A stretch of DNA of 64,000 bases. Origin: Siphonodentalium dalli (lineage: Eukaryota; Mollusca; Scaphopoda; Gadilida; Siphonodentaliidae). The translations under genes and the position numbers were made by a program. The stretch spans positions 137,844,351 through 137,908,350 of the forward strand of contig CP136062.1 in NCBI GenBank assembly GCA_032622095.1. The letters run 5' to 3'. Of the stretch, positions 1-64,000 are shown in pieces. The notes below the pieces were generated by a model, which was not told the origin of the DNA, made no database searches, and saw only the letters and a program-made list of their open reading frames with translations. Position 1 is the first letter of the stretch. Every line of letters starts with the position of its first letter.

Positions 1-27
1 CACCTCTTTCAACTGTTCGCACTGTGA

Positions 28-95
28 GATAAACGCTCTTTATTTATACCGCATATACGACAACGAACGGGTAAATAACGCTCTTTATTGCTACA
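28..95. repeat. Paired AACGCTCTTTAT motifs
   Basis: The 13-base core AACGCTCTTTATT occurs twice here, about 49 bases apart, in otherwise unremarkable DNA. The same core recurs near 36.86, 36.95 and 53.98-54.02 kb, so it belongs to a dispersed family. Positions 96-300 hold nothing I recognise. Confidence 0.5.
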
Positions 96-299
96 TGATG
101 CAGAGAAACGGAAGTTTTTGCAACTTGAATCTAATTCTTGTATATATATCAGATGTATTAAGGCACGGGCTCAATGTGAGTGCCCATTACTTCATTGTAT
201 GCGCTTAAATGCCTCAGTGAGAGTGAACAAATTCTCTTTTCTGATCGAAATGGCCATGTATCGATTGGCGTGGCAAATTTAGGCAGGGACGTGGCTAGA

Positions 300-1230
300 A
301 TGTCTCCGTTGGGGGGGGGGGTGTCCACCTTGGGAAATTCCAACTGCACCCCTCCCCTTGAATCAGATTCGGACCAAACACAAGTTTTGTATAATTCCAA
401 TTGCATAAATCCTAACATCTAGTGGTCTAACTCCACACGGCTACGGGCAAGATACCAGGACACATGGTTGTTCCATCCGGTGTGAGAAAATTTTGAAAAC
501 TATACATGAAAATCGCAAATCCTATAGCATCTAGACTGGCCTCAACTGAAGTTTTCCTATAGTGTTGGAAATTTCTAACCTAATATTCCCCCTCAGGTTG
601 GAAAATTCTCCAACTGATGACCATTTCAGTCCACAAGTTTGACCAAATGTAGTCAAATATTGTTTTATTAAACTAATTAGCAGTTTTTTATAGTCCACGG
701 GGACAATGACACACCGGGGCGGCCATGGTTTTGAAATTTTGAAATCTGAACAAGAAAATCGCAAAATCCTACCATCTAGACTGGCATCGAGCCTTCCTAG
801 AGTTGGAAATTTCAAACCTGACATCCCCACTTAGGTTAGAAAATTTCCAACTGATGACACTTCCAATGACAATGCTGACCAAATGTATGACAATATTGTT
901 TCTTAAATTAACTAGCAGTTTTTGACTGGCCACGGGGGAGGGACCAGGACACAAGCTTTCCAAGTGTTGGAAATTTCCACCTGTCACCCCCCCCCCCCCT
1001 AAGGTTGAAAATTTCCAACTGATGACAATTTAATTCCAAAATTTTGACCAAAAATAGGAAAATATGCAAATATTGGTCCAAAAACAATTAATTCCCCCAA
1101 TAAATTGTTTGAAAATCAAACTACAAGAACATTTTCAACCTATTGTTGGTGTGTAATTTCCAACTAATATTTTGGCAGGTATGAAATTTTCAACTGTTGA
1201 AAAATTTGACCAAAGTTGGGGGGTGAAACA
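300..1230. repeat. Degenerate tandem repeat with TTGGAAATTTCCAACTGATGAC-like units
   Basis: Diverged copies of a unit of about 245 bases are visible. CTAGACTGGC occurs near 532 and 777, and AACTGATGAC near 611, 851 and 1018. Each unit contains GTTGGAAATTTC and its near-palindromic partner. Runs of G or C occur at about 309, 989 and 1240. A related copy lies at 48.58-48.97 kb, where it sits inside the hAT-type element. I see no coding potential. Confidence 0.7.
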
Positions 1231-1289
1231 ATACCCCCAACCCCCCCCCCCCCCAGTCGCCACGTTTCTGCATATAGGTCTGCACTCGC

Positions 1290-1315
1290 CTCCGATATGA
1301 CGGGGTTCGAACCCG
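1290..1315. other. tRNA-like B-box sequence (possible SINE relic)
   Basis: The string GGGTTCGAACCCG matches an RNA polymerase III B box or a tRNA T-arm and is palindromic, so it fits either strand. I could not find a convincing A box or a cloverleaf around it. A decayed tRNA-derived SINE is possible, but a chance match is equally possible. The rest of 1231-1714 holds nothing else recognisable. Confidence 0.2.
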
Positions 1316-1714
1316 TTCCAAACTCGTCTAGCCCAGACTGTGATGATATTATCCACGACACAACCACCTCCGACACCGGACATAATTAAAAGCTATAGCG
1401 TTGGGAAGTGTATCAGTCTGAACATGGGTTCGAATATTGACTCATAACGGATATATACCATTATATTTTAACATCACAATAGTCCAGGAACATTAGGCAA
1501 AAAGAGCCAAATTAAGGAAATAAATACCACCGAAGAGTGTGTGTGTATCTGCTGATGTGACATAACATCACAGACAATACACTAAAAGTCTCCAAAATGA
1601 GAGGTGAGAATTTTGAGCCGAAAATACAAAAATGAGGTACAACAAAATTGCCAAAAATCAACCAAAACAAACAATTTCAGAATTGTACCGAATGCATGTA
1701 TAATATACTTATTG

Positions 1715-2110
1715 TCCCCCGAAAAATTTATTTTTGGGGGACTATTGTAATCAGCCCCGTCCGTCCCACCGTGCGTCCGTCCGTCCGGAGTTATAACTCC
1801 AGTAATGATCATCCGAGTTGATTGAAACTTTGTATGTATGTGTCTCAACCAAGAACACAGGTGCTCTGCGATTCTGGGTTTGATCCGATGTTCTTTTATG
1901 GAGTTATTTCCCTTTTTTAATTTTTTTTTTACTAAAACATTTCTCACTTTTTCGGTTTCCGGATTATATCTCAAGTTTGGATCTTTTAATTGCAAATACC
2001 GTTTTTATGTGGATCAGTGATATCAAGATACAGGTTGAGTGCGAATTTGAGTTTGATCCAATTATTTTTCCGAGAGTTATGGACTTTTTTCGACTTTGAA
2101 AAACATTTTT
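1715..2110. repeat. Interspersed repeat with CCCCCGA hairpin and GTCCGTCC tract
   Basis: It starts with a short hairpin (GTCCCCCGAAAAA / TTTTTGGGGGAC). A CCGTCC-rich tract follows, then GGAGTTATAACTCC and degenerate tandem text of the type 'gattgaaactttgtatgt'. A similar hairpin followed by GGACGGAC-like text lies at 39.77-39.85 kb. The wording of the unit resembles the 161-bp satellite at 27.1-28.1 kb. It looks like a non-coding dispersed repeat. Confidence 0.55.
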
Positions 2111-3519
2111 TATAATTGTCTGTATGAGGGTACCTTCATGGTGTAATCAACCCCTCCTACAGTTTTGATCGTAGATATTTGAAACTTCAGAGTATTGTTA
2201 CCCACATATTGGAGATGTGCAACATATATATAGATGACGGAAAAATTATTTTTTTAAAGAATTATTAATCATTTCGACTCAGAACATTTCAACATTTATT
2301 TTAATTTCTTTAACAAAGCGGCATCGACTTGCCACGTTGTCGGGGACACAGTGGTCGGCCGACCTTTTATCCACGTAGAAACAGTATTACTACTCTTCTG
2401 TGCCAGCTTCATAGTGTGATTGGGCTGTTTAATTATCAACTGAACATATATCACATGGATACATATATATCCCACAGTCCGTAGGTATCTGGTCGATATC
2501 TCAAGTTGACATTTTGGAGGTTTTATTGCCATAAACTCATAAAACCCACTTATAACTTAGAGTAATAAACATTTCTCATTCAAATTCATCCATCCATATG
2601 CATTATCAGAGCTTGCCCACTTGTTGATTCAACTGATGTTAATTTGAGATGGCAACCAATATGGCTACATAAATTTAGATATATATTCATTGTAACTCAA
2701 AAGATTAAATGTGTCATACAAAACAAAATCGTTATATTTACAATCAAATTTTAGTCTTCAAAAGTTGGCAAGCTATTCAACAAGCCAAGGACCTTGGTTC
2801 GATTTATTAGTTTGCACGATTGAGTGATTGGTATTGGTAAAACCTGCTAGTCTTTACTCTATTTGCTACCTTGGAAATGTTGTGGTAGTGTATTCAAAAT
2901 AAGCAATTTGAGATGTATTAACAGTGTTCGCTTCTATGAATGCACGGTACATGGTCAAATTTTACATTTTAGTCATGGTAGTGGTGGTTGTCTGAATTGT
3001 CATATACGACTATCGACAGTTAAGATTCGGCATCAGCCATGGGGAAAGACAAGACATGGTGACCAATGGTATGAGGTTGTAAAGACACCACTCCACATAG
3101 AAACAACCGTTCAAAATTTCATCGTGCAAATAGGTTCATATTGGACCTAAATATTCACATATGTTCATAATGGACTTATTTGATTCTGAAATAAGTCCAT
3201 AGTGGACTTATACCTGTTATTCTGTTGGATGGCGCAGCCCGTTCTCGTGAAACTGAGCAGAATACGTGTCCTATATAGGGCTGTTTTAGTAACTAGCGAT
3301 TAGGCCCATATATTGCGTATTTGCGTTTTCAAATAATGAATATTGCAAAATCACTAAATATATCGAAACAAGCACAAACATATTTACATTGTGTACACAT
3401 CCAATCGTACACACAAATGCATGTATATATATAGGTGTTACATAGATTCATAGACAGTATATAAATATTATATTCATAAAAATCTTAACAAAGAAGCACA
3501 ATTTAACATGTATTTTGGC
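2111..3519. other. No recognisable feature
   Basis: AT-rich DNA with scattered stops. The longest open frame (2863-3150, plus strand, 95 codons) has no motif I know and no splice context that would support it. Nothing else is seen. Confidence 0.5.
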
Positions 3520-3525
3520 AATTTA

Positions 3526-4100
3526 TTAAACGCTATTTTGATTAATATGTATATACAATTTTTTAGAACGCTCATGTTTTGAAGAATTAGCAGACGTTGA
3601 AACTATTCCCTTGTGGGATTTTCCCAGTAAAATTTGGAGATGTACCTCTGGCGGATTTGTTTTTTCATTGCAGATAATTAACACATGGTATTCATCACCA
3701 ATATCTTCTCTACATATATTACAAGTCATGCTGGTTTCATCGTCTGACGATTTTCGCCACCTTTTATATTCTACTAGAAGTCTGTGATTCGATGTTCGAA
3801 TCTTTAGAAGATATTTACATAAGTGGGCAGGTAAATCCTGCAAATATTTGGACAAACAATATTCAGTTTTAATGCGACTGTAGAATAAGGCTCTTGCATG
3901 TAGAAGGTGAGCATGAAATTTGAGTATTAAGTTCACCACAATGGCGTTCTATAAGGAGTGTTTTGACACATTTAAATTCAATATTTGAGAAACCACTCTG
4001 AGCTTCCCATTTTGATTTAAGAGCGTTCTTTTTATGTAATGCAACCATTTGGAAAATTGGAAAATTCCAATATGAGCTTATTTCGCGCAATTCTAAAATA
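3526..4100 (-). pseudogene. 3' fragment of a non-LTR retrotransposon ORF2 (C-terminal tail)
   Basis: The minus-strand frame from 3939 to 3526 carries the C-terminal tail typical of several invertebrate LINE ORF2 proteins. It has a KIRTSNHRLLVE-like segment, then a small Cys motif (CNICREDIGDEYHVLIIC), then a basic end. Upstream text of the same protein continues in another frame to about 4090, so at least one frameshift is present. The reverse transcriptase core is missing, as expected for a 5'-truncated copy. The clade (CR1/L2-like) is a guess. The fragment is dead. Confidence 0.6.
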
Positions 4101-6040
4101 ATCCCGTATTGTGCTTATTTTCCCGAGAACAGTCTGAACCGTTATTGAGTGAATGTAATGGTCACACAATATAGTATATATATTGTCCAGATTCATAATA
4201 GGCCTACAACTAAAAGTTGTTGTGCGTTTTATCCAACCACACACACACAGAATATACAATTGGTATGAGCTTTGGTGGGACGTATAAGGTCTTCTGATAT
4301 AGCAAGTCAGGTCGATATAGACGGGTATTTTAAAGTGATGTGGAACACCTCACTCACGTTAGCCGACACTAGATCTGCTTTGTGGATAACTGGGAAAAAC
4401 TAATTCAATGGCGGTCAAATTTGGAATTTTCAAACAGGTGAACCACTTTAAAATATAAAGCTGATATATAAGTTATCATAGCTATACAGCAACTGTCAGT
4501 AAAATATGAAAATCAATTGTGACATATGTGTACTGTACTAACACATCAATTAACCACTTCCAATTGTAAATCAAGTCAATCACTTTGGTAAATTGGGATT
4601 TTTTTTATTATAAACTATAGGGTACTTTTGGCATTATGATATGGCCCTGTATTCAACAATGCGGCTGAAAACACGACCATTCCCAACAAACCAAAACCAA
4701 TCTCTGAAAAAGTATTGCATAAGGCGTCCCAAATCCTTTCTGTGGAGTTTTTTTCCAGACCCGTGTGTCTGCCACCAACTAGCACAGACTCATAGCATAA
4801 TTCATTCACTGGTTGCCTGCCAACGGATTAGGGATTTTCTTGGAATGAAAGGATGGGTTTATATGATCAACACAAAATCCGCTTGCAACCAAATCACATT
4901 TAAGTGTCATCAATTTCGGCTGCAAAAGTGAATGTTCAAATTTATATTGACTTGATAAGACACGTATAATACTTCTGCATATTTTGTCAATATACCAAAT
5001 TCATGAACATAACAACTGGGTACAGGGGTTCAGGATTTCATCAATGTAATATATTATGAATTTTTCACCCCACTCGTTGTATGTTGGGTTTACCACCATG
5101 TCTTGAATTCAAATTAAGCAAAAATATATGACTGTAGAGTTGTAAACTATTAAAATATATCACGAAATTAGCCGGATAGCAATTGTCCCGCCGTTCCTAG
5201 ACATAACACAGGCACCATATTAAACCATCGTCAGAATATACACGCCAGAATTACACTATACTCGTCATTTACTATTTCAGCATTCGGTTATATGGTCGAT
5301 ATTTTTAATGACAGCTTGTTCGAGTTCAAAATGGTTTTGCAAAATCCTGAATGCCTAATATATACACCTATACACTATAATACAGACTGAATGGTCGAAA
5401 TGTCTTCAAACATTTAATTTTTTTATTGAAATTTGATAACAATTTCGGCTTTTTCGGGAGTGATTGCACATAATACTATTCCTTTTTGTCCCCAAAATTC
5501 GTATTTATTAATTCGCGATATATAGACTCACCTATATGGATGATGAAACATATTGCTAACACTCGAAGTAACATATTTTCTTCAGAGATACGGTAGTATC
5601 CTTCTATCCACTAAAATGAGTGAAAGTCATTATTCTGGTCCCCACACAACTGTTTCTTAATATCCCGAGATAAATCAATAGGTATCATTGGTTTGATGCA
5701 GCTCTTCGTGTGTACTTTAATGACGATATATCTCAATAATTTATAACGTCCTGTGCAAATACCGAGATTGCCCTTAAGAAACAGATAACATGCCTACGTT
5801 GAATGGTTGATCAACGCTAGACTCCCGGGCTATACGCATGCTTAGATAACAATCGACGCCCCTGGCCGAGGTCAAAATCACTTTGCTCATTGTGAAGTTA
5901 GTCATTATAGCTCATGTAATGTAGTATAACGAGGACCGTTGCTTCTAGTACATGTACACGTATGACTAAAATGTGAACATATGCCGATATATACCTCTTT
6001 TGAATTTTGTGGGGGCGGGAATGAATCCTTGGACTGACAC
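4101..6040. other. No recognisable feature; one protein-like minus-strand frame
   Basis: Mostly AT-rich intergenic DNA. The only frame worth naming is 4809-4615 on the minus strand (64 codons). It has an N-glycosylation-like NST followed by a hydrophobic segment (GFGLLGMVVFSAALL), and a CAG lies just upstream of its ATG, so an exon is conceivable. I recognise no family. Confidence 0.3.
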
Positions 6041-6046
6041 TGCACA

Positions 6047-6415
6047 ACCTATTCACGGCTTCTCTGTGCAAATAGATGCCTCTTCGTGCAGTATATACTT
6101 ATTGGGAGCAGCTCAAAGATCTAACTACATGTGGGAGGAATTATACTGGCGATGAGGAAACTCGTAAATGAACGGAGGTGTATTTCCTACATGTAGATAA
6201 AGTATGCTTTATGTTAACCAGGTTCGTCCATGTCTTTAATTTAATTGAGCTGTATTTAAGAAAACACATGCACTGCCCAACCAATGCAGTTCACGGCTTC
6301 TCATTACAAATGGAGGCATCTCCTTGTATTGTATACTTATTGGAATAAGCTCAAATATCTAGCTGTAGGGAATTGAGTGTACGGGCCATGAGAAAAAACC
6401 GTAAACCAACTTTGG
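6047..6415. repeat. Diverged direct duplication (~240-bp offset)
   Basis: About 120 bases starting near 6047 recur, diverged, from about 6290. Shared blocks are TTCACGGCTTCTC, GTATACTTATTGG and AGCTCAAA.ATCTA, in the same order and spacing. It looks like an old local duplication. No reading frame is conserved between the two copies. Confidence 0.6.
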
Positions 6416-6565
6416 AATCATATGTAGAATAGATATAAATGAAACGGCCGATGATGACAATAATCTTACACATAGATAATAGACGAAAATTAATGTTTAA
6501 TGTAACTTGGCAATCAAACGTACCACTAACGCCGAGATAACAGTGGCAGAAAAATAGAAGATGCG

Positions 6566-6711
6566 ATAAATATAAGGATTAACTGTCATGTGGACTGTTT
6601 TTATGGAGATGTAACCGCGAGGTGAGTGGGTTACATACAAGTTATGACCACTCACCTCGCGGTTACATCTCCATAAAAACAGTCCACATGACAGTTAATC
6701 CTTATATTTAT
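6566..6711. mobile_element. Foldback (hairpin) MITE
   Basis: The two arms (6566-6629 and 6648-6711) are 64 bases each, essentially perfect complements, separated by an 18-base loop. They begin ATAAATATAAGGATTAACTG. The same outer sequence recurs at 7049-7110, so this is a dispersed foldback family and not a unique palindrome. No target duplication is obvious. Confidence 0.8.
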
Positions 6712-7048
6712 ATACATTTAGCGAAAAAGTCACTTTTGTAAATGTATTTAAATCGAAAAGTGTATCGCGACAAAACCAGCCCAAAATATCCCATAGCACC
6801 CTTGTTAACAGGAACAATTTCTCTTTATATTGAAACCCGATGATTTATTAAGTCAATCCTGCGCGAGTTCAAATGCGCCCAAAACATTACGCGTTCGTCT
6901 TTCCCAAACCTATGACTCGTCGATGTAATTATGAGGCTGCAGTTATGAGTTGTTGCGCGTTCACCGAGAAATAATTGCAACTAGCCCACGTGGGCGCCGA
7001 CCAATCAGAATGCTGGATTTAGTGATAATCACACTTAGTATGTCAATA

Positions 7049-7167
7049 TATAAGGATTAACTGTCATTTGGACTGTTTTTATGGAGATGTAACCGTGAGA
7101 TAAGTGGTCATAACTTGTGTAAAACCCTCTTCTGGTTTTACACAAGTTATGACCACTTACCTCACGG
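7049..7167. mobile_element. Second, rearranged copy of the foldback MITE
   Basis: It starts with the same TATAAGGATTAACTGTCAT and GGAGATGTAACCG text as the element at 6566. The inner hairpin differs: arms 7093-7126 and 7134-7167 meet around a 7-base loop. The outer right arm is missing. The 340 bases between the two copies may be part of one larger composite. Confidence 0.65.
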
Positions 7168-8199
7168 TAGATCGAGGTTCACGATTAGATAGCGATGTGT
7201 ATACAATCGGAATCACACGTGCCACGATGTTAGGATTATATTTCAAAATTAATTTAATGATTTAATCGGAAGGATGATAACTCTACGTATATATTTTTAA
7301 CGAAATAACGGAGATTTCTTTGACAGTTACAACACCACAAGTAATCAGCTTTGGTCGTTTATATAGGTAAGTCAAATCACCTATTGGGTTGGTGACCTGC
7401 TGGGATGTTTGTTGTAGCTCTTTAAAAAGCTGGTCTTTTAAAAAAAAACTTCTTTAGAAGAAAAAAAATTTGATTTTAATTTATGAATATCTCAGTTATT
7501 TAGTCAATGTAATCCTTCCAACGAAATATATTAGGTAGTGGCTCTAGTTGGCTCCGGTTATCCCCCTTCCGATTAAATCAGTATACTCATTTTGAAATAT
7601 TATCCCAACAACAGGTGCCAAGTGTTACTCAGATAGAATTAATTCGATTATATATTGTTTCATATCTATATAAGCTTTGGTGTTTTTGGGTTGCGACTTT
7701 GGAGAACCTGGATCTGTTGGGAGAGAAAGTTCAGATGACTTTCCTTCGACCGAATGATTACTTGACTATCGGCCGTCGGAAATAAAATCCATCTCGCCGA
7801 AGCGCGACATTGATATGTATACAGACCGTGGATTGCCAATCTCACACGGATATTCGGGTGACACGTCAACCACCACAATAGCGTACCATTTGAGCCAAAT
7901 ATACCATGCAAATATAATCCACTAAATGCTAATAATCATGCCAGTCCCACACGTGCTTCTGTTATGCGTAGATGATATATGCCACTACCCTTGACATTTA
8001 CACGATCTGTTTAATTGTTGGAATTTATAATCAGCTGACCACTGGGTGTCACTAGGACTTCGTGTATCTCAATGCGCAATTATACTCCGCATCTTAATTC
8101 ACAAATTCCAAATGTTCCCCGGCAATTCACACCGGGCTTCTATACTATACGCAGGTGCATGGTAATTAGTTGAATTTATATATGTATAATTCCGTATAT
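7168..8199. other. No recognisable feature
   Basis: Intergenic-looking DNA. An 81-codon minus-strand frame (7911-7666) looks somewhat protein-like but has no motif I know and no clear splice context. Confidence 0.3.
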
Positions 8200-8505
8200 G
8201 TCAGGGGGGGGGGGTCGGAAAAACTTTCAGGCACGTATGGCATTTTTTCCCTTTCGATCATTTTTTGTACCCACCCACCCCCACCGCCAAGTTTTTTTCC
8301 GTTTTTGGCAGGGGGGGGGGGGTCGGAAAAAAATTCCAGGCACGTATGATCTTTCTTCTTTTTTTTCCGGCCACGGGGGACCCACCCACCCAATTTCTTC
8401 CGTTTCCGGCCTTTTTTTCCAGGCAATTTTGGACACCCACCTTTTTTTTTCCGTTTCAGGAAGTTTTTTTCCGGTCAGTTTTGGACACCCACCCCCCTTA
8501 GATTT
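8200..8505. repeat. Low-complexity G/T-rich repeat with GGCACGTATG core
   Basis: Three or four imperfect units combine a poly-G tract, CGGAAAAA, CAGGCACGTATG and a CACCCACCC block. The same unit appears near 10,440-10,560 (reverse orientation) and, degraded, at 10,850-10,960. The long open frames crossing it are artefacts of skewed composition. Confidence 0.6.
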
Positions 8506-8834
8506 GAGAAAAATTATCAATTGAGCAACCAAATAGCTGATTATCCTGCATTATCATAATTTATTGCGCGATATTTGAATAGAACAGTGCATAATGAGAT
8601 AACTATACTATTTGAATTTATCATATAAGTGTCATTAATCAAGAAATGTGTCAACATAATCACATTTCTAGGGATATATAAGCAGAGTGCCAAGGTTTTT
8701 ATTAACATTCATTTTCATAATATATAGTCACATGATCTAGTCACATAATCACATTTGAGTGTTCTACAGAATACATGGTACCGGTACAACAAATTTCAGA
8801 TTATTTGATATTTTGATATTTGCTATGTGATATA

Positions 8835-8969
8835 CAGTAATGCCCTAATTAATCGACCCCATAACCACAGCAGAATAATGGGTAATTTAATTTTAATTTC
8901 CGACTAAATCCTGAAAAATTACCCATTATTCTGCTGTGGTTATGGAGTCGTTTAATTAGGGCATTGCTG
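8835..8969. mobile_element. Tc1/mariner-like MITE, TIR CAGTAATGCCC, TA target duplication
   Basis: A 135-base foldback element starts CAGTAATGCCC and ends GGGCATTGCTG, with TA directly outside both ends (8833-8834 and 8970-8971). The inner arms contain AACCACAGCAGAATAATGGG and its complement. TA target sites are typical of Tc1/mariner. A related 196-base copy lies at 26,724. It is non-coding. Confidence 0.8.
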
Positions 8970-9534
8970 TATTGCTTGAATCAAATTGTTTATCAAAACA
9001 TGTGGAAATACAACTGTTCATCCCAGTTCATCCCAGTTTGAAGAATAACGCTAATACCAAACATAACCATGATATACATGCGTGACTCTTCTTGGGGCAT
9101 CTCAGAAACCAGAACTGAGGAAACATGTTATAGCGTGTAATGACAGGCTGCATGGTAGCCACTGCCTGAAGTAATAGGCTTCGTAATAATTGGGAATAAT
9201 ATGGATGGATAGCCCAATTTCACTTCATTTTTGCTCACGATATCAGTGACGATAAAATCTTCGTTACTGTGATTAACATTACAAGCTGATCCACATTAAC
9301 ATGGAAAACAATGTGAAATTGTTCAAGCTGGCCCGGCTGGCCTTCAATTTATTTGTTAAGATTTTATGTTTTACGTTGTCAAAAGTCTATTTTATTCCAT
9401 TATTTATTATATCTTTATTTCCATGTCACATATGGTCAAGTGTGCTTTCATTTTATGGCTTATTTTCAGCTGAGTTCTGCATAGTTATTCTTATTTTGTT
9501 GTATCAGTAGATGGAATCCTGATTAAATTTTATT

Positions 9535-9835
9535 TTTCCATGATATAAATGGTATCGCCTTGTTAGCCACAAGAAAGATTGCAATTCTTGGATCCCTATC
9601 AATGGGCGGTAACTCTATGATGAATCTGTTTTGGCTACTGATAAAACAATACATATACAAAACTAAATTTAATCCTGATATGTTATCACTAAAATCCTTT
9701 CTATCAGAACTACAATCTAGATATTTACAGGAGAAATTGTTGGCACAGTGCCAAATGAAATTACCCTCTTTTGAGAAAAACTGGTTTTTAATCATTGAAG
9801 CTCTTAACAAAACGTCAGAAGCAAACAAACCATGA
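9535..9835 (+). pseudogene. C-terminal fragment of a Tx1/L1-like LINE ORF2
   Basis: The plus-strand frame holds KQYIYKTKFNPD...L.SFLSEL followed by an FEKNW segment. This lines up with the C-terminal end of the better preserved Tx1/L1-like LINE at 44.5-46.2 kb (KQYIYRTKFDP...IKAFFAEL...FKNRW). Only about the last 100 codons remain, so this is a heavily 5'-truncated insertion. An A-rich stretch near 10,210-10,240 may be its tail. Confidence 0.65.
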
Positions 9836-10439
9836 TGTATCAAAATATCGTTCCCGAGGAATAAGTGCCGAAAAACCGCCGAGTTGACCCACCAGAAAGG
9901 GAAAAAACTTATTTCAACATCAATCAAAATCCCATTATACTCAGCAAAGAGCTATATATACACAATTAATATCTTATAAGCCTTGAACCTACCGATATTA
10001 GCTCTTTGACTAAACATATGTCTAACATAGCTTGCGGGACCCATACCAGAAACGTGTATAATTATAAACTTGTCGCGATGAGTGAAAGAGCATGTGGGCG
10101 AAAGGATGTATGCAAGTTACTGATAGACTGGGGATGAAAGAGTTAGTGTGTGATCTTTTTTTGCAAATCTTGTTACAATATTTATATACATTTAATCTTG
10201 ATCATAAAAACTTAAAAACAAAAAACAAAATTTTTTATTTTTCCAATAGCGCAGTGTCTAGTTCTATCAAGTTGAATTTGGGTTATTGTTGGCCATTGTG
10301 CAACTGATCCAACTTCTGATAACCTCTATATGTAGTATAGCATTAGTATCAACTATATATGACCTGTTTCTGTTCAAAACACATCAAAATAAGACTCAAT
10401 AGCAGGAATGGAAGAAAAAAATTGGCATATGGAAAAAAC

Positions 10440-10960
10440 TGCTTTTTGGACCCAAGAGGCACCCACCCACCCCATCATACGTGCCTGGAAATTTTTTCCG
10501 ACCCCCCCCCTGTTTTTGGCAGTTTTTTCCGACCATTTTTTGACACCCACCCCCTTTTAACACTAAAACAGAGATTTGCGGGGGGAAATTCACTGTAAAC
10601 AGCTGTATATGAATTTCTGTGCATACTATTTATCATGGATGTTAACATGGACATGTAAATAGGAATGAGTCATTTTGAGGTCATTCGGCCAAAAAAACAT
10701 GGCTGCCAGCGGCCATCTTGGAATTCAAAAGTTGCAACAAAATACAACACGATAACTGCCTGCAGTCAGTTTACCAGTTAGAATTACATTATTGCTCTCA
10801 TTCAAAGTGGTTTTGAAGCCCAACTCATTGCCAAAACACTAAAAAAAACAAGCAGGAATTTTTTTTTTAGTTGCGGAAAAAATTGCTTGTTGGTGGCTTT
10901 GACCACCCACCCACCCCGGCATAAGTGCCGGAATTTTTTTTTTCACCCTCCCCCCTGTAT
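10440..10960. repeat. Two more copies of the GGCACGTATG low-complexity repeat
   Basis: At 10,440-10,560 the repeat is inverted relative to the 8.2-kb copy (CACCCACCCACCCC, CATACGTGCC, GGAAATTTTTTCCGACC). At 10,855-10,960 a more degraded copy has ACCACCCACCCACC and GTGCCGGAA. The DNA between them contains nothing I recognise. Confidence 0.5.
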
Positions 10961-11769
10961 ATGTTGCTAAATTCGGCATTTCACGAGTCACGTTTTAACC
11001 AGAACTGGTAGCAGTTCGAATCGCAATGAAAATGACCACCGAATTGAAGTTTGCGTTTCAAGAAGAACTTAACTTTGTCCTGCTGATCCTCACGATATCG
11101 TCTTGTGACAGCTGTCCAGGTGTCCAATCCCAGATACCAACCTCGTCGTCATATTCCATCCGTATCACACTACGTGCCGATTACGTCGACAAAACGATGG
11201 CGACTGTTTGGAGTCAACACCAAGTCAATAATTATTATCTAAATATTAACACAATCTAGGAATGTAATACTGATGAAGTATACCACTATCAGCTAGCTGC
11301 AATGTCTCTGAAAACAGGCCCTCTGCCACTTTCCAGACAATCTTAGGAATGAAGATATTTCATCCTCAACCCTACCTTTTGGAGTCAAATCGACCAATAT
11401 TAAACCAGAAAATCACAAATCTGAATCTGATAATAGGTCATGCATATTAAGCGATAAGCTAAAGACATCAAATAATTAATTCGTGTTTGAAAAAATGTGA
11501 ATATAGGCCCCTATATGGCAAAAAGTATTTAATCAAAACATGGGACAACCAGCCTCAAGATACGCCCGGTGTGTTGTCCGTGGGGCGGATGTCCATGGAG
11601 CTCGTCTATCTGGGGTGCCGATGGGTGTGACTTGTAAAGTCGCCAATATGGACAGTCTGCTGGATATTACGCCTTGTCCTCACATCCGGTTGTAACTATA
11701 TCAATCTGATTGGAGACAACGCGACGTTCAAATCACCATGTCCCGGCTGCCCTTGACAGTCGGTGTTAA
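10961..11769. other. No recognisable feature
   Basis: A 77-codon plus-strand frame (11,026-11,259) is open, but it shows no motif and no supporting context. The remainder is AT-rich intergenic DNA. Confidence 0.35.
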
Positions 11770-11773
11770 TTAA

Positions 11774-13643
11774 CTCTTTCGCTGCCAAACGCGCATAAAT
11801 GCGAACTTCGAAGACGCTGCCAATCGCGCATTTTTGCGAATTTGGTATGTAGTTTAATGTATGGGATATAACTCTATTCTTTCCGGCATGTTTGACAGTG
11901 TACAATGTATTTATCTGTAGTACTGTTGCGCGCGAACAATTTAAAGCGACAATGTCCTCAATGTCATGCTATTTCTGACGTTATGGGAGTACAGTCAGAG
12001 TCGGAATATTGCGTCATTGTTGTTAGCACGTGGTTATCAGTCGAAAATGGCTGCTCGCAAAAGACTCAGGACTGAAGAAGTTATTGTTATTATCTCTATA
12101 CTCTAATGATCGAGGGGCGTCTGCAGCGCATAAGATACTTATACCTATTATTTATGTGGGCAGTAGCCTATATAGGGGCGCCTGCGGCGCATAAGATACT
12201 ATGGGTGGCGGGATGGGGTGGTGAACTAACCTCTATACTCTAATGATCGAGGGGCGCCTGCAGCGCATAATATACTTATACCTATTATTTATGTGGGCAG
12301 TAGCCTCTATAGGGGCGCCTGCGGCGCATAAGATACTATGGATGGCGGGATGTGGTGGTGGGTGGGTAGCTAACCTCTACTCTAATGGTCGAGGGGCGCC
12401 TGCGGAGCATAAGATACTTATACCTATTATTTATGTGGCAGTAGTCTCTATGGGGGCGCCTGCGGTGCATAAGATACTATGGGTGGCGGGATGGGGAGGT
12501 GGGTGGGTAACTAACCTCTACACTCTAATGATCGAGGGCCGCCCGCGGCGCATAAGATACTTATACCTATTATTTATGTGGCAGTAGCCTCTTTAGCGGT
12601 GGGTGGGTAACTAACCTCTAATGATCGAGGGGCGCCTGCGGCGCATAAGATACTTATACCTATTATTTATGTGGCAGTAGCCTCTTTAGCGGTGGGTGGG
12701 TAACTAACCTCTAATGATCGAGGGGCGCCTGCGGCGCATAAGATACTTATACCTATTATTTATGTGGGCATTAGCCTCTATAGGGGCGCCTGCAGCGCAT
12801 AAGATACTATGGGTGGCGGGATAAGGTGGCGGGTGGGTAACTAACATCTATACTCTAATGATCGAGGGGCGCATACGGCGCATACGACACTTATACCTAT
12901 TATTTATAATACACCTTTACTGGTTTTGAACAACCCTTGTCTATTGTATCGTTTTCCAGTGGTGATAACAGGCAACTAAATTAATTATGCTGGTGAGTTG
13001 ACCATGTGTACGCCCGCGTGACCCATGGCATATAATTCACATAAATCATCGTAAAACCCAATTTTCCTGAAATTCATAATGGCCGTCAAGATCACGTGAC
13101 TTATAAGGGGCGGAGCCGGGTCATATGTCCCCCTGCAGGTATATATACATATGGGTATGGTTATATATATATCTATATTTGGAATTGTACCTATCAGGGA
13201 ATATTCAAGCAACAAAAGCTACAAATTGGTGGCAACTTGCATAAATCCAAGATGGATGCCAAGGTCACGTGACCTATTTCATGTCCAAAGTGGGTTACTA
13301 TATAGGTTACTCCCGTGTACCTTACTGTTGGACATCGTATAATTGGGTTGAAAATTAGAAAACAAACAACACACCCATCCATACCCACACAAACTGTACA
13401 TATACAGGAAAATAGCCACTAATCCAAGATGGCCACCAATGTCACGTGACCTTGGTGGGCGTGTCCATGGTGGCATTCGACAGGGTATACCTATGTCTAT
13501 ATACATGTGAAGTTTCAACTAATTATATTAAAAACTGCTTGAGATATAATGTATTACCCATATATACCTGAAATACATGGATATATGTACATGAAGCGTG
13601 GCACTGGGGGGTACGTCTGTGGTGGCGGGTGGCAGCGAAAGAG
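11774..13643 (+). mobile_element. piggyBac-like MITE, TTAA-flanked, copy 1
   Basis: The element begins CTCTTTCGCTGCCA and ends TGGCAGCGAAAGAG, a 14-base terminal inverted repeat. TTAA lies immediately outside both ends (11,770-11,773 and 13,644-13,647). TTAA target duplication is the hallmark of piggyBac, and ends of the CYCTTT...GCC kind are common in that superfamily. Just inside the left end, GCGCATAAATGCGAA and AATCGCGCATTTTTGCGAA form small palindromes. The interior holds a GC-rich tandem block and several AAGATGG...GTCACGTGACC segments. There is no transposase. A second copy, inverted, is at 29.4-31.1 kb. Confidence 0.85.
12095..12905. repeat. Tandem GGGGCGCCTGCGGCGCATAAGATACT repeat inside the MITE
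   Basis: About a dozen units carry GGGGCGCCTGCGGCGCATAA with alternating spacers (CTTATACCTATTATTTATGTGG and ATGGGTGGCGGGAT), grouped in higher-order units of roughly 100-140 bases. GGCGCC and GCGGCGC make each unit locally palindromic. The inverted copy of the MITE at 29.4 kb has fewer units (30,478-30,830), so the array has changed length since transposition. Confidence 0.8.
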
Positions 13644-13714
13644 TTAAGAGAACGTGCGCGAAATATCGGGGCTATAAGCAGTGGTCAATATATATATCTG
13701 GTAGTTTCCACCAC

Positions 13715-13915
13715 AGGGGCCTGTAACGCGCTCCGCTGTCCGCCCCCCCCCTTTTGCGCTGCCCATATACGCCGCAGCTATATACGCGCCTGCTTCACGC
13801 TAATGGTATAATAATATTATTATACCATTAGCGTGAAGCAGGCGCGTATATAGAAGCGGTGTATATGGGCAGCGCAAAGGGGGGGGGCGGACAGCGGAGC
13901 GCGTTACAGGCCCCT
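13715..13915. mobile_element. GC-rich foldback element (AGGGGCCTGTAACGCGC ends)
   Basis: Left and right arms are near-perfect complements: AGGGGCCTGTAACGCGCTCC at the left, its reverse at the right, meeting at a short AT-rich centre (TAATGGTATAATAATATTATTATACCATTA region). The arms are GC-rich, unlike the surroundings. An AGGGGC start would suit a hAT-type MITE, but I see no clean 8-base duplication. The right end abuts the next MITE directly. Confidence 0.7.
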
Positions 13916-15359
13916 CCCAGATAGCATGACTACGTTGGGCCAACGTTGGCATAATGTCGGCACGGTTGGCATTAGGTTGGGTTGGATTGACGTTGTTGGC
14001 CCTTGGCGAACATGCCAACGGAATTATCTGCAGTAAATTGGTTGGGTTGGCCCTTGGTTGGCCCAACGTATTTCTCCCAACCGTTGGAAATATAACGTTG
14101 GTCCAACATTGTGCCAACGCGAACATGCCAACGGAATTATTTGCAGAAAATTGGTTGGGTTGGCGTGGCTGGCCCTTGGTTGGCCCAACGTATTCCTCCC
14201 AACCGTTGAAATTATAACACCAACATGGAAATGGAATTTACTGTACACATATCATTGGTTGGGTTTACGTTGTTGCCCCTTGGTTGACCCAAATTAAGGC
14301 ATTCCTCGCATGCAACAGTTGGAATTATAACATTGGTCCAATGTTGGGTCAATTAACGCTTACATCTTCACGACAGTCCAATATATAGCGTACATACATG
14401 TGATATAAATCTCAACGATATGCTTTTTGTTCCGTAAACACACGTACAAACATTGCTGACACAATATATGCTACGATATGTCATAAAATACGTTGGATGG
14501 TGTCGGTTGGTATATCGTTGGCCCATCGTAATGGCAACGTAGATGACGTAGCAAGCTCTGACGTCAAACTCTACGCGCGTGCACAACGGATCAGGCGTCT
14601 GCTTTTCATATTGCGCGCTTTGTTCTGGTTCTCGTTCAGTGTTTGTGTTGGTATTGAATTTAGCAAATACAGGATTCAGTTTCTTCAATTTGGAATTCAA
14701 GGATTTGTTCGTTCTATAGATGCCACCACCGGTCATCGGGTCGCTATCCGAGGTAGGTTTACGTTTGTGAGAAACTACTCTTTTGTGTAAAATTAATTAA
14801 TTATTTTCCCAATATTTTTCTCGGAATCATAAAGTTTTGAATGTTTGCAAGGCGTGTATATAAGTTATGGCGGAGAATACTTATTGACATGCATAGTAGT
14901 TTCTCACAAACTTACATCAGATAGTGATCGACATGGTGGCTGACGGTGGTAACTGAATTATGAACGGATTATTGATTGCCAATAAAAAAAAAACCCAACG
15001 TTATGCCAACCAATTTAGTTTGAGTTCCCAACGTTGTCCCTCCGTTGGGTCAACGTTATGCCAACCAAATGGTTTAGTTTCCAACGTTGGGCCAACGTTA
15101 TGCCAACCAAATGGTTTAGTTTCCAACGTTGGGCCAACGTTATGCCATCCATGTAATCTGGATATCAAGGTTGGCCCAACATTGGGCCAACACTCTGTAT
15201 ATGTCGTCCAACGTTGGCCCAACGTAGGCCCAACACGTTGGCCCAACGTTGACCCAATGAGCAAAATTACGTTGGCCCAACGTTGGTTGCCCTACGTTGG
15301 CCCAACCATTCAGATGTTGGTTGTGCCAACGTTGGCCCAACCATGTCATGTTATCTGGG
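13916..15359. mobile_element. MITE with CCCAGATARCATGAC ends and CCAACGTTGG arrays
   Basis: The ends are CCCAGATAGCATGAC at the left and GTCATGTTATCTGGG at the right, an inverted repeat of about 15 bases. Each end is followed internally by arrays built on CCAACGTTGG/GGCCCAACGTTGG: about 120-base units at 13,930-14,360, and shorter units at 14,985-15,350. The core (14,360-14,950) is different DNA with an internal inverted repeat (about 14,716-14,775 against 14,895-14,950). Open frames through the arrays are composition artefacts. No transposase is present. Confidence 0.7.
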
Positions 15360-16813
15360 CTGTGGTTTCCACCAATCGTAACGTTGCTCTAGCATGCCGA
15401 GTTTGACGTCACTCAAGTTTTGACGCCTGATCTACAGTCTACCGAATTATTATTATTGGTGTGAATTATGTGAGAACCTATGAAACTTGAATTGAGGCCG
15501 CATGACTATGGTTGTATATAGGGACAAAATCGTTATCTCCGGCAACATCGTGGGGTATATATAGATGGGGATTTAATACCTGGGTGTCTCTATATTTGGA
15601 CCCCTCGATCGGCTCGGCCTCGGGGTTCAAAATCGACATTCAGGTTTTAAATAGCCGTGTACCCCAGATATGTTGCCGAAAGATAACTAACATTATCCGG
15701 CCTTAAGTTGTACTTCCGATTTGATATTCTAGTCAGGCTGGATAATCACCTGTTGGATAATACGCTTGTCCCGGTCTCATAAGTTGTACTTTAGATTTTA
15801 AAGTCTAGAAGGCCGGCCATGCAGTCACCCTGTGCATACCGCCAAGTGTGCGCGGGCATATACACCATTCAGATAGTAAGATTAACTCTAGAATTCATAA
15901 TGCAGAAATAATCAATAGATCCATCTGTCGGAAGCTGTCATCATGGTGGTGAACATCCATAGCAAATTTCACTAAGATCCGATAATCCATTGCTGAGATA
16001 TTTGTGCGGGCGGAGAAAAAAGAAGATATTTTGAGATAAACAAATTAGGGTAACTCTAGAATGAACATTGCAAACAAAACCCTTTGCTTCGCCATTGAAT
16101 GTCCATGTGATGGTGAAGACACAGCAGAGTCCATTGAGATCTTATTGTCCGAACACTGTGTATGCCTTTAAATATCCGGCAATTGACCATATATTTCACA
16201 CACACACACACACACAGGGAAATAAAAAAATACTATATATATATGAACACTGATTGAGTTCCCATTCAGTCCAACGAGATAGCCCCTTAAATGTGTTGAA
16301 AATGTGGCGAGCAAATATTTAGAATAGACCGAGAATATCAACATTTGCGGACAAAACAAAACAAACAAAACAATGTATAAAGCATATACGTACGTCGTGA
16401 GAGATATAGTGAGGCCAGAATAAAAATATGCTCATGACCCCATGCACCTACCCTTAAAAAACCCTCCCTGATACTATAAAATTAGATATGTGTAGAATAT
16501 CCACTTTGTGTTACCTAGAGTGACATGTAAATCTTTTTTTTTTTAATCTCAAATATATTTTTTTAATGAACATTCAAAAATATCGGACCATGGCCTCATG
16601 TTGGCTCGGTTGACAAATAAAACCAGCTGAGAATTTGGTTCAAGTTTTTTCTCCATATCATCCTATAGGTATAATGTTACCTGGAAAAAGATTACTTTAT
16701 TTCTCCAATAAATCCAATTCTGGGCTGAATAAACGGTAGCGGTACCTAACCAGTGGCCTCTTATAGAAGTTAAAATAAAATTTCCAACCTACTCACTCTT
16801 ACTACGTTTTCAG
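15360..16813. other. No recognisable gene; (CA)n microsatellite
   Basis: Intergenic DNA. A short (CA)n run lies at about 16,196-16,217. Nothing else is recognisable. Confidence 0.4.
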
Positions 16814-16906
16814 ATTTCTGCCGATTTCGACCAGGAACCAGTCTATTCAACTAGAGACATTGAGTACGAGGGTCGCAAAACAATGACAGACGACAGTTTG
16901 ATAGCA
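16814..16906 (+). other. Candidate 31-codon internal exon
   Basis: A pyrimidine-rich stretch ending TACGTTTTCAG precedes an open, acidic, protein-like segment (starts ISADFDQEPVYS). It could end at GCA|GTAATA. Both borders would be phase 0. I know of no family that matches, and no neighbouring exon is evident. This is weak: splice-like strings are common in AT-rich DNA. Confidence 0.22.
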
Positions 16907-17156
16907 GTAATATCAACTTTGATACTAAAATCATTCATTAAAATGTACTTTTACTTCCATGAACTATAAATTTAGACAGTTGTCGGCGAATTTCGCGCGA
17001 TAGACTGGTCCATGTCTTTGAAATTTGAAAAGTCAGTAACCTGACCCTTTCTGTCTCACCCTTGCAACATAAGGTATAATCAGGGGAAACGAAGACATTT
17101 TAATGTTGGCCTAATGTGGTGACCGACGAGCGATGTCAACGTCTCTTGAATGCAGG

Positions 17157-17348
17157 TTACCAACACAACTGACCTTCCGAGTTTGGGTACGTTAGCTTTT
17201 TGTTGACATACGGAACCTGCCCGAATATGGTACGAATGCATTCATTAATTACAACCCATCTCATTGATTCTATTTGAGCCGCGACAAGGAAAGGATTACT
17301 ACCAAAAGCTTCCTTATTTGCGTCTGGTATGTACAACGCTATAACCAC
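17157..17348 (-). other. Candidate minus-strand exon (unassigned)
   Basis: A 63-codon minus-strand frame has balanced, protein-like composition (for example SNPFLVAAQIESMRWVVINE). A GAAG|GTCAGT donor-like site lies near its end and a CCAG near its start. No domain is recognised. It may be an exon relic of a host gene or of a transposon gene. Confidence 0.2.
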
Positions 17349-17349
17349 A

Positions 17350-18724
17350 TTTTACAATAGATTAGTTTTCGAAATTGGAAGATATATTTGGATTAGTGGA
17401 CACCGATTTGGATTGTTAAATTCCATGGATGCATGGCATGTTGGCTTACTATATATTGTATATGTCCGTATTCTAGTGCCCGCATATAGTACGTATAGTA
17501 AATCAGATAAAATCAAACAGTTTATTCACTTCTTCCATTACTTTTGAAATTATAGGTTTCCACCAATATGTTTATCTACATAGTTTGTAAACTGCAGCTT
17601 TATTGTATTTACATGTGAGGTATATACGTGTCCATACACAACGTAATACTTAGTATTACATGTACATTTAATGCGAACGGCCAAATTAGCCAGCTCGGAT
17701 GGAATGTTTGTCGATTAGATTAGATTATTTATTGGTAATGATACATATATATATACAATTTTATACAAAGATGTCACATGTATACAAATTGAATGAGCAA
17801 TGTAAGGTTATATGAATATGAGGAACTGTGGTCGACATTAAATTTTAGCTGTAAGTTAGTGGTAAAAAGAGGTCACTATTTAGATGTATAATCAAAAGTG
17901 GATTTAACCACCAAATTCGTAAAAGATGACTCGTTGGAGATATTATTATTAATACTGGTCAGCTTTTATAATTAAATATATCATTACTATACCAGCGATA
18001 ATACTAAAAGAAGGACAAAACAATCCCTCTTATTTCCATAGGGTTCCCTATATTCCTCATTGTGGAGGTGAGTGAGTTTATGAACATGCATGGTCTCAGA
18101 GTGATGCAATATTAAACATTTCTTTGGTGAATTTATCCAGATACACTGGCGTCATCTTATTATTTGTATTCATCATACCTTACTCGTATTTAAATTCGCG
18201 CAGTAATATTTTTCGCTTAGTTTTTAAATTCGCGTACCTTAAATTCGCACACCCTGATGCGCAAGTTCAAAACTGACAAAAATATTTCCCTATATTAAGT
18301 CGTGTATCCAATGATATGCAGAGTTGTTTTTTTTTCAGGTTTATGAAGGTAAATGTAAAGACCATCGCCATATAATTAACTGTACTATGTTTGTATAGTT
18401 GTAAATGCAGGTAATTATACTAAACTATGGCATTTCAATTGCTATGGGCATAACTGCCGTGTATCAAACGAAGTCAATAACATCCACAGATCATTAAATC
18501 TCATGCATGCGTGTTCGCTCAATTATTTTGAGTCGTATTATTTTTCGCTCAATTTTAATTTCGCGCACTCATCGCTGTGCTGCGCGAATATGAAAACGAG
18601 TAAGGTATGTAACTTGTTGACACTCAACATGAAGATCATACATTCATTTTGGTGTAACACAGAGAAGTCATGTATGTGTGTGTACACATGCTGTATAACG
18701 TGAGATATGTATACATAAGATGCG

Positions 18725-18758
<34 letters not shown>

Positions 18759-18849
18759 TTATAAAATAATGAAGAAACTCTCCTCTGAGGTAGGTGACTG
18801 CTGACGTGAAGAATGGAATAGTTTGAAAATTAAGAAAGGTATCCGTTCA
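17350..18849. other. No recognisable gene; short simple repeats
   Basis: A GATTAGATTAGATTATTTATTGG string at about 17,714 resembles the reverse complement of a LINE 3' tail. (GT)n/(AT)n microsatellites occur at 18,727-18,760. Otherwise nothing is seen. Confidence 0.35.
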
Positions 18850-19720
18850 TTGTTGAACATTTTTAAACCAATGGTCGTTCTTTGATTCTATAAGAGACAA
18901 TTCCGTTTCAATAGATATAGATTCAAACCAAATAGTCTCCATTTTCAAACCAATGGTCGTTCTTGGATTCTATAAGAGACAATTCCGTTTCAATAGATAT
19001 AGATTCAAACCAAATAGTCTCCATTTTCAAACCAATGGTCGTTCTTGGATTCTATAAGAGACAATTCCGTTTCAATAGATATAGATTCAAACCAAATAGT
19101 CTCTATTTTCAAACCAATAATCGTTCTTGGATTCAATAAGAGACAGTTCCGTTTTAATAGATAAAGATTCATAATCAATGTTGACCGATGCAAAATTAAT
19201 GTTCTATTTTAATTTAATAGCGTTCACTGTTCAACTAATATCTAATAACACGCAATTAGTAAGATTCGCGCATATTCAATAAACGTACATTCCGTTTCAA
19301 TGGCCATATTTTCTTAATCAATAAAGATATTTCAATATCCAATAGTCTCCATTTTCAAACTAATAGTCGTTCTTGGATTCAATAAGAGACAATTCCGTTT
19401 TAATAGATATATTTTCTTAATCAATAGAATCTATTTCAAAACCAATAGCTGTTCCTGGATTCAATAAGAGACAAATCTACTATTTCCGGTCAAACCAATG
19501 AATAATAATTGAAGATTATTAACATCCGTTTACAAACCAATGATCATTTCTCGAATTAATAACTTCCGTTTACAAACCAATGATCAATTCTTAAACCAAT
19601 AAACGCTAGGGTCGCGACCAATATCAAATTAACGCTAGGAGCGCCACCATGAATCTTATTTGTTGGAGTCACCAAACTGGAAATTCCGTGACGTCAACAT
19701 GGGATACCCCCCTGCCAAAA
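18850..19720 (+). repeat. Left arm of a long imperfect inverted repeat
   Basis: This arm pairs in reverse complement with 25,140-25,870. Shared landmarks, in mirrored order, are: AACCAATGGTCGTTC with TAAGAGACAATT; TTGACCGATGCAAAATTAATGTTC; AACTAATATCTAATA; GGTCAAACCAATGA; AAATTAACGCTAGG.GCGCC; and TCCGTGACGTCA. Identity is uneven and tandem repeats within the arms have changed length. The arms enclose about 5.4 kb. They could be ends of a large DNA element or an old inverted duplication. Confidence 0.65.
18869..19130. repeat. 82-bp tandem repeat
   Basis: Successive CAATGGTCGTTCTTGGATTC blocks begin 82 bases apart (about 18,871, 18,953, 19,035 and 19,117). Each is followed by TAAGAGACAATTCCG and AGATTCAAACCAAATAGTCTCC. 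The first three are nearly identical and the fourth diverges. Looser copies continue to about 19,600. Confidence 0.85.
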
Positions 19721-19952
19721 GAAATGCATGTTCTCGAACATTTTCGCGTCAGAAAGTGACCCTGAACATGAAAACTGCGATGATATACGGACTGTGGACT
19801 ATATCCTGTACCTGTAGCAGATACCGAAGATCCAATTGAGAGCTTGTTTTTAATAGTGTGATGTTGATCACTTGATGTATCACTCATTCACTGTCAGTAT
19901 CTGAAATCACTGTCAGTATTACTGTGATTATCACTGTTCCCAACTGACCTAC

Positions 19953-20700
19953 ATGTACCAGCTCAGAAACCAGATCATACAAAGCGTCACTCAATCACCA
20001 TATCTTGGAGTCATGCTCTCAAACGATATGAAATGGTTGCCACAGATAGACAAGATCACGAAGAAGGCTAACAGCACGCTCGGATTCATCAGAAGAAACC
20101 TTAGGAAGGCACCATTCAAGAGTAAATGCGTAGCGTATGAGACACTCGTAAGATCGTCGCTGGAATACGCAGCCGTCATGTGGGATCCTCACCAGCAGCA
20201 GAACATCGACGCCCTGGAGAGAATACAGAGAGGAGCTGTACGGCTCATGACCGGCAATTATACCAATCGAAGGACATGGCCAAACTGATGAATGACTGCG
20301 AGATAAGACCACTCGAAGAAAGAAGGAAAGACCAGAGGCTGGAGCTCTTTCACAAGATGGATAAGGGGCAGGTGTCGGCTGTAAACACTCAGTGCTTAAT
20401 TAAACCCAAAAAGGTGGGCAAAAAAATCCGAGCCAAGAAATTTGCAGATTTCAGTGCCACAAATATAGTCTCAAAACAGGAATGTAATAATTCACTGTCC
20501 TACCGATAAGAGCCACTGGTGACAAACTCTGCTGAATACTCAAATTCATTCTTCACACGGACAATTATTCAGTGGAACACTCTAAACGAGATGGACGAAT
20601 GCGAAATTAAAAATAGAACAGCAGCGGACAACTCAACAGTCCCGCAAAGAACATAATTCTCTCTCTCCCGGCGTTCTACACATCCACGAGGATCATACGC
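19953..20700 (+). pseudogene. 3' fragment of a non-LTR retrotransposon reverse transcriptase
   Basis: The frame from 19,953 carries the late reverse-transcriptase/thumb region of jockey/CR1-like elements: YLGVMLSNDMKW, then LGFIRRNL, then LVRSSLEYAAVMWDP and IQRGAVRLM. A frameshift near 20,275 moves the tail into another frame (PLEERRKDQRLELFHKM), which ends at a stop at about 20,509. The conserved final FFTRTIIQWNTL segment follows to about 20,600. The upstream core (the catalytic FADD-type region) is absent. It is a dead, 5'-truncated copy inside the 18.85-25.87 kb inverted-repeat unit. Confidence 0.8.
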
Positions 20701-21359
20701 CGTACACCATCCAGATTCAGATGCAGGGATTGTCTGTCAAAATCCGGTGGAGAACTTAGGATGTGTTCGACAAGTACTAACAACAGCAGTACATGTATGA
20801 ATATGATTATGTCAACAATAACAACAACAACATCTCTAACACCGTAAGATAATCGTTCGATCTACTGTGTATAGTGCGTACTAGCACTGTACATTGCGAC
20901 GACTTCTTCTGAAAACAACCATTGAGTGGAACCGATTCAAACAGTCAGATGTTGATTCAGGCGATCGGTAATATTGAATGTCTGAAGGATTTATTAAATA
21001 TGGATTCTATTTTCTAGACGTTTCATACGAGCGTCGTGGAATCGGATTCTGAACATTGCTGGAGTATTGATCAAGTAAACCTGACAGTGCGAAGAGCACT
21101 TCAGAACTCAATCATAAGCCAACTAGAACAGAGGTCATGTCAACTTACAGGTTGCATTATACATGCATATATTGTGACCACATAAATGATATATACAACT
21201 GCAGTGACTTCTTCATTATTTCAGTATTTGATACCATAACCATGGTCGTTCCATAGTAATCCATGCCATAATTTTTGGTTTTACATAACGGTAGGGTAGA
21301 TTGTTTGGTTACTTTTTTTATTTCGTACTTTGTAGAAAATCATTTATTTGTTTCCATAT

Positions 21360-21500
21360 GGTGTGACATACATGTAGTAACATGGTACGAAATGACCAAT
21401 TGATTTCCTACATGGTACGAAACGACCAAACAATAAGGTATGAAACTACCAAAAATATGGTACGAAACTACCAAAAATATGGTACGAAATGACTTAAGAT
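21360..21500. repeat. Short tandem GGTACGAAAYGACC repeat
   Basis: Five or so loosely spaced copies of ATGGTACGAAAYGACC/TACC occur in a row. Single copies recur near 22,255 and 22,940. Non-coding. Confidence 0.5.
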
Positions 21501-21587
21501 GATACAAAACGTCCTGTACCCATTTATATCTCCTCGGCAAGGGGAACAACGAGACAGTGACCCTGTAGACTAGCAGCGCCAACATCG

Positions 21588-21705
21588 TTGGTTTGATATT
21601 AGGCCCTATATCACCCTGAGGTAACCTCATATCACAATCAGCCTGACGACGAAGGCTGATATGAGGCTACTGAGGACTGAAATCAGGCCTATAATATCAA
21701 ACCAA
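21588..21705. repeat. Foldback inverted repeat
   Basis: TTGGTTTGATATTAGGCC at the left pairs with GGCCTATAATATCAAACCAA at the right. The inner parts (TGAGGTAACCTCATATCA / TGATATGAGGCTACTGAGG) also pair. It is a short MITE-like hairpin with no clear target duplication. Confidence 0.6.
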
Positions 21706-22363
21706 CCAAGTAATACCCTACATGTATCTATTAATTACGGTAGTTCGCCTCTTAGTAACAGTGTAATATTGACAACTTTTTTCTAATGAGTGACATCACA
21801 AAAAATTGGTATCTATGCCTATTCTAATAGTGAAATAGAATTACACCATGTCAAAGCCACACCGTGTATTACTCAGATCGTGATGTCATAAAATCATACA
21901 TGTATTACTCTTAATTTAATAGTGATGTCGTAAAATGATATTACTCGATTTAGGGCAAATTGAAGTGATATTCAGCTAAGTACAAATGGAGTTTGATAAC
22001 AAGCCATATCGTGCAAAAATGTCATATCTAATTAATAATTTTCGAACAAATTTTGGACCGATATACATTTACCCTGTACTAGTAGCCATCTGTATGAAAC
22101 TTCCTTCCAAGGGGGTGCTGTCGGAACATACATGTATCAAGGTGGACCCCCTCCCCAATGGGAGACTCGTATCCATGCCCATTGGAAATAAATGATAATG
22201 TGCAATGGATGAATAGGTTGCTGGCATTTCATACCATGGAAGTTTGACATGGAGATGTTTCGCACCAGGGTTCTGGACATTTCATACCAGTTCCTGTATA
22301 ATCATTTCGACAATTCGTACCTTTGAGTATACCGGTATTATTATTTTTTTTAAATGACATTAA

Positions 22364-22770
22364 AGGTACTCAGTCCGATTTGATGGTTCCCATATCATCA
22401 TATTTCAACAACAACAACAACAACACCATTTTTTTAAATGCCACTTCGTTTACCAGAATCGATTAATGCCCCAAAAATAATGCTAACCAGTCAAATATAG
22501 TATACAATTGCCCAAAACCTGTTATTTATCAATATTTTGTTCAATGAAATTTTGCGGGTTTGTCAAATATCTGACACAACAAAAGCCACTTGCTTTTTGA
22601 GTTATCCATCTTCATCCGTCCTCTTTCGACTTTTTATTGGGCCACTAAAAATTATCGATGGTAAAAAATAATAGATTTCATAAATCAATATCTGATCATT
22701 CTCAGCTTTGATGGGTGGGTTCCTCAACTCAAATCACATATGTTTTACCCGAAGCCAAGGAAATATGTTA
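22364..22770. mobile_element. Decayed relative of the TTAA-flanked AGGTACTCA MITE
   Basis: The left end TTAAAGGTACTCAGTCCG is followed by a CAACAACAACAA block. Towards the right lie GATGGGTGGGTTCCTCAACTC and CCCGAAGCCAAGGAAAT, in the same order as in the intact element at 26,032-26,500. The right terminus is too diverged to place. Confidence 0.5.
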
Positions 22771-23279
22771 ACATGTAAATGTTGGGTTGTCATCATCACG
22801 AACGTTAAATCATGATCATGTTCACTCTCATTAAGTTAACACGATTAATATAATTTTTCACATGTACGAATGACCATTCATCATTTTTGGGAATCAATGA
22901 AACATACCAATATATGGTGTGAAATGACAAAAAACATGGTACGAAACAATTAAATGTGTCATTCAAATCAAGGGTACAAACTGGCCATAGTAGGAAAAGT
23001 CGTTTGAGCCATCCAACAGACCTGGGTGAATCGCTTGGGCGATCGGTTTTCCACAGTAAGGATGCATCTTGGAAGAGGGGAGTCAATCTAATTAACTGTT
23101 ATCTATAACCGATACTTAAAAACAATAACAATTTATTCTGATTTCTTTTGAAACACACAGAATAATTATTTACTGAGAATATTCAATATAAACATATACA
23201 AATTCTCAAACAAAGGGAATTTCAATGTTCAAGAAATTTAGAGTCCCCTCTTACTTATGGGAGGCCCTTTTCACATTTA

Positions 23280-23455
23280 TTATTTATTTGCACTCAAGCA
23301 CAAATATTAAGCTTAAACATAAATCATTTGGGCTTAAGCGATGTCATTTGCGCTTGAGCACAAATATGTGTCTATCAATTTGTTTCCGCTTAAGTGAAAA
23401 TCATTTGCATTAAGTGTAAATGATTTGCGCTTAAGCGCAAATACCTAACACTCCT
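23280..23455. repeat. Palindromic ATTTGCGCTTAAGCGCAAAT cluster
   Basis: Several overlapping variants of CTTAAGCGCAAAT and its complement occur, each centred on CTTAAG. More copies lie at 24,380-24,435, just outside a nested inverted repeat. This may be a small dispersed palindromic element. I infer no function. Confidence 0.55.
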
Positions 23456-23559
23456 TTACTTCCCTCTGATTGTGAATGATGGAGTCCATCTCATAGTATA
23501 TTATTATGGGCCCATGGTAGTAGCCCATACAGACTCGAAAGTTGAAAAGTCAAAAGCAT

Positions 23560-23885
23560 CTATGTCTCTGGTGTCCCAAAAATTGGTGCCTCATTCCCAA
23601 AGCTCTAGTATATTTTATCAAAGGGACATCTCCTGCACAAATATATACCATTTCCATGGTCATAGAAGGGGAATTAGGGGTTACTGGTGGCTTGCTTCCC
23701 TCGTGGTGTACATGTACTTATTGAATAGAAATAGGGGAAAAACATATTTTCATATTATCAGCATCCCTGTCCCTAAGAATTTGTGCCTCCATCCCAGAGA
23801 TCTATTACATTTTATAAAAGAGACATATCCTGTACAGATATATACCATTTCCATGGTCATATAAGGTACTGGTATCTAGGGGTCA
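23560..23885. repeat. Tandem duplication of ~205 bp
   Basis: GTGCCTCATTCCCAAAGCTCTAGTA...ACCATTTCCATGGTCATA near 23,588 recurs, diverged, as GTGCCTCCATCCCAGAGATCTATTA...ACCATTTCCATGGTCATA near 23,784. The reading frames crossing both copies repeat as a result. They are not evidence of a gene. Confidence 0.65.
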
Positions 23886-23936
23886 CTGGGGATTGCTTCC
23901 CTTGTATGATGGGCCTACAGGTATATAGACTTGAGT

Positions 23937-24386
23937 GCAAGCCTGCAAATAGCGTGTCTGTCATTTGTATAATGAGGTCCCCAGAGGGTGAATTTAGTGA
24001 CGCTACACTGCATAGTGGGCTAGCATCACTAAATTTACCCTCTGGGGGCCTCATTCTGCTTAGGGCCCTCAACTGCTATGGCAGTCCAAGGATAAGATTG
24101 AAGTTCCCCAGTTGAAGTTGGTGATGTTCACCCATTTGGAGCCTCGATTATGGATTTTATCTTCGGCAAATTAGGGGATATAGAAACTTCCCAGATGGGA
24201 AAACGTAACTAAAAACAATGTTAATTTGATACCATAGTTACTTCCCAGAAAATGAGGTCTAAGCAGAATGAGGTCCCCAGAGGGTGAATTTAGTTATGCT
24301 AGCCCGCTATGCAGGGTAGCATCACTAAATTCACCCTCTGTGGACCTCATTCTGCAAATGACAGACACGCTATTTGCAGGCTTAAG
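23937..24386. repeat. Nested inverted repeat (hairpins within a larger hairpin)
   Basis: The outer arms are AAGCCTGCAAATAGCGTGTC at the left and its complement at the right end. Each outer arm itself contains a hairpin: CCCCAGAGGGTGAATTTAGT pairs locally with ACTAAATTTACCCTCTGGGG, on both sides. The unpaired centre is about 24,065-24,257. This looks like two copies of one foldback element in opposite orientation. Confidence 0.65.
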
Positions 24387-25139
24387 CGCAAATGATTTGT
24401 GATTAAACGTAAACTATTTGCACTTAAGCGCAAAAATTCATAAGTAATTGTATGTCATAATTTGCAAAGTTCTGTCCAATTCTTGTTAAAATATGACTAG
24501 ATTCATAACGGTGATATTTGGTTAAATTTCATACCGAGTTATGTATAATCGAATTATTGAGGGATCGCGGGAGGGACCTGGATCATACGAATGACATATA
24601 TTCATTGCTCCAATTATCTCTTAACATGAGCAATACAAAATGAAGTCACATTTCCGAACCAGTTCCATACAGCAGAACCTGATCTAGAAGATATTAGCGA
24701 AAAAACGTCAAATTCCCTCTTTCAGCTGTCATTTTAACGACCATCTTGGGCGGGGAGTTCCAATTTTACCCTTAAAATGTGGCATTATATCTCTCAGAGT
24801 CATACGAACTGAATATGCCTAATTTTAAATCGTATATTTCATGGTGAGATTAATTGCGACATTTATTAAATAATATAATCACGAAACGCTCTATAAATTT
24901 GGAAAACCCCTTAAAAAGAGGGGTTAAAGTGAAATTTCAGCGTGGCTCCATATCTCATATCTAATATTAAAGAAGATGTACATATGTGCAAAGTTTCATG
25001 CTTTGGTAACAATTTGAACAACTGCCTTGAAAATTTGACTTAATCTACTCTACTATATGTCCTATATATTATAGTGAATATTTATCGTCGTTTGATTTGC
25101 ACCGAGTGAACTCATATTCCAAATCGTCACATCGACATG

Positions 25140-25870
25140 ACATTGGGAACTCCCATGTTTATTTCTATATTTCTGACGTCACGGATTTTGCGAACAAAAT
25201 TGGTGGCCAGCGCCCCTAGCGTTAATTTACGAATTGCTTATAGGTTTGTGTTTTAATCATTAATTTCAAATGAGCTCATTGGTTTGACCTGAAATAGTTG
25301 ATTCCGCTATTAGATATTAGTTTGATAACGATAATCATTGATCGTGGGAAATATTATATTGGTTTAAAATATGTCTATTGATTATTAGTTTTACAATAAG
25401 GTCTATTAATTTTACAATAAGTTATTAGTTTTACAATAAGTTAATGACGGTTTTAGATATAGGTTTTACTATAAGTTATTAGTTTTACAATAAGGTCTAT
25501 TAATTTTACAATAGGTTATTAGTTTTACAATAAGTTAATTACGGTTTTATTTATTAGTTTTACAATGAGTTATTAGTTTTACAATAAGGTCTATTAGTTT
25601 GATAACGATAATCACTGATCGTGAGAAATCGTCTATTGGTTTGAAATATGGCTATTGAAACGAAATGTACGTTTACTAAATATGAGCAAAGCTGTATTAA
25701 TTGTTTGTTATTAGATATTAGTTGAACAATGAATACTATTAAATTAAAATAGAACATTAATTTTGCATCGGTCAACGTTGATTGTGAATCTATATCTGTT
25801 AACACGCAATTGTCTCTTATTGAATCAAAGAACGACCATTGGTTTGAAAATGGAGACTATTGTTTTGAAA
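25140..25870 (-). repeat. Right arm of the long imperfect inverted repeat, with AT-rich tandem block
   Basis: This is the reverse-complement counterpart of 18,850-19,720. Between 25,380 and 25,610 it has gained a tandem array of TTATTAGTTTTACAATAAG-type units, about 20-40 bases long. That array has no counterpart on the left, which explains part of the length difference. Confidence 0.65.
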
Positions 25871-26031
25871 TTGATTGTAGTTGTTTTTACAAACCACCAT
25901 TAACTTTTATTTCGTGTAATTTCCGACCGAATGGCTGCCCATAAACATGCGTGCAGTTAGATATATTGATTGAAGAAATTAAACATGGTCCGAGAATCCA
26001 TCCGAGAACCAAACTGTGAATGTGTTCTTAA

Positions 26032-26500
26032 AGGTACTCAACCCGTAAAGAGGGTCCCCATCTCAACAGATTCCAACAACAACAATCCGATCGGAGGGTC
26101 CTATATTACTATTTCTTTGGCTTTGGGGGTAAAAAATATTTGATTCGAGTCGAGGAACCCATCAAACAAAGCTCAGAGTTATTAGATATTGATTTTTGAA
26201 AATCCTTATGTTCTCGAGATGAGTACTTATAACTGCCGTCAATTTGGTAACATGCTCGAGATTTTACGCCAAAATTCTATTCAAACAGACAAGGATGGAT
26301 AACTCTATAATCAAGTGGTAATAATTGACTACGTACTGGGCCAGAAAGAATTCCCGATAATGAAAAATAATAGATTTCTAAAATCGATATCTAACAAATC
26401 TGAGCTTTGATGGGTGACTTCCTCGACTCGAATCAAATATTTTTGACCCCCGAAGCCATTGAAATAGTAATTGAGAGGAGTTTTATCGGGTTGAGTACCT
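26032..26500. mobile_element. TTAA-flanked MITE with AGGTACTCAACCCG ends
   Basis: The ends are AGGTACTCAACCCG and CGGGTTGAGTACCT, with TTAA immediately outside both (26,028-26,031 and 26,501-26,504). Inner parts also pair: TTTGATTCGAGTCGAGGAA at the left and TCCTCGACTCGAATCAAA at the right. The element is 469 bases and non-coding. It is probably piggyBac-type by target site. Internal text resembles 31.23-31.74 kb and 22.36-22.77 kb. Confidence 0.8.
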
Positions 26501-26581
26501 TTAAGCTAGCGCTTTCAGCAATTGTTTGCATCTTCAGGCTTCACATTCGCGCGATTACATTTCTTCAATCAATATATACAT

Positions 26582-26584
<3 letters not shown>

Positions 26585-26655
<71 letters not shown>
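26585..26655. repeat. (TA)n microsatellite
   Basis: An uninterrupted run of about 35 TA dinucleotides. The YIYIY-type translations across it are artefacts. Confidence 0.95.
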
Positions 26656-26659
<4 letters not shown>

Positions 26660-26723
26660 GTTCAAACAAATTCAGATGTGACTTGCATATAGGAGAAGGC
26701 TTCAGAAGTAGCTGACATACCTA

Positions 26724-26919
26724 CAGTAATGCCCGACGTATATGACCCTTTAACCACAGCAGAATTATGGGAAATTTTCAGGATTTAGTCGGAAATATGG
26801 CTTGCTGCCATTCATCGGAAATCTCTCAGTGAGAGCTTTCCGGTGAATGGCAGCAAGCCATATTTCCGACTAAATCCTGAAAAAAATTCCCACACATATA
26901 TATACGTCGGGCATTACTG
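26724..26919. mobile_element. Tc1/mariner-like MITE, TIR CAGTAATGCCC, copy 2
   Basis: A 196-base foldback with CAGTAATGCCC and GGGCATTACTG ends and TA outside both (26,722-26,723 and 26,920-26,921). It shares the AACCACAGCAGAATTATGGG and GACTAAATCCTGAAAA blocks with the 135-base copy at 8,835, but has a longer centre (GGCTTGCTGCCATTCA and its complement). Confidence 0.8.
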
Positions 26920-27100
26920 TATCAGTATGAAGGTTAAAGATACGGGTGGCGTTGGCGGTGGGAATATGCTGTTAAAATATTTACCTCCGTCAAAAATCGC
27001 CATAAACAGAAAGAATAGTAAAATATAGACAGGCTTTGTTCTTACGCCAATCAGAAATATGGCATAAACAGTATGTTATTGTAAAATGTAAGTCATTAGT

Positions 27101-28060
27101 CATTTTTCACGAATTTTCAGCTCGTTAGCGCGATAACTTCAACAAACGTTATCCGATTTGATTGAAATTTGGTATATAGGTGTCTCCTAAGAATATCTCG
27201 GACGAGTTCGAAAACCGGCCTTGTCCGATAAAATTTGATAGAGTTATGGCCCTTAATTAGTCATTTTTCACGAATTTTCAGCTCGTTAGCGCGATAACTT
27301 CAACAAACGTTATCCGATTTGATTGAAATTTAGTATATAGGTGTCTCCCAAGAATATCTCGACGAGTTCGAAAACCGGCCTGGTCTGATAAAATTTGATA
27401 GAGTTATGGCCTTTAATTAGTCATTTTTCACGAATTTTCAGCTCGTTAGCGCGATAACTTCAACAAACGTTATCCGATTTGATTGAAATTTGGTGTATAG
27501 GTGTCTCCCAAGAATATCTCGGTCGAGTTCGAAAACCGGCCAGGTCCGATAAAATTTGATAGAGTTATGGCCCTTAATTAGTCATTTTCACAAATTTTCA
27601 GCTCGTTAGCGCGATAATTTAACAAACATCATCCTATTTGATTGAAATTTTGATATATAGGTGTCTCCCAAGTATACCTCGGACGAGTTAGAAAACCGGC
27701 CCGGTCCGATAAAATTTGATAGAGTTATGGTCCTTAAGTAGTCATTTTGTACGAATTTTGAGCTCGTTAGCGCGATAACTTAAACAAACGGCATCCGATT
27801 CAACTAAAATTTGGTATATTAGTGTCTTCCAATAATATCCTGGACGAGTTCGAAAAATTTGATAGAGTTATGGCCCTTAATTAGTAATTTTTCGTGAATA
27901 TTTAGCTCGTTAGCGCGATAACTTCAACAAACGTCCTCCGATTTGTTTAAAATTTGGAATAGACATACTTGCCAAGAATATTTCGGACGAGTTCGAAAAC
28001 CAGCCTGGCCCGATAAAATTTGATAGAGTTATGGCCCTTAATTAGTCATTTTTCGATTTT
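27101..28060 (+). repeat. 161-bp tandem satellite, about six units
   Basis: CATTTTTCACGAATTTTCAG blocks begin at about 27,101, 27,262, 27,422, 27,583, 27,743, 27,886 and 28,047: a period of 160-161 with one unit shortened by about 17. Each unit contains CTCGTTAGCGCGATAACTT, ATCCGATTTGATTGAAATTT, GACGAGTTCGAAAACCGGCC and TTGATAGAGTTATGGCCC. Divergence rises from the left units to the right. No unit has a long open frame. Confidence 0.9.
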
Positions 28061-29270
28061 ACCTATTAGTTAGTCTATATACCGATACTGATGCACACCA
28101 ATTGGCGGTATCCACCGGCGGTAAGCCACCGAAAACGAGACACAGCATCTCTGATGCCACCTCTTGTTTACCTTTGTGCTCAAATTAGTTATAATATCTG
28201 ATGTACCACATGCACATTCCAATGTCAGCATCTTTGCATTACTCCTGTTTAAATTCGCGCACTACTATGTTTCGCGCACCACGCGAACAAAGTTAATCGA
28301 ATCAACTGAGAAAATAGGAGGGTTATGATAATGAGTTGAATGTTATGTATATACTATACGAAATATATATATAACTGTGGGCAGTTATTTAACAGCTGTG
28401 TTCGAGTGTAAACGATAAAGCAATATCGATTTGGCAATATTAGACACCTATCGCACAATGAACGACAACAGATCATCATTACGAATAGGGTACCGTACTA
28501 TACATGTACGTCACTGGAATTTGTGTTCTTTCTATTCGTCGTCGTTTTTTCCATATCCGTTGTTACGATTACAGATTTGGATTTTAAACAAAATTCACCC
28601 ATACATCATAATTATAGTAATAAGTTCGCGATGTTCCCATCTCCTCAATGTGGGAGATGACTCTGAGATTATGTCCTTAAATTGTGATCGCAATATGACC
28701 TTAATTTTTACCTGCATGTATTAGTTGTAATCAAATCATTCGTCGTCGTGAAACACGAGAATCTTGCGAAACACAAAGCGCTAATAAATAAGCTATTACC
28801 TGACGCCAACATAATTAAGTACAAAATAATCATGGCATGCATGACCATAATTCCCTTACTGCAAGTGGCAAGCACGATTGTCTCACAAAATATATTGCCT
28901 GCTTTTAAACTTTCCACGCAGAAGTGAGTCGAACACTGCTTTTTTCGCCACATCAAAACATAAATAACAACAAACACTCTTTGTGCATGGTTACATGTTA
29001 ATTGCTGTGAACATGACCCGACGTTTCGTTTAGAGACGATCAGTTCTGGAAGTCATGTCATGGTATATAAAGTCCGTATCTATTGTTGTAAACATAACAA
29101 TGCTGCATTTGGTCGTTATCCATGGTATTGGGTAAAATGTCATCCATGTTCACAAAACTGGTAAAGAGACACAAATTTCGCTGAAAAAGGTAAAAAAAAA
29201 AAAAAACACCCTGGTTTGATCAAGTCTCGTTAATTAAACGCATGACACTAGACGTTTAAGTCAGTTTAGA
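28061..29270. other. No recognisable feature
   Basis: AT-rich intergenic DNA. Open frames of up to 97 codons occur but show no motif, and several hydrophobic ones are typical of AT-rich sequence. Confidence 0.4.
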
Positions 29271-29374
29271 CAATATAGCGGTCCCCACGCCATTTACTTG
29301 CACACAAGACTGTTACCAGCAAAGCTCGTTAAACCATAAATTACAACCAATAACAACGCAACGCTCTTAATTAA

Positions 29375-31144
29375 CTCTTTCGCTGCCACCCGCCACCACA
29401 GACGTACCCCCAGTGCCACGCATCCTGTACATATATCCATGTATTTCAGGTATATATGGGTAATACATTATATCTCAAGCAGTTTCTAATATAATTAGTA
29501 GAAACTTCACATGTATATAGACGTAGGTATACCCTGTCGAATGCCACCGTGGACACGCCCACCAAGGTCACGTGACATTGGCGGTCATCTTGAATTAGTG
29601 GCTATTTGCCGGTATATGTACAGTTTGTGTGGGTATGAATGGGTGTGTTGTTTATTTTCTAATTTTCAACCCAATTATACGATGTCCAACAGTAAGGTAC
29701 ACGGGATTAACCTATATGAACCCACTTTGGACATAAAATAGGTCACGTGACCTTGGCGTCCATCTTGGATTTATGCAAGTTGCCACCTATTTGTAGCAAA
29801 ATGGGATACAATGGCGCACTTTGTTGAGTTCTTCACATGTATATAGACATAGGTATACCCTGTCGAATGCCGCCGTGGACACGCCCACCAAGGTCACGTG
29901 ACATTGGCGGTCATCTTGGATTAGTGGCTATTTGCCGGTATATGTACAGTTTGTGTGGGTATGAATGGGTGTGTTGTTTATTTTCTAATTTTCAACCCAA
30001 TTATACGATGTCCAACAGTAAGGTACACGGGAGTAACCTATATGAACCCACTTTGGACATAAAATAGGTCACGTGACCTTGGCGTCCATCTTGGATTTAT
30101 GCAAGTTGCCACCTATTTGTAGCAAAATGGGATACAATGGCGCACTTTGTTGAGTTCGTGCTTTAGTTGCTTGAATTTTTCCTGATAGGTACAATTCCAA
30201 ATATAGATATATATATATAACCATACCCATATGTATATATACCTACAGGGGGACATATGACCCGGCTCTGCCCCTTATAAGTCACGTGATCTTGACGGCC
30301 ATCTTGAATTTCATGAAATTTGGGTTTTACGATGATTTATGTGAATTATATGGGTCACGCGGGCGTACGCATTGTCAACTCACCAGCATAATTAATTTAG
30401 TTGCTTGTTATCACCACTGGAAAACGATACAATAGACAAGGGTTGTTCAAAACCAGTAAAGGTGTATTATAAATAATAGGTATAAGTATCTTATGCGCCG
30501 CAGGCGCCCCTCGATCATTAGAGTATAGAGGTTAGTTACCCACCCACCACCCTATCCCGCCACCCATATATTATCTTATGCGCCGCAGGCGCCCCTATAG
30601 AGGCTACTGCCCACATAAATAATAGGTATAAGTATCTTATGCGCCACAGACGCCCCTCGATCATTAGAGTATAGAGGTTAGTTACCCACCCATGCACCTC
30701 CCCATCCCGCCACCCATAGTATCGTATGCGCCGCAGGCGCCCCTATAGAGGCTACTGCCACATAAATATTAGGTATAAGTATATTATGCGCCGCAGGCGC
30801 CCCTCGATCATTAGAGTATAGAGGTAATAACAATAACTTCTTCAGTCCTGAGTCTTTTGCGAGCAGCCATTTTCGACTGATAACCACGTGCTAACAACAA
30901 TGACGCAATATTCCGGCTCGGACTGTACTCCCATAACGTCAGAAATAGCACGACCTTGAGGACATTGTCGCTTTAAATTGTTCGCGCGCAACAGTACTAC
31001 AGATAAATACATTGTACACTGTCAAACATGCCGGAAAGAATAGAGTTATATCCCATACATTAGACTATACATACCAAATTCGCAAAAATGCGCGATTGGC
31101 AGCTCTTCGAAGTTCGCATTTATGCGCGTTTGGCAGCGAAAGAG
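29375..31144 (-). mobile_element. piggyBac-like MITE, copy 2 (inverted)
   Basis: The ends and internal order match the copy at 11,774 in reverse: CTCTTTCGCTGCCA at 29,375 and TGGCAGCGAAAGAG ending at 31,144. Its interior contains the GGGGCGCC array (30,478-30,830) and two near-identical blocks of about 330 bases (29,511-29,810 and 29,837-30,150) with GTCACGTGACC. The unoccupied site in copy B of the duplication (61,010-61,030) reads CGCTCTTAACAGTG. Here the left border reads TTAATTAA and the right border has no TTAA, so the footprint is not a simple TTAA duplication. Confidence 0.85.
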
Positions 31145-31998
31145 CAGTGTTGCGTTGTTATCGGTTGGATCACCATGAAGTCCCTCTGACTGGACTATCT
31201 ATTGTAGTATTCCTTGATTACTGTTTCTTCGGCTTCTGTGATGATCAATATTTAATTTTAGTCGAGAAACCCGCCGTTCAACGCACATAGTTATTAGATT
31301 TCGATTTTTGAAACATATTAGTTTTCTCCACATCGAATTACATATATGAAATTTCACAGCACGTTTCATCGTAAATGTTAATAAATTACTTCTTTCACGT
31401 GTGAAGGACGTGTTATTAATGACTTGTCTATTTTCATGAATAAAACATAATTACTGAATCGGGAATAAGTTTACCTTTGTATCCGCATGCATATAACAAG
31501 ACACTGTCAATTGTGATGTTTCTGGCGATAATTTGGTCGTCTTTTATTCCGATAATCATTTCATATCCACCACATGCAGCCACCGCGAACCATCATGACC
31601 TTGCGAAATCTCGATCGTTACGGCGTCCGATCATGTTCGTGTATATTTTCCGGTATATTTTTGCTTGGCTGACAAATATTTTAGGTGTAAAAAATAAATA
31701 TATTTCAAAAATCGAAATCTAACAACTCTTGAGCTTAAAGTGATGTGAAACACCCCGGTATGGTGATCAAATAGAAATTGAGAATAATTTTGTTCAATGT
31801 AGTAATTTTTAGAATTATTATATCTAAATAGACAACACACACAGTCATTCGTATGTATTCATTAATGCAGTTACTCTCGATGGCGAATCGTTTTCGTTAT
31901 TTTATCGCCGATAGATGTGTCCCGAATCAAGTAGTAAATATTTACAATTTAGCTTTGTTCAAACGATGTTTTCTTTGGAGTTTGATGGTCGATTTGCT

Positions 31999-32121
31999 TA
32001 AAATTTTCGGCGGTGTTAGTAGAATGTTACATTCCTCCTGTTGGCATAGCGCCCGACTAGTAGTCGGGCGCTATGCCAACAGGAGGAATGTAACATTCTA
32101 CTAACACCGCCGAAAATTTTA
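31999..32121. repeat. Perfect 123-base palindrome (61-base arms, 1-base spacer)
   Basis: The arms are AAAATTTTCGGCGGTG...GCGCCCGACTA and its exact reverse complement, centred on G at 32,060. The diverged homologue at about 41,740 is not palindromic, and copy B (about 61,870) lacks this part altogether. The palindrome therefore arose in copy A by inverted duplication of local sequence. Confidence 0.85.
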
Positions 32122-33088
32122 GTAGTCGACGACTACTAACTTTCAGTTTCACGCACCCGAACAAGTACATAATATGTCTTTAAGTAGGTTCCTCGACTCA
32201 AATCAAATATATTTTATACCTGAAGCCGAAGAAATCGTAAATTGTGGGTGCTAAATATGACAGGGTGTCTTTAATCAGCCCTGGATTATATTTTCCCAGA
32301 AAGTCAAACAACATCATGCACTTGATTTGTGTTTTTCTTTGTCATCTTGCTTATGTTTGAATATTTTGTATCTCTCCCAGATAATTTCTTTCCCTTGAGA
32401 TCATTGTCCGGTTTTACTTTTGTTCGTTTTGTGTGGCATCCCGGCTCATTACAATTATAATCACACGTGTACATATGGCTGACAATGCATACCTGTGGTA
32501 ACCATGTCGGGTTCGTGGTCCGCCTACAATAATTGATGTCTTCGATTAAGTTTTAACTGTTAAGGGGGAGACGCACGTTTTGCATACATCCAGCCAAAAA
32601 TGGCTAGAGGTTTTCAACAAAGAATTTTTCTGTGTCTATCGGGCGAAAAATCTTGAATTTCACATATCATCTTCACATCTTCATTGTATGTAGAATCTGA
32701 GCAATTATTAAGAGACGACAAAAACAATGGATTTTAAAACATTTGAGAGGTTGAACAGATTAGTTTCTTTCTTGTCCCTTTCGGTACCAAGAACTGCTCG
32801 AATAATGTATAATGCCGCACAACATTCCAACCATAACAATTGTATGGCTTATCGACTTGGCTCTATATGAGAGGAGGCTTCATTTGTATCATAATGTTGG
32901 GTTAGGTTTTTAATTGCATAATATAGCATCATACCCCCATATATTATAATGAAGAATATGGCAGTCGCAACTATTCCATACATACTGATCATATGCAGGG
33001 CGGTCCACTCAAGCAGGGAGCAATACGCCCTGTCATTAACTCGCGGCATCCACCAGGTCCGATTCCGTGGTTTCAGAGATTCATTCAG

Positions 33089-33228
33089 CCCCGGTTCCGT
33101 GGTTTTAGTGCTACAGGTCAAAGTTCTGGAGTAGCATTTCCATATATGGAGCTTTTGAATATTCATGACTTCCATATATGGAAATACTACTCCAGAACGT
33201 TGTCCTGTAGCACTAAAACCACGGAACC
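33089..33228. mobile_element. Foldback MITE (CGGTTCCGTGGTTTTAG ends), copy A
   Basis: CCGGTTCCGTGGTTTTAGTG at the left pairs with CACTAAAACCACGGAACCGG at the right. The inner TTCCATATATGGA palindromes also pair. The same element sits at about 62,063-62,204 in copy B, so it predates the duplication. Confidence 0.75.
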
Positions 33229-33885
33229 GGACCTGGTGGGTCCAATATGGCCGCGAGTTAGTGACAGGGAGGATCGACTGAAATTATGCCACAGAGATAT
33301 GTGGTGGTCAGCTTTAACTTGGTTGTGAACCCATGACCCAAAACTCAGCTCGGCCAATTGTTTCATTAATCAACAGGCATGACATGAACTTTCTCAAATA
33401 TAGAACATTATTTATGGCTAGTTGCCTTTCTAAACGAAAATAATCATTAAATTTTACGAATCAAGCATAATTAAGTCTCCTCTTACGATCTTCAGACATA
33501 ATATCATCGATATATCAACTGAACTTTAAAAAAAAATCAATTGTACAGAAGTTCTTGGTACCTGAAAACAGTACAATTTAAAATATTGTTCATGCCATAA
33601 AGTGAAGTAAATAAGGTAATCCAATGGTTCGATGGATCTTCAATATTGTGTCACAATAATCGTTTGTACCAAATTTCACAAAGAAAATCCATTCAGAAAT
33701 ACAAAGAAATTTTGGCAAAACGTGCGTCTGACCCTTAGACATTGCAGTAATTTTCAAATAAATGTAAAATAACGGACAAACTCTTGTCGAGACGTCCAAC
33801 TGTCAAGGGTTCATTGCATCCAATGTCATATATATGTACATCGTCATGGACAAAATACACCTGTGACACCTGTGGCCTGCACGAC

Positions 33886-34385
33886 TCAAACGATGATCTT
33901 CTTAGTATGAATATCGGTGTAATAGTCCACATAAGCCTTAACCAACTCCTCCGTAGTTATAATATGATAGCCCTCAAGTCTAAAGCCAAATAGTGATAAG
34001 TTCCACTCATCGGGGTGAACAATGTACCCATCTCTGTTTAAATCGAGGGCACTAACTCTCGCCGACATTGCCATTTCGAAGAAATAATTAACGTCATGTT
34101 CTTCCATATCCAACAAATAATCGATAAACATTTCAAATGTGTCGCTGGTTTGTCTATCAAGAACATCGTCTTTCAGATAAAGGAACATGTCTCCACAGTA
34201 CTGTTTGGCATGCCGTCTGGACTTGCGCATTGCTCTGATTTGTCTGATGCATGATGAATTGTTTTGTTCCTCCAAAGTAACGACCCCATCGTTATTGAGG
34301 TCAAATTGTTTGAACCAATGCGTCCATCTATTCATCATAACCTTGTTGTCTTCTTTTGTATGCCAGTCGTACATAGCAGCCGATT
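33886..34385 (-). CDS. Secreted EF-hand calcium-binding protein, terminal exon (copy A)
   Basis: This 500-base minus-strand exon begins after a strong acceptor (TTTTTTTATCTTTAG) and ends at a stop. It encodes about 165 residues. Two canonical EF-hand loops are visible: DLNNDGVVTLEE near the start and DLNRDGYIVHPDE about 88 residues later. The helices and spacing are reminiscent of invertebrate sarcoplasmic calcium-binding proteins, with the middle EF-hands degenerate. I infer calcium binding from the intact loops and infer the family more loosely. The phase at the acceptor (codon split after base 1) fits the upstream exon at 40,686-40,791, giving a 201-residue secreted product. Copy B (62,842-63,341) differs at only about 14 of 162 residues, mostly conservative, with no stop or frameshift, which suggests the gene is functional. 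Confidence 0.75.
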
Positions 34386-34424
34386 CTAAAGATAAAAAAA
34401 ATGAGTGTAAGCATCATCGTCATC

Positions 34425-34517
34425 AAATCATCATCATCATCATCATCATCACCATTACCATAGCAGGGTCATCATCATCAACATCATCATCATCATCACC
34501 ACCATAATCATCATCAG

Positions 34518-34549
<32 letters not shown>

Positions 34550-34610
34550 CCACCACCATAATAATCATCATCATCATCATCATAATCACACCACCCCCTT
34601 CACCACCATC
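34425..34610. repeat. (ATC)n microsatellite in the EF-hand gene intron
   Basis: An imperfect ATC/ACC trinucleotide tract lies immediately upstream of the exon (minus-strand sense). The homologous tract in copy B is much longer (63,365-63,760). Poly-Met and poly-His translations across it are artefacts. Confidence 0.9.
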
Positions 34611-34825
34611 GTGCAGTTTGGTCAAGGTTACAGTGGTGTAAATATGGATTGGAGCGCCCTTGAGTGGATGTGGGGATATATAGGAGATATTAAAATAGAC
34701 AATGTGTCCAGACTGGTGATTAGCCTGTGTGTTTTTTTGGCATAACAAATACAAAACACATCTACCCTATAAATTCCCGTAGGTAAAATAGATATTGACA
34801 CAGGATTTAACCCTTTGTAGTAAGT

Positions 34826-35475
34826 TTTAATTGTGTGGTGTGGTTTAAACAAAGATTGCTAGTAAGGTGCTGACACTAGTTTTAAAAAACCAAAGATTTA
34901 AAGGCGCATTCCCTGCCTGTTGGATATGATTTATTTGCATAGAAAGTTACCGCCAATGTCAATTTTTCAGATTAAAAAAAACGCCGGACCAGGGAATTAT
35001 ATTGTAAACAGTATACACTGAAACGTGTGCAATGAGGCCTACACATTTACACCAGTGTAACCTCTATGTTCACGCAAAGGCATGTTAACTCGATTCATGT
35101 CTAAACAAAAACATATTTCTGGCTATATTAGTCACAAATGCACACGCGGCCCAACAATGCAACAACACAAGAGACTGCATACATGCCAGAGAAGTTGAAA
35201 GTTGTTTACCTGGTTATTTTTGGTTAATTTTCTATGTGTAATATACATGGCGTGGTTTCGTAAGTGAAATTAAAACTCGAAATTTGACAAACAACTATAT
35301 GTATTATGCACTTTTGTTAAGTTTCGGAGATAAAAATAGCTAGGTCGATTTATGTACACAGAATACGCATATGCAGACACAATGTCGTGGACTTTACATG
35401 TATATCATTGCTTTCCTGACTTTACAACATATATTTTACCAGAGTAGGGCCATATAAACCGTGGTTTGCCTGGCT
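34826..35475. other. Intronic DNA without recognisable features
   Basis: AT-rich sequence inside the inferred 6.3-kb intron of the EF-hand gene. Nothing identifiable. Confidence 0.4.
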
Positions 35476-36017
35476 TTTACCAGTGTTTTTTTCATAAGGG
35501 TCGGCTCACCGGATAACATGTGTTTGTTCTGGACTCCAATCGGCGTCATATTTTGACGCTATGACGTCATATCCACACGGACAAAACGGTTTCTCCTGAA
35601 CCGATCGCACTAAAATTTGTTACGGTCATGTATATCGGCCTTCCTGGTAACATAACAGGGACTTGTATCAAACAAAACATCCCGGTGTTAGGATTTCTTT
35701 TTATACAAGTCTCTGTTTGTAACATGGGCTGGGTCATGACTCCTAAAACGTCGCGTTTTTGACGTCATATCCGCACTGGCATCGCGGTTCTCTTAAACTA
35801 TTGGGCGGATCTCACTGGAATTTGGAGTGCTAGTGTATCTCGGCCGAGTAACATGGCTGGTTCTCGACTCCGCCCGCCATCACCTTTTTTTCACCTTATC
35901 AGAAAAATACCGTAACAATAAACGTTCATTAATAATATATTTCCCAATTTATTTTAACTGTTTCAATTTTAATTTTGTCACACTTTGCCCGTGTAACGAC
36001 GCGGGTACATCCGCTAG
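35476..36017 (+). mobile_element. Helitron-like 3' end (hairpin + CTAG)
   Basis: The right terminus reads CCCGTGTAACGACGCGGG, a 6-bp GC stem with a 6-base loop. Then come TACATCCG and CTAG at 36,014-36,017, followed by T. A GC hairpin a few bases before CTRR, with insertion in front of T, is the diagnostic 3' end of Helitrons. Internal text includes two diverged blocks around GACGTCATATCCRCAC. The 5' end (TC) was not located, so the left border given is approximate. No protein is encoded. Confidence 0.6.
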
Positions 36018-37325
36018 TCTAATATATACATGTATGTGTGTTCCTTATAACCGTCCACATTTCTGCATCAATTGCGATGAAATGTGCATGATACGTATTT
36101 CGACTCTCTGAGTAACATGGTCTCGGTCCGGAATCTGCAAGGCGTCGCCTTTTGACAATGGCAGCGATGGCATAGTATGTGTGACAATTTATTATGGCGG
36201 AGTTTGGTGACAATTGGTCGTCATATTTCTGTGCCATATAGCTTGCCATGTTGCGCGCTGAGTTTCCGCACAACGAGTCGACTCGACCAATTAACCCATT
36301 GCGTTTCACCGTGCAAGGTTGGTCTCTACTCATTACGTTTTGCTACGTTGTATTCTCTACGATATATATATATAATTGCACGATCGATCGTCCAGAATTG
36401 TGTTTGACCGTGGAAACCCCTCATTCACTCACATACCATGCATGCAGTACGTTTTGTTGATATGATCTCAATTCATATTTATCCACTTATATTAATTTCA
36501 TGCGTATTAAGACAGTTCCCCAATTGCGGTTTTTATTTTGCGACGTTTAGTTCTCCGCATAACTCTGCTAATATTACCATGCGGGCCAATGCAGCTATGT
36601 CGGAACTATTGGCGAACTATACAAGGTCCAAAAACAAGAAAAATGCTGATTATAACGAACTTTGGAGGACTCATTGTGCGAATATGCAGCGGGCGACATG
36701 GCTAGCTATGGCTTATTAATTATGACAACTAATTGTCACCAAACTCCACCATATATAATTGTCACACCTACTATGCCCTCGCTACTGTGATACGTGTGTC
36801 CGCAGCCATATTACGTCAATTATGCATTATATATCGCAATATAAACTACATGATTAACGCTCTTTATATTTACCTTATTGGGACAAACAACGGCTTGTGC
36901 GCTCTGTGTCTGTGCGGAGTCACATATAGAACACAAATTACACAAACGCTCTTTATGTTTGACCTTATTGGGGCAGAGAACGACAAGTATGCTCTTTATA
37001 TTTTAGCTGTATATATAGACACGCTCTGTGCGTAATCTTGGTATTCTTTCGAGATGCCTGCTAAAAAAGATATTCAAATAGCAAGAGCAGTGCGAGCACG
37101 GAGAACTCATGAAGCAAGTGAAGATAGAGATCATCGACTGAGTAATCTTCAGGGCTACGTGAACATGCACGGGACATAGAAACTATCGAGGAGCGAAAGC
37201 AAAGAAAAAGCCGTTTAGCAAACAACTGTTCCTATTTATGAATTTATTGTAACTGTTTCTATTTTAATTTTGCCACACTTTACCCGTGCAACGCCGCGTT
37301 ATAAAATATACATCCGCTATTGTAT
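36018..37325 (+). mobile_element. Internally deleted Helitron-like element with N-terminal ORF remnant
   Basis: At 37,053 an ATG opens an Arg/Glu/Ala-rich stretch (AVRARRTHEASEDRDHRLSN), which after a one-base shift continues as EERKQRKSRLANN. Such arginine-rich repeats are common at the N-terminus of animal Helitron replicase/helicase proteins. Only about 100 bases later a decayed Helitron 3' end follows (CCCGTGCAACGCCGCG, then ACATCCGCTA near 37,318). The replicase and helicase are therefore gone. Three AACGCTCTTTATA-like motifs lie upstream (36,857, 36,952, 36,988). Confidence 0.45.
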
Positions 37326-40054
37326 TCTATTTGTAAGATTCAAATAATTTTGTAAGAGCATATAAGCTTGCATTTAACACACTACTTAATTGCCTGAGAA
37401 ATTAACCAGTTCTAAGACATTGAAAATTTTATAAAAAGAATTGAAAACATAATAATAATCTTATATTGGGCCTATATAACTATAGGGTTTGATATATATA
37501 GGATTGGTAAGGAAATCCCAAACACCATGGTAAAAGTTGTATTTTTTTATTACTTCAATGTGTTACGTATTTCTTTGATTGTAGACGTGTATACCAAATT
37601 TCATTATACTAAAGTTAATCATCCGGAAACGAACACTCAGCCCAATCTGAACAAAGGGTTGTAAGTCTGGTAAAAGTGAATCCCAAATTTGAACTTGACC
37701 TCTATGTTGGTGATATTGAGTGTACATAGCAGATTTCATTCCATTTATAGTTCAGTATAACTAAGGTTATCCGGAAACGTTATATATGAAGTAATGGGCA
37801 GACGAACGTACCAAAACAATACATGTGCGTCCCGCTTAGAATAGAGCTCACATGCACTGACTAATCTAAGCATATTCATCCGCGACGCCCTACGTTTAAT
37901 GGAACCTCATGTGGCAAACAACATCGCCTAACGACTCTAGTTACATATGCACCACCCCATAGTACCCCCGACCCAGGCCCCACCCCTATTTTGCCAAGTA
38001 TATATATATAGTCTATATTCAATGGACCCCCTCCACATACACATATATAGTATGCCAATGATAACACGTGAGATTATTTTACCCACACCCTCTCCATGCT
38101 TACACGTATACCGTACCTACGCCCACCCACGAATGTGTTCTTTTCATATACATACTATACTGTTCAATTGATTTATGTACATGTATATATATATCCACTC
38201 AATTATACCATATGGTGATTTGAGATTAAATAACTGATGATGATGATGATGACTGAGCAAGTGCCTGATTCATTCTAAATTTGTTATATACACATTTTAT
38301 TGATTTCCACTCAACTGCAAATTTACAACGCGATTCATTCTAAATTTATTACATGTATCTACATATTTTATAATAGAGTTCTACTCAATTGCAAATTTAC
38401 CACGCGAAATATATTCACATTATATAGAGTTCGATCCATTCAACAGTTTCTGCAAATTTACCATGCGATTCATTCTAAATTTGTTTGGAGTACACACTCG
38501 AGACAATATTGATATATCTAACAAAAGAAGTATACCTGAGATTTTATGGCAGTAAATTCACAAGAACGTATATGCAACTGGCCATTGGGTGTATTTTGCA
38601 TTAAATCTTATCTTATATATCTTATCTTATCATACTATAAAGTTCCACTCAATTGCAAATTGACCATATACGAGATAGTCCTTTTGTAGATTATCTAAAC
38701 TGTCTATTATAAAGTATTTTTTGGAGTGACGCATCACTGATTTATATTCCGCTCAACCGAAATATCACAAGGACATTTTAGTGTCGCTTCATCAGATATA
38801 TCTGCATGGTTGCCAGTTCTGCCTTCCATTGATATGTCTAGAGAAATTGACACATTCAAATGTCGAAATATAAGTATAGAATGTTCTTGTCTTATATATA
38901 TAATGCCTATCCAATATATTTAAGCCATTCGGGCCGTTAAAAATAGTCAAAAATGAATTTAAAAAAGAATTTGACTTTTTTAATCATATATGTGAAAACT
39001 ACATAATTTATCGTTATAACTCCCTAATTGTTTTCTGGTTGATTGCTCTCAACTGAGAATAAATTGCATTTCACGGATGATTGTCCCTCTTCGTCACCCT
39101 GACCGATCGTTTGTTTATTAAGAACATTTAATTAATGCCAGTTTCATGGGTCGGCTCACAGAAATACTAATTTATTTGTATTTGTTTAACATAATTATAC
39201 CACATATAATGCGTGCGTCGTTTCGCTATACTGTACCGGTATATACATATATATAGGAGTATATATGCGGCCTATAGTTGGGAGTATAGGTACTATAATG
39301 TTATTTCATATTTCCAAACAATATAAAGCTGATAGTTCTGCATGTGTGTCAGGGAATGTTATAATGGTATGTTGTTTTCTGGTCACCTTCGCAAATATAA
39401 GATCATTTGAGCATTGGCAATGGTATATGCTCAAGGTTTGTGTTCGGTGGGCGAATGATCGAGAGTGCGTAATTATACACTATCTATAACTACCAATCGG
39501 CAGTACACGGTCCTCAAAATGAACAAGAATGGTGGTTTCCAAATGACTAAGTAATGCTTTATACTCAGCCATTATGCATGGTACATTTGCGTTTGCCTCG
39601 TTATAGCTTATTATCCAGGGTGGGGGAATTAAAAGCCTATTATATCTATAAAATAAAACTCCAACCAAGTTCACTGCATGTGAATGATATGATGTTGTCA
39701 GTTATAACCATTCAATTCCAAGGCATTATACAAATAAGTTAACTCAATCATGCAAATGTCAATACAAGTTCCTGTGACAGACGGATGGTCGGACGGACAC
39801 CGCTGATGTCTATAGTCCCCCGATTTTTTTTCTCGGGGGACAATCAGTGGGATTCTCTGTGAGGAGCTGTCGTTGTGTTGCCATAAACCATCAGTCCCCC
39901 GAAACAGTAAATGATAAATAAATCACTCAGCCAATACGCCAAGGATTATATAGCAAACAATATGTAATCGTGGTTCACTATTACATGGCTACTGGCATAT
40001 AATCAGGACCACAGGTGGCACGTGATGTTCGATCGAATATCATAATGTAGGATA
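37326..40054. other. Intronic/intergenic DNA, no gene recognised
   Basis: Contains diverged short repeats (AATTTACCACGCGATTCATTCTAAATTTGTT at about 38,300-38,490, three copies). A GTCCCCCGA...TCGGGGGAC hairpin with GGACGGAC text lies at 39,775-39,845, related to the repeat at 1,715. Otherwise nothing is recognisable. Confidence 0.45.
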
Positions 40055-40482
40055 CTAGTTAATGTGACCGACTTCGTCCGGGCTATTTAGGGACTTCTTT
40101 GTGATCGCCTCCGTCTGTGCAGAATATACAGTGTCTGGACTTGTTTGTGGACGTTGCAAAATTGAGTCTGATGGGGAACTAATTCAAAGTGACAACGTTG
40201 AACAATACTGAGCGAACAATGTTGAAAAGTATCAGGAGAAATAAAAAAAACTATTGTTCGATCGGTCCAGAAACATGCATATATGAGCGAGGTCAAGGAC
40301 ACGGTCGCACATTAAAATTGGACCCGCTCATATTGTTCCCGGGATCAAAGTAGGCCTGCATACCAAATTTGAGTCGGATCGCGGCCGAGTAGTTTTCTAG
40401 TCTATAACATACATACATACATACATACATACATACATACATACAGAGAGCTAGACAGACAGAAGTTCCAAAAATATATAGA
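40055..40482 (-). mobile_element. Short non-autonomous Helitron-like element
   Basis: On the minus strand the 3' end reads AGCCCGGACGAAGTCGGTCACATTAACTAG with CTAG at 40,058-40,055, and the flanking plus-strand base is A. The other end (plus strand ATATATAGA at 40,482) gives a minus-strand 5' start TCTATATATTTTTGGAA, which matches Helitron 5' termini and the two elements at 50.8-52.7 kb. A (CATA)n tract lies inside (about 40,405-40,445). It is 428 bases and non-coding, and lies in the EF-hand gene intron. Confidence 0.65.
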
Positions 40483-40685
40483 CAACGAAAAAGCGAAATA
40501 GGAAATACAGCAAAATAGCAGAATAAAAATGCAGCGAAATATAGAAATAGGAAATTAATATTAACGAAATAACGGCGATAATTGAAGAAGTGTTTTAAAG
40601 AGCCAATATGTCAATAGCCATCGTGAACCCCGATTAGATATATTTTGGTAGTCAAACGTGTGCGTATTAGGTGAAGTCACTATAC

Positions 40686-40791
40686 CTGAGTCGGTGATAG
40701 CTTGTGATGACGGTGTGCGTTCACTCTGTGTAGTATCCATGTGCACAAAACAAGGAAGAGCTAAGAAAAGTATGCAACTGAGATCATTCAT
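40686..40791 (-). CDS. Secreted EF-hand protein, first coding exon with signal peptide
   Basis: The minus-strand ATG at 40,791 has G at -3 and an in-frame TAA nine bases upstream, fixing the start. The 35 codons encode a short N-region, a hydrophobic core (LSCILFLALPCFV) and a polar Ser/Thr-rich stretch, as in a signal peptide. The exon ends at CAG|GTATAG with one base left over. That base (G) joins AA at the acceptor of 34,385 to give an intact GAA codon, so phases match exactly across an inferred 6.3-kb intron. Reading on past the donor gives no family-like protein, which supports splicing. The joining is my inference. Copy B's equivalent exon would lie beyond the right edge of the window. 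Confidence 0.6.
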
Positions 40792-42685
40792 GGCCGTTTA
40801 GGATCCCGAGTCCGTTGTACACATAACCTTCAAAGCTCACCGGTTATCGTCATTAAATATAGTAAAGTTACAGACAAGCATTTTTAATTGGAAACGCTAA
40901 CTGGTCACTGCTTGTAAATGTATATTTGATTTTCGATTAATATGGCTAACTGAAATCTTTTTACAGTTTTATGGAAGTATAAGTGATGCTTGTCCAATTG
41001 ACTTATCGCTCATTAGCAACATGTGCACGTTTTTATTGAGTATTATTTTAATTATGCTGATCGATGGGGTTTCTTCATTTTATGTTTTCATATTAACGGA
41101 AAGAAAATCTGAACGGAATGAGATGCCATCGCGAAGTGTAGGAAACTGCATGACGTCAGTAAGGAGTTGCATATAATCTTCTAGAGTCTCAAATTAGACC
41201 TTGTAATTTACCGAAGTTGTTGTGCCGTTCATTGTTGAAAACAGCTGATACATAAAATGTACGGGTATGCCAATCTTTTCAGAGAATATATCGCACATGT
41301 ATAAGCATTTGGTATGTTTATCTACCTATTGTTCCCGGGCCGGAACACGTCGAGTGTCAGTCGTTACGTTGATTATGTGAAGGTATATATCGCGGTTCTT
41401 TGTGACAAAAGACGTGGTTTGTCAGATTTAGGTTGTAACGATTCGCAATGCAAAATTCTGAAGTATTAAAGTGATGTGAAATACTCCAGTAGTGTGATCA
41501 AATAGAAATGTTGAATAATCTTCCTCAACGTGGTTACATTTTACATATATGATATCCAAATTGACAACACACATCGTCATTCTTATATATTAATGAAATG
41601 CATGCAGTGACTCTCGGTGGCGAACTCATTTTCGTATGTTTATCGCCGATAGTTGCGTCCCGAATGTAGAAGTAAATATTTACATTTGAGCGTAGTTCGG
41701 ACTAAGTTTTCTTTGGAGTGGTACGGTCTATTTGCTTCAGATTTTTCGGCTATGTTAGTAGAATGGTTCATTCCCCCAGTTGGTATGGTGCCTGAATACT
41801 AACTTATCAGTTTCACGTAACCGAACAAGTCCATAATATGTCTTTAATATGTATAGTCCATGTATGTACACATACGCGTCGGTCCATGTGAACCCGGGTA
41901 GAATAATTATATCCACCTTCCCACTGTGAGGGTCTGAGGGGTAAGAAATCCCCTAATGTGGCAGCTCTGCATGTTTGCGATCGGTGGGCGGCTTCCCCTA
42001 TACTTGTGGTGGGTGAGTCATGGTGGTATACTAGGGCGGCCGTATTACGTGAGACATCGACGTGTGTGTGTGTTCGGCTTAGTCCATGGTCCACTTTTCA
42101 TGGTCCTACTACAAGACGAGTGGTCATAGAGAGAGGCTGGAGATATAGAGAGAAGTTTCTTCCTTGTATTCCCCCATATTTGATATGTATTTATATTATT
42201 CATTCATTTGTAAATGAGGACAATATACATGTAGTACTCATGAATGTCAAATTAGACGATGAGTTTATAATAATAAATTTAATTGAATTGCAGTGGCTTA
42301 ACTCGTCACCGCTAATTCAGCTATTTACTAGTATTTGGCCCGACCGACCATAATTAAAAGCTATAGTCTAGTCCGAGATGGCTGCTGGTCTAGTTGTCGA
42401 ATATTTGCTTTTCATCACTGTGTAGGAACTTACATAGGAAGTCATTATATATAGCAGTTGTGTGATGTTTCGGAATGATTTGTTACTGTTCATTGTGATT
42501 AAAAATAATAATTTTCTGGACAAAATATCACGCTCAATTACATATATATTTAATGCACTAACTTTAATGCTCACAAAATGTAATAAGGAGTTGATGGAAA
42601 TTCCCAAGAAGTCGACAAATACATTTTAGAATAGGGTTCAAAAGATTCTCAAAGTATAATGTTCAGCAAATTGATGACCCGATCA
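40792..42685. other. Upstream DNA of the EF-hand gene; diverged third copy of duplication segment
   Basis: 41,465-41,830 resembles 31,737-32,150 and 61,610-61,900: AAGTGATGTGAAA.A..CC, TGGCGAA.TC.TTTTCGT, TTTTCTTTGGAGT. This segment is thus either a dispersed repeat or a third piece of the duplicated region. A 131-codon frame (41,958-42,353) has no recognisable motif. Confidence 0.5.
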
Positions 42686-42689
42686 GTTT

Positions 42690-43892
42690 AAATACCGGTA
42701 CCATACTTTAAATCCTTGAATGATTCAGACATGGAAACCGATTTGAGTAGTTTGATTGGCAGTATGGAAGAATTGGAACGCACAGACCACCCTAACATAC
42801 CAATTAGTTCAGAAGAGATATCTGCTGTTGTCGGGACTATGAAATGAAACAAGGCTGCAGGTCTCGATAACGTGAACAACAGTTACATTAAATCCACACT
42901 TAATATATTACTGCCATTTTATACTATAGCTAGGTTGTTTAATTTGATTCTTGATACTGGATTTTTCCCTGATGTCTGGACAACCGGTATGATTAAGCCC
43001 TTATTTCAAAATAAGGGCGACAGATTATGTCCCGACTCGTATGGGGTCATAACTTTACTGCGTTGTATGGGTAAGTTATTTACTGGTATTATCAACAACA
43101 GACTTAGCAGTTACGTAGAAGAAAACCACATACTTAAGATAATCAATCCGGTATTCGGAAAGGTAGATCTAAATTAGACAACATCTTTATCGTGTACAGT
43201 TAGACAGAAATATATTTGCGGAATGGGAGAAAACTTTATTGCTCATTTATAGATTTCCAAAAATCGTTTGATACTGTTTGGAGATGGGGCCTGCATGTGG
43301 GTAAGACGTTTAAGAAATGGCATAAACGGTAGGATTTTTAATAGTATTCGTAACATGTATCAAGCAACTAAATCTTGTGTATTGAAAGGTGACGTAGGAT
43401 GAGTATTTTCCATATAATATATAGGCACCAAACGAGGAGAAACCTGTCACCTTTACTCTTTTCAATGTATTTGAATTATCTTGATGTTTTTTTTTAGAAA
43501 GTTGCGCTGTGTAAGGAATCAAGTATTTGAATGATCAAACCTTTAAACAGATTGGTTGTTTCCTGAAATTAACCCTATGGGGATATGCAGCGACTTCTTG
43601 ATGCGTTTGCAGACCATAACTTACCATCAACGCGCAAAAGACAAAGGTTATGGTTTTCGGAAATAAACGTCTCCACACGCCCTCAAAGTTCATCTTCAAC
43701 GATAACGAGCTTGAAATTGTTGACGAATTTACATACCTTGGTATTGATTTGTTCTTTAACGCCAGATTTTGTCGTGCAGCGTGAGTCAAGAAAACTCGGA
43801 CAAAAGCTGCAACAGCAATGTATGCGCTACTTTTTGAGTGTGCAGTCTTCATTTATCTGTCGATTTGTCTTTGAAACTGTTTGACTATCTAG
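42690..43892 (+). pseudogene. Non-LTR retrotransposon reverse transcriptase, 5' part
   Basis: Decayed but readable in shifting frames. An SSEEISAVVGTMK / NKAAGLDN segment near 42,800-42,870 is interrupted by a stop. The open frame from 42,872 follows, with LFNLILDTGFFPDVWTTGMI, PLFQNKGD and YGVITLLRCMGKLFTGIINNRL, typical of CR1/jockey-group ORF2 palms. Past 43,177 more pieces appear in other frames: FDTVWRWG; GTKRGETCHL in place of the usual QGD-type block; KTKVMVFGNKR; FTYLGIDLF; and SVDLSLKLFDYLVQPILLYGCEL. The C-terminal continuation resumes at 50,640, after the minisatellite and the hAT insertion. The protein is dead. Confidence 0.8.
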
Positions 43893-44091
43893 TCCAACCG
43901 ATTTTATTGTACGGTTGTGAGCTACGGGGGTTCTATCTAGTCCAACCGATTTTATTGTACGGTTGTGAGCTATGGGGGTTCTTATTGTACGGCTGTGAGC
44001 TATGGGGGTTCTTATTGTACGGTTGTGAGCTATGGGGGTTCTTATTGTACGGTTGTGAGCTATGTGGGGTTCTTATTGTACGGTTTTGAGC
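43893..44091 (+). repeat. In-frame coding minisatellite, left part
   Basis: Six units of the 30-base (LLYGCELWGF) or 48-base (YLVQPILLYGCELWGF) repeat. The first is continuous with the retrotransposon frame, so the conserved motif of the reverse transcriptase is the seed of the array. The array is interrupted by the hAT-type element and resumes at 49,674. Confidence 0.9.
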
Positions 44092-44484
44092 TATGGGGGC
44101 AGAGGCGGACTGGGCCAAAAATCCGGCCCGGAAATAAATATAATACCGGCCCATCTGTTCGGGGTGTAGTCTGGTCGATAAAAGGTTTGACCTAGAAAAA
44201 ATTTGGACTAAGTTGGTTTGTATTCCATTTTGAAGAGGAATATATCCTCTATATATACAACATATCTAAAATCCGCTTTGAGCAAATTTTTTTACAGAGA
44301 TTTAAAAAAATGCTAATTTTTCGACCTTGTGAAGTAAGTTTTTCTACAATATCCCTCACCGGCGACACCAGAACCCATTAATCCTCCATCCGATATATAC
44401 TAGTTTGTGTAAAAGAGTATAGGGGGCGAATAGAGTGACAAGGACAGAAAACAATGCAATCGCGGCGATGAAATGGCTGTCAAA

Positions 44485-46708
44485 TTAGGGTGTAGCTGTC
44501 GACAAGGTGATCCCATATCCCCATATATTTTTCTCCTCTGCGCAGAGGTGTTAGCATTGTTGGTAAGACAAAATGATAAAATTAAAGGAATAGTCCTCGG
44601 TGGTTCAGAGTATAAAATATCACAATACGCGGACGACACAACGTTTATACTTGATGGCAATGAAAGTAGCATTCGTGAGGCCTACTCAATACTTGACCTA
44701 TATGCTCGGGTTTCGGGACTGCGTATTAACCCGGAGAAATGTCAGGCGGCATGGATAGGATCAAGAGCAAACTGTGAATCAACCATGTGCCATGATTTAT
44801 AATTATCCTACTCAAAAACTTTCAACTTTCTGGGCATTAATTTCGACACTGATCTTCGAAAGATGATGACAAACTACTCCTGTAAATTGGACGAAATAGA
44901 ACGACTAACCAAGATATGGAGCCACAGGCTACTAACCCCAATTGGAAGAATAACTGTCATTTAGACACTTATTCTTCCAAAGCTAACCCACATATTCATG
45001 TCTCTCCCCAATCCAGACGATGATTTCGTTAAGAAGTTAAACTCAATTTTATTCCAGTTTATCTGGAACTCTAAACGAGACAGAGTACAAAGGAAGCAGT
45101 TATGTCTTGATTACTCCCTAGGAGGACTGAAAATGGTCAACTTGGAACATTTTAACGACGCAATGAAAATCACATGGCTGAGACGTCTGATATGTAAACA
45201 ATCAAATTGGGCACCTCTCCTAAAAGACACCCCCATTATCAACGACCCCCTGTACCTAACATATGATGCTAAGTTCCCGTCAAAACAAACTTCAAAAATT
45301 TCTAACCCATTTTGGAGGGATGTTCTCAGCTCTTGGTGCAAATTTATAAGCATATATGATAAAAATGGTAATATCATGTCAGAGACCATATGGAATAATT
45401 CTAACATCAGAATGGAAGGAAACCCAATTAACTTTAATTCGTGGAGAAATGCAGGCATATATTTTATAAACGATCTGTTCCAAGCAAATGGAGAATTTCA
45501 CACCCATGACTCCCTTAAGGCTACATTCAATATTTCTACTAACTTCGTTATTATAGCTAGCCTAAAACGTCAAATATATAGCCTTTCAAACTCTCGAAAT
45601 CAGCCCCTCCTACGATTACCCTCCCCGTTCTTACCCAAAACTTTGATCCCGTTATTAAGGGACAAGAAAGGCGGTCAACTCTTTCATAGAACCCTGTCAA
45701 TGGGGAAACGGGTGCCAAATTCATGTAAAAAATGGAATTCGGAAATAAAAGACGACTCCCAATCATTGGACAATATATTTCGCAATCCATTCACAACCAC
45801 GCCTGACACAAAACTCCAATGGCTCCAATATAGAATTAATACGAGAATCCTATCGACGAACAAATTTCTGAAGATAGCAGGCGTAAGAGCTGACGATCTA
45901 TGTAAGCGATGCGAAAATACTCAAGAGAACATTTCTCACATTTTCTGGGACTGCTCATATACATGCACATAACCAAACCAAGTATGCTTTTTGGCGTTAA
46001 TCATTGCCAAGTGAATTCTATCATAAATTACTTCCTACTTGTGCTAAAGCAATATATATATAGGACTAAATTTGACCCGATCCAACTTTCAATAAAGGCA
46101 TTTTTCGCTGAATTAAAATTCAAATATGAATGCGATAAATACACATCCAGAAGCAACATGCGATATCAAGAGTTTAAAAATCGATGGCTACCCTTTATTA
46201 TTATTAACGACAACACCGATTGACTTGCTGATATTCCACAACAAAACCAAATGTATATGTATATACATGTATACACCCCGATTAATATAATTATATACAT
46301 AGAGCCTGGAACCCGAGCTATCTCTCAAATTTACATTAATCTTTTCCTAACTTGATCATCAAAAAGCCGGCAAGAATTTATCTGCGCCTAACTTTACTCT
46401 TTATATAACTGTATAACTGACACTCTTCATTAAATGCACAAACGTTGTGTCGCCCAATAGCCAACGGAAAAACAAACTATTTATCGCTTTACAAAAACTA
46501 CACCAAAAACAACTATATGATTCAAGCATGATTTTATTAATGTCCCCAGTGAGAAAGTATAGCCCGAGTGAAATTCACTTGGGAGCGTGCAAAAGTGAGT
46601 GCAAGAATATAATATGTATCAATGTATCGTTAATGTAATGCTTGTGTGTATGTATGTCTGTCTCATGTTTTTGTTGTTATATCTACTTCACCAATAAAAT
46701 AAAATAAA
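44485..46708 (+). mobile_element. 5'-truncated Tx1/L1-like LINE with 14-bp target duplication
   Basis: AAATGGCTGTCAAA at 44,471-44,484 is repeated at 46,709-46,722. Between the copies lies a LINE 3' part that ends in an A-rich tail (AATAAAATAAAATAAAAA). Coding text starts inside the reverse transcriptase at RQGDPISPYIF, followed by QYADDTTFIL (the YADD catalytic motif) and SGLRINPEKCQ. After two stops in the same frame (44,800 and about 44,962) it continues as LPKLTHIFMSLPNPDDDF, a long C-terminal region and a Cys/His knuckle (CKRCENTQENISHIFWDC). A frameshift near 45,960 separates the last 100 codons. This order is typical of the Tx1/L1 group. It is dead. Confidence 0.88.
44998..45972 (+). 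pseudogene. Tx1/L1-like LINE ORF2, longest surviving open segment
   Basis: 324 codons of the post-reverse-transcriptase region, in frame with the RT motifs at 44,500-44,800 but separated from them by stops. Landmarks are FQFIWNSKRDRVQR, GGLKMVNLEHFNDAMKITWLRRL, WLQYRINTRILSTNKFL and the terminal CKRC...HIFWDC knuckle. The matching C-terminal end is at 45,909-46,223 in another frame (KQYIYRTKFDP). A homologous fragment is at 9,535-9,835. Confidence 0.8.
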
Positions 46709-46722
46709 AAATGGCTGTCAAA

Positions 46723-48579
46723 ATGACCGCAACTACAATCCATGCTACGACGAAAGCAACATATTGGATAAACTCCTATAAGTGAAAATACACATTTGTA
46801 ATTTACAAGAATGTTGTTATATATCTTTAAAGGTACACATATAATTAAAACAGATCTATCTGAATGATTTATCGATCACTGCTACGCACGTTAACCCAAT
46901 GATTTACGTTCGGGATTTCTTATTAGAATAATCCAACAGTCGGACCAAAAACAGTTATTTCGGGCATGAAACACACGCAGTAATATTTCGTCACACAGTG
47001 CGTGGTAGTTTCGTTTTGGAATGATGATTAATTATTGAATGTAACGCAGAAACTGAAGTGCCCACCCTATCTGTGTAAATACTAGTTATATTTCCGGAAT
47101 TTACAACACTCTCTGTGACAATAAACCATACACGTATGTCGTAATGCTGAGTATACTGTAAAGAAACACTTATCTCTTCAACAGAATAGTACCCTATCTC
47201 ACTAGATCGAAGAGACTGTACATGGTACATTTTATTTAGTACTAATTTTCATGGTGCTCTCAAACCGGTTTCTTAGTAGACAATTCTGTTCAAATTACTT
47301 CAATCGGCACTTTACAACAGGAATATGTACCACGCAATGCACACTATTAGTTGTCAGTATCTTGTTGTTTGAAATTATGTTACCATTGCCACCCACATAT
47401 TTGCGCTAAATATCAGGTCATCAGCATTTACAGTTATTAGTTCTGCGTTTACCATTCACTCAATGTTGCTATTTATGGTTTTGTATGCAGCAGATATGTG
47501 TAACATTAGGGAGAATGGGTAAACTCGGCGATGCGGTTGCAGAAAAGGTCACGTTTCGCGTATATGTGGCCTTAGTGCATTTATGTGCACATAATTTCCA
47601 GGTATAAAGACAGTCTCTATCACACTTGGTTATGTTGAGAATTTACTGAAGATAGTCTATTGTAATCCTTTGTATTTTCATAAATTGCGTTCATGGTATA
47701 CCACCATGTATTTGTGTGATAAAAGTGAAATATTCGTGTTTAATCACTTGGCTGGAGGCAACCATGACTACTATTTTAAGACACGGACAATAGGATCTAC
47801 ACGTTTTACCTAGTACCATATGAACAGCTCTCATACTGTTCTATAGTAGTGAATTTTGACAGATTGTGTGTTGTGGATTGAAAAATAAGTGATTATCGGT
47901 CACATTCGTGAGAATGTTTTCATTACATATATTTCTGCTTCTAAAAAGGTCACACAATGAATACATCCCTATTAGATCACATTTAACTGTTTTAATACAC
48001 ATATATTACACGATTTAAGATAAACAGTACAGATAAAACTGTTATTCTTCTATTTCTTGGCGCCCAAACAGTCCACATTTAATCGTTGTATGAGACCTGG
48101 CTTTTGGTTGCTCTCTCGCGAGATACATTAGAGAGAAATCTTACATACTAGTATTAATAGCTCCCCTTATATTCTGAAATCATTCTTCCTCGTATAATTC
48201 GAGGGCATGTTCGTTCTTGTATGACCAGCTGTTCAATTTTCCGCAAATTGTAAATTTCATTCGATTTTGTCCATTTTGGCGGCCATATTGGACAGACATT
48301 CTACCGACATGGTTTACGACTAAGCATTGTTTGTGTAAATTAATTTTATTACTAATTTGGTATTTGTTGGCGCACCTACCACCCAAAATTCAGGATTTTT
48401 CTATACCAACTGCCATCATGGACGCCATCTTGTATTACAGAAAATGCTCAAATCGGATTTTAGCGGATTTTGGATATGTTATAGAGGATATATTCCTCTT
48501 CAAAATGGCATAGAAACCAACTTAGTCCAAATTTTTTCTAGGTTGACCCTAAAATTTTAGTTTATCGACCAGACTAGGT
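46723..48579. other. hAT-type element interior, unassigned
   Basis: No transposase motif. A 79-codon minus-strand frame (47,230-46,991) looks protein-like (EISVSLQYTQHYDIRVWFIV) and could be a captured exon relic, but I recognise no family. 48,455-48,590 is the inverted partner of 44,170-44,290. Confidence 0.35.
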
Positions 48580-49673
48580 GTCCACAGTCCACCTTGGAAA
48601 ATCCTACTGCACCCCCCCCCCCCCCCCTTGAATCAGAATCAGACCAAATACACGTTTTTGCATAATTCCGTTTGCACCTGTGGCCTAATATCCTATATAT
48701 ATTAATATAAACCATGGTTCTATATATTCCCGGTATGAGACCATTCAGATATTTTCACCTGAATAATTGCATAAATTCTAACATCTAGCGGTCTAACTCC
48801 AGACAAATGCACACGGCTACGTGCAAGAGACCAGGACACATCGGGTTGTTCATGGTTGTTCGGCCCGGGGTGAGAAAATTTTGAAACCTATACAAGAACA
48901 TCGCGAATCCTAGCGTCTAGACTGGCATCAACTGAAGCGTTCCTATTTTGTTGTAAATTTCTATTGGGGGAGGGTCCGGGAGGGGTGCGTGAGATTTTTT
49001 TCGGATTTACAGCTGGGAGTTACCGTTAAAATCTCGAGATTAGCGGGGTCTTTATGTGGTGTTATATGATGCTGACAAGTTCATTTAATGACAAATTTAC
49101 GATTAGCCAGTTCGGCTGGTTAAACAACACATGTGGCGGCCCACGTCCGGAATAATCCCGGTCTCCCGATCGGCCAGTCCGCCTCTCCCCCTCCGAACGT
49201 CACATTATACTCACATGGGGAACCTGAAAACTTAAATTCTGTCTTTCCTCGCCGGTTTTCCGCTTCTCGGGTGATATATATTTAGATATATATTGGCAGT
49301 ACACATTATCCGAAGTAAAACATTTTACATGTGGAATAATTTCCGAATCAATATATTCTTGTTTAGTGATGGTTCCAAAATATGGTTACAATCCGGACAA
49401 TCTCAGACGCCGTTGTAAAATGAAATTCACTTCTTGAATTTATGTGTGAAGAATGCTGGTTACACAACACATGTGGCGGCCCGCGTCGGTTTCATTCGCG
49501 GCCCAAGTTGTGGTTGGGCGGCCCAACCATATATACCCCCCCCCCAAACCGTAAAAAAACCCCATCGGATTCTCGCTTGATAGAAAATCACGTGGAATCA
49601 GAATTTTTCCGGCCTCCGGCCCATCGGGAAATTTCCCGGTCTCCCGATTGGCCAGTCCGCCTCTGTATGGGGG

Positions 49674-50640
49674 TTCTTATTGTACGGTTGTGAGCTATGG
49701 GGGTTCTTATTGTACGGTTGTGAGCTATGGGGGTTCGTTCTAGTCCAAGCGATTTTATTGTACGGTTGTGAGCTATGGGGGTTCTTATTGTACGGTTGTG
49801 AGCTATGGGGGTTCTATCTAGTCCAAGCGATTTTATTGTACGGTTGTGAGCTATGGGGGTTCTATCTAGTCCAAGCGATTTTATTGTACGGTTGTGAGCT
49901 ATGGGGGTTCTATCTAGTCCAAGCGATTTTATTGTACGGTTGTGAGCTATGGGGGTTCTTATTGTACGGTTGTGAGCTATGGGGGTTCTATCTAGTCCAA
50001 GCGATTTTATTGTACGGTTGTGAGCTATGGGGGTTCTATCTAGTCCAAGCGATTTTATTGTACGGTTGTGAGCTATGGGGGTTCTATCTAGTCCAAGCGA
50101 TTTTATTGTACGGTTGTGAGCTATGGGGGTTCTTATTGTACGGTTGTGAGCTATGTGGGGTTCTTATTGTACGGTTGTGAGCTCTGGGGGTTCTTATTGT
50201 ACGGTTGTGAGCTATGGGGGTTCTTATTGTACGGTTGTGAGCTATGGGGGTTCTTATTGTACGGTTGTGAGCTATGGGGGTTCTTATTGTACGGTTGTGA
50301 GCTATGGGGGTTCTTATTGTACGGTTGTGAGCTATGGGGGTTCTTATTGTACGGTTGTAAGCTATGTGGGTTCTTATTGTACGGTTGTGAGCTATGGGGG
50401 TTCTTATTGTACGGTTGTGAGCTATGGGGGTTCTTATTGTACGGTTGTGGGCTATGGGGTTCTTAGTGTACGGTTGTGAGCTATGGGGGTTCTTATTGTA
50501 CGGTTGGGAGCTATGGGGGTTCTTATTGCACGGTTGTGAGCTATGGGGTTCTTATTGTACGGTTGTGAGCTATGTGGGTTCTTATTGTACGGTTGTGAGC
50601 TATGTGGGTTCTTATTGTACGGTTGTGAGCTATGGGGGTT
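49674..50640 (+). repeat. In-frame coding minisatellite, right part
   Basis: About 28 further units. The first half mixes 48-base units (TATCTAGTCCAAGCGATTT plus the core) with 30-base units. From about 50,160 it is a nearly perfect run of 30-base units, TTATTGTACGGTTGTGAGCT plus ATGGGGGTTC. Because 30 and 48 are multiples of three, the LLYGCELWGF frame stays open for most of the array, interrupted only where single bases are lost or gained. Counting the six units left of the hAT insertion, the array has about 34 copies. Confidence 0.95.
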
Positions 50641-50817
50641 CGAAAATAGTCGCGATATTGAAACGGTACATCTTGGATTTTGTTAAACATTGACGAGTAT
50701 GAAAAGTAGCACGCCGAGATATGGTTTACGGAGAGTTAGGTCGATGGCCACTCTCTGTTGAGATCAAGAAGATAATGATCTCATATTGGTGTCGGATTGT
50801 AAAGAAATATATAGGTA
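50641..50817 (+). pseudogene. Same reverse transcriptase, C-terminal continuation
   Basis: Directly after the last minisatellite unit the protein continues as GFEN.., then VHLDFV, then MVYGELGRWPLSVEIKKIMISYW. This is what normally follows the PILLYGCEVWGFE motif in such ORF2 proteins. Frames shift at least once. The segment is cut at 50,817 by a Helitron-like insertion. Confidence 0.75.
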
Positions 50818-52017
50818 CTAGCAGGTGGACCCGACTTCGTCCGGGCTGTGTCCCCTCTGCTTTTCGGCGAATTGCGCGATTTGACCTTGAATTGTCCATT
50901 TTGAAGGTCAGGGTCAGGTGTGGTCACGATTTGATCCGTCCAAAACACTGCCCGGACAAAAGTACCTGACAAAAGTACCAGTCGAAATCCATCGGGTTTT
51001 ACTCGATTTGACCTCGAATTGGATTTGATCCGTCCAAAACTCTCCCTGGAAAAAATTACCACTAAGTATCACATTTCGTCAAAATCCGTCTGGCAGTTTT
51101 CCAACACCAACACCAACACCAACACTGGTGGAAATCGGCCCAGCGGATACCGAGATACCCTATGTATCAAATTTCGTCCTTAAAAATCCGCCAGTTTTAC
51201 CCGATTTGATTTCCACTCAAGTATATAAACGCGCCTCATATACACACGCTCATTGATTATCAAGCTTCAACGTAAAGATAAATTAGCATTGTGTGGTAAA
51301 TTTTAACTAATTATAACTAATTATTTCTCGCCGTCAAAGTTGAACAAACAAAATGTCGATGTTGTTGGCATTGACGGCTTGTGGGCCACCGGTAGCACAA
51401 ACAATATATATCGTTCAACGTAATAACGTAATTATGCTACGATGAAAGATCACCCATTTCGCAACAATTTCAGCTAAATGGATTCTTGGATGAGATTCCA
51501 GACCATAAATATGAACTTTTACCCGCGGGGTAACTGTAAACGACTTGAACCTATGCGTGGTGTGAATATACAAAAAAATAAATCTATCGACAATAGACCT
51601 AAGAATATCAGCTGTAACAAAATTTATATATCAGAAATTGTAAATGATATATTTTGGGATATATACACGATTCTTAATAGCCTGCAAATTGACAATATAT
51701 ATTGTAAATGTTATAATTTTGGGATAAATACACGATGCGTAATTGCATGCGTAATTGCCTGCAAATTGCTTACGTTCGTCGACGTATGAATATAAAGTTA
51801 TCCTCCCTGCATCGGGTGACAATCACGCCGGAATTTAGCACTGCGGATCCCGAGATATGAGTTTTGAAGGTCAAGGTCACGTCGCACGGGTAAATTAATA
51901 TGCCTATGTCCGTTCCCGGCCGAAAGTACACCCAAATACCAAGTTTCATCGAAATCGGGTCGGCCGTTTTCGAAGTTCATCGCGATCACACACAGATCTT
52001 CCAAAATATATAATAGA
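50818..52017 (-). mobile_element. Helitron-like element 1 of a head-to-tail pair
   Basis: The minus-strand 3' end is CTAG (50,821-50,818), preceded by CCCGGACGAAGTCGGG, a short GC hairpin. The minus-strand 5' end at 52,017 reads TCTATTATATATTTTGGAAG. The plus-strand base left of CTAG is A, as expected for insertion between A and T. Inside are repeated GAATTG.CCATTTTGAAGGTCA and TTTGATCCGTCCAAAAC blocks, a CCAACACCAACACCAACAC run and about 400 bases of unrelated DNA. No Rep/helicase is encoded. It interrupts the reverse transcriptase pseudogene. Confidence 0.7.
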
Positions 52018-52697
52018 CTAGCAGGTGGACCCGACTTCGTCTGGGCTGTTTCCCCTCTGCTTTTCGGCGAATTGCGCGATTTGACCTTGAATTGTCCATT
52101 TTGAAGGTCAAGGTCAGGTGGGGTCACGATTTGATCCGTCCAAAACACTGCCCGGACAAAAGTACCCGATAAAAGTACCCGTCGAAATCCATCGGGTTTT
52201 ACCCGATTTGACCTTGAATTGATCATTTTGAAGGTCAAGGTCAGGCCGGGGTCACGATTTGACCCGTCCAAAACAATCAGTGGACAAAAGTAACGCTATG
52301 TATCAAATTTCGTGGAAATCCCATCAAAATTCGCGATTTGACCTTGAATTGACCGGATTTCAAGGTCACGTCGCACGGGCAAATGAATAGGCTTATGAGA
52401 CTCCCCATACGAAAGTATCCCTAGACACTAATTTTCATTAAAATCCCGTGATATTCGGGCGTTTGACCTTGACATGACCCGATTTCAAGGTCAAGGTCAC
52501 GTCGCACGGGCAAATTAATAGGTCTATGCCACTTCCCGGCCGAAAGTACCCCCACATACCAAGTTCCATCGAAATCGGCTAGGCCGTTTTCGAGTCCATC
52601 GCGAACACACAGACACACACACCCTCCCTCACTCTGTCTCTCTCACACACACACCCTCACACACACACACACAGATCTTCCAAAAATATATAATAGA
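52018..52697 (-). mobile_element. Helitron-like element 2 of the head-to-tail pair
   Basis: It has the same CTAG end and hairpin (52,021-52,018) as element 1 and abuts element 1's 5' end without a spacer. It ends at 52,697 (minus-strand TCTATTATATATTTTTGGAA), followed by plus-strand T. The pair as a whole therefore sits between A (50,817) and T (52,698), one Helitron target site. The interior carries four GACCTTGAATTGAYC-type repeats and a (CA)n tract at 52,605-52,670. Confidence 0.7.
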
Positions 52698-52784
52698 TAA
52701 CATCAGTACTTTATAAATTACTGCTTCAATTGCACAAAACTAAACGCGTACACGTGTTATACTAATCACATTTCAGGGGTTATA

Positions 52785-53325
52785 GTAGAGATTGGGAATA
52801 CACATAGGTGTCCGCCACTGAGCGAATTTATGCCACTATGATTTTCTTATAGGAAAATGCCTCTAGTTTCAGGATCTGGTGTTGGTGCACTAAGAAAATG
52901 TGGTCCAAAATAAAAAAAATTCATGCCTTTTCTATGAGTGCCCACCTCATTTTTAAAGCTATTTTCCGAAAATACTACAATTTTGTAAACTTCATTTTAT
53001 TACGAAATTTATCATGCCAAGAAGTCAATATGCGATATGGGAGATGAATTAGTATGATAGAGCTGAAATGTGCTTCAAATGTTTACAAAAGATATTCGTG
53101 GTGACGCCACGAGGCGCCTAACTCTTAGTGACGCTGCACTATTTTCACCAAAGTGACCTCGTTTCGTTTTCTCTGACCAGACATATATACGGAAAAAGTA
53201 TAACATATTTGGTGTTGTAGTGACCAATGGCATACTGACGATCTGATAAGCCCAATAACTTGAATATATTTAGCCCATGTCACGTATAGTACCCTAATAA
53301 CTTACCCCTACCCCAAAACACAAAT
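52785..53325 (+). repeat. Left terminal inverted repeat of the 7-kb element
   Basis: Outer part: TTGGGAATACACATAGGTGT, GCATTTTCCTATAAGAAAAT-type text and GTGCCCACCTCATTTTTAAAG. Inner part: CGGAAAAAGTATAACATATT, GATAAGCCCAATAAC and CACGTATAGTACCCTAATAA. All are mirrored at the right end. The extra 180 bases at 52,987-53,166 have no partner at the right and look like a later insertion. Confidence 0.9.
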
Positions 53326-53486
53326 TCTAGCATATCGACCACATTCGTGTATTTTTTGTTTTATTGCGACGTAATACATTGATAATCAAAGTAGTATCAT
53401 ATATCATTTTCTTTCTATTAAGTTATGCTTAATATTTCATAGGAAAAAAATCACCATAATCCAAGATGGCCGCCAATAATATGCAA

Positions 53487-53910
53487 AAAATAATGCAAAA
53501 CGTCATGAAAATGGATATTTTAACTACACATATCTTCATCATTCCCCAAATGTGTTATTAGTGAATAACTATTAATATGTTGAAATGTCTTAGTATAATA
53601 TTATCTTGTCATATTGTGATCTTCCCCACTGACGTATGTACCTTAATAGGCGGAAATTATTAGTTTGGAAAAGTGAGGTAGGAATTAGAATGGCTCAGTA
53701 TACGGAAAAATAATGCAAAACGTCATGAAAATGGATATTTTAACTACATATCTTCATCATTCCCCAAATGTGTTATTAGTGAATAACTATTAATATGTTG
53801 AAATGTCTTAGTATAATATTATTCTGTCATTTTGTGATCTTCCCCTTGACGTGTGTACCTTAATAGGCGGAAATTATTAGTTTGGAAAAGTGAGGTAGGA
53901 ATTAGAATGG
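53487..53910. repeat. Tandem direct duplication, ~215-bp unit
   Basis: AATAATGCAAAACGTCATGAAAATGG through GAAAAGTGAGGTAGGAATTAGAATGGCT appears twice in a row with only a few differences. The junction contains a fragment of TATACGGAAAAA, the inner TIR text. This is a recent local duplication between the left TIR and the gene. Confidence 0.9.
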
Positions 53911-53979
53911 CTATATAGAACATACCCACAACACACGTGTATAACTGTATGGTCGAATATCAGCCTTAAATTGAATTTC

Positions 53980-54025
53980 GAAACGCTCTTTATAATTTCT
54001 GACCATTAAATAACGCTCTTTATAA
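53980..54025 (+). promoter_or_regulatory. AACGCTCTTTATAA pair upstream of the transposon gene
   Basis: Two copies of AACGCTCTTTATAA lie about 31 bases apart, about 490 bases before the start codon. The TTTATAA part could serve as a TATA element. A diverged duplication of GCCAGAGCTCT...TAGCATYAT follows (54,062 and 54,349). A promoter role is inference only. Confidence 0.3.
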
Positions 54026-54505
54026 GTTATACCCTGCACCGACCAAGTGTTAGATACACGCGCCAGAGCTCTTTTAGATATCGTTGCGCGAGCATCGTTT
54101 TTCCACCTTAGCATTATCTTATTTTTCTCTTGTTCTCTTGATTATTATTCGTTGTTGTTCTTCGTTCTTTGTACTATAATCTGGTACGTGTATAGGCGAA
54201 TAGGACAGTGCCCTTTGTCGAAACCTTACGGTGACAACATACACAAAGGATCACTGTGGAATTCGTGCTATTTATATGCTTGTATTTTATTATACATGTG
54301 TGTTGTTCTTGTCGTTTGAATTGTGGATGCATTGATCGCAAGTGTGCGTGCCAGAGCTCTCATCTAGTTCGGTCCACGGTTATCGCTTCGCACCTAGCAT
54401 CATATTTGTATATGGAATAGGACAGGGTTGCTGTCCGCTTTGCACATCGTTTCGCTTCGACACACACTTTAAGTTAACCCATTTGCAAATTGGATCACGA
54501 CAGGA

Positions 54506-55660
54506 ATGTCACGAAAGCGCAAACGCACCGAAGACGTCCCAATATGTGTAATACATTACCCAGCATTGCACACCGAGGGCGCACATATCACCCTGTTAAA
54601 TGATGGCAGTTATACTAAACTGATAGAATGCAGGGACAAATTGCGTGCATTCGCTGCAAAAAATGGACACAGTGAACAATGTGACACAATTCCTGCAGAA
54701 TACGACCCTTGCAAACATGGATATCACAGTCAGTGCTATAAGAAATTTACACACTGCCGAAATGTAAATCCTAGTGCAGCAACCAGTTCTGATAATGATG
54801 GCGTGTGTCACACTCCAAGGCAGCATGCAAGTGGGAGTGATGGACGAGGCATGTTTCCCGAATCATGTGGTATATGTGGGAAAGTAGTTATTAAACTCAA
54901 ACAAAAGAGGGAACATCCAACCAAAATTCTCACTGAAACTGCATCTAGCAGACTTAAACAGGCTGCTACTTTGAGAAATGACGACACGATGTTGACCAGA
55001 ATCGGCACCGATGACTTAATCGCAAAGGAATTTCGAAAACACGACAGTTGCTACAGTGTCTATACGAGGATATGTTGGCCTGCTCGTCCTGGTGACAATG
55101 ATCCCGATAACGGTGTTGTTGATGACGACGGAATGACTACAATTGAGAGTGAAAATTTCACCGACGTGTGCGATTTTATCGACATGTATGTCTTGCAGCA
55201 ACTTCGTAGTGTATCTATGAATGTTTTGACTGGTATGATGTGTTATACAGTTGATGTTGCAGATAGACGCTATCGCTATCGGTATAAACAACGAATACAA
55301 ACGAAATATGGTAATGCTATATTATTCGTAACTGTTCAGACAAATAAATCACAGATAGTTATGAGTAGTCGGACTCTCACAGAAAATACAAAAGAGGTAT
55401 TTAAAATAGACGACGATGACGTTGTTGATCAGGCGGCCAATATTATTCGTAGGAATATGGAGGAGTTTCTTGACCAAACACCCGATCATTCGTGGCCCCC
55501 CTGTGCTGAGTCGCTGGCTGTCAAGAGCAGAAAACCCCCTAGCATGGTAACGTGTTTCATTGAGAACATTCTGAAGTCGCATAGTTGGCGCAAATCACGC
55601 ACAACCAAGAAGATTCAAACCGTTGCTAAATCGATTGCTGAAGATCTTCGGAGTTTCTCG
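54506..55660 (+). pseudogene. N-terminal segment: basic start and Cys/His putative zinc modules
   Basis: It starts with a basic MSRKRKR that could act as a nuclear signal. Cys and His are clustered: C14/H17, then C69...H74xxC77 (CKHGYHSQCYKKF), then CGICGK near residue 121, and HDSCYSVYTRICW near 180. This pattern suggests two zinc-binding, DNA-contacting modules. The rest is helical, with RYRYRYKQRIQTKYG and a DDDDVVDQA acidic patch. The frame ends in a spurious tail at 55,711, because the true continuation (EKHTMLGVVIHNMSG) is in the next frame from about 55,660. Confidence 0.7.
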
Positions 55661-57360
55661 TGGCGCCTTCTTAACAGAAAAGCACACTATGCTAGGTGTT
55701 GTGATACATAACATGTCTGGACAAAAGGCTCCAATACAAATCCTATCGAAATTGGGCCACTCAATTAACTATGATACAGTGTGTCAAAATGAGACTAGTT
55801 TGGCCGAGCAGTCTCAGCAGTTCTTCGAACGTCCTCAGATGTGGCCTCTGCAGCCCGCATATGATTCTGTGACAGTACTGACACATTTCTGGGTTGATAA
55901 CTTCGATTATAATGTCGAAACAGTCACTGGTCATGACACTATCCACAGTACCCATGCCGTTGCTTATCAAGAATGTTCCGACGACACCGTGCCAAGAACA
56001 TCGGAGATTGTACTACCGAGACCGAAACGAAGGTCGATGTGTGTCTCGGTGGACACAGAACTGGAACGCCGCCGTGTTAATCCAAAACGGGGACCACCTA
56101 AAACACCTAAACCGATTGGATGTTGTAGACCACCGGTGGATCAGGCAAAAAAGAAGCTAATGGCATGGAAGATGGGCAGAGAGCAACATGACAAAAGGCA
56201 AACGATTCCTAGGTTTGGTGGTTGGATTTCGTCAGTTTCAGAAGAAAATGTGCCCACAAAAACAATGATCACATACCTGCCACCCATTCACAAACCAATA
56301 TCGGAATACGAAACCGTTGCCGAATATCTACAAATGGCACAAAAGTTAGCCCAACAAGCGAACATGCCCAGTGTTCATATCACACTCGACGTTGGAGCAG
56401 CAGCAAAAACATTTCAGATGATCTGGAAATATCCGAAGGAATTCAGTAATGTCATCGTCCATTTAGGTGACTTTCATTTGATGCAGGAAATGTTCGGTAT
56501 TATTGGTATGATGGTTTCAGCGAGTGGTTTCGAGGACATTGTCTTTCAAACCGATGACGGTGAACCAATAACTATTCCTAAGTTACTATGTGATCTGTTT
56601 GAATCCAAATCACCGGCAACTGCATGTAAGCTGATCATGACAGACACTGACGAGTTCTCGCAGGTCTGGGAAATGTACGAAGCATACAAAACAACAATTC
56701 GAAATGTAGCTTTAGGCAAGACAGCCAAGTTCTGGTTAATGTACCTCGATGTGATTGACATATTGCAAATGCTACATTGTGCAGTGCAAGAGAATGATTA
56801 TGATTTAAGACTTCACTGCTGGGAATCTGCACTTCCATATTTCTTTGCGTACAACAAACCAAACTACGGGAGATATGGCGCATATTATGCACATTGTTTG
56901 AAGACGTTAGAATACACGAATCCGCAAGCGAGGACTGTGATAGAGGAGAAGGGATTGTCTGTATGCCGTGGGGGGATTAAGTCAGGTAGACAAGCAGTTG
57001 ACCATTCTGGTGAACAGACATACAATCGACATGCGAAAATACCAGGTGGTATCAAACAGTTCGCATGGAATCGTGGCAATTATAACAAGTGGGTTTTAAA
57101 TAGACCACAAGTGGCGAAGTTCAAAGAGATGTTATTCGAAATTGTGGGTATGAGCATCTCCTCCGACAATATACATCCGACCTGTAGACAGAGCATGATT
57201 AAAAAATCGGAGGATCGAGTCCAATCAATCTTGAATGTTCTGCGAAATGAATTTGTCAACCCTTTTGATGCCGAATTGGACAAGATGAATCTGTACGATC
57301 TGTCGTCTGGAGCTCCTGTCAAAGCTGATGTGGCAGATGGAATACTGCATCAGGGATGGG
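55660..57360 (+). pseudogene. Central transposase-like core
   Basis: Landmarks in order: LTEKHTMLGVVIHNMSG; ILSKLGHSINYDT; VLTHFWVDNFDYN; TTHATHA-like HSTHAVAYQE; MITYLPPIHKPISEYETV; HITLDVGAAAKTFQMIW; NVIVHLGDFHLMQEMFGIIG; SASGFEDIVFQ; KFWLMYLDVIDILQ; LRLHCWESALPYFFAYNKPN; YGRYGAYYAHCL; QAVDHSGEQTYNRHAKIPGG. The same chain (aspartate, GxFH, PYFFA..NY.RY) marks the large invertebrate protein family mentioned for the whole gene. Acidic candidates are D256, D283 and E401 of this frame. The first two are only 27 apart, too close for a standard DDE pair, so I do not assign a catalytic triad. Confidence 0.65.
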
Positions 57361-57485
57361 GTAATTGTAATTTGTAATTTTAATTGACTGTAATTAATTA
57401 CATTTTTTCAAGTAATTGCATGTAATTGGTAATTGAGTTTATTCTCAATTACATGTAATTGCATATGGACAATTGCAGACAACAG
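57361..57485 (+). other. Candidate intron (or small AT-rich insertion)
   Basis: It begins GTAATTG and ends ACAACAG. The exon before ends with one extra base and the exon after begins with two, so phases match (G+AG). The interior is nearly all TAATTG/CAATTA text and folds on itself: GCATGTAATTGGTAATTGAG against CTCAATTACATGTAATTGC. A small foldback insertion that happens to be spliceable is an alternative. Confidence 0.45.
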
Positions 57486-59071
57486 AGTTTGTTCAAAAAC
57501 GCATAGAAAGTTCTGAGATTGAACTGTTCAGTCCTATTTCGAGAACACGCGTTTTCTCATTCCAAGATTGCAACAAGAAAGTTTCCGTTTCGGCCCAAGG
57601 GAAAGTAAAGGAATTGACAATTGAACGAAACATTCTAGGTAGTTTGTTAGCGTCCAGTCATCTAAAAAAAAGAATCTGTCGATGTCGATAAAGTGTTATC
57701 GTACTGCCTTGGTCCAGTACCGATTGCTTTGGCACATCCTGACGGAACGAGAAGACAAACAGCTAAGAGTAAGTTGATTGGAATAATAACTGATAACTGT
57801 GAAATTGTTGATTCCGCTACACTACCGCCTCGAAATAACACATCGGCCTATGTGATAGACTTAAAGGCGTTAATTCGTACACTGCCCCAAAAACCCAAAA
57901 CTTTTGAGGAATTGGCGCTGCAAATTATCAGTTCAATTCCCCAGGGATATCAACGAATTGACGTAATTGCGGACACATATAGAGAGCATACCATCAAACT
58001 GGGTGAACGGTCAAATAGAGGGGTTGCTGAAAAATATATTATTACTAGTGCAAAAGTCAAAATTCCTGAGAACTTCTCCAAGTTTCTATCGAACGGGACA
58101 AACAAGGAGAGAATGATAGATCTGATCCTGGACGTGTGGAATGAGAAACGGGATATGCTACTCGTGGGACAGGTTGTCTACTTTTCCATCAGAGATCTAT
58201 GTTATTTAGTAACTCGAGATGACACAACGATAATTGAAGATCTGTGTTCGGACCAGGAAGAGGCAGACACAAAAGTTGTCCTACATGTTAACCATGCACT
58301 CAGAAACAATCCAGGACCTGTGATTGTCGTTCCCCATCAGGAGACACTGACATATTGGTCATTATGCTTGGACATTGCACCAATCTGACCCACGATGTGT
58401 ATCTAGATACTGGTCGTGGCAAATTCAGAATAATTGTTAACCTAAACAAAAGTTCTATGAATACCTTATTAAGACAATCTATTATTGGACTTCATGCGTT
58501 TACAGGGAACGACTATGTATCCGCATTCTTCAAGAAAGGCAAACAGGTGTGTTACAACCTATTACTGAAAGATTACCGGTATATTGAGGCCTTCGCCACA
58601 CTGGGAACACAATGGTCTACCGAATGTTATGAAATGAACATAATTGAAGAGTATGTATCTAAGCTCTATGGGAAACGACGCCCTGTAACGGTCAACCAAA
58701 CTCGAGTGCAACTCTTCTGGGAAAAGTATTTGAATCACGGCAAAGTTGTTGATTTGTCATTGATACCACCATGTGTTTATAGTTTGAAGCTGCACACATA
58801 TAGGGCAAACTACGTTTCACGCATATGGCGCCTGGCATCAGTTCCGAAAATATGCGCCCCGGATCCATCTGACTATGGATGGGAAGACGACAGTAGCATC
58901 AAATGGATAACGAAGGCATTCCCTGACGATATTTCAAACTTAGTGTACAGGCAGAACGAGAAGAGTATTACCGAAGAATCGCAAGATAGCAATATTGATA
59001 TTTGGACAGACGAAGAAGATAGTGATGACTATATATGTCGGATGATGACGATTGTAGTGATGTTGATTTAG
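57486..59071 (+). pseudogene. C-terminal segment with PIN/XPG (FEN1)-like nuclease motifs
   Basis: After FVQKRIESSEIELF and a VLSYCLGPVPIALAHPDGT block comes a Rossmann-like run (YQRIDVIADTYREHTIK) that opens the nuclease-like domain. Then come DQEEADTKVVLHVNHAL (E189, E190 and D192 of the frame starting at 57,693), SGDTDILVIMLG (58,337-58,372, in the shifted frame) and GLHAFTGNDYVSAFF (58,502-58,516 for TGNDY). Conserved acidic residues in this order, EAD then SxDTD then GxDY, define the PIN/FEN1/XPG fold. A metal-dependent nuclease acting on flap or branched DNA is the inferred role. The end (DEEDSDD) is acidic. Frames change near 57,668 and 58,327. Confidence 0.7.
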
Positions 59072-59406
59072 TGCATATACATGCACGATACCAACTCTAC
59101 GATACATATGCAACATGTATCAATCTCTGTAATATCATTACTTTCTGTCAATTCGTATTATATATAATCAAATGCATTACATCCATATTATACCAAAATA
59201 TTCTATTTTCACCCAAAATTAACCAAAATATGTTGTTTTCACCCAATAATACTAATTTCTGACATTCTCTTTATGTCAAAATACTACATTTTAACGTAAA
59301 CCCACAACAATTAGTTATAGAAACTTAGTAAACTCCGTTGGAGTAACTATAACAAGAATGTAGAAGCATATGTCACCGAATTCCCAAAATATCGATTTTT
59401 TTTATA

Positions 59407-59751
59407 TTTCGGGGTAGGGGTAGGTTATTAGGGTACTATACGTGACATGGGCTAAATATTTTCACGTTATTGGGCTTATCAGATGGCCAGTATGCTACTG
59501 GTCACTACAACACCAAATATGTTATACTTTTCCGTATAGATTTCTGGTCAGTGAAAATTGTAGTATTTTCGGAAAATAGCTTTAAAAATGAGGTGGGCAC
59601 TCATAGAAAAGGCATGAATTTTTTTTATTTTGGACCACATTTTCTTAGTGCACCAACCAGATCCTGAAACTAGAGGCATTTTCCTATAAGAAAATCATAG
59701 TGGCATAAATTCGCTCAGCGGCGGACACCTATGTGTATTCCCAATCTCTAC
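59407..59751 (-). repeat. Right terminal inverted repeat of the 7-kb element
   Basis: Reverse complement of the left arm, without the 180-base extra segment. It runs from GGGGTAGGGGTAGGTTATTAGGG to CCCAATCTCTAC. Identity to the left arm is high, with scattered single changes (for example CATACTGACGATC against CAGTATG...GATGGCC), so the two ends have not been separated from each other for long. Confidence 0.9.
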
Positions 59752-59759
59752 TATCGAGT

Positions 59760-60030
59760 CCGCGAATCTTAATGATAACTGGGTCGACAACCAAACTCCT
59801 CTGTCGTGTAACTCCTTTATAGGATTTAATGAAACACTAATTGAAGAGTTTCGAACTCAATGGCGAAACGATGTTGATTATTCAGATAGAGGAGAGTATT
59901 GTAAACATATGCAAGTACAGCCTCCAATTAGCTGGCACTATATGAACATGCCATATATAGACATATGTCTATGCGTTCAGAAAATAAGAACGTCCAATGA
60001 ATGTTGTGTTGTTTTAATTATGTTTTCATT
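59760..60030 (+). other. Open, protein-like segment at the right flank of the transposon
   Basis: From 59,755 a frame without a start codon stays open for about 90 codons (NDNWVDNQTPLSCNSFIGF, then EEFRTQWRNDVDY, then a WHYMNMPYIDICLC tail) and stops near 60,033. Composition is protein-like. It may be an exon or retroelement fragment cut by the insertion. I recognise no family. Confidence 0.3.
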
Positions 60031-60033
60031 CTG

Positions 60034-60924
60034 AGTATAACAAATAAAGTTTAAAACAAATATTTTAGTCATTAATTGTGAACCGACCAGAAAACGATTA
60101 TTTAATTTGGCCAAAGTTTGTTTTAATTTGGCCAAAACACATTTGGCTAAAGTCTTTTTCATGATTAGATAGAAAGAGTACTGTATGTAACTTAGTACTC
60201 GGTTATGAATTCCATGTATTTTTAAAATGCCCTGCATTACAGACTCTACGAGAAAGACATATAAAACCCAACTTCTACCGAAAATCGAATATTATTAAAT
60301 TGAATGAACTATTCAATTCGGGAAAGGGGAAGAGAACACAAAATCGTTCACTATTCATTAATAGGGTTATGCCATTCTTTAGGCTCTCCTGGGGCATTCT
60401 ATAACTGCACACGTTAGGACACCACCATGGGTTGTTGAATTAAATAATTGTTGAATTTCACTATATATTGTGTACTAATCACTCAAAACTCCGCATGCAT
60501 CGCACACTATATACTGTATTTTTGGCGACTGGTTTCATAATGCACTCCTCTTACTGTAAAGTTTTGTGTCGCAGCCAGCGATGGCTATCCGTTGTGAATA
60601 GCGATCTTATTTCGCGGGAAGCTCGTGATTCACGACGACGAGTACATCAGTGATTGACAATCTAAACTAGCATATTGAGGTTGTAGCTCAATACAGCTGT
60701 ATGGTTTACATGATATACATATACAGCCTCGAACGGAGTAAAGTGATATATTGCAGAAAATAAATTTCAGGTGTTATTTGAGCTTATTAGAAACCATGAA
60801 ATCGTAAACGTTATTACGGATAGTAAAATACGAGAACGATTAGAAAGTACACAACGGTTGGTGACGTAGTACCCTATCCGTATCCGTAATCGTAAACGTG
60901 AGTTTTGCGAAAGGTCTCTATTAA
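60034..60924. other. No recognisable feature
   Basis: Intergenic DNA. A 61-codon frame (60,468-60,653) starts with a hydrophobic, signal-like stretch but has no supporting context. Confidence 0.35.
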
Positions 60925-62062
60925 ATATAGCGGTCCCCACGCCATTTACCTGTACACAAGATTGTTACCAGCAAAGCTCGTTAAACCCTAAATTACAACC
61001 AATAACAACGCAACGCTCTTAACAGTGTTGCGTTGTTATCGGTTGAATCACCATGAAGTCCCTCTGATTGGACTATCTATTGTAGTATCCCTTGGTTACT
61101 GTTTCTTCGGCTTCTGTGGTGATCAATATTTAATTTTAGTCGAGAAACCCACCGTTCAACGCACATAGTTATTAGATTTCGATTTTTGAAACATATTAGT
61201 TTTCTCCACATCGAATTACATATATGGAATTTCACAGCACGTTTCATCGTAGATGTTAATAAATTACTTCTTTCACGTGTGAAGGACGTGTTGTTAATGA
61301 CTTGTCTATTTTCATGAATAAAACATAATTACTGAATCGGGAATAAGTTTACCTTTGTATCCGCATGCATATAACAAGACACTGTCAATTGTGATGTTTC
61401 TGGCGATAATTTGGTCATCTTTTATTCCGATAATCATTTCATATCCACCACAGCCATCCGCGAACCATCATGACCTTGCGAACTCTCGATCGTTACGGCG
61501 TCCGATCATGTTCGTATATATTTTCCGGTATATTTTTGCTTGGCTGACAAATATTTGAGGTGTCAAAATTAATTATATTTCAAAAATCGAAATCTAACAA
61601 CTCTTGAGCTTAAAGTGATGTGAAACACCCCGGTATGGTGATCAAATATAGGAATTGAGAATAATCTTGTTCAATGTAGTAATTTTTAGAATTATTACAT
61701 CCAAATAGACAACACACACAGTCATTCTTATGTATTAATTAATGCAGTGACTCTCGATGGCGAAATCGTTTTCGTTATTTTATCGCGTCCCGAATCAAGT
61801 AGTAAATATTTACAATTTAGCGTTGTTCAAACGATGTTTTCTTTGGAGTGTGATGGTCGATTTGCTTCAAATTTTCGGCGATGTCAAGTAAATAATATGT
61901 CGTTAAGTACATAATATGTCTTTATGTAGGTTCCTCGACTCAAATCAAATATATTTTATACCTGAAGCCGAAGAAATAGTAAACCGTGGGTGCTAAATAT
62001 GACAGGGTGTCTTTAATCAGCCCTGGATTATATATTTCCCAGAAAGTCAAACAACATCCAGC

Positions 62063-62204
62063 CCCGGTTCCGTGGTTTTAGTGCTACAGGTCAAACATCT
62101 GGAGTAGAATTTCCATATATGGAGCTTTTGAATATTCACGACTTCCATATATGGAAATGCTACTCCAGAACGTTGTCCTGTAGCACTAAAACCACGGAAC
62201 CGAA
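62063..62204. mobile_element. Foldback MITE (CGGTTCCGTGGTTTTAG ends), copy B
   Basis: Counterpart of 33,089-33,228, with the same arms and TTCCATATATGGA core. It now sits at the border of the 780-base length difference, so it may be connected with that deletion. Confidence 0.75.
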
Positions 62205-62841
62205 CCTGGTGGATCGATTATGGCCGCGAGTTAGTGACGGAGGATCAACTGAAATTAGGCCACATTGTTAAGAGATATATGGTGGTCAGCTTTAACTTGG
62301 TTTGAACCCATGACCCAGAACTCATCTCAGCCGATTGTTTCACTAATCAACAGGCATTACATGAACTTTCTCAAATATAGAACATTATTTATGGCTAGTT
62401 GGCTTTCTAAACGAATCAAGCATAATTAAGTCTCCTCTTACGATCTTCAGACATAATATCATCGATATATCAACTGCACTTTTGAAAAAACATCTATTGT
62501 ACAGAAGTTCTTGGTACCTGAAAACAGTACAATTTAAAATATTGTTCATGCCATAAAGTGAATTAAATAAGGTAATACAATGGTTCGATGGATCTTCAAT
62601 ATTGTGTCACAATAATCGTTTGTACCAAATTTCACTCAGAAAATCCATTGAGAAATACAAAGAAATTTTGGCAAAACTTGCGTCTGACCCTTAGACATTG
62701 CAGTAATTTTCAAATAAATGTAAAATCACGGACAACCTCTTGTCGAGGCGTCCCACTATCAAGGGTTCATTGCATCCAATGCCATATATATGTACATTGT
62801 CATGGACAAAATACACCTGTGACACCTGTGGCCTGCACGAC

Positions 62842-63341
62842 TCAAACGATGATCGTCTGAGTATGAATATCGGTGTAATAGTCCACATAAGCCTTAACCA
62901 ACTCCTCCGTAGTTATAATATGATAGCCATCAAGTCTAAAGCCAAATAGTGATAAGTTCCACTCATCGGGGTGAACAATGTACCCATCTCTGTTTAAATC
63001 GAGGGCACTAACTCTCGCCGACATTGCTATTTCGAAGAAATAGTTAACGTCATGTTCTTCTATATCCAACAAATAATCGATAAACATTTCAAATGTTTCG
63101 CTGGTTTGTCTATCAAGAACATCGCCTTTCAGATAAAGGAACATGTCTCCACAGTACTGTTTGGCATGCCGTCTGGACTTGCCCATTGCTCTGATTTGTC
63201 TGATGCATGATGAATTGTTTTGTTCTTCCAAAGTGACGACCCCATCTTTATTGAGGTCAAATTGTTTGAACCAATACTTCCATCTATTAATCATAACGTT
63301 GTTGTCTTCTTTTGTATGCCAGTCGTCCATTACAGCCGATT
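62842..63341 (-). CDS. Secreted EF-hand calcium-binding protein, terminal exon (copy B)
   Basis: 500 bases, exactly the length of the copy A exon, starting after ATTTTATCTTTAG with the same phase. It has both EF-hand loops intact (DLNKDGVVTLEE and DLNRDGYIVHPDE). About 14 of 162 residues differ from copy A, including N to K in the first loop, R to G and D to G between the loops, and E to D near the end. The open frame continues upstream of the acceptor to 63,381 only because the intronic ATC repeat is open; that part is not coding. The signal-peptide exon should lie to the right of the window. Confidence 0.72.
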
Positions 63342-63364
63342 CTAAAGATAAAATAATGAGTGTA

Positions 63365-63388
63365 AGCATCATCGTCATCAAACCACCA

Positions 63389-63419
<31 letters not shown>

Positions 63420-63684
63420 CAACAACAACAACAACATTACCACCGCCAGTACCACAGCAGGGTCATCATCATCAACATCATCATCATCACCACCATAATC
63501 ATCATCACCACCATCAGCATCATCATCATCATCATCATCAAAACCACCACCACCACCATAATAATCATCATCATCATCAACAACAACAACAGCAACAACA
63601 ACAACATTACCATCGCCATTACCACAGCAGGGTCATCATCATCAACATCATCATCACCACCATAATCATCATTACCACCATCAG

Positions 63685-63716
<32 letters not shown>

Positions 63717-63760
63717 CCACCACCACCACCACCATAATAATCATCATCATCATCAGCATA
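63365..63760. repeat. Expanded (ATC)n/(ACC)n/(AAC)n microsatellite
   Basis: Intronic trinucleotide tract with two higher-order units (ACCACAGCAGGGTCATCATC occurs at about 63,452 and 63,623). It is roughly twice as long as in copy A (34,425-34,610). The apparent poly-His protein across it is an artefact. Confidence 0.92.
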
Positions 63761-64000
63761 ATCACACCACCCCCTTCACCGCCATCATGCAGTTTGGTCT
63801 AGGTTACAGTGGTGTAAATATGGATTGGAGCGCTCTTGAGCGGATGTGGGGATATATAGGAGATATTAAAATAGACAATGGGTCCAGATTGGTGATTAGC
63901 CTGTGTGTTTTCTGGCATAACAAATACAATACACATCTACCCTATAAATTCCCGTAGGTAAAATAGATATTGACACAGGATTTAACCCTTTGTAGTAAGT

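Follow-up and report, generated by a model that had tools for sequence, protein, structure and literature searches.

Kapitonov and Jurka in 2010 and Kojima in 2020 are said to have described the nuclease encoded by Academ DNA transposons as being of the XPG type. Two sorts of Academ element differ in the length of their target site duplication (TSD): according to the accessible portion of PMC10045372, this is 3-4 bp for AcademX and 9-10 bp for AcademH, the two lengths being tied to an encoded nuclease and an encoded helicase, respectively. Helicase_C domains are assigned, in the available part of PMC10799480, to AcademH, KolobokH or Helitron elements; and the available part of PMC10294476 gives 100 curated bivalve Academ families with a mean length of 5565 bp and reports that Academ has been amplified in bivalves.

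Here an element of 6971 bp is described from the scaphopod Siphonodentalium dalli, within a stretch of 64,000 nucleotides (termed here the window). On the evidence of its sequence, it is probably a dead DNA transposon with terminal inverted repeats (TIRs), of the nuclease-bearing Academ kind (AcademX), in which a core carrying a candidate DDE triad is fused in cis to a FEN1/EXO1-type nuclease. This kind of element has been described already, and the present family would be a new instance of it. Other loci in the same genome (2.23 Gb in 9 contigs) are labeled by L-numbers, such as L029.

The element spans positions 52,783-59,753, its ends having been fixed from sister copies; the long inverted termini seen in the first-pass annotation are confirmed, with the true ends lying 2 bases beyond the earlier 52,785 and 59,751 on each side. 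The inverted termini open with TAGTAGAG, a longer start being read as TAGTAGAGATTGGGAATACACATAGG. Both the left TIR (52,783-53,324, starting TAGTAGAGATTGGG and delimited by inverted-repeat detection and sister-copy ends) and the right TIR (59,401-59,753) are unstranded features; the latter is without about 195 bp near 59,554 that are present in L029. Their arms pair at 52,782-52,880/59,656-59,754 (99% identity), at 52,881-52,984/59,554-59,657 (100%) and at 53,194-53,324/59,401-59,531 (92%). Repeat detection also finds, in the 5' leader, an unstranded tandem duplication consisting of two copies of about 218 bp (53,486-53,912). Outside the element, at 52,300-52,580, imperfect direct repeats with a spacing of 125-131 bp lie beside a CA-rich stretch immediately to its left.

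A genome search with the TIR, which had been proposed as a way of finding further copies, yields at least 41 match rows (40 scored among 103 candidates), which is above chance, and reveals sister copies with 3-bp duplications at most sites. A search with the core gives at least 129 match rows, several per copy and again above chance. First-look numbers, which count candidates rather than confirmed copies, reach 2149 when the core is the query (77 of them scored); two nuclease queries give 3797 (90 scored) and 4774 (83 scored).

Twenty genome stretches and the window were examined for TSDs; 20 copies are two-ended, and L035, which has one end, was excluded from the counts. A 3-bp direct repeat flanks TAGTAG...CTACTA in 15 of the 20 two-ended copies. 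Because the window copy and L029 have flanks in common, they are counted as a single site (L029 being the one omitted); among the 19 distinct two-ended sites an exact 3-bp TSD is then found at 15 and a 4-bp TSD at none, and in a cross-pair control, which compares the left end of one copy with the right ends of other copies, three bases agree in 17 of 342 cases (5%). The sites without a TSD are those of the window copy, whose flanks are TTA and TCG, and of L036, L044 and L046. The window flanks might be taken as a sign that insertion is TSD-free as a rule; this was rejected, inasmuch as these flanks became common to the window copy and L029 through duplication. The two copies lie 35.7 kb apart and give local alignments of 98.5-99.5% over both element and flanks (window 52,516-60,077); they represent a local duplication of the element together with its flanks. 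L036 and L046, which lie about 75 kb apart on contig C7 without TSDs, have flanks that are mutually inverted up to the element (44 bp exactly, 184 bp at 99%) and also have flank sequence in common, an arrangement that is probably a local inverted duplication via the long TIRs. Copies are 4.9-8.0 kb long, except for L048, which has both ends within 873 bp. Several (L034, L036, L038, L039 and L042-L047) measure 4.9-5.5 kb and combine the same TIRs with broken pieces of the gene; these short copies are probably non-autonomous.

The single degraded gene reported in the first-pass annotation is indeed one plus-strand gene spread over several frames, which shift between 54,506-55,681 and 55,662-57,359, near 57,665 and near 58,331; the window copy is dead. 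Frames are interrupted in the close copies L029-L047 as well, and diverged families have long open frames (e.g., 1562 aa in L067). An unstranded AT-rich palindromic insertion of about 104 bp (57,348-57,451) introduces a stop in the window copy and is shared with L029; that it might be an intron was rejected, the piece being missing from the five other covering copies (L030, L031, L033, L037 and L040). Conversely, the core of the window copy is without a 129-bp stretch near 56,550 that is retained in all five copies checked. The N-terminal part (54,506-55,681, plus strand) contains two Cys/His modules, HGYHxxC and CxxC...HxxC..YTR, which likewise had been noticed earlier and which an alignment shows to be kept across the window family and L049, L050 and L067, the four families placed side by side. 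A Pfam scan of this part returned nothing but RING-like matches below the cut-off; the modules are predicted to bind zinc and likely serve to recognize the TIRs.

Two diverged families also combine the gene with TIRs. L049 has TIR arms of 807 nt at 99% identity, ends TAGTCTAGG, TAA on both sides (the boundary being read by eye) and a gene in two parts that carries the motifs; the ends of L067 read TAGTCCGGGAGC, ATA flanks it on either side, and its gene is in one open frame. Judged from one copy per family, each thus carries long TIRs of its own that start with TAGT, and its target duplication is 3 bp long; in L050 no long TIR was found within the examined stretch. Hence, in the three families with both ends determined (the window family, L049 and L067), the gene and TIRs travel together. 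The first-pass annotation had counted genomic copies of the gene without these TIRs against its reading. Taken literally, such copies do exist; they are harmless to the reading, however, because the TIRs of the diverged families, although of different sequence, end in the same manner.

The transposase core (55,662-57,359, plus strand) contains, by alignment, three conserved acidic residues: the D of DNFD (codon 55,896), the D of TLDV (codon 56,388) and the E of EQT (codon 57,012). The corresponding motifs, DN(F/C/V)(D/N), T(F/L/V)D and E(E/Q/H/K)(T/L), are present in 7/7, 6/6 and 6/6 covering rows, respectively, and in L067, L050 and L073 the two aspartates are 169-171 residues apart and the second aspartate and the glutamate 246-248 residues apart. 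From these features we infer a candidate DDE triad; it is kept at that grade because a core profile, when compared with the PDB, matched no RNase H or transposase fold and gave two ribosomal-protein matches (E = 0.37 and 1.6). The D of VHLGDFH was also considered as a catalytic residue and was rejected, its place being taken by A, V or E in relatives.

The core appears to be related to the Pfam family DUF6589, the link being L073: this open frame of 1541 codons has the same layout, nuclease motifs included, and scores 29.4 bits against DUF6589 (cut-off 27; E = 4.4e-7); 2 of 9 core rows match DUF6589 at E ≤ 10, with a best E of 1.3e-7. A genome search with DUF6589 gives, at E ≤ 1, at least 105 match rows (102 scored among 196 candidates), and these 105 group, among the matches listed, into 77 loci (e.g., C1:3782466-3784928). 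A Helicase_C match (from a set of at least 143 rows, the scored part of the candidates) lies within 10 kb of 26 of the 77 loci, 24 of the 26 being downstream on the opposite strand, that is, convergent; a uniform model predicts 0.10, and the loci are not independent because several fall in local clusters, such as five within C2:42.5-43.3 Mb. The DUF6589 loci beside helicases are likely AcademH-like elements that share their core with AcademX-like ones. DUF6589 goes unmentioned in the literature searched, a body of work outside which most subscription papers lie.

The C-terminal part is encoded in two frames of the plus strand. The first piece of the XPG/FEN-like nuclease (57,666-58,388), which has equivalents in 15 relatives, includes by alignment D 57,858, D 57,972, K 57,996, E 58,005, R 58,008, R 58,017 and the EEAD motif (E 58,260 and D 58,266); the second (58,292-59,071), in the other frame, includes GDTD (D 58,343 and D 58,349) and GND (D 58,511), behind which the tail is conserved in an LPPC...HxxRANY-like manner. 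In the window copy, every one of the seven acidic codons can thus still be read. The EEADT, SGDTD and TGNDY motifs pointed out in the first-pass annotation do exist and hardly vary among relatives, and to them can be added two further acidic motifs, IDL (Asp codon 57,858) and ADTYR..K..ER (Asp codon 57,972), which complete the FEN/XPG pattern: seven carboxylates of the FEN1/XPG/EXO1 type are present in order. The order is identical in Methanocaldococcus jannaschii FEN1 (D27, D80, E152/E154, D173/D175 and D224, counted in the sequence), where these carboxylates bind metal.

Conservation was assessed in two alignments. The first (A2) goes back to an alignment of 18 nuclease-region sequences and two window pieces and comprises 10 of the 18, with L051, L052, L053, L057, L059, L061, L063, L064 and the window pieces left out as near-duplicate, incomplete or broken; the second (A3), which is trimmed, adds L051, L073, L029, L030 and L031 to these 10 rows, for a total of 15, the close copies standing for the window pieces. 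The nuclease of L050, which is interrupted by a stop, is in neither. In A3, identity reaches 93% or more in 27 columns, of which six are Asp and two Glu. By L049 numbering, the acidic columns are D16 (14/14), D54 (15/15), E150 and D152 (14/15 each) and D178, D180 and D236 (15/15 each), the exceptions being one member with Y at E150 and one with H at D152; the basic/helix columns are K62 (15/15), E65 (14/15), R66 and R69 (15/15). Over the nuclease, seven family pairs give pN of 0.27-0.52 and pS of 0.80-0.86, which points to purifying selection as a tendency rather than as a measured ratio, pS being saturated. In L060, L065 and L066 the nuclease-region alignment shows, by eye, a cysteine-rich CXC-like C-terminal segment, and the Pfam TCR model matches 2 of the 10 A2 members (best E = 4e-5); L049, which is closer to the window family, ends in an acidic tail instead.

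Compared with the PDB, the A2 profile retrieves four sequences at E ≤ 10 (best E = 0.42) and the A3 profile, out of 177,635 sequences, five (best E = 0.011), all of them Exonuclease 1 (EXO1). DtYk..siK..eR..R is aligned with EXO1 VFDGCTLPSKKEVERSRR and TGnDY with SGCDY; at 5v09, where Ala is printed for the last aligned Asp, the score of that stretch drops from 11.6 to 6.2 bits, and at 7mxx, where Ala is printed for an Arg of the first stretch, from 4.2 to 2.2 bits. With the full active-site pattern, and with EXO1 as the only PDB profile match at E ≤ 10, the earlier view of the C-terminus as XPG/FEN-like is strengthened. Pfam XPG models have no matches in the window pieces and relatives scanned, and the 12 genome matches of the XPG_I model are, by eye, all outside the listed elements. 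Single-sequence PDB searches gave chance matches or none; scans of the nuclease against Pfam, NCBIfam and PHROGs gave, besides TCR, weak matches taken as chance (e.g., DUF7731, best E = 0.0039); and scans of viral contigs and phages found no relatives. One might suppose that the acidic motifs arose by chance in a domain unrelated to FEN/XPG: the best E is 0.011, the score comes from two short stretches, and a comparison by hhalign with eight archaeal FEN1 sequences failed (E = 0.089, in the wrong register, both profiles being narrow). Yet every match at E ≤ 10 in the two overlapping profile searches is to EXO1 and in register, and the order of the seven carboxylates fits, which leaves coincidence scarcely credible. 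Nor is it at all probable, if slightly less far-fetched, that the module has a PIN/FEN fold that has lost catalysis and serves DNA binding or dimerization, as the Y and H substitutions at E150 and D152 and the distance from known nucleases might suggest; 14 or 15 covering rows retain each of the seven acidic positions and the Lys/Arg set, and pN stays below the saturated pS. An active nuclease of the FEN1/EXO1 type is thus the preferred reading. It has in common with EXO1, FEN1 and XPG the order of the seven acidic residues, the Lys/Arg helix, and G-x-D-Y followed by a GK-rich segment, and differs from them in sitting behind a transposase and in the interval from the second Asp to EEAD (96 residues in L049 versus 72 in M. 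jannaschii FEN1).

As to which superfamily the element belongs to, the first-pass annotation had offered either an Academ-like element or an unnamed relative. Like AcademX as described in the accessible part of PMC10045372 (TSDs of 3-4 bp, an encoded nuclease), the window family is a TIR DNA transposon with a 3-bp TSD (at 15 of 19 sites, the window copy's not being among them) and an XPG-type nuclease, the sequence similarity of which is weak; unlike it, the family has a domain that lies beyond the Pfam XPG models, and some relatives add the cysteine-rich CXC tail. With AcademH it likely shares a homologous core, considering that L073 exceeds the DUF6589 cut-off and that DUF6589 loci occur near helicases, but Pfam detects no helicase in the window pieces, L049, L050 or L067, and the TSD is 3 bp rather than 9-10 bp. 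An unnamed superfamily, having an XPG-like nuclease and a 3-bp TSD as in Academ together with a DDE core that is not Academ's, is favored by the facts that Academ enters this comparison by published description, that DUF6589 is tied to Academ solely by its helicase neighbors, and that KolobokH and Helitron, according to the part of PMC10799480 at hand, carry helicases also. We regard this as unlikely: TSD length and nuclease agree with AcademX as set out in the accessible part of PMC10045372, and the bivalve Academ mean of 5565 bp in the available part of PMC10294476 is close to the length of the present copies (4.9-8.0 kb, L048 excepted). Academ-like therefore stands as the best name, with good though indirect support from the 3-bp TSD, the encoded nuclease and the DUF6589-related core. 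Within the literature searched by title, outside which most subscription papers lie, no title concerns a flap nuclease of this sort in a transposon; PMC9587614 and PMC10045372 were checked in their accessible parts.

An AcademX-like element of this sort would most likely move as follows. The Cys/His modules would bind the TIRs; the core, through its candidate DDE triad, would excise the element, cleaving and rejoining its ends with a stagger of 3 bp; and the nuclease would trim away 5' flaps or gapped strands, either where the element ends or at donor and target joints, or may instead process end joints that are gapped or form hairpins. The strand cut by the nuclease and the timing of that step are likewise inferred. 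A broader proposal, which we consider possible if rather doubtful, is that the cis-fused FEN/EXO1-type nuclease is an obligatory second catalytic center, which sister lineages swap for a helicase; that this swap sets the stagger at 3 versus 9-10 bp; that DUF6589 is the common Academ core; and that many unannotated invertebrate proteins form one transposase superfamily.

This analysis names specific residues for mutation within a transposon-encoded, putative flap-type nuclease. It also ties an unannotated Pfam family, DUF6589, both to nuclease-bearing elements and to helicase-adjacent loci of the same genome, and it would account for a large multi-copy protein family within the genome of S. dalli.
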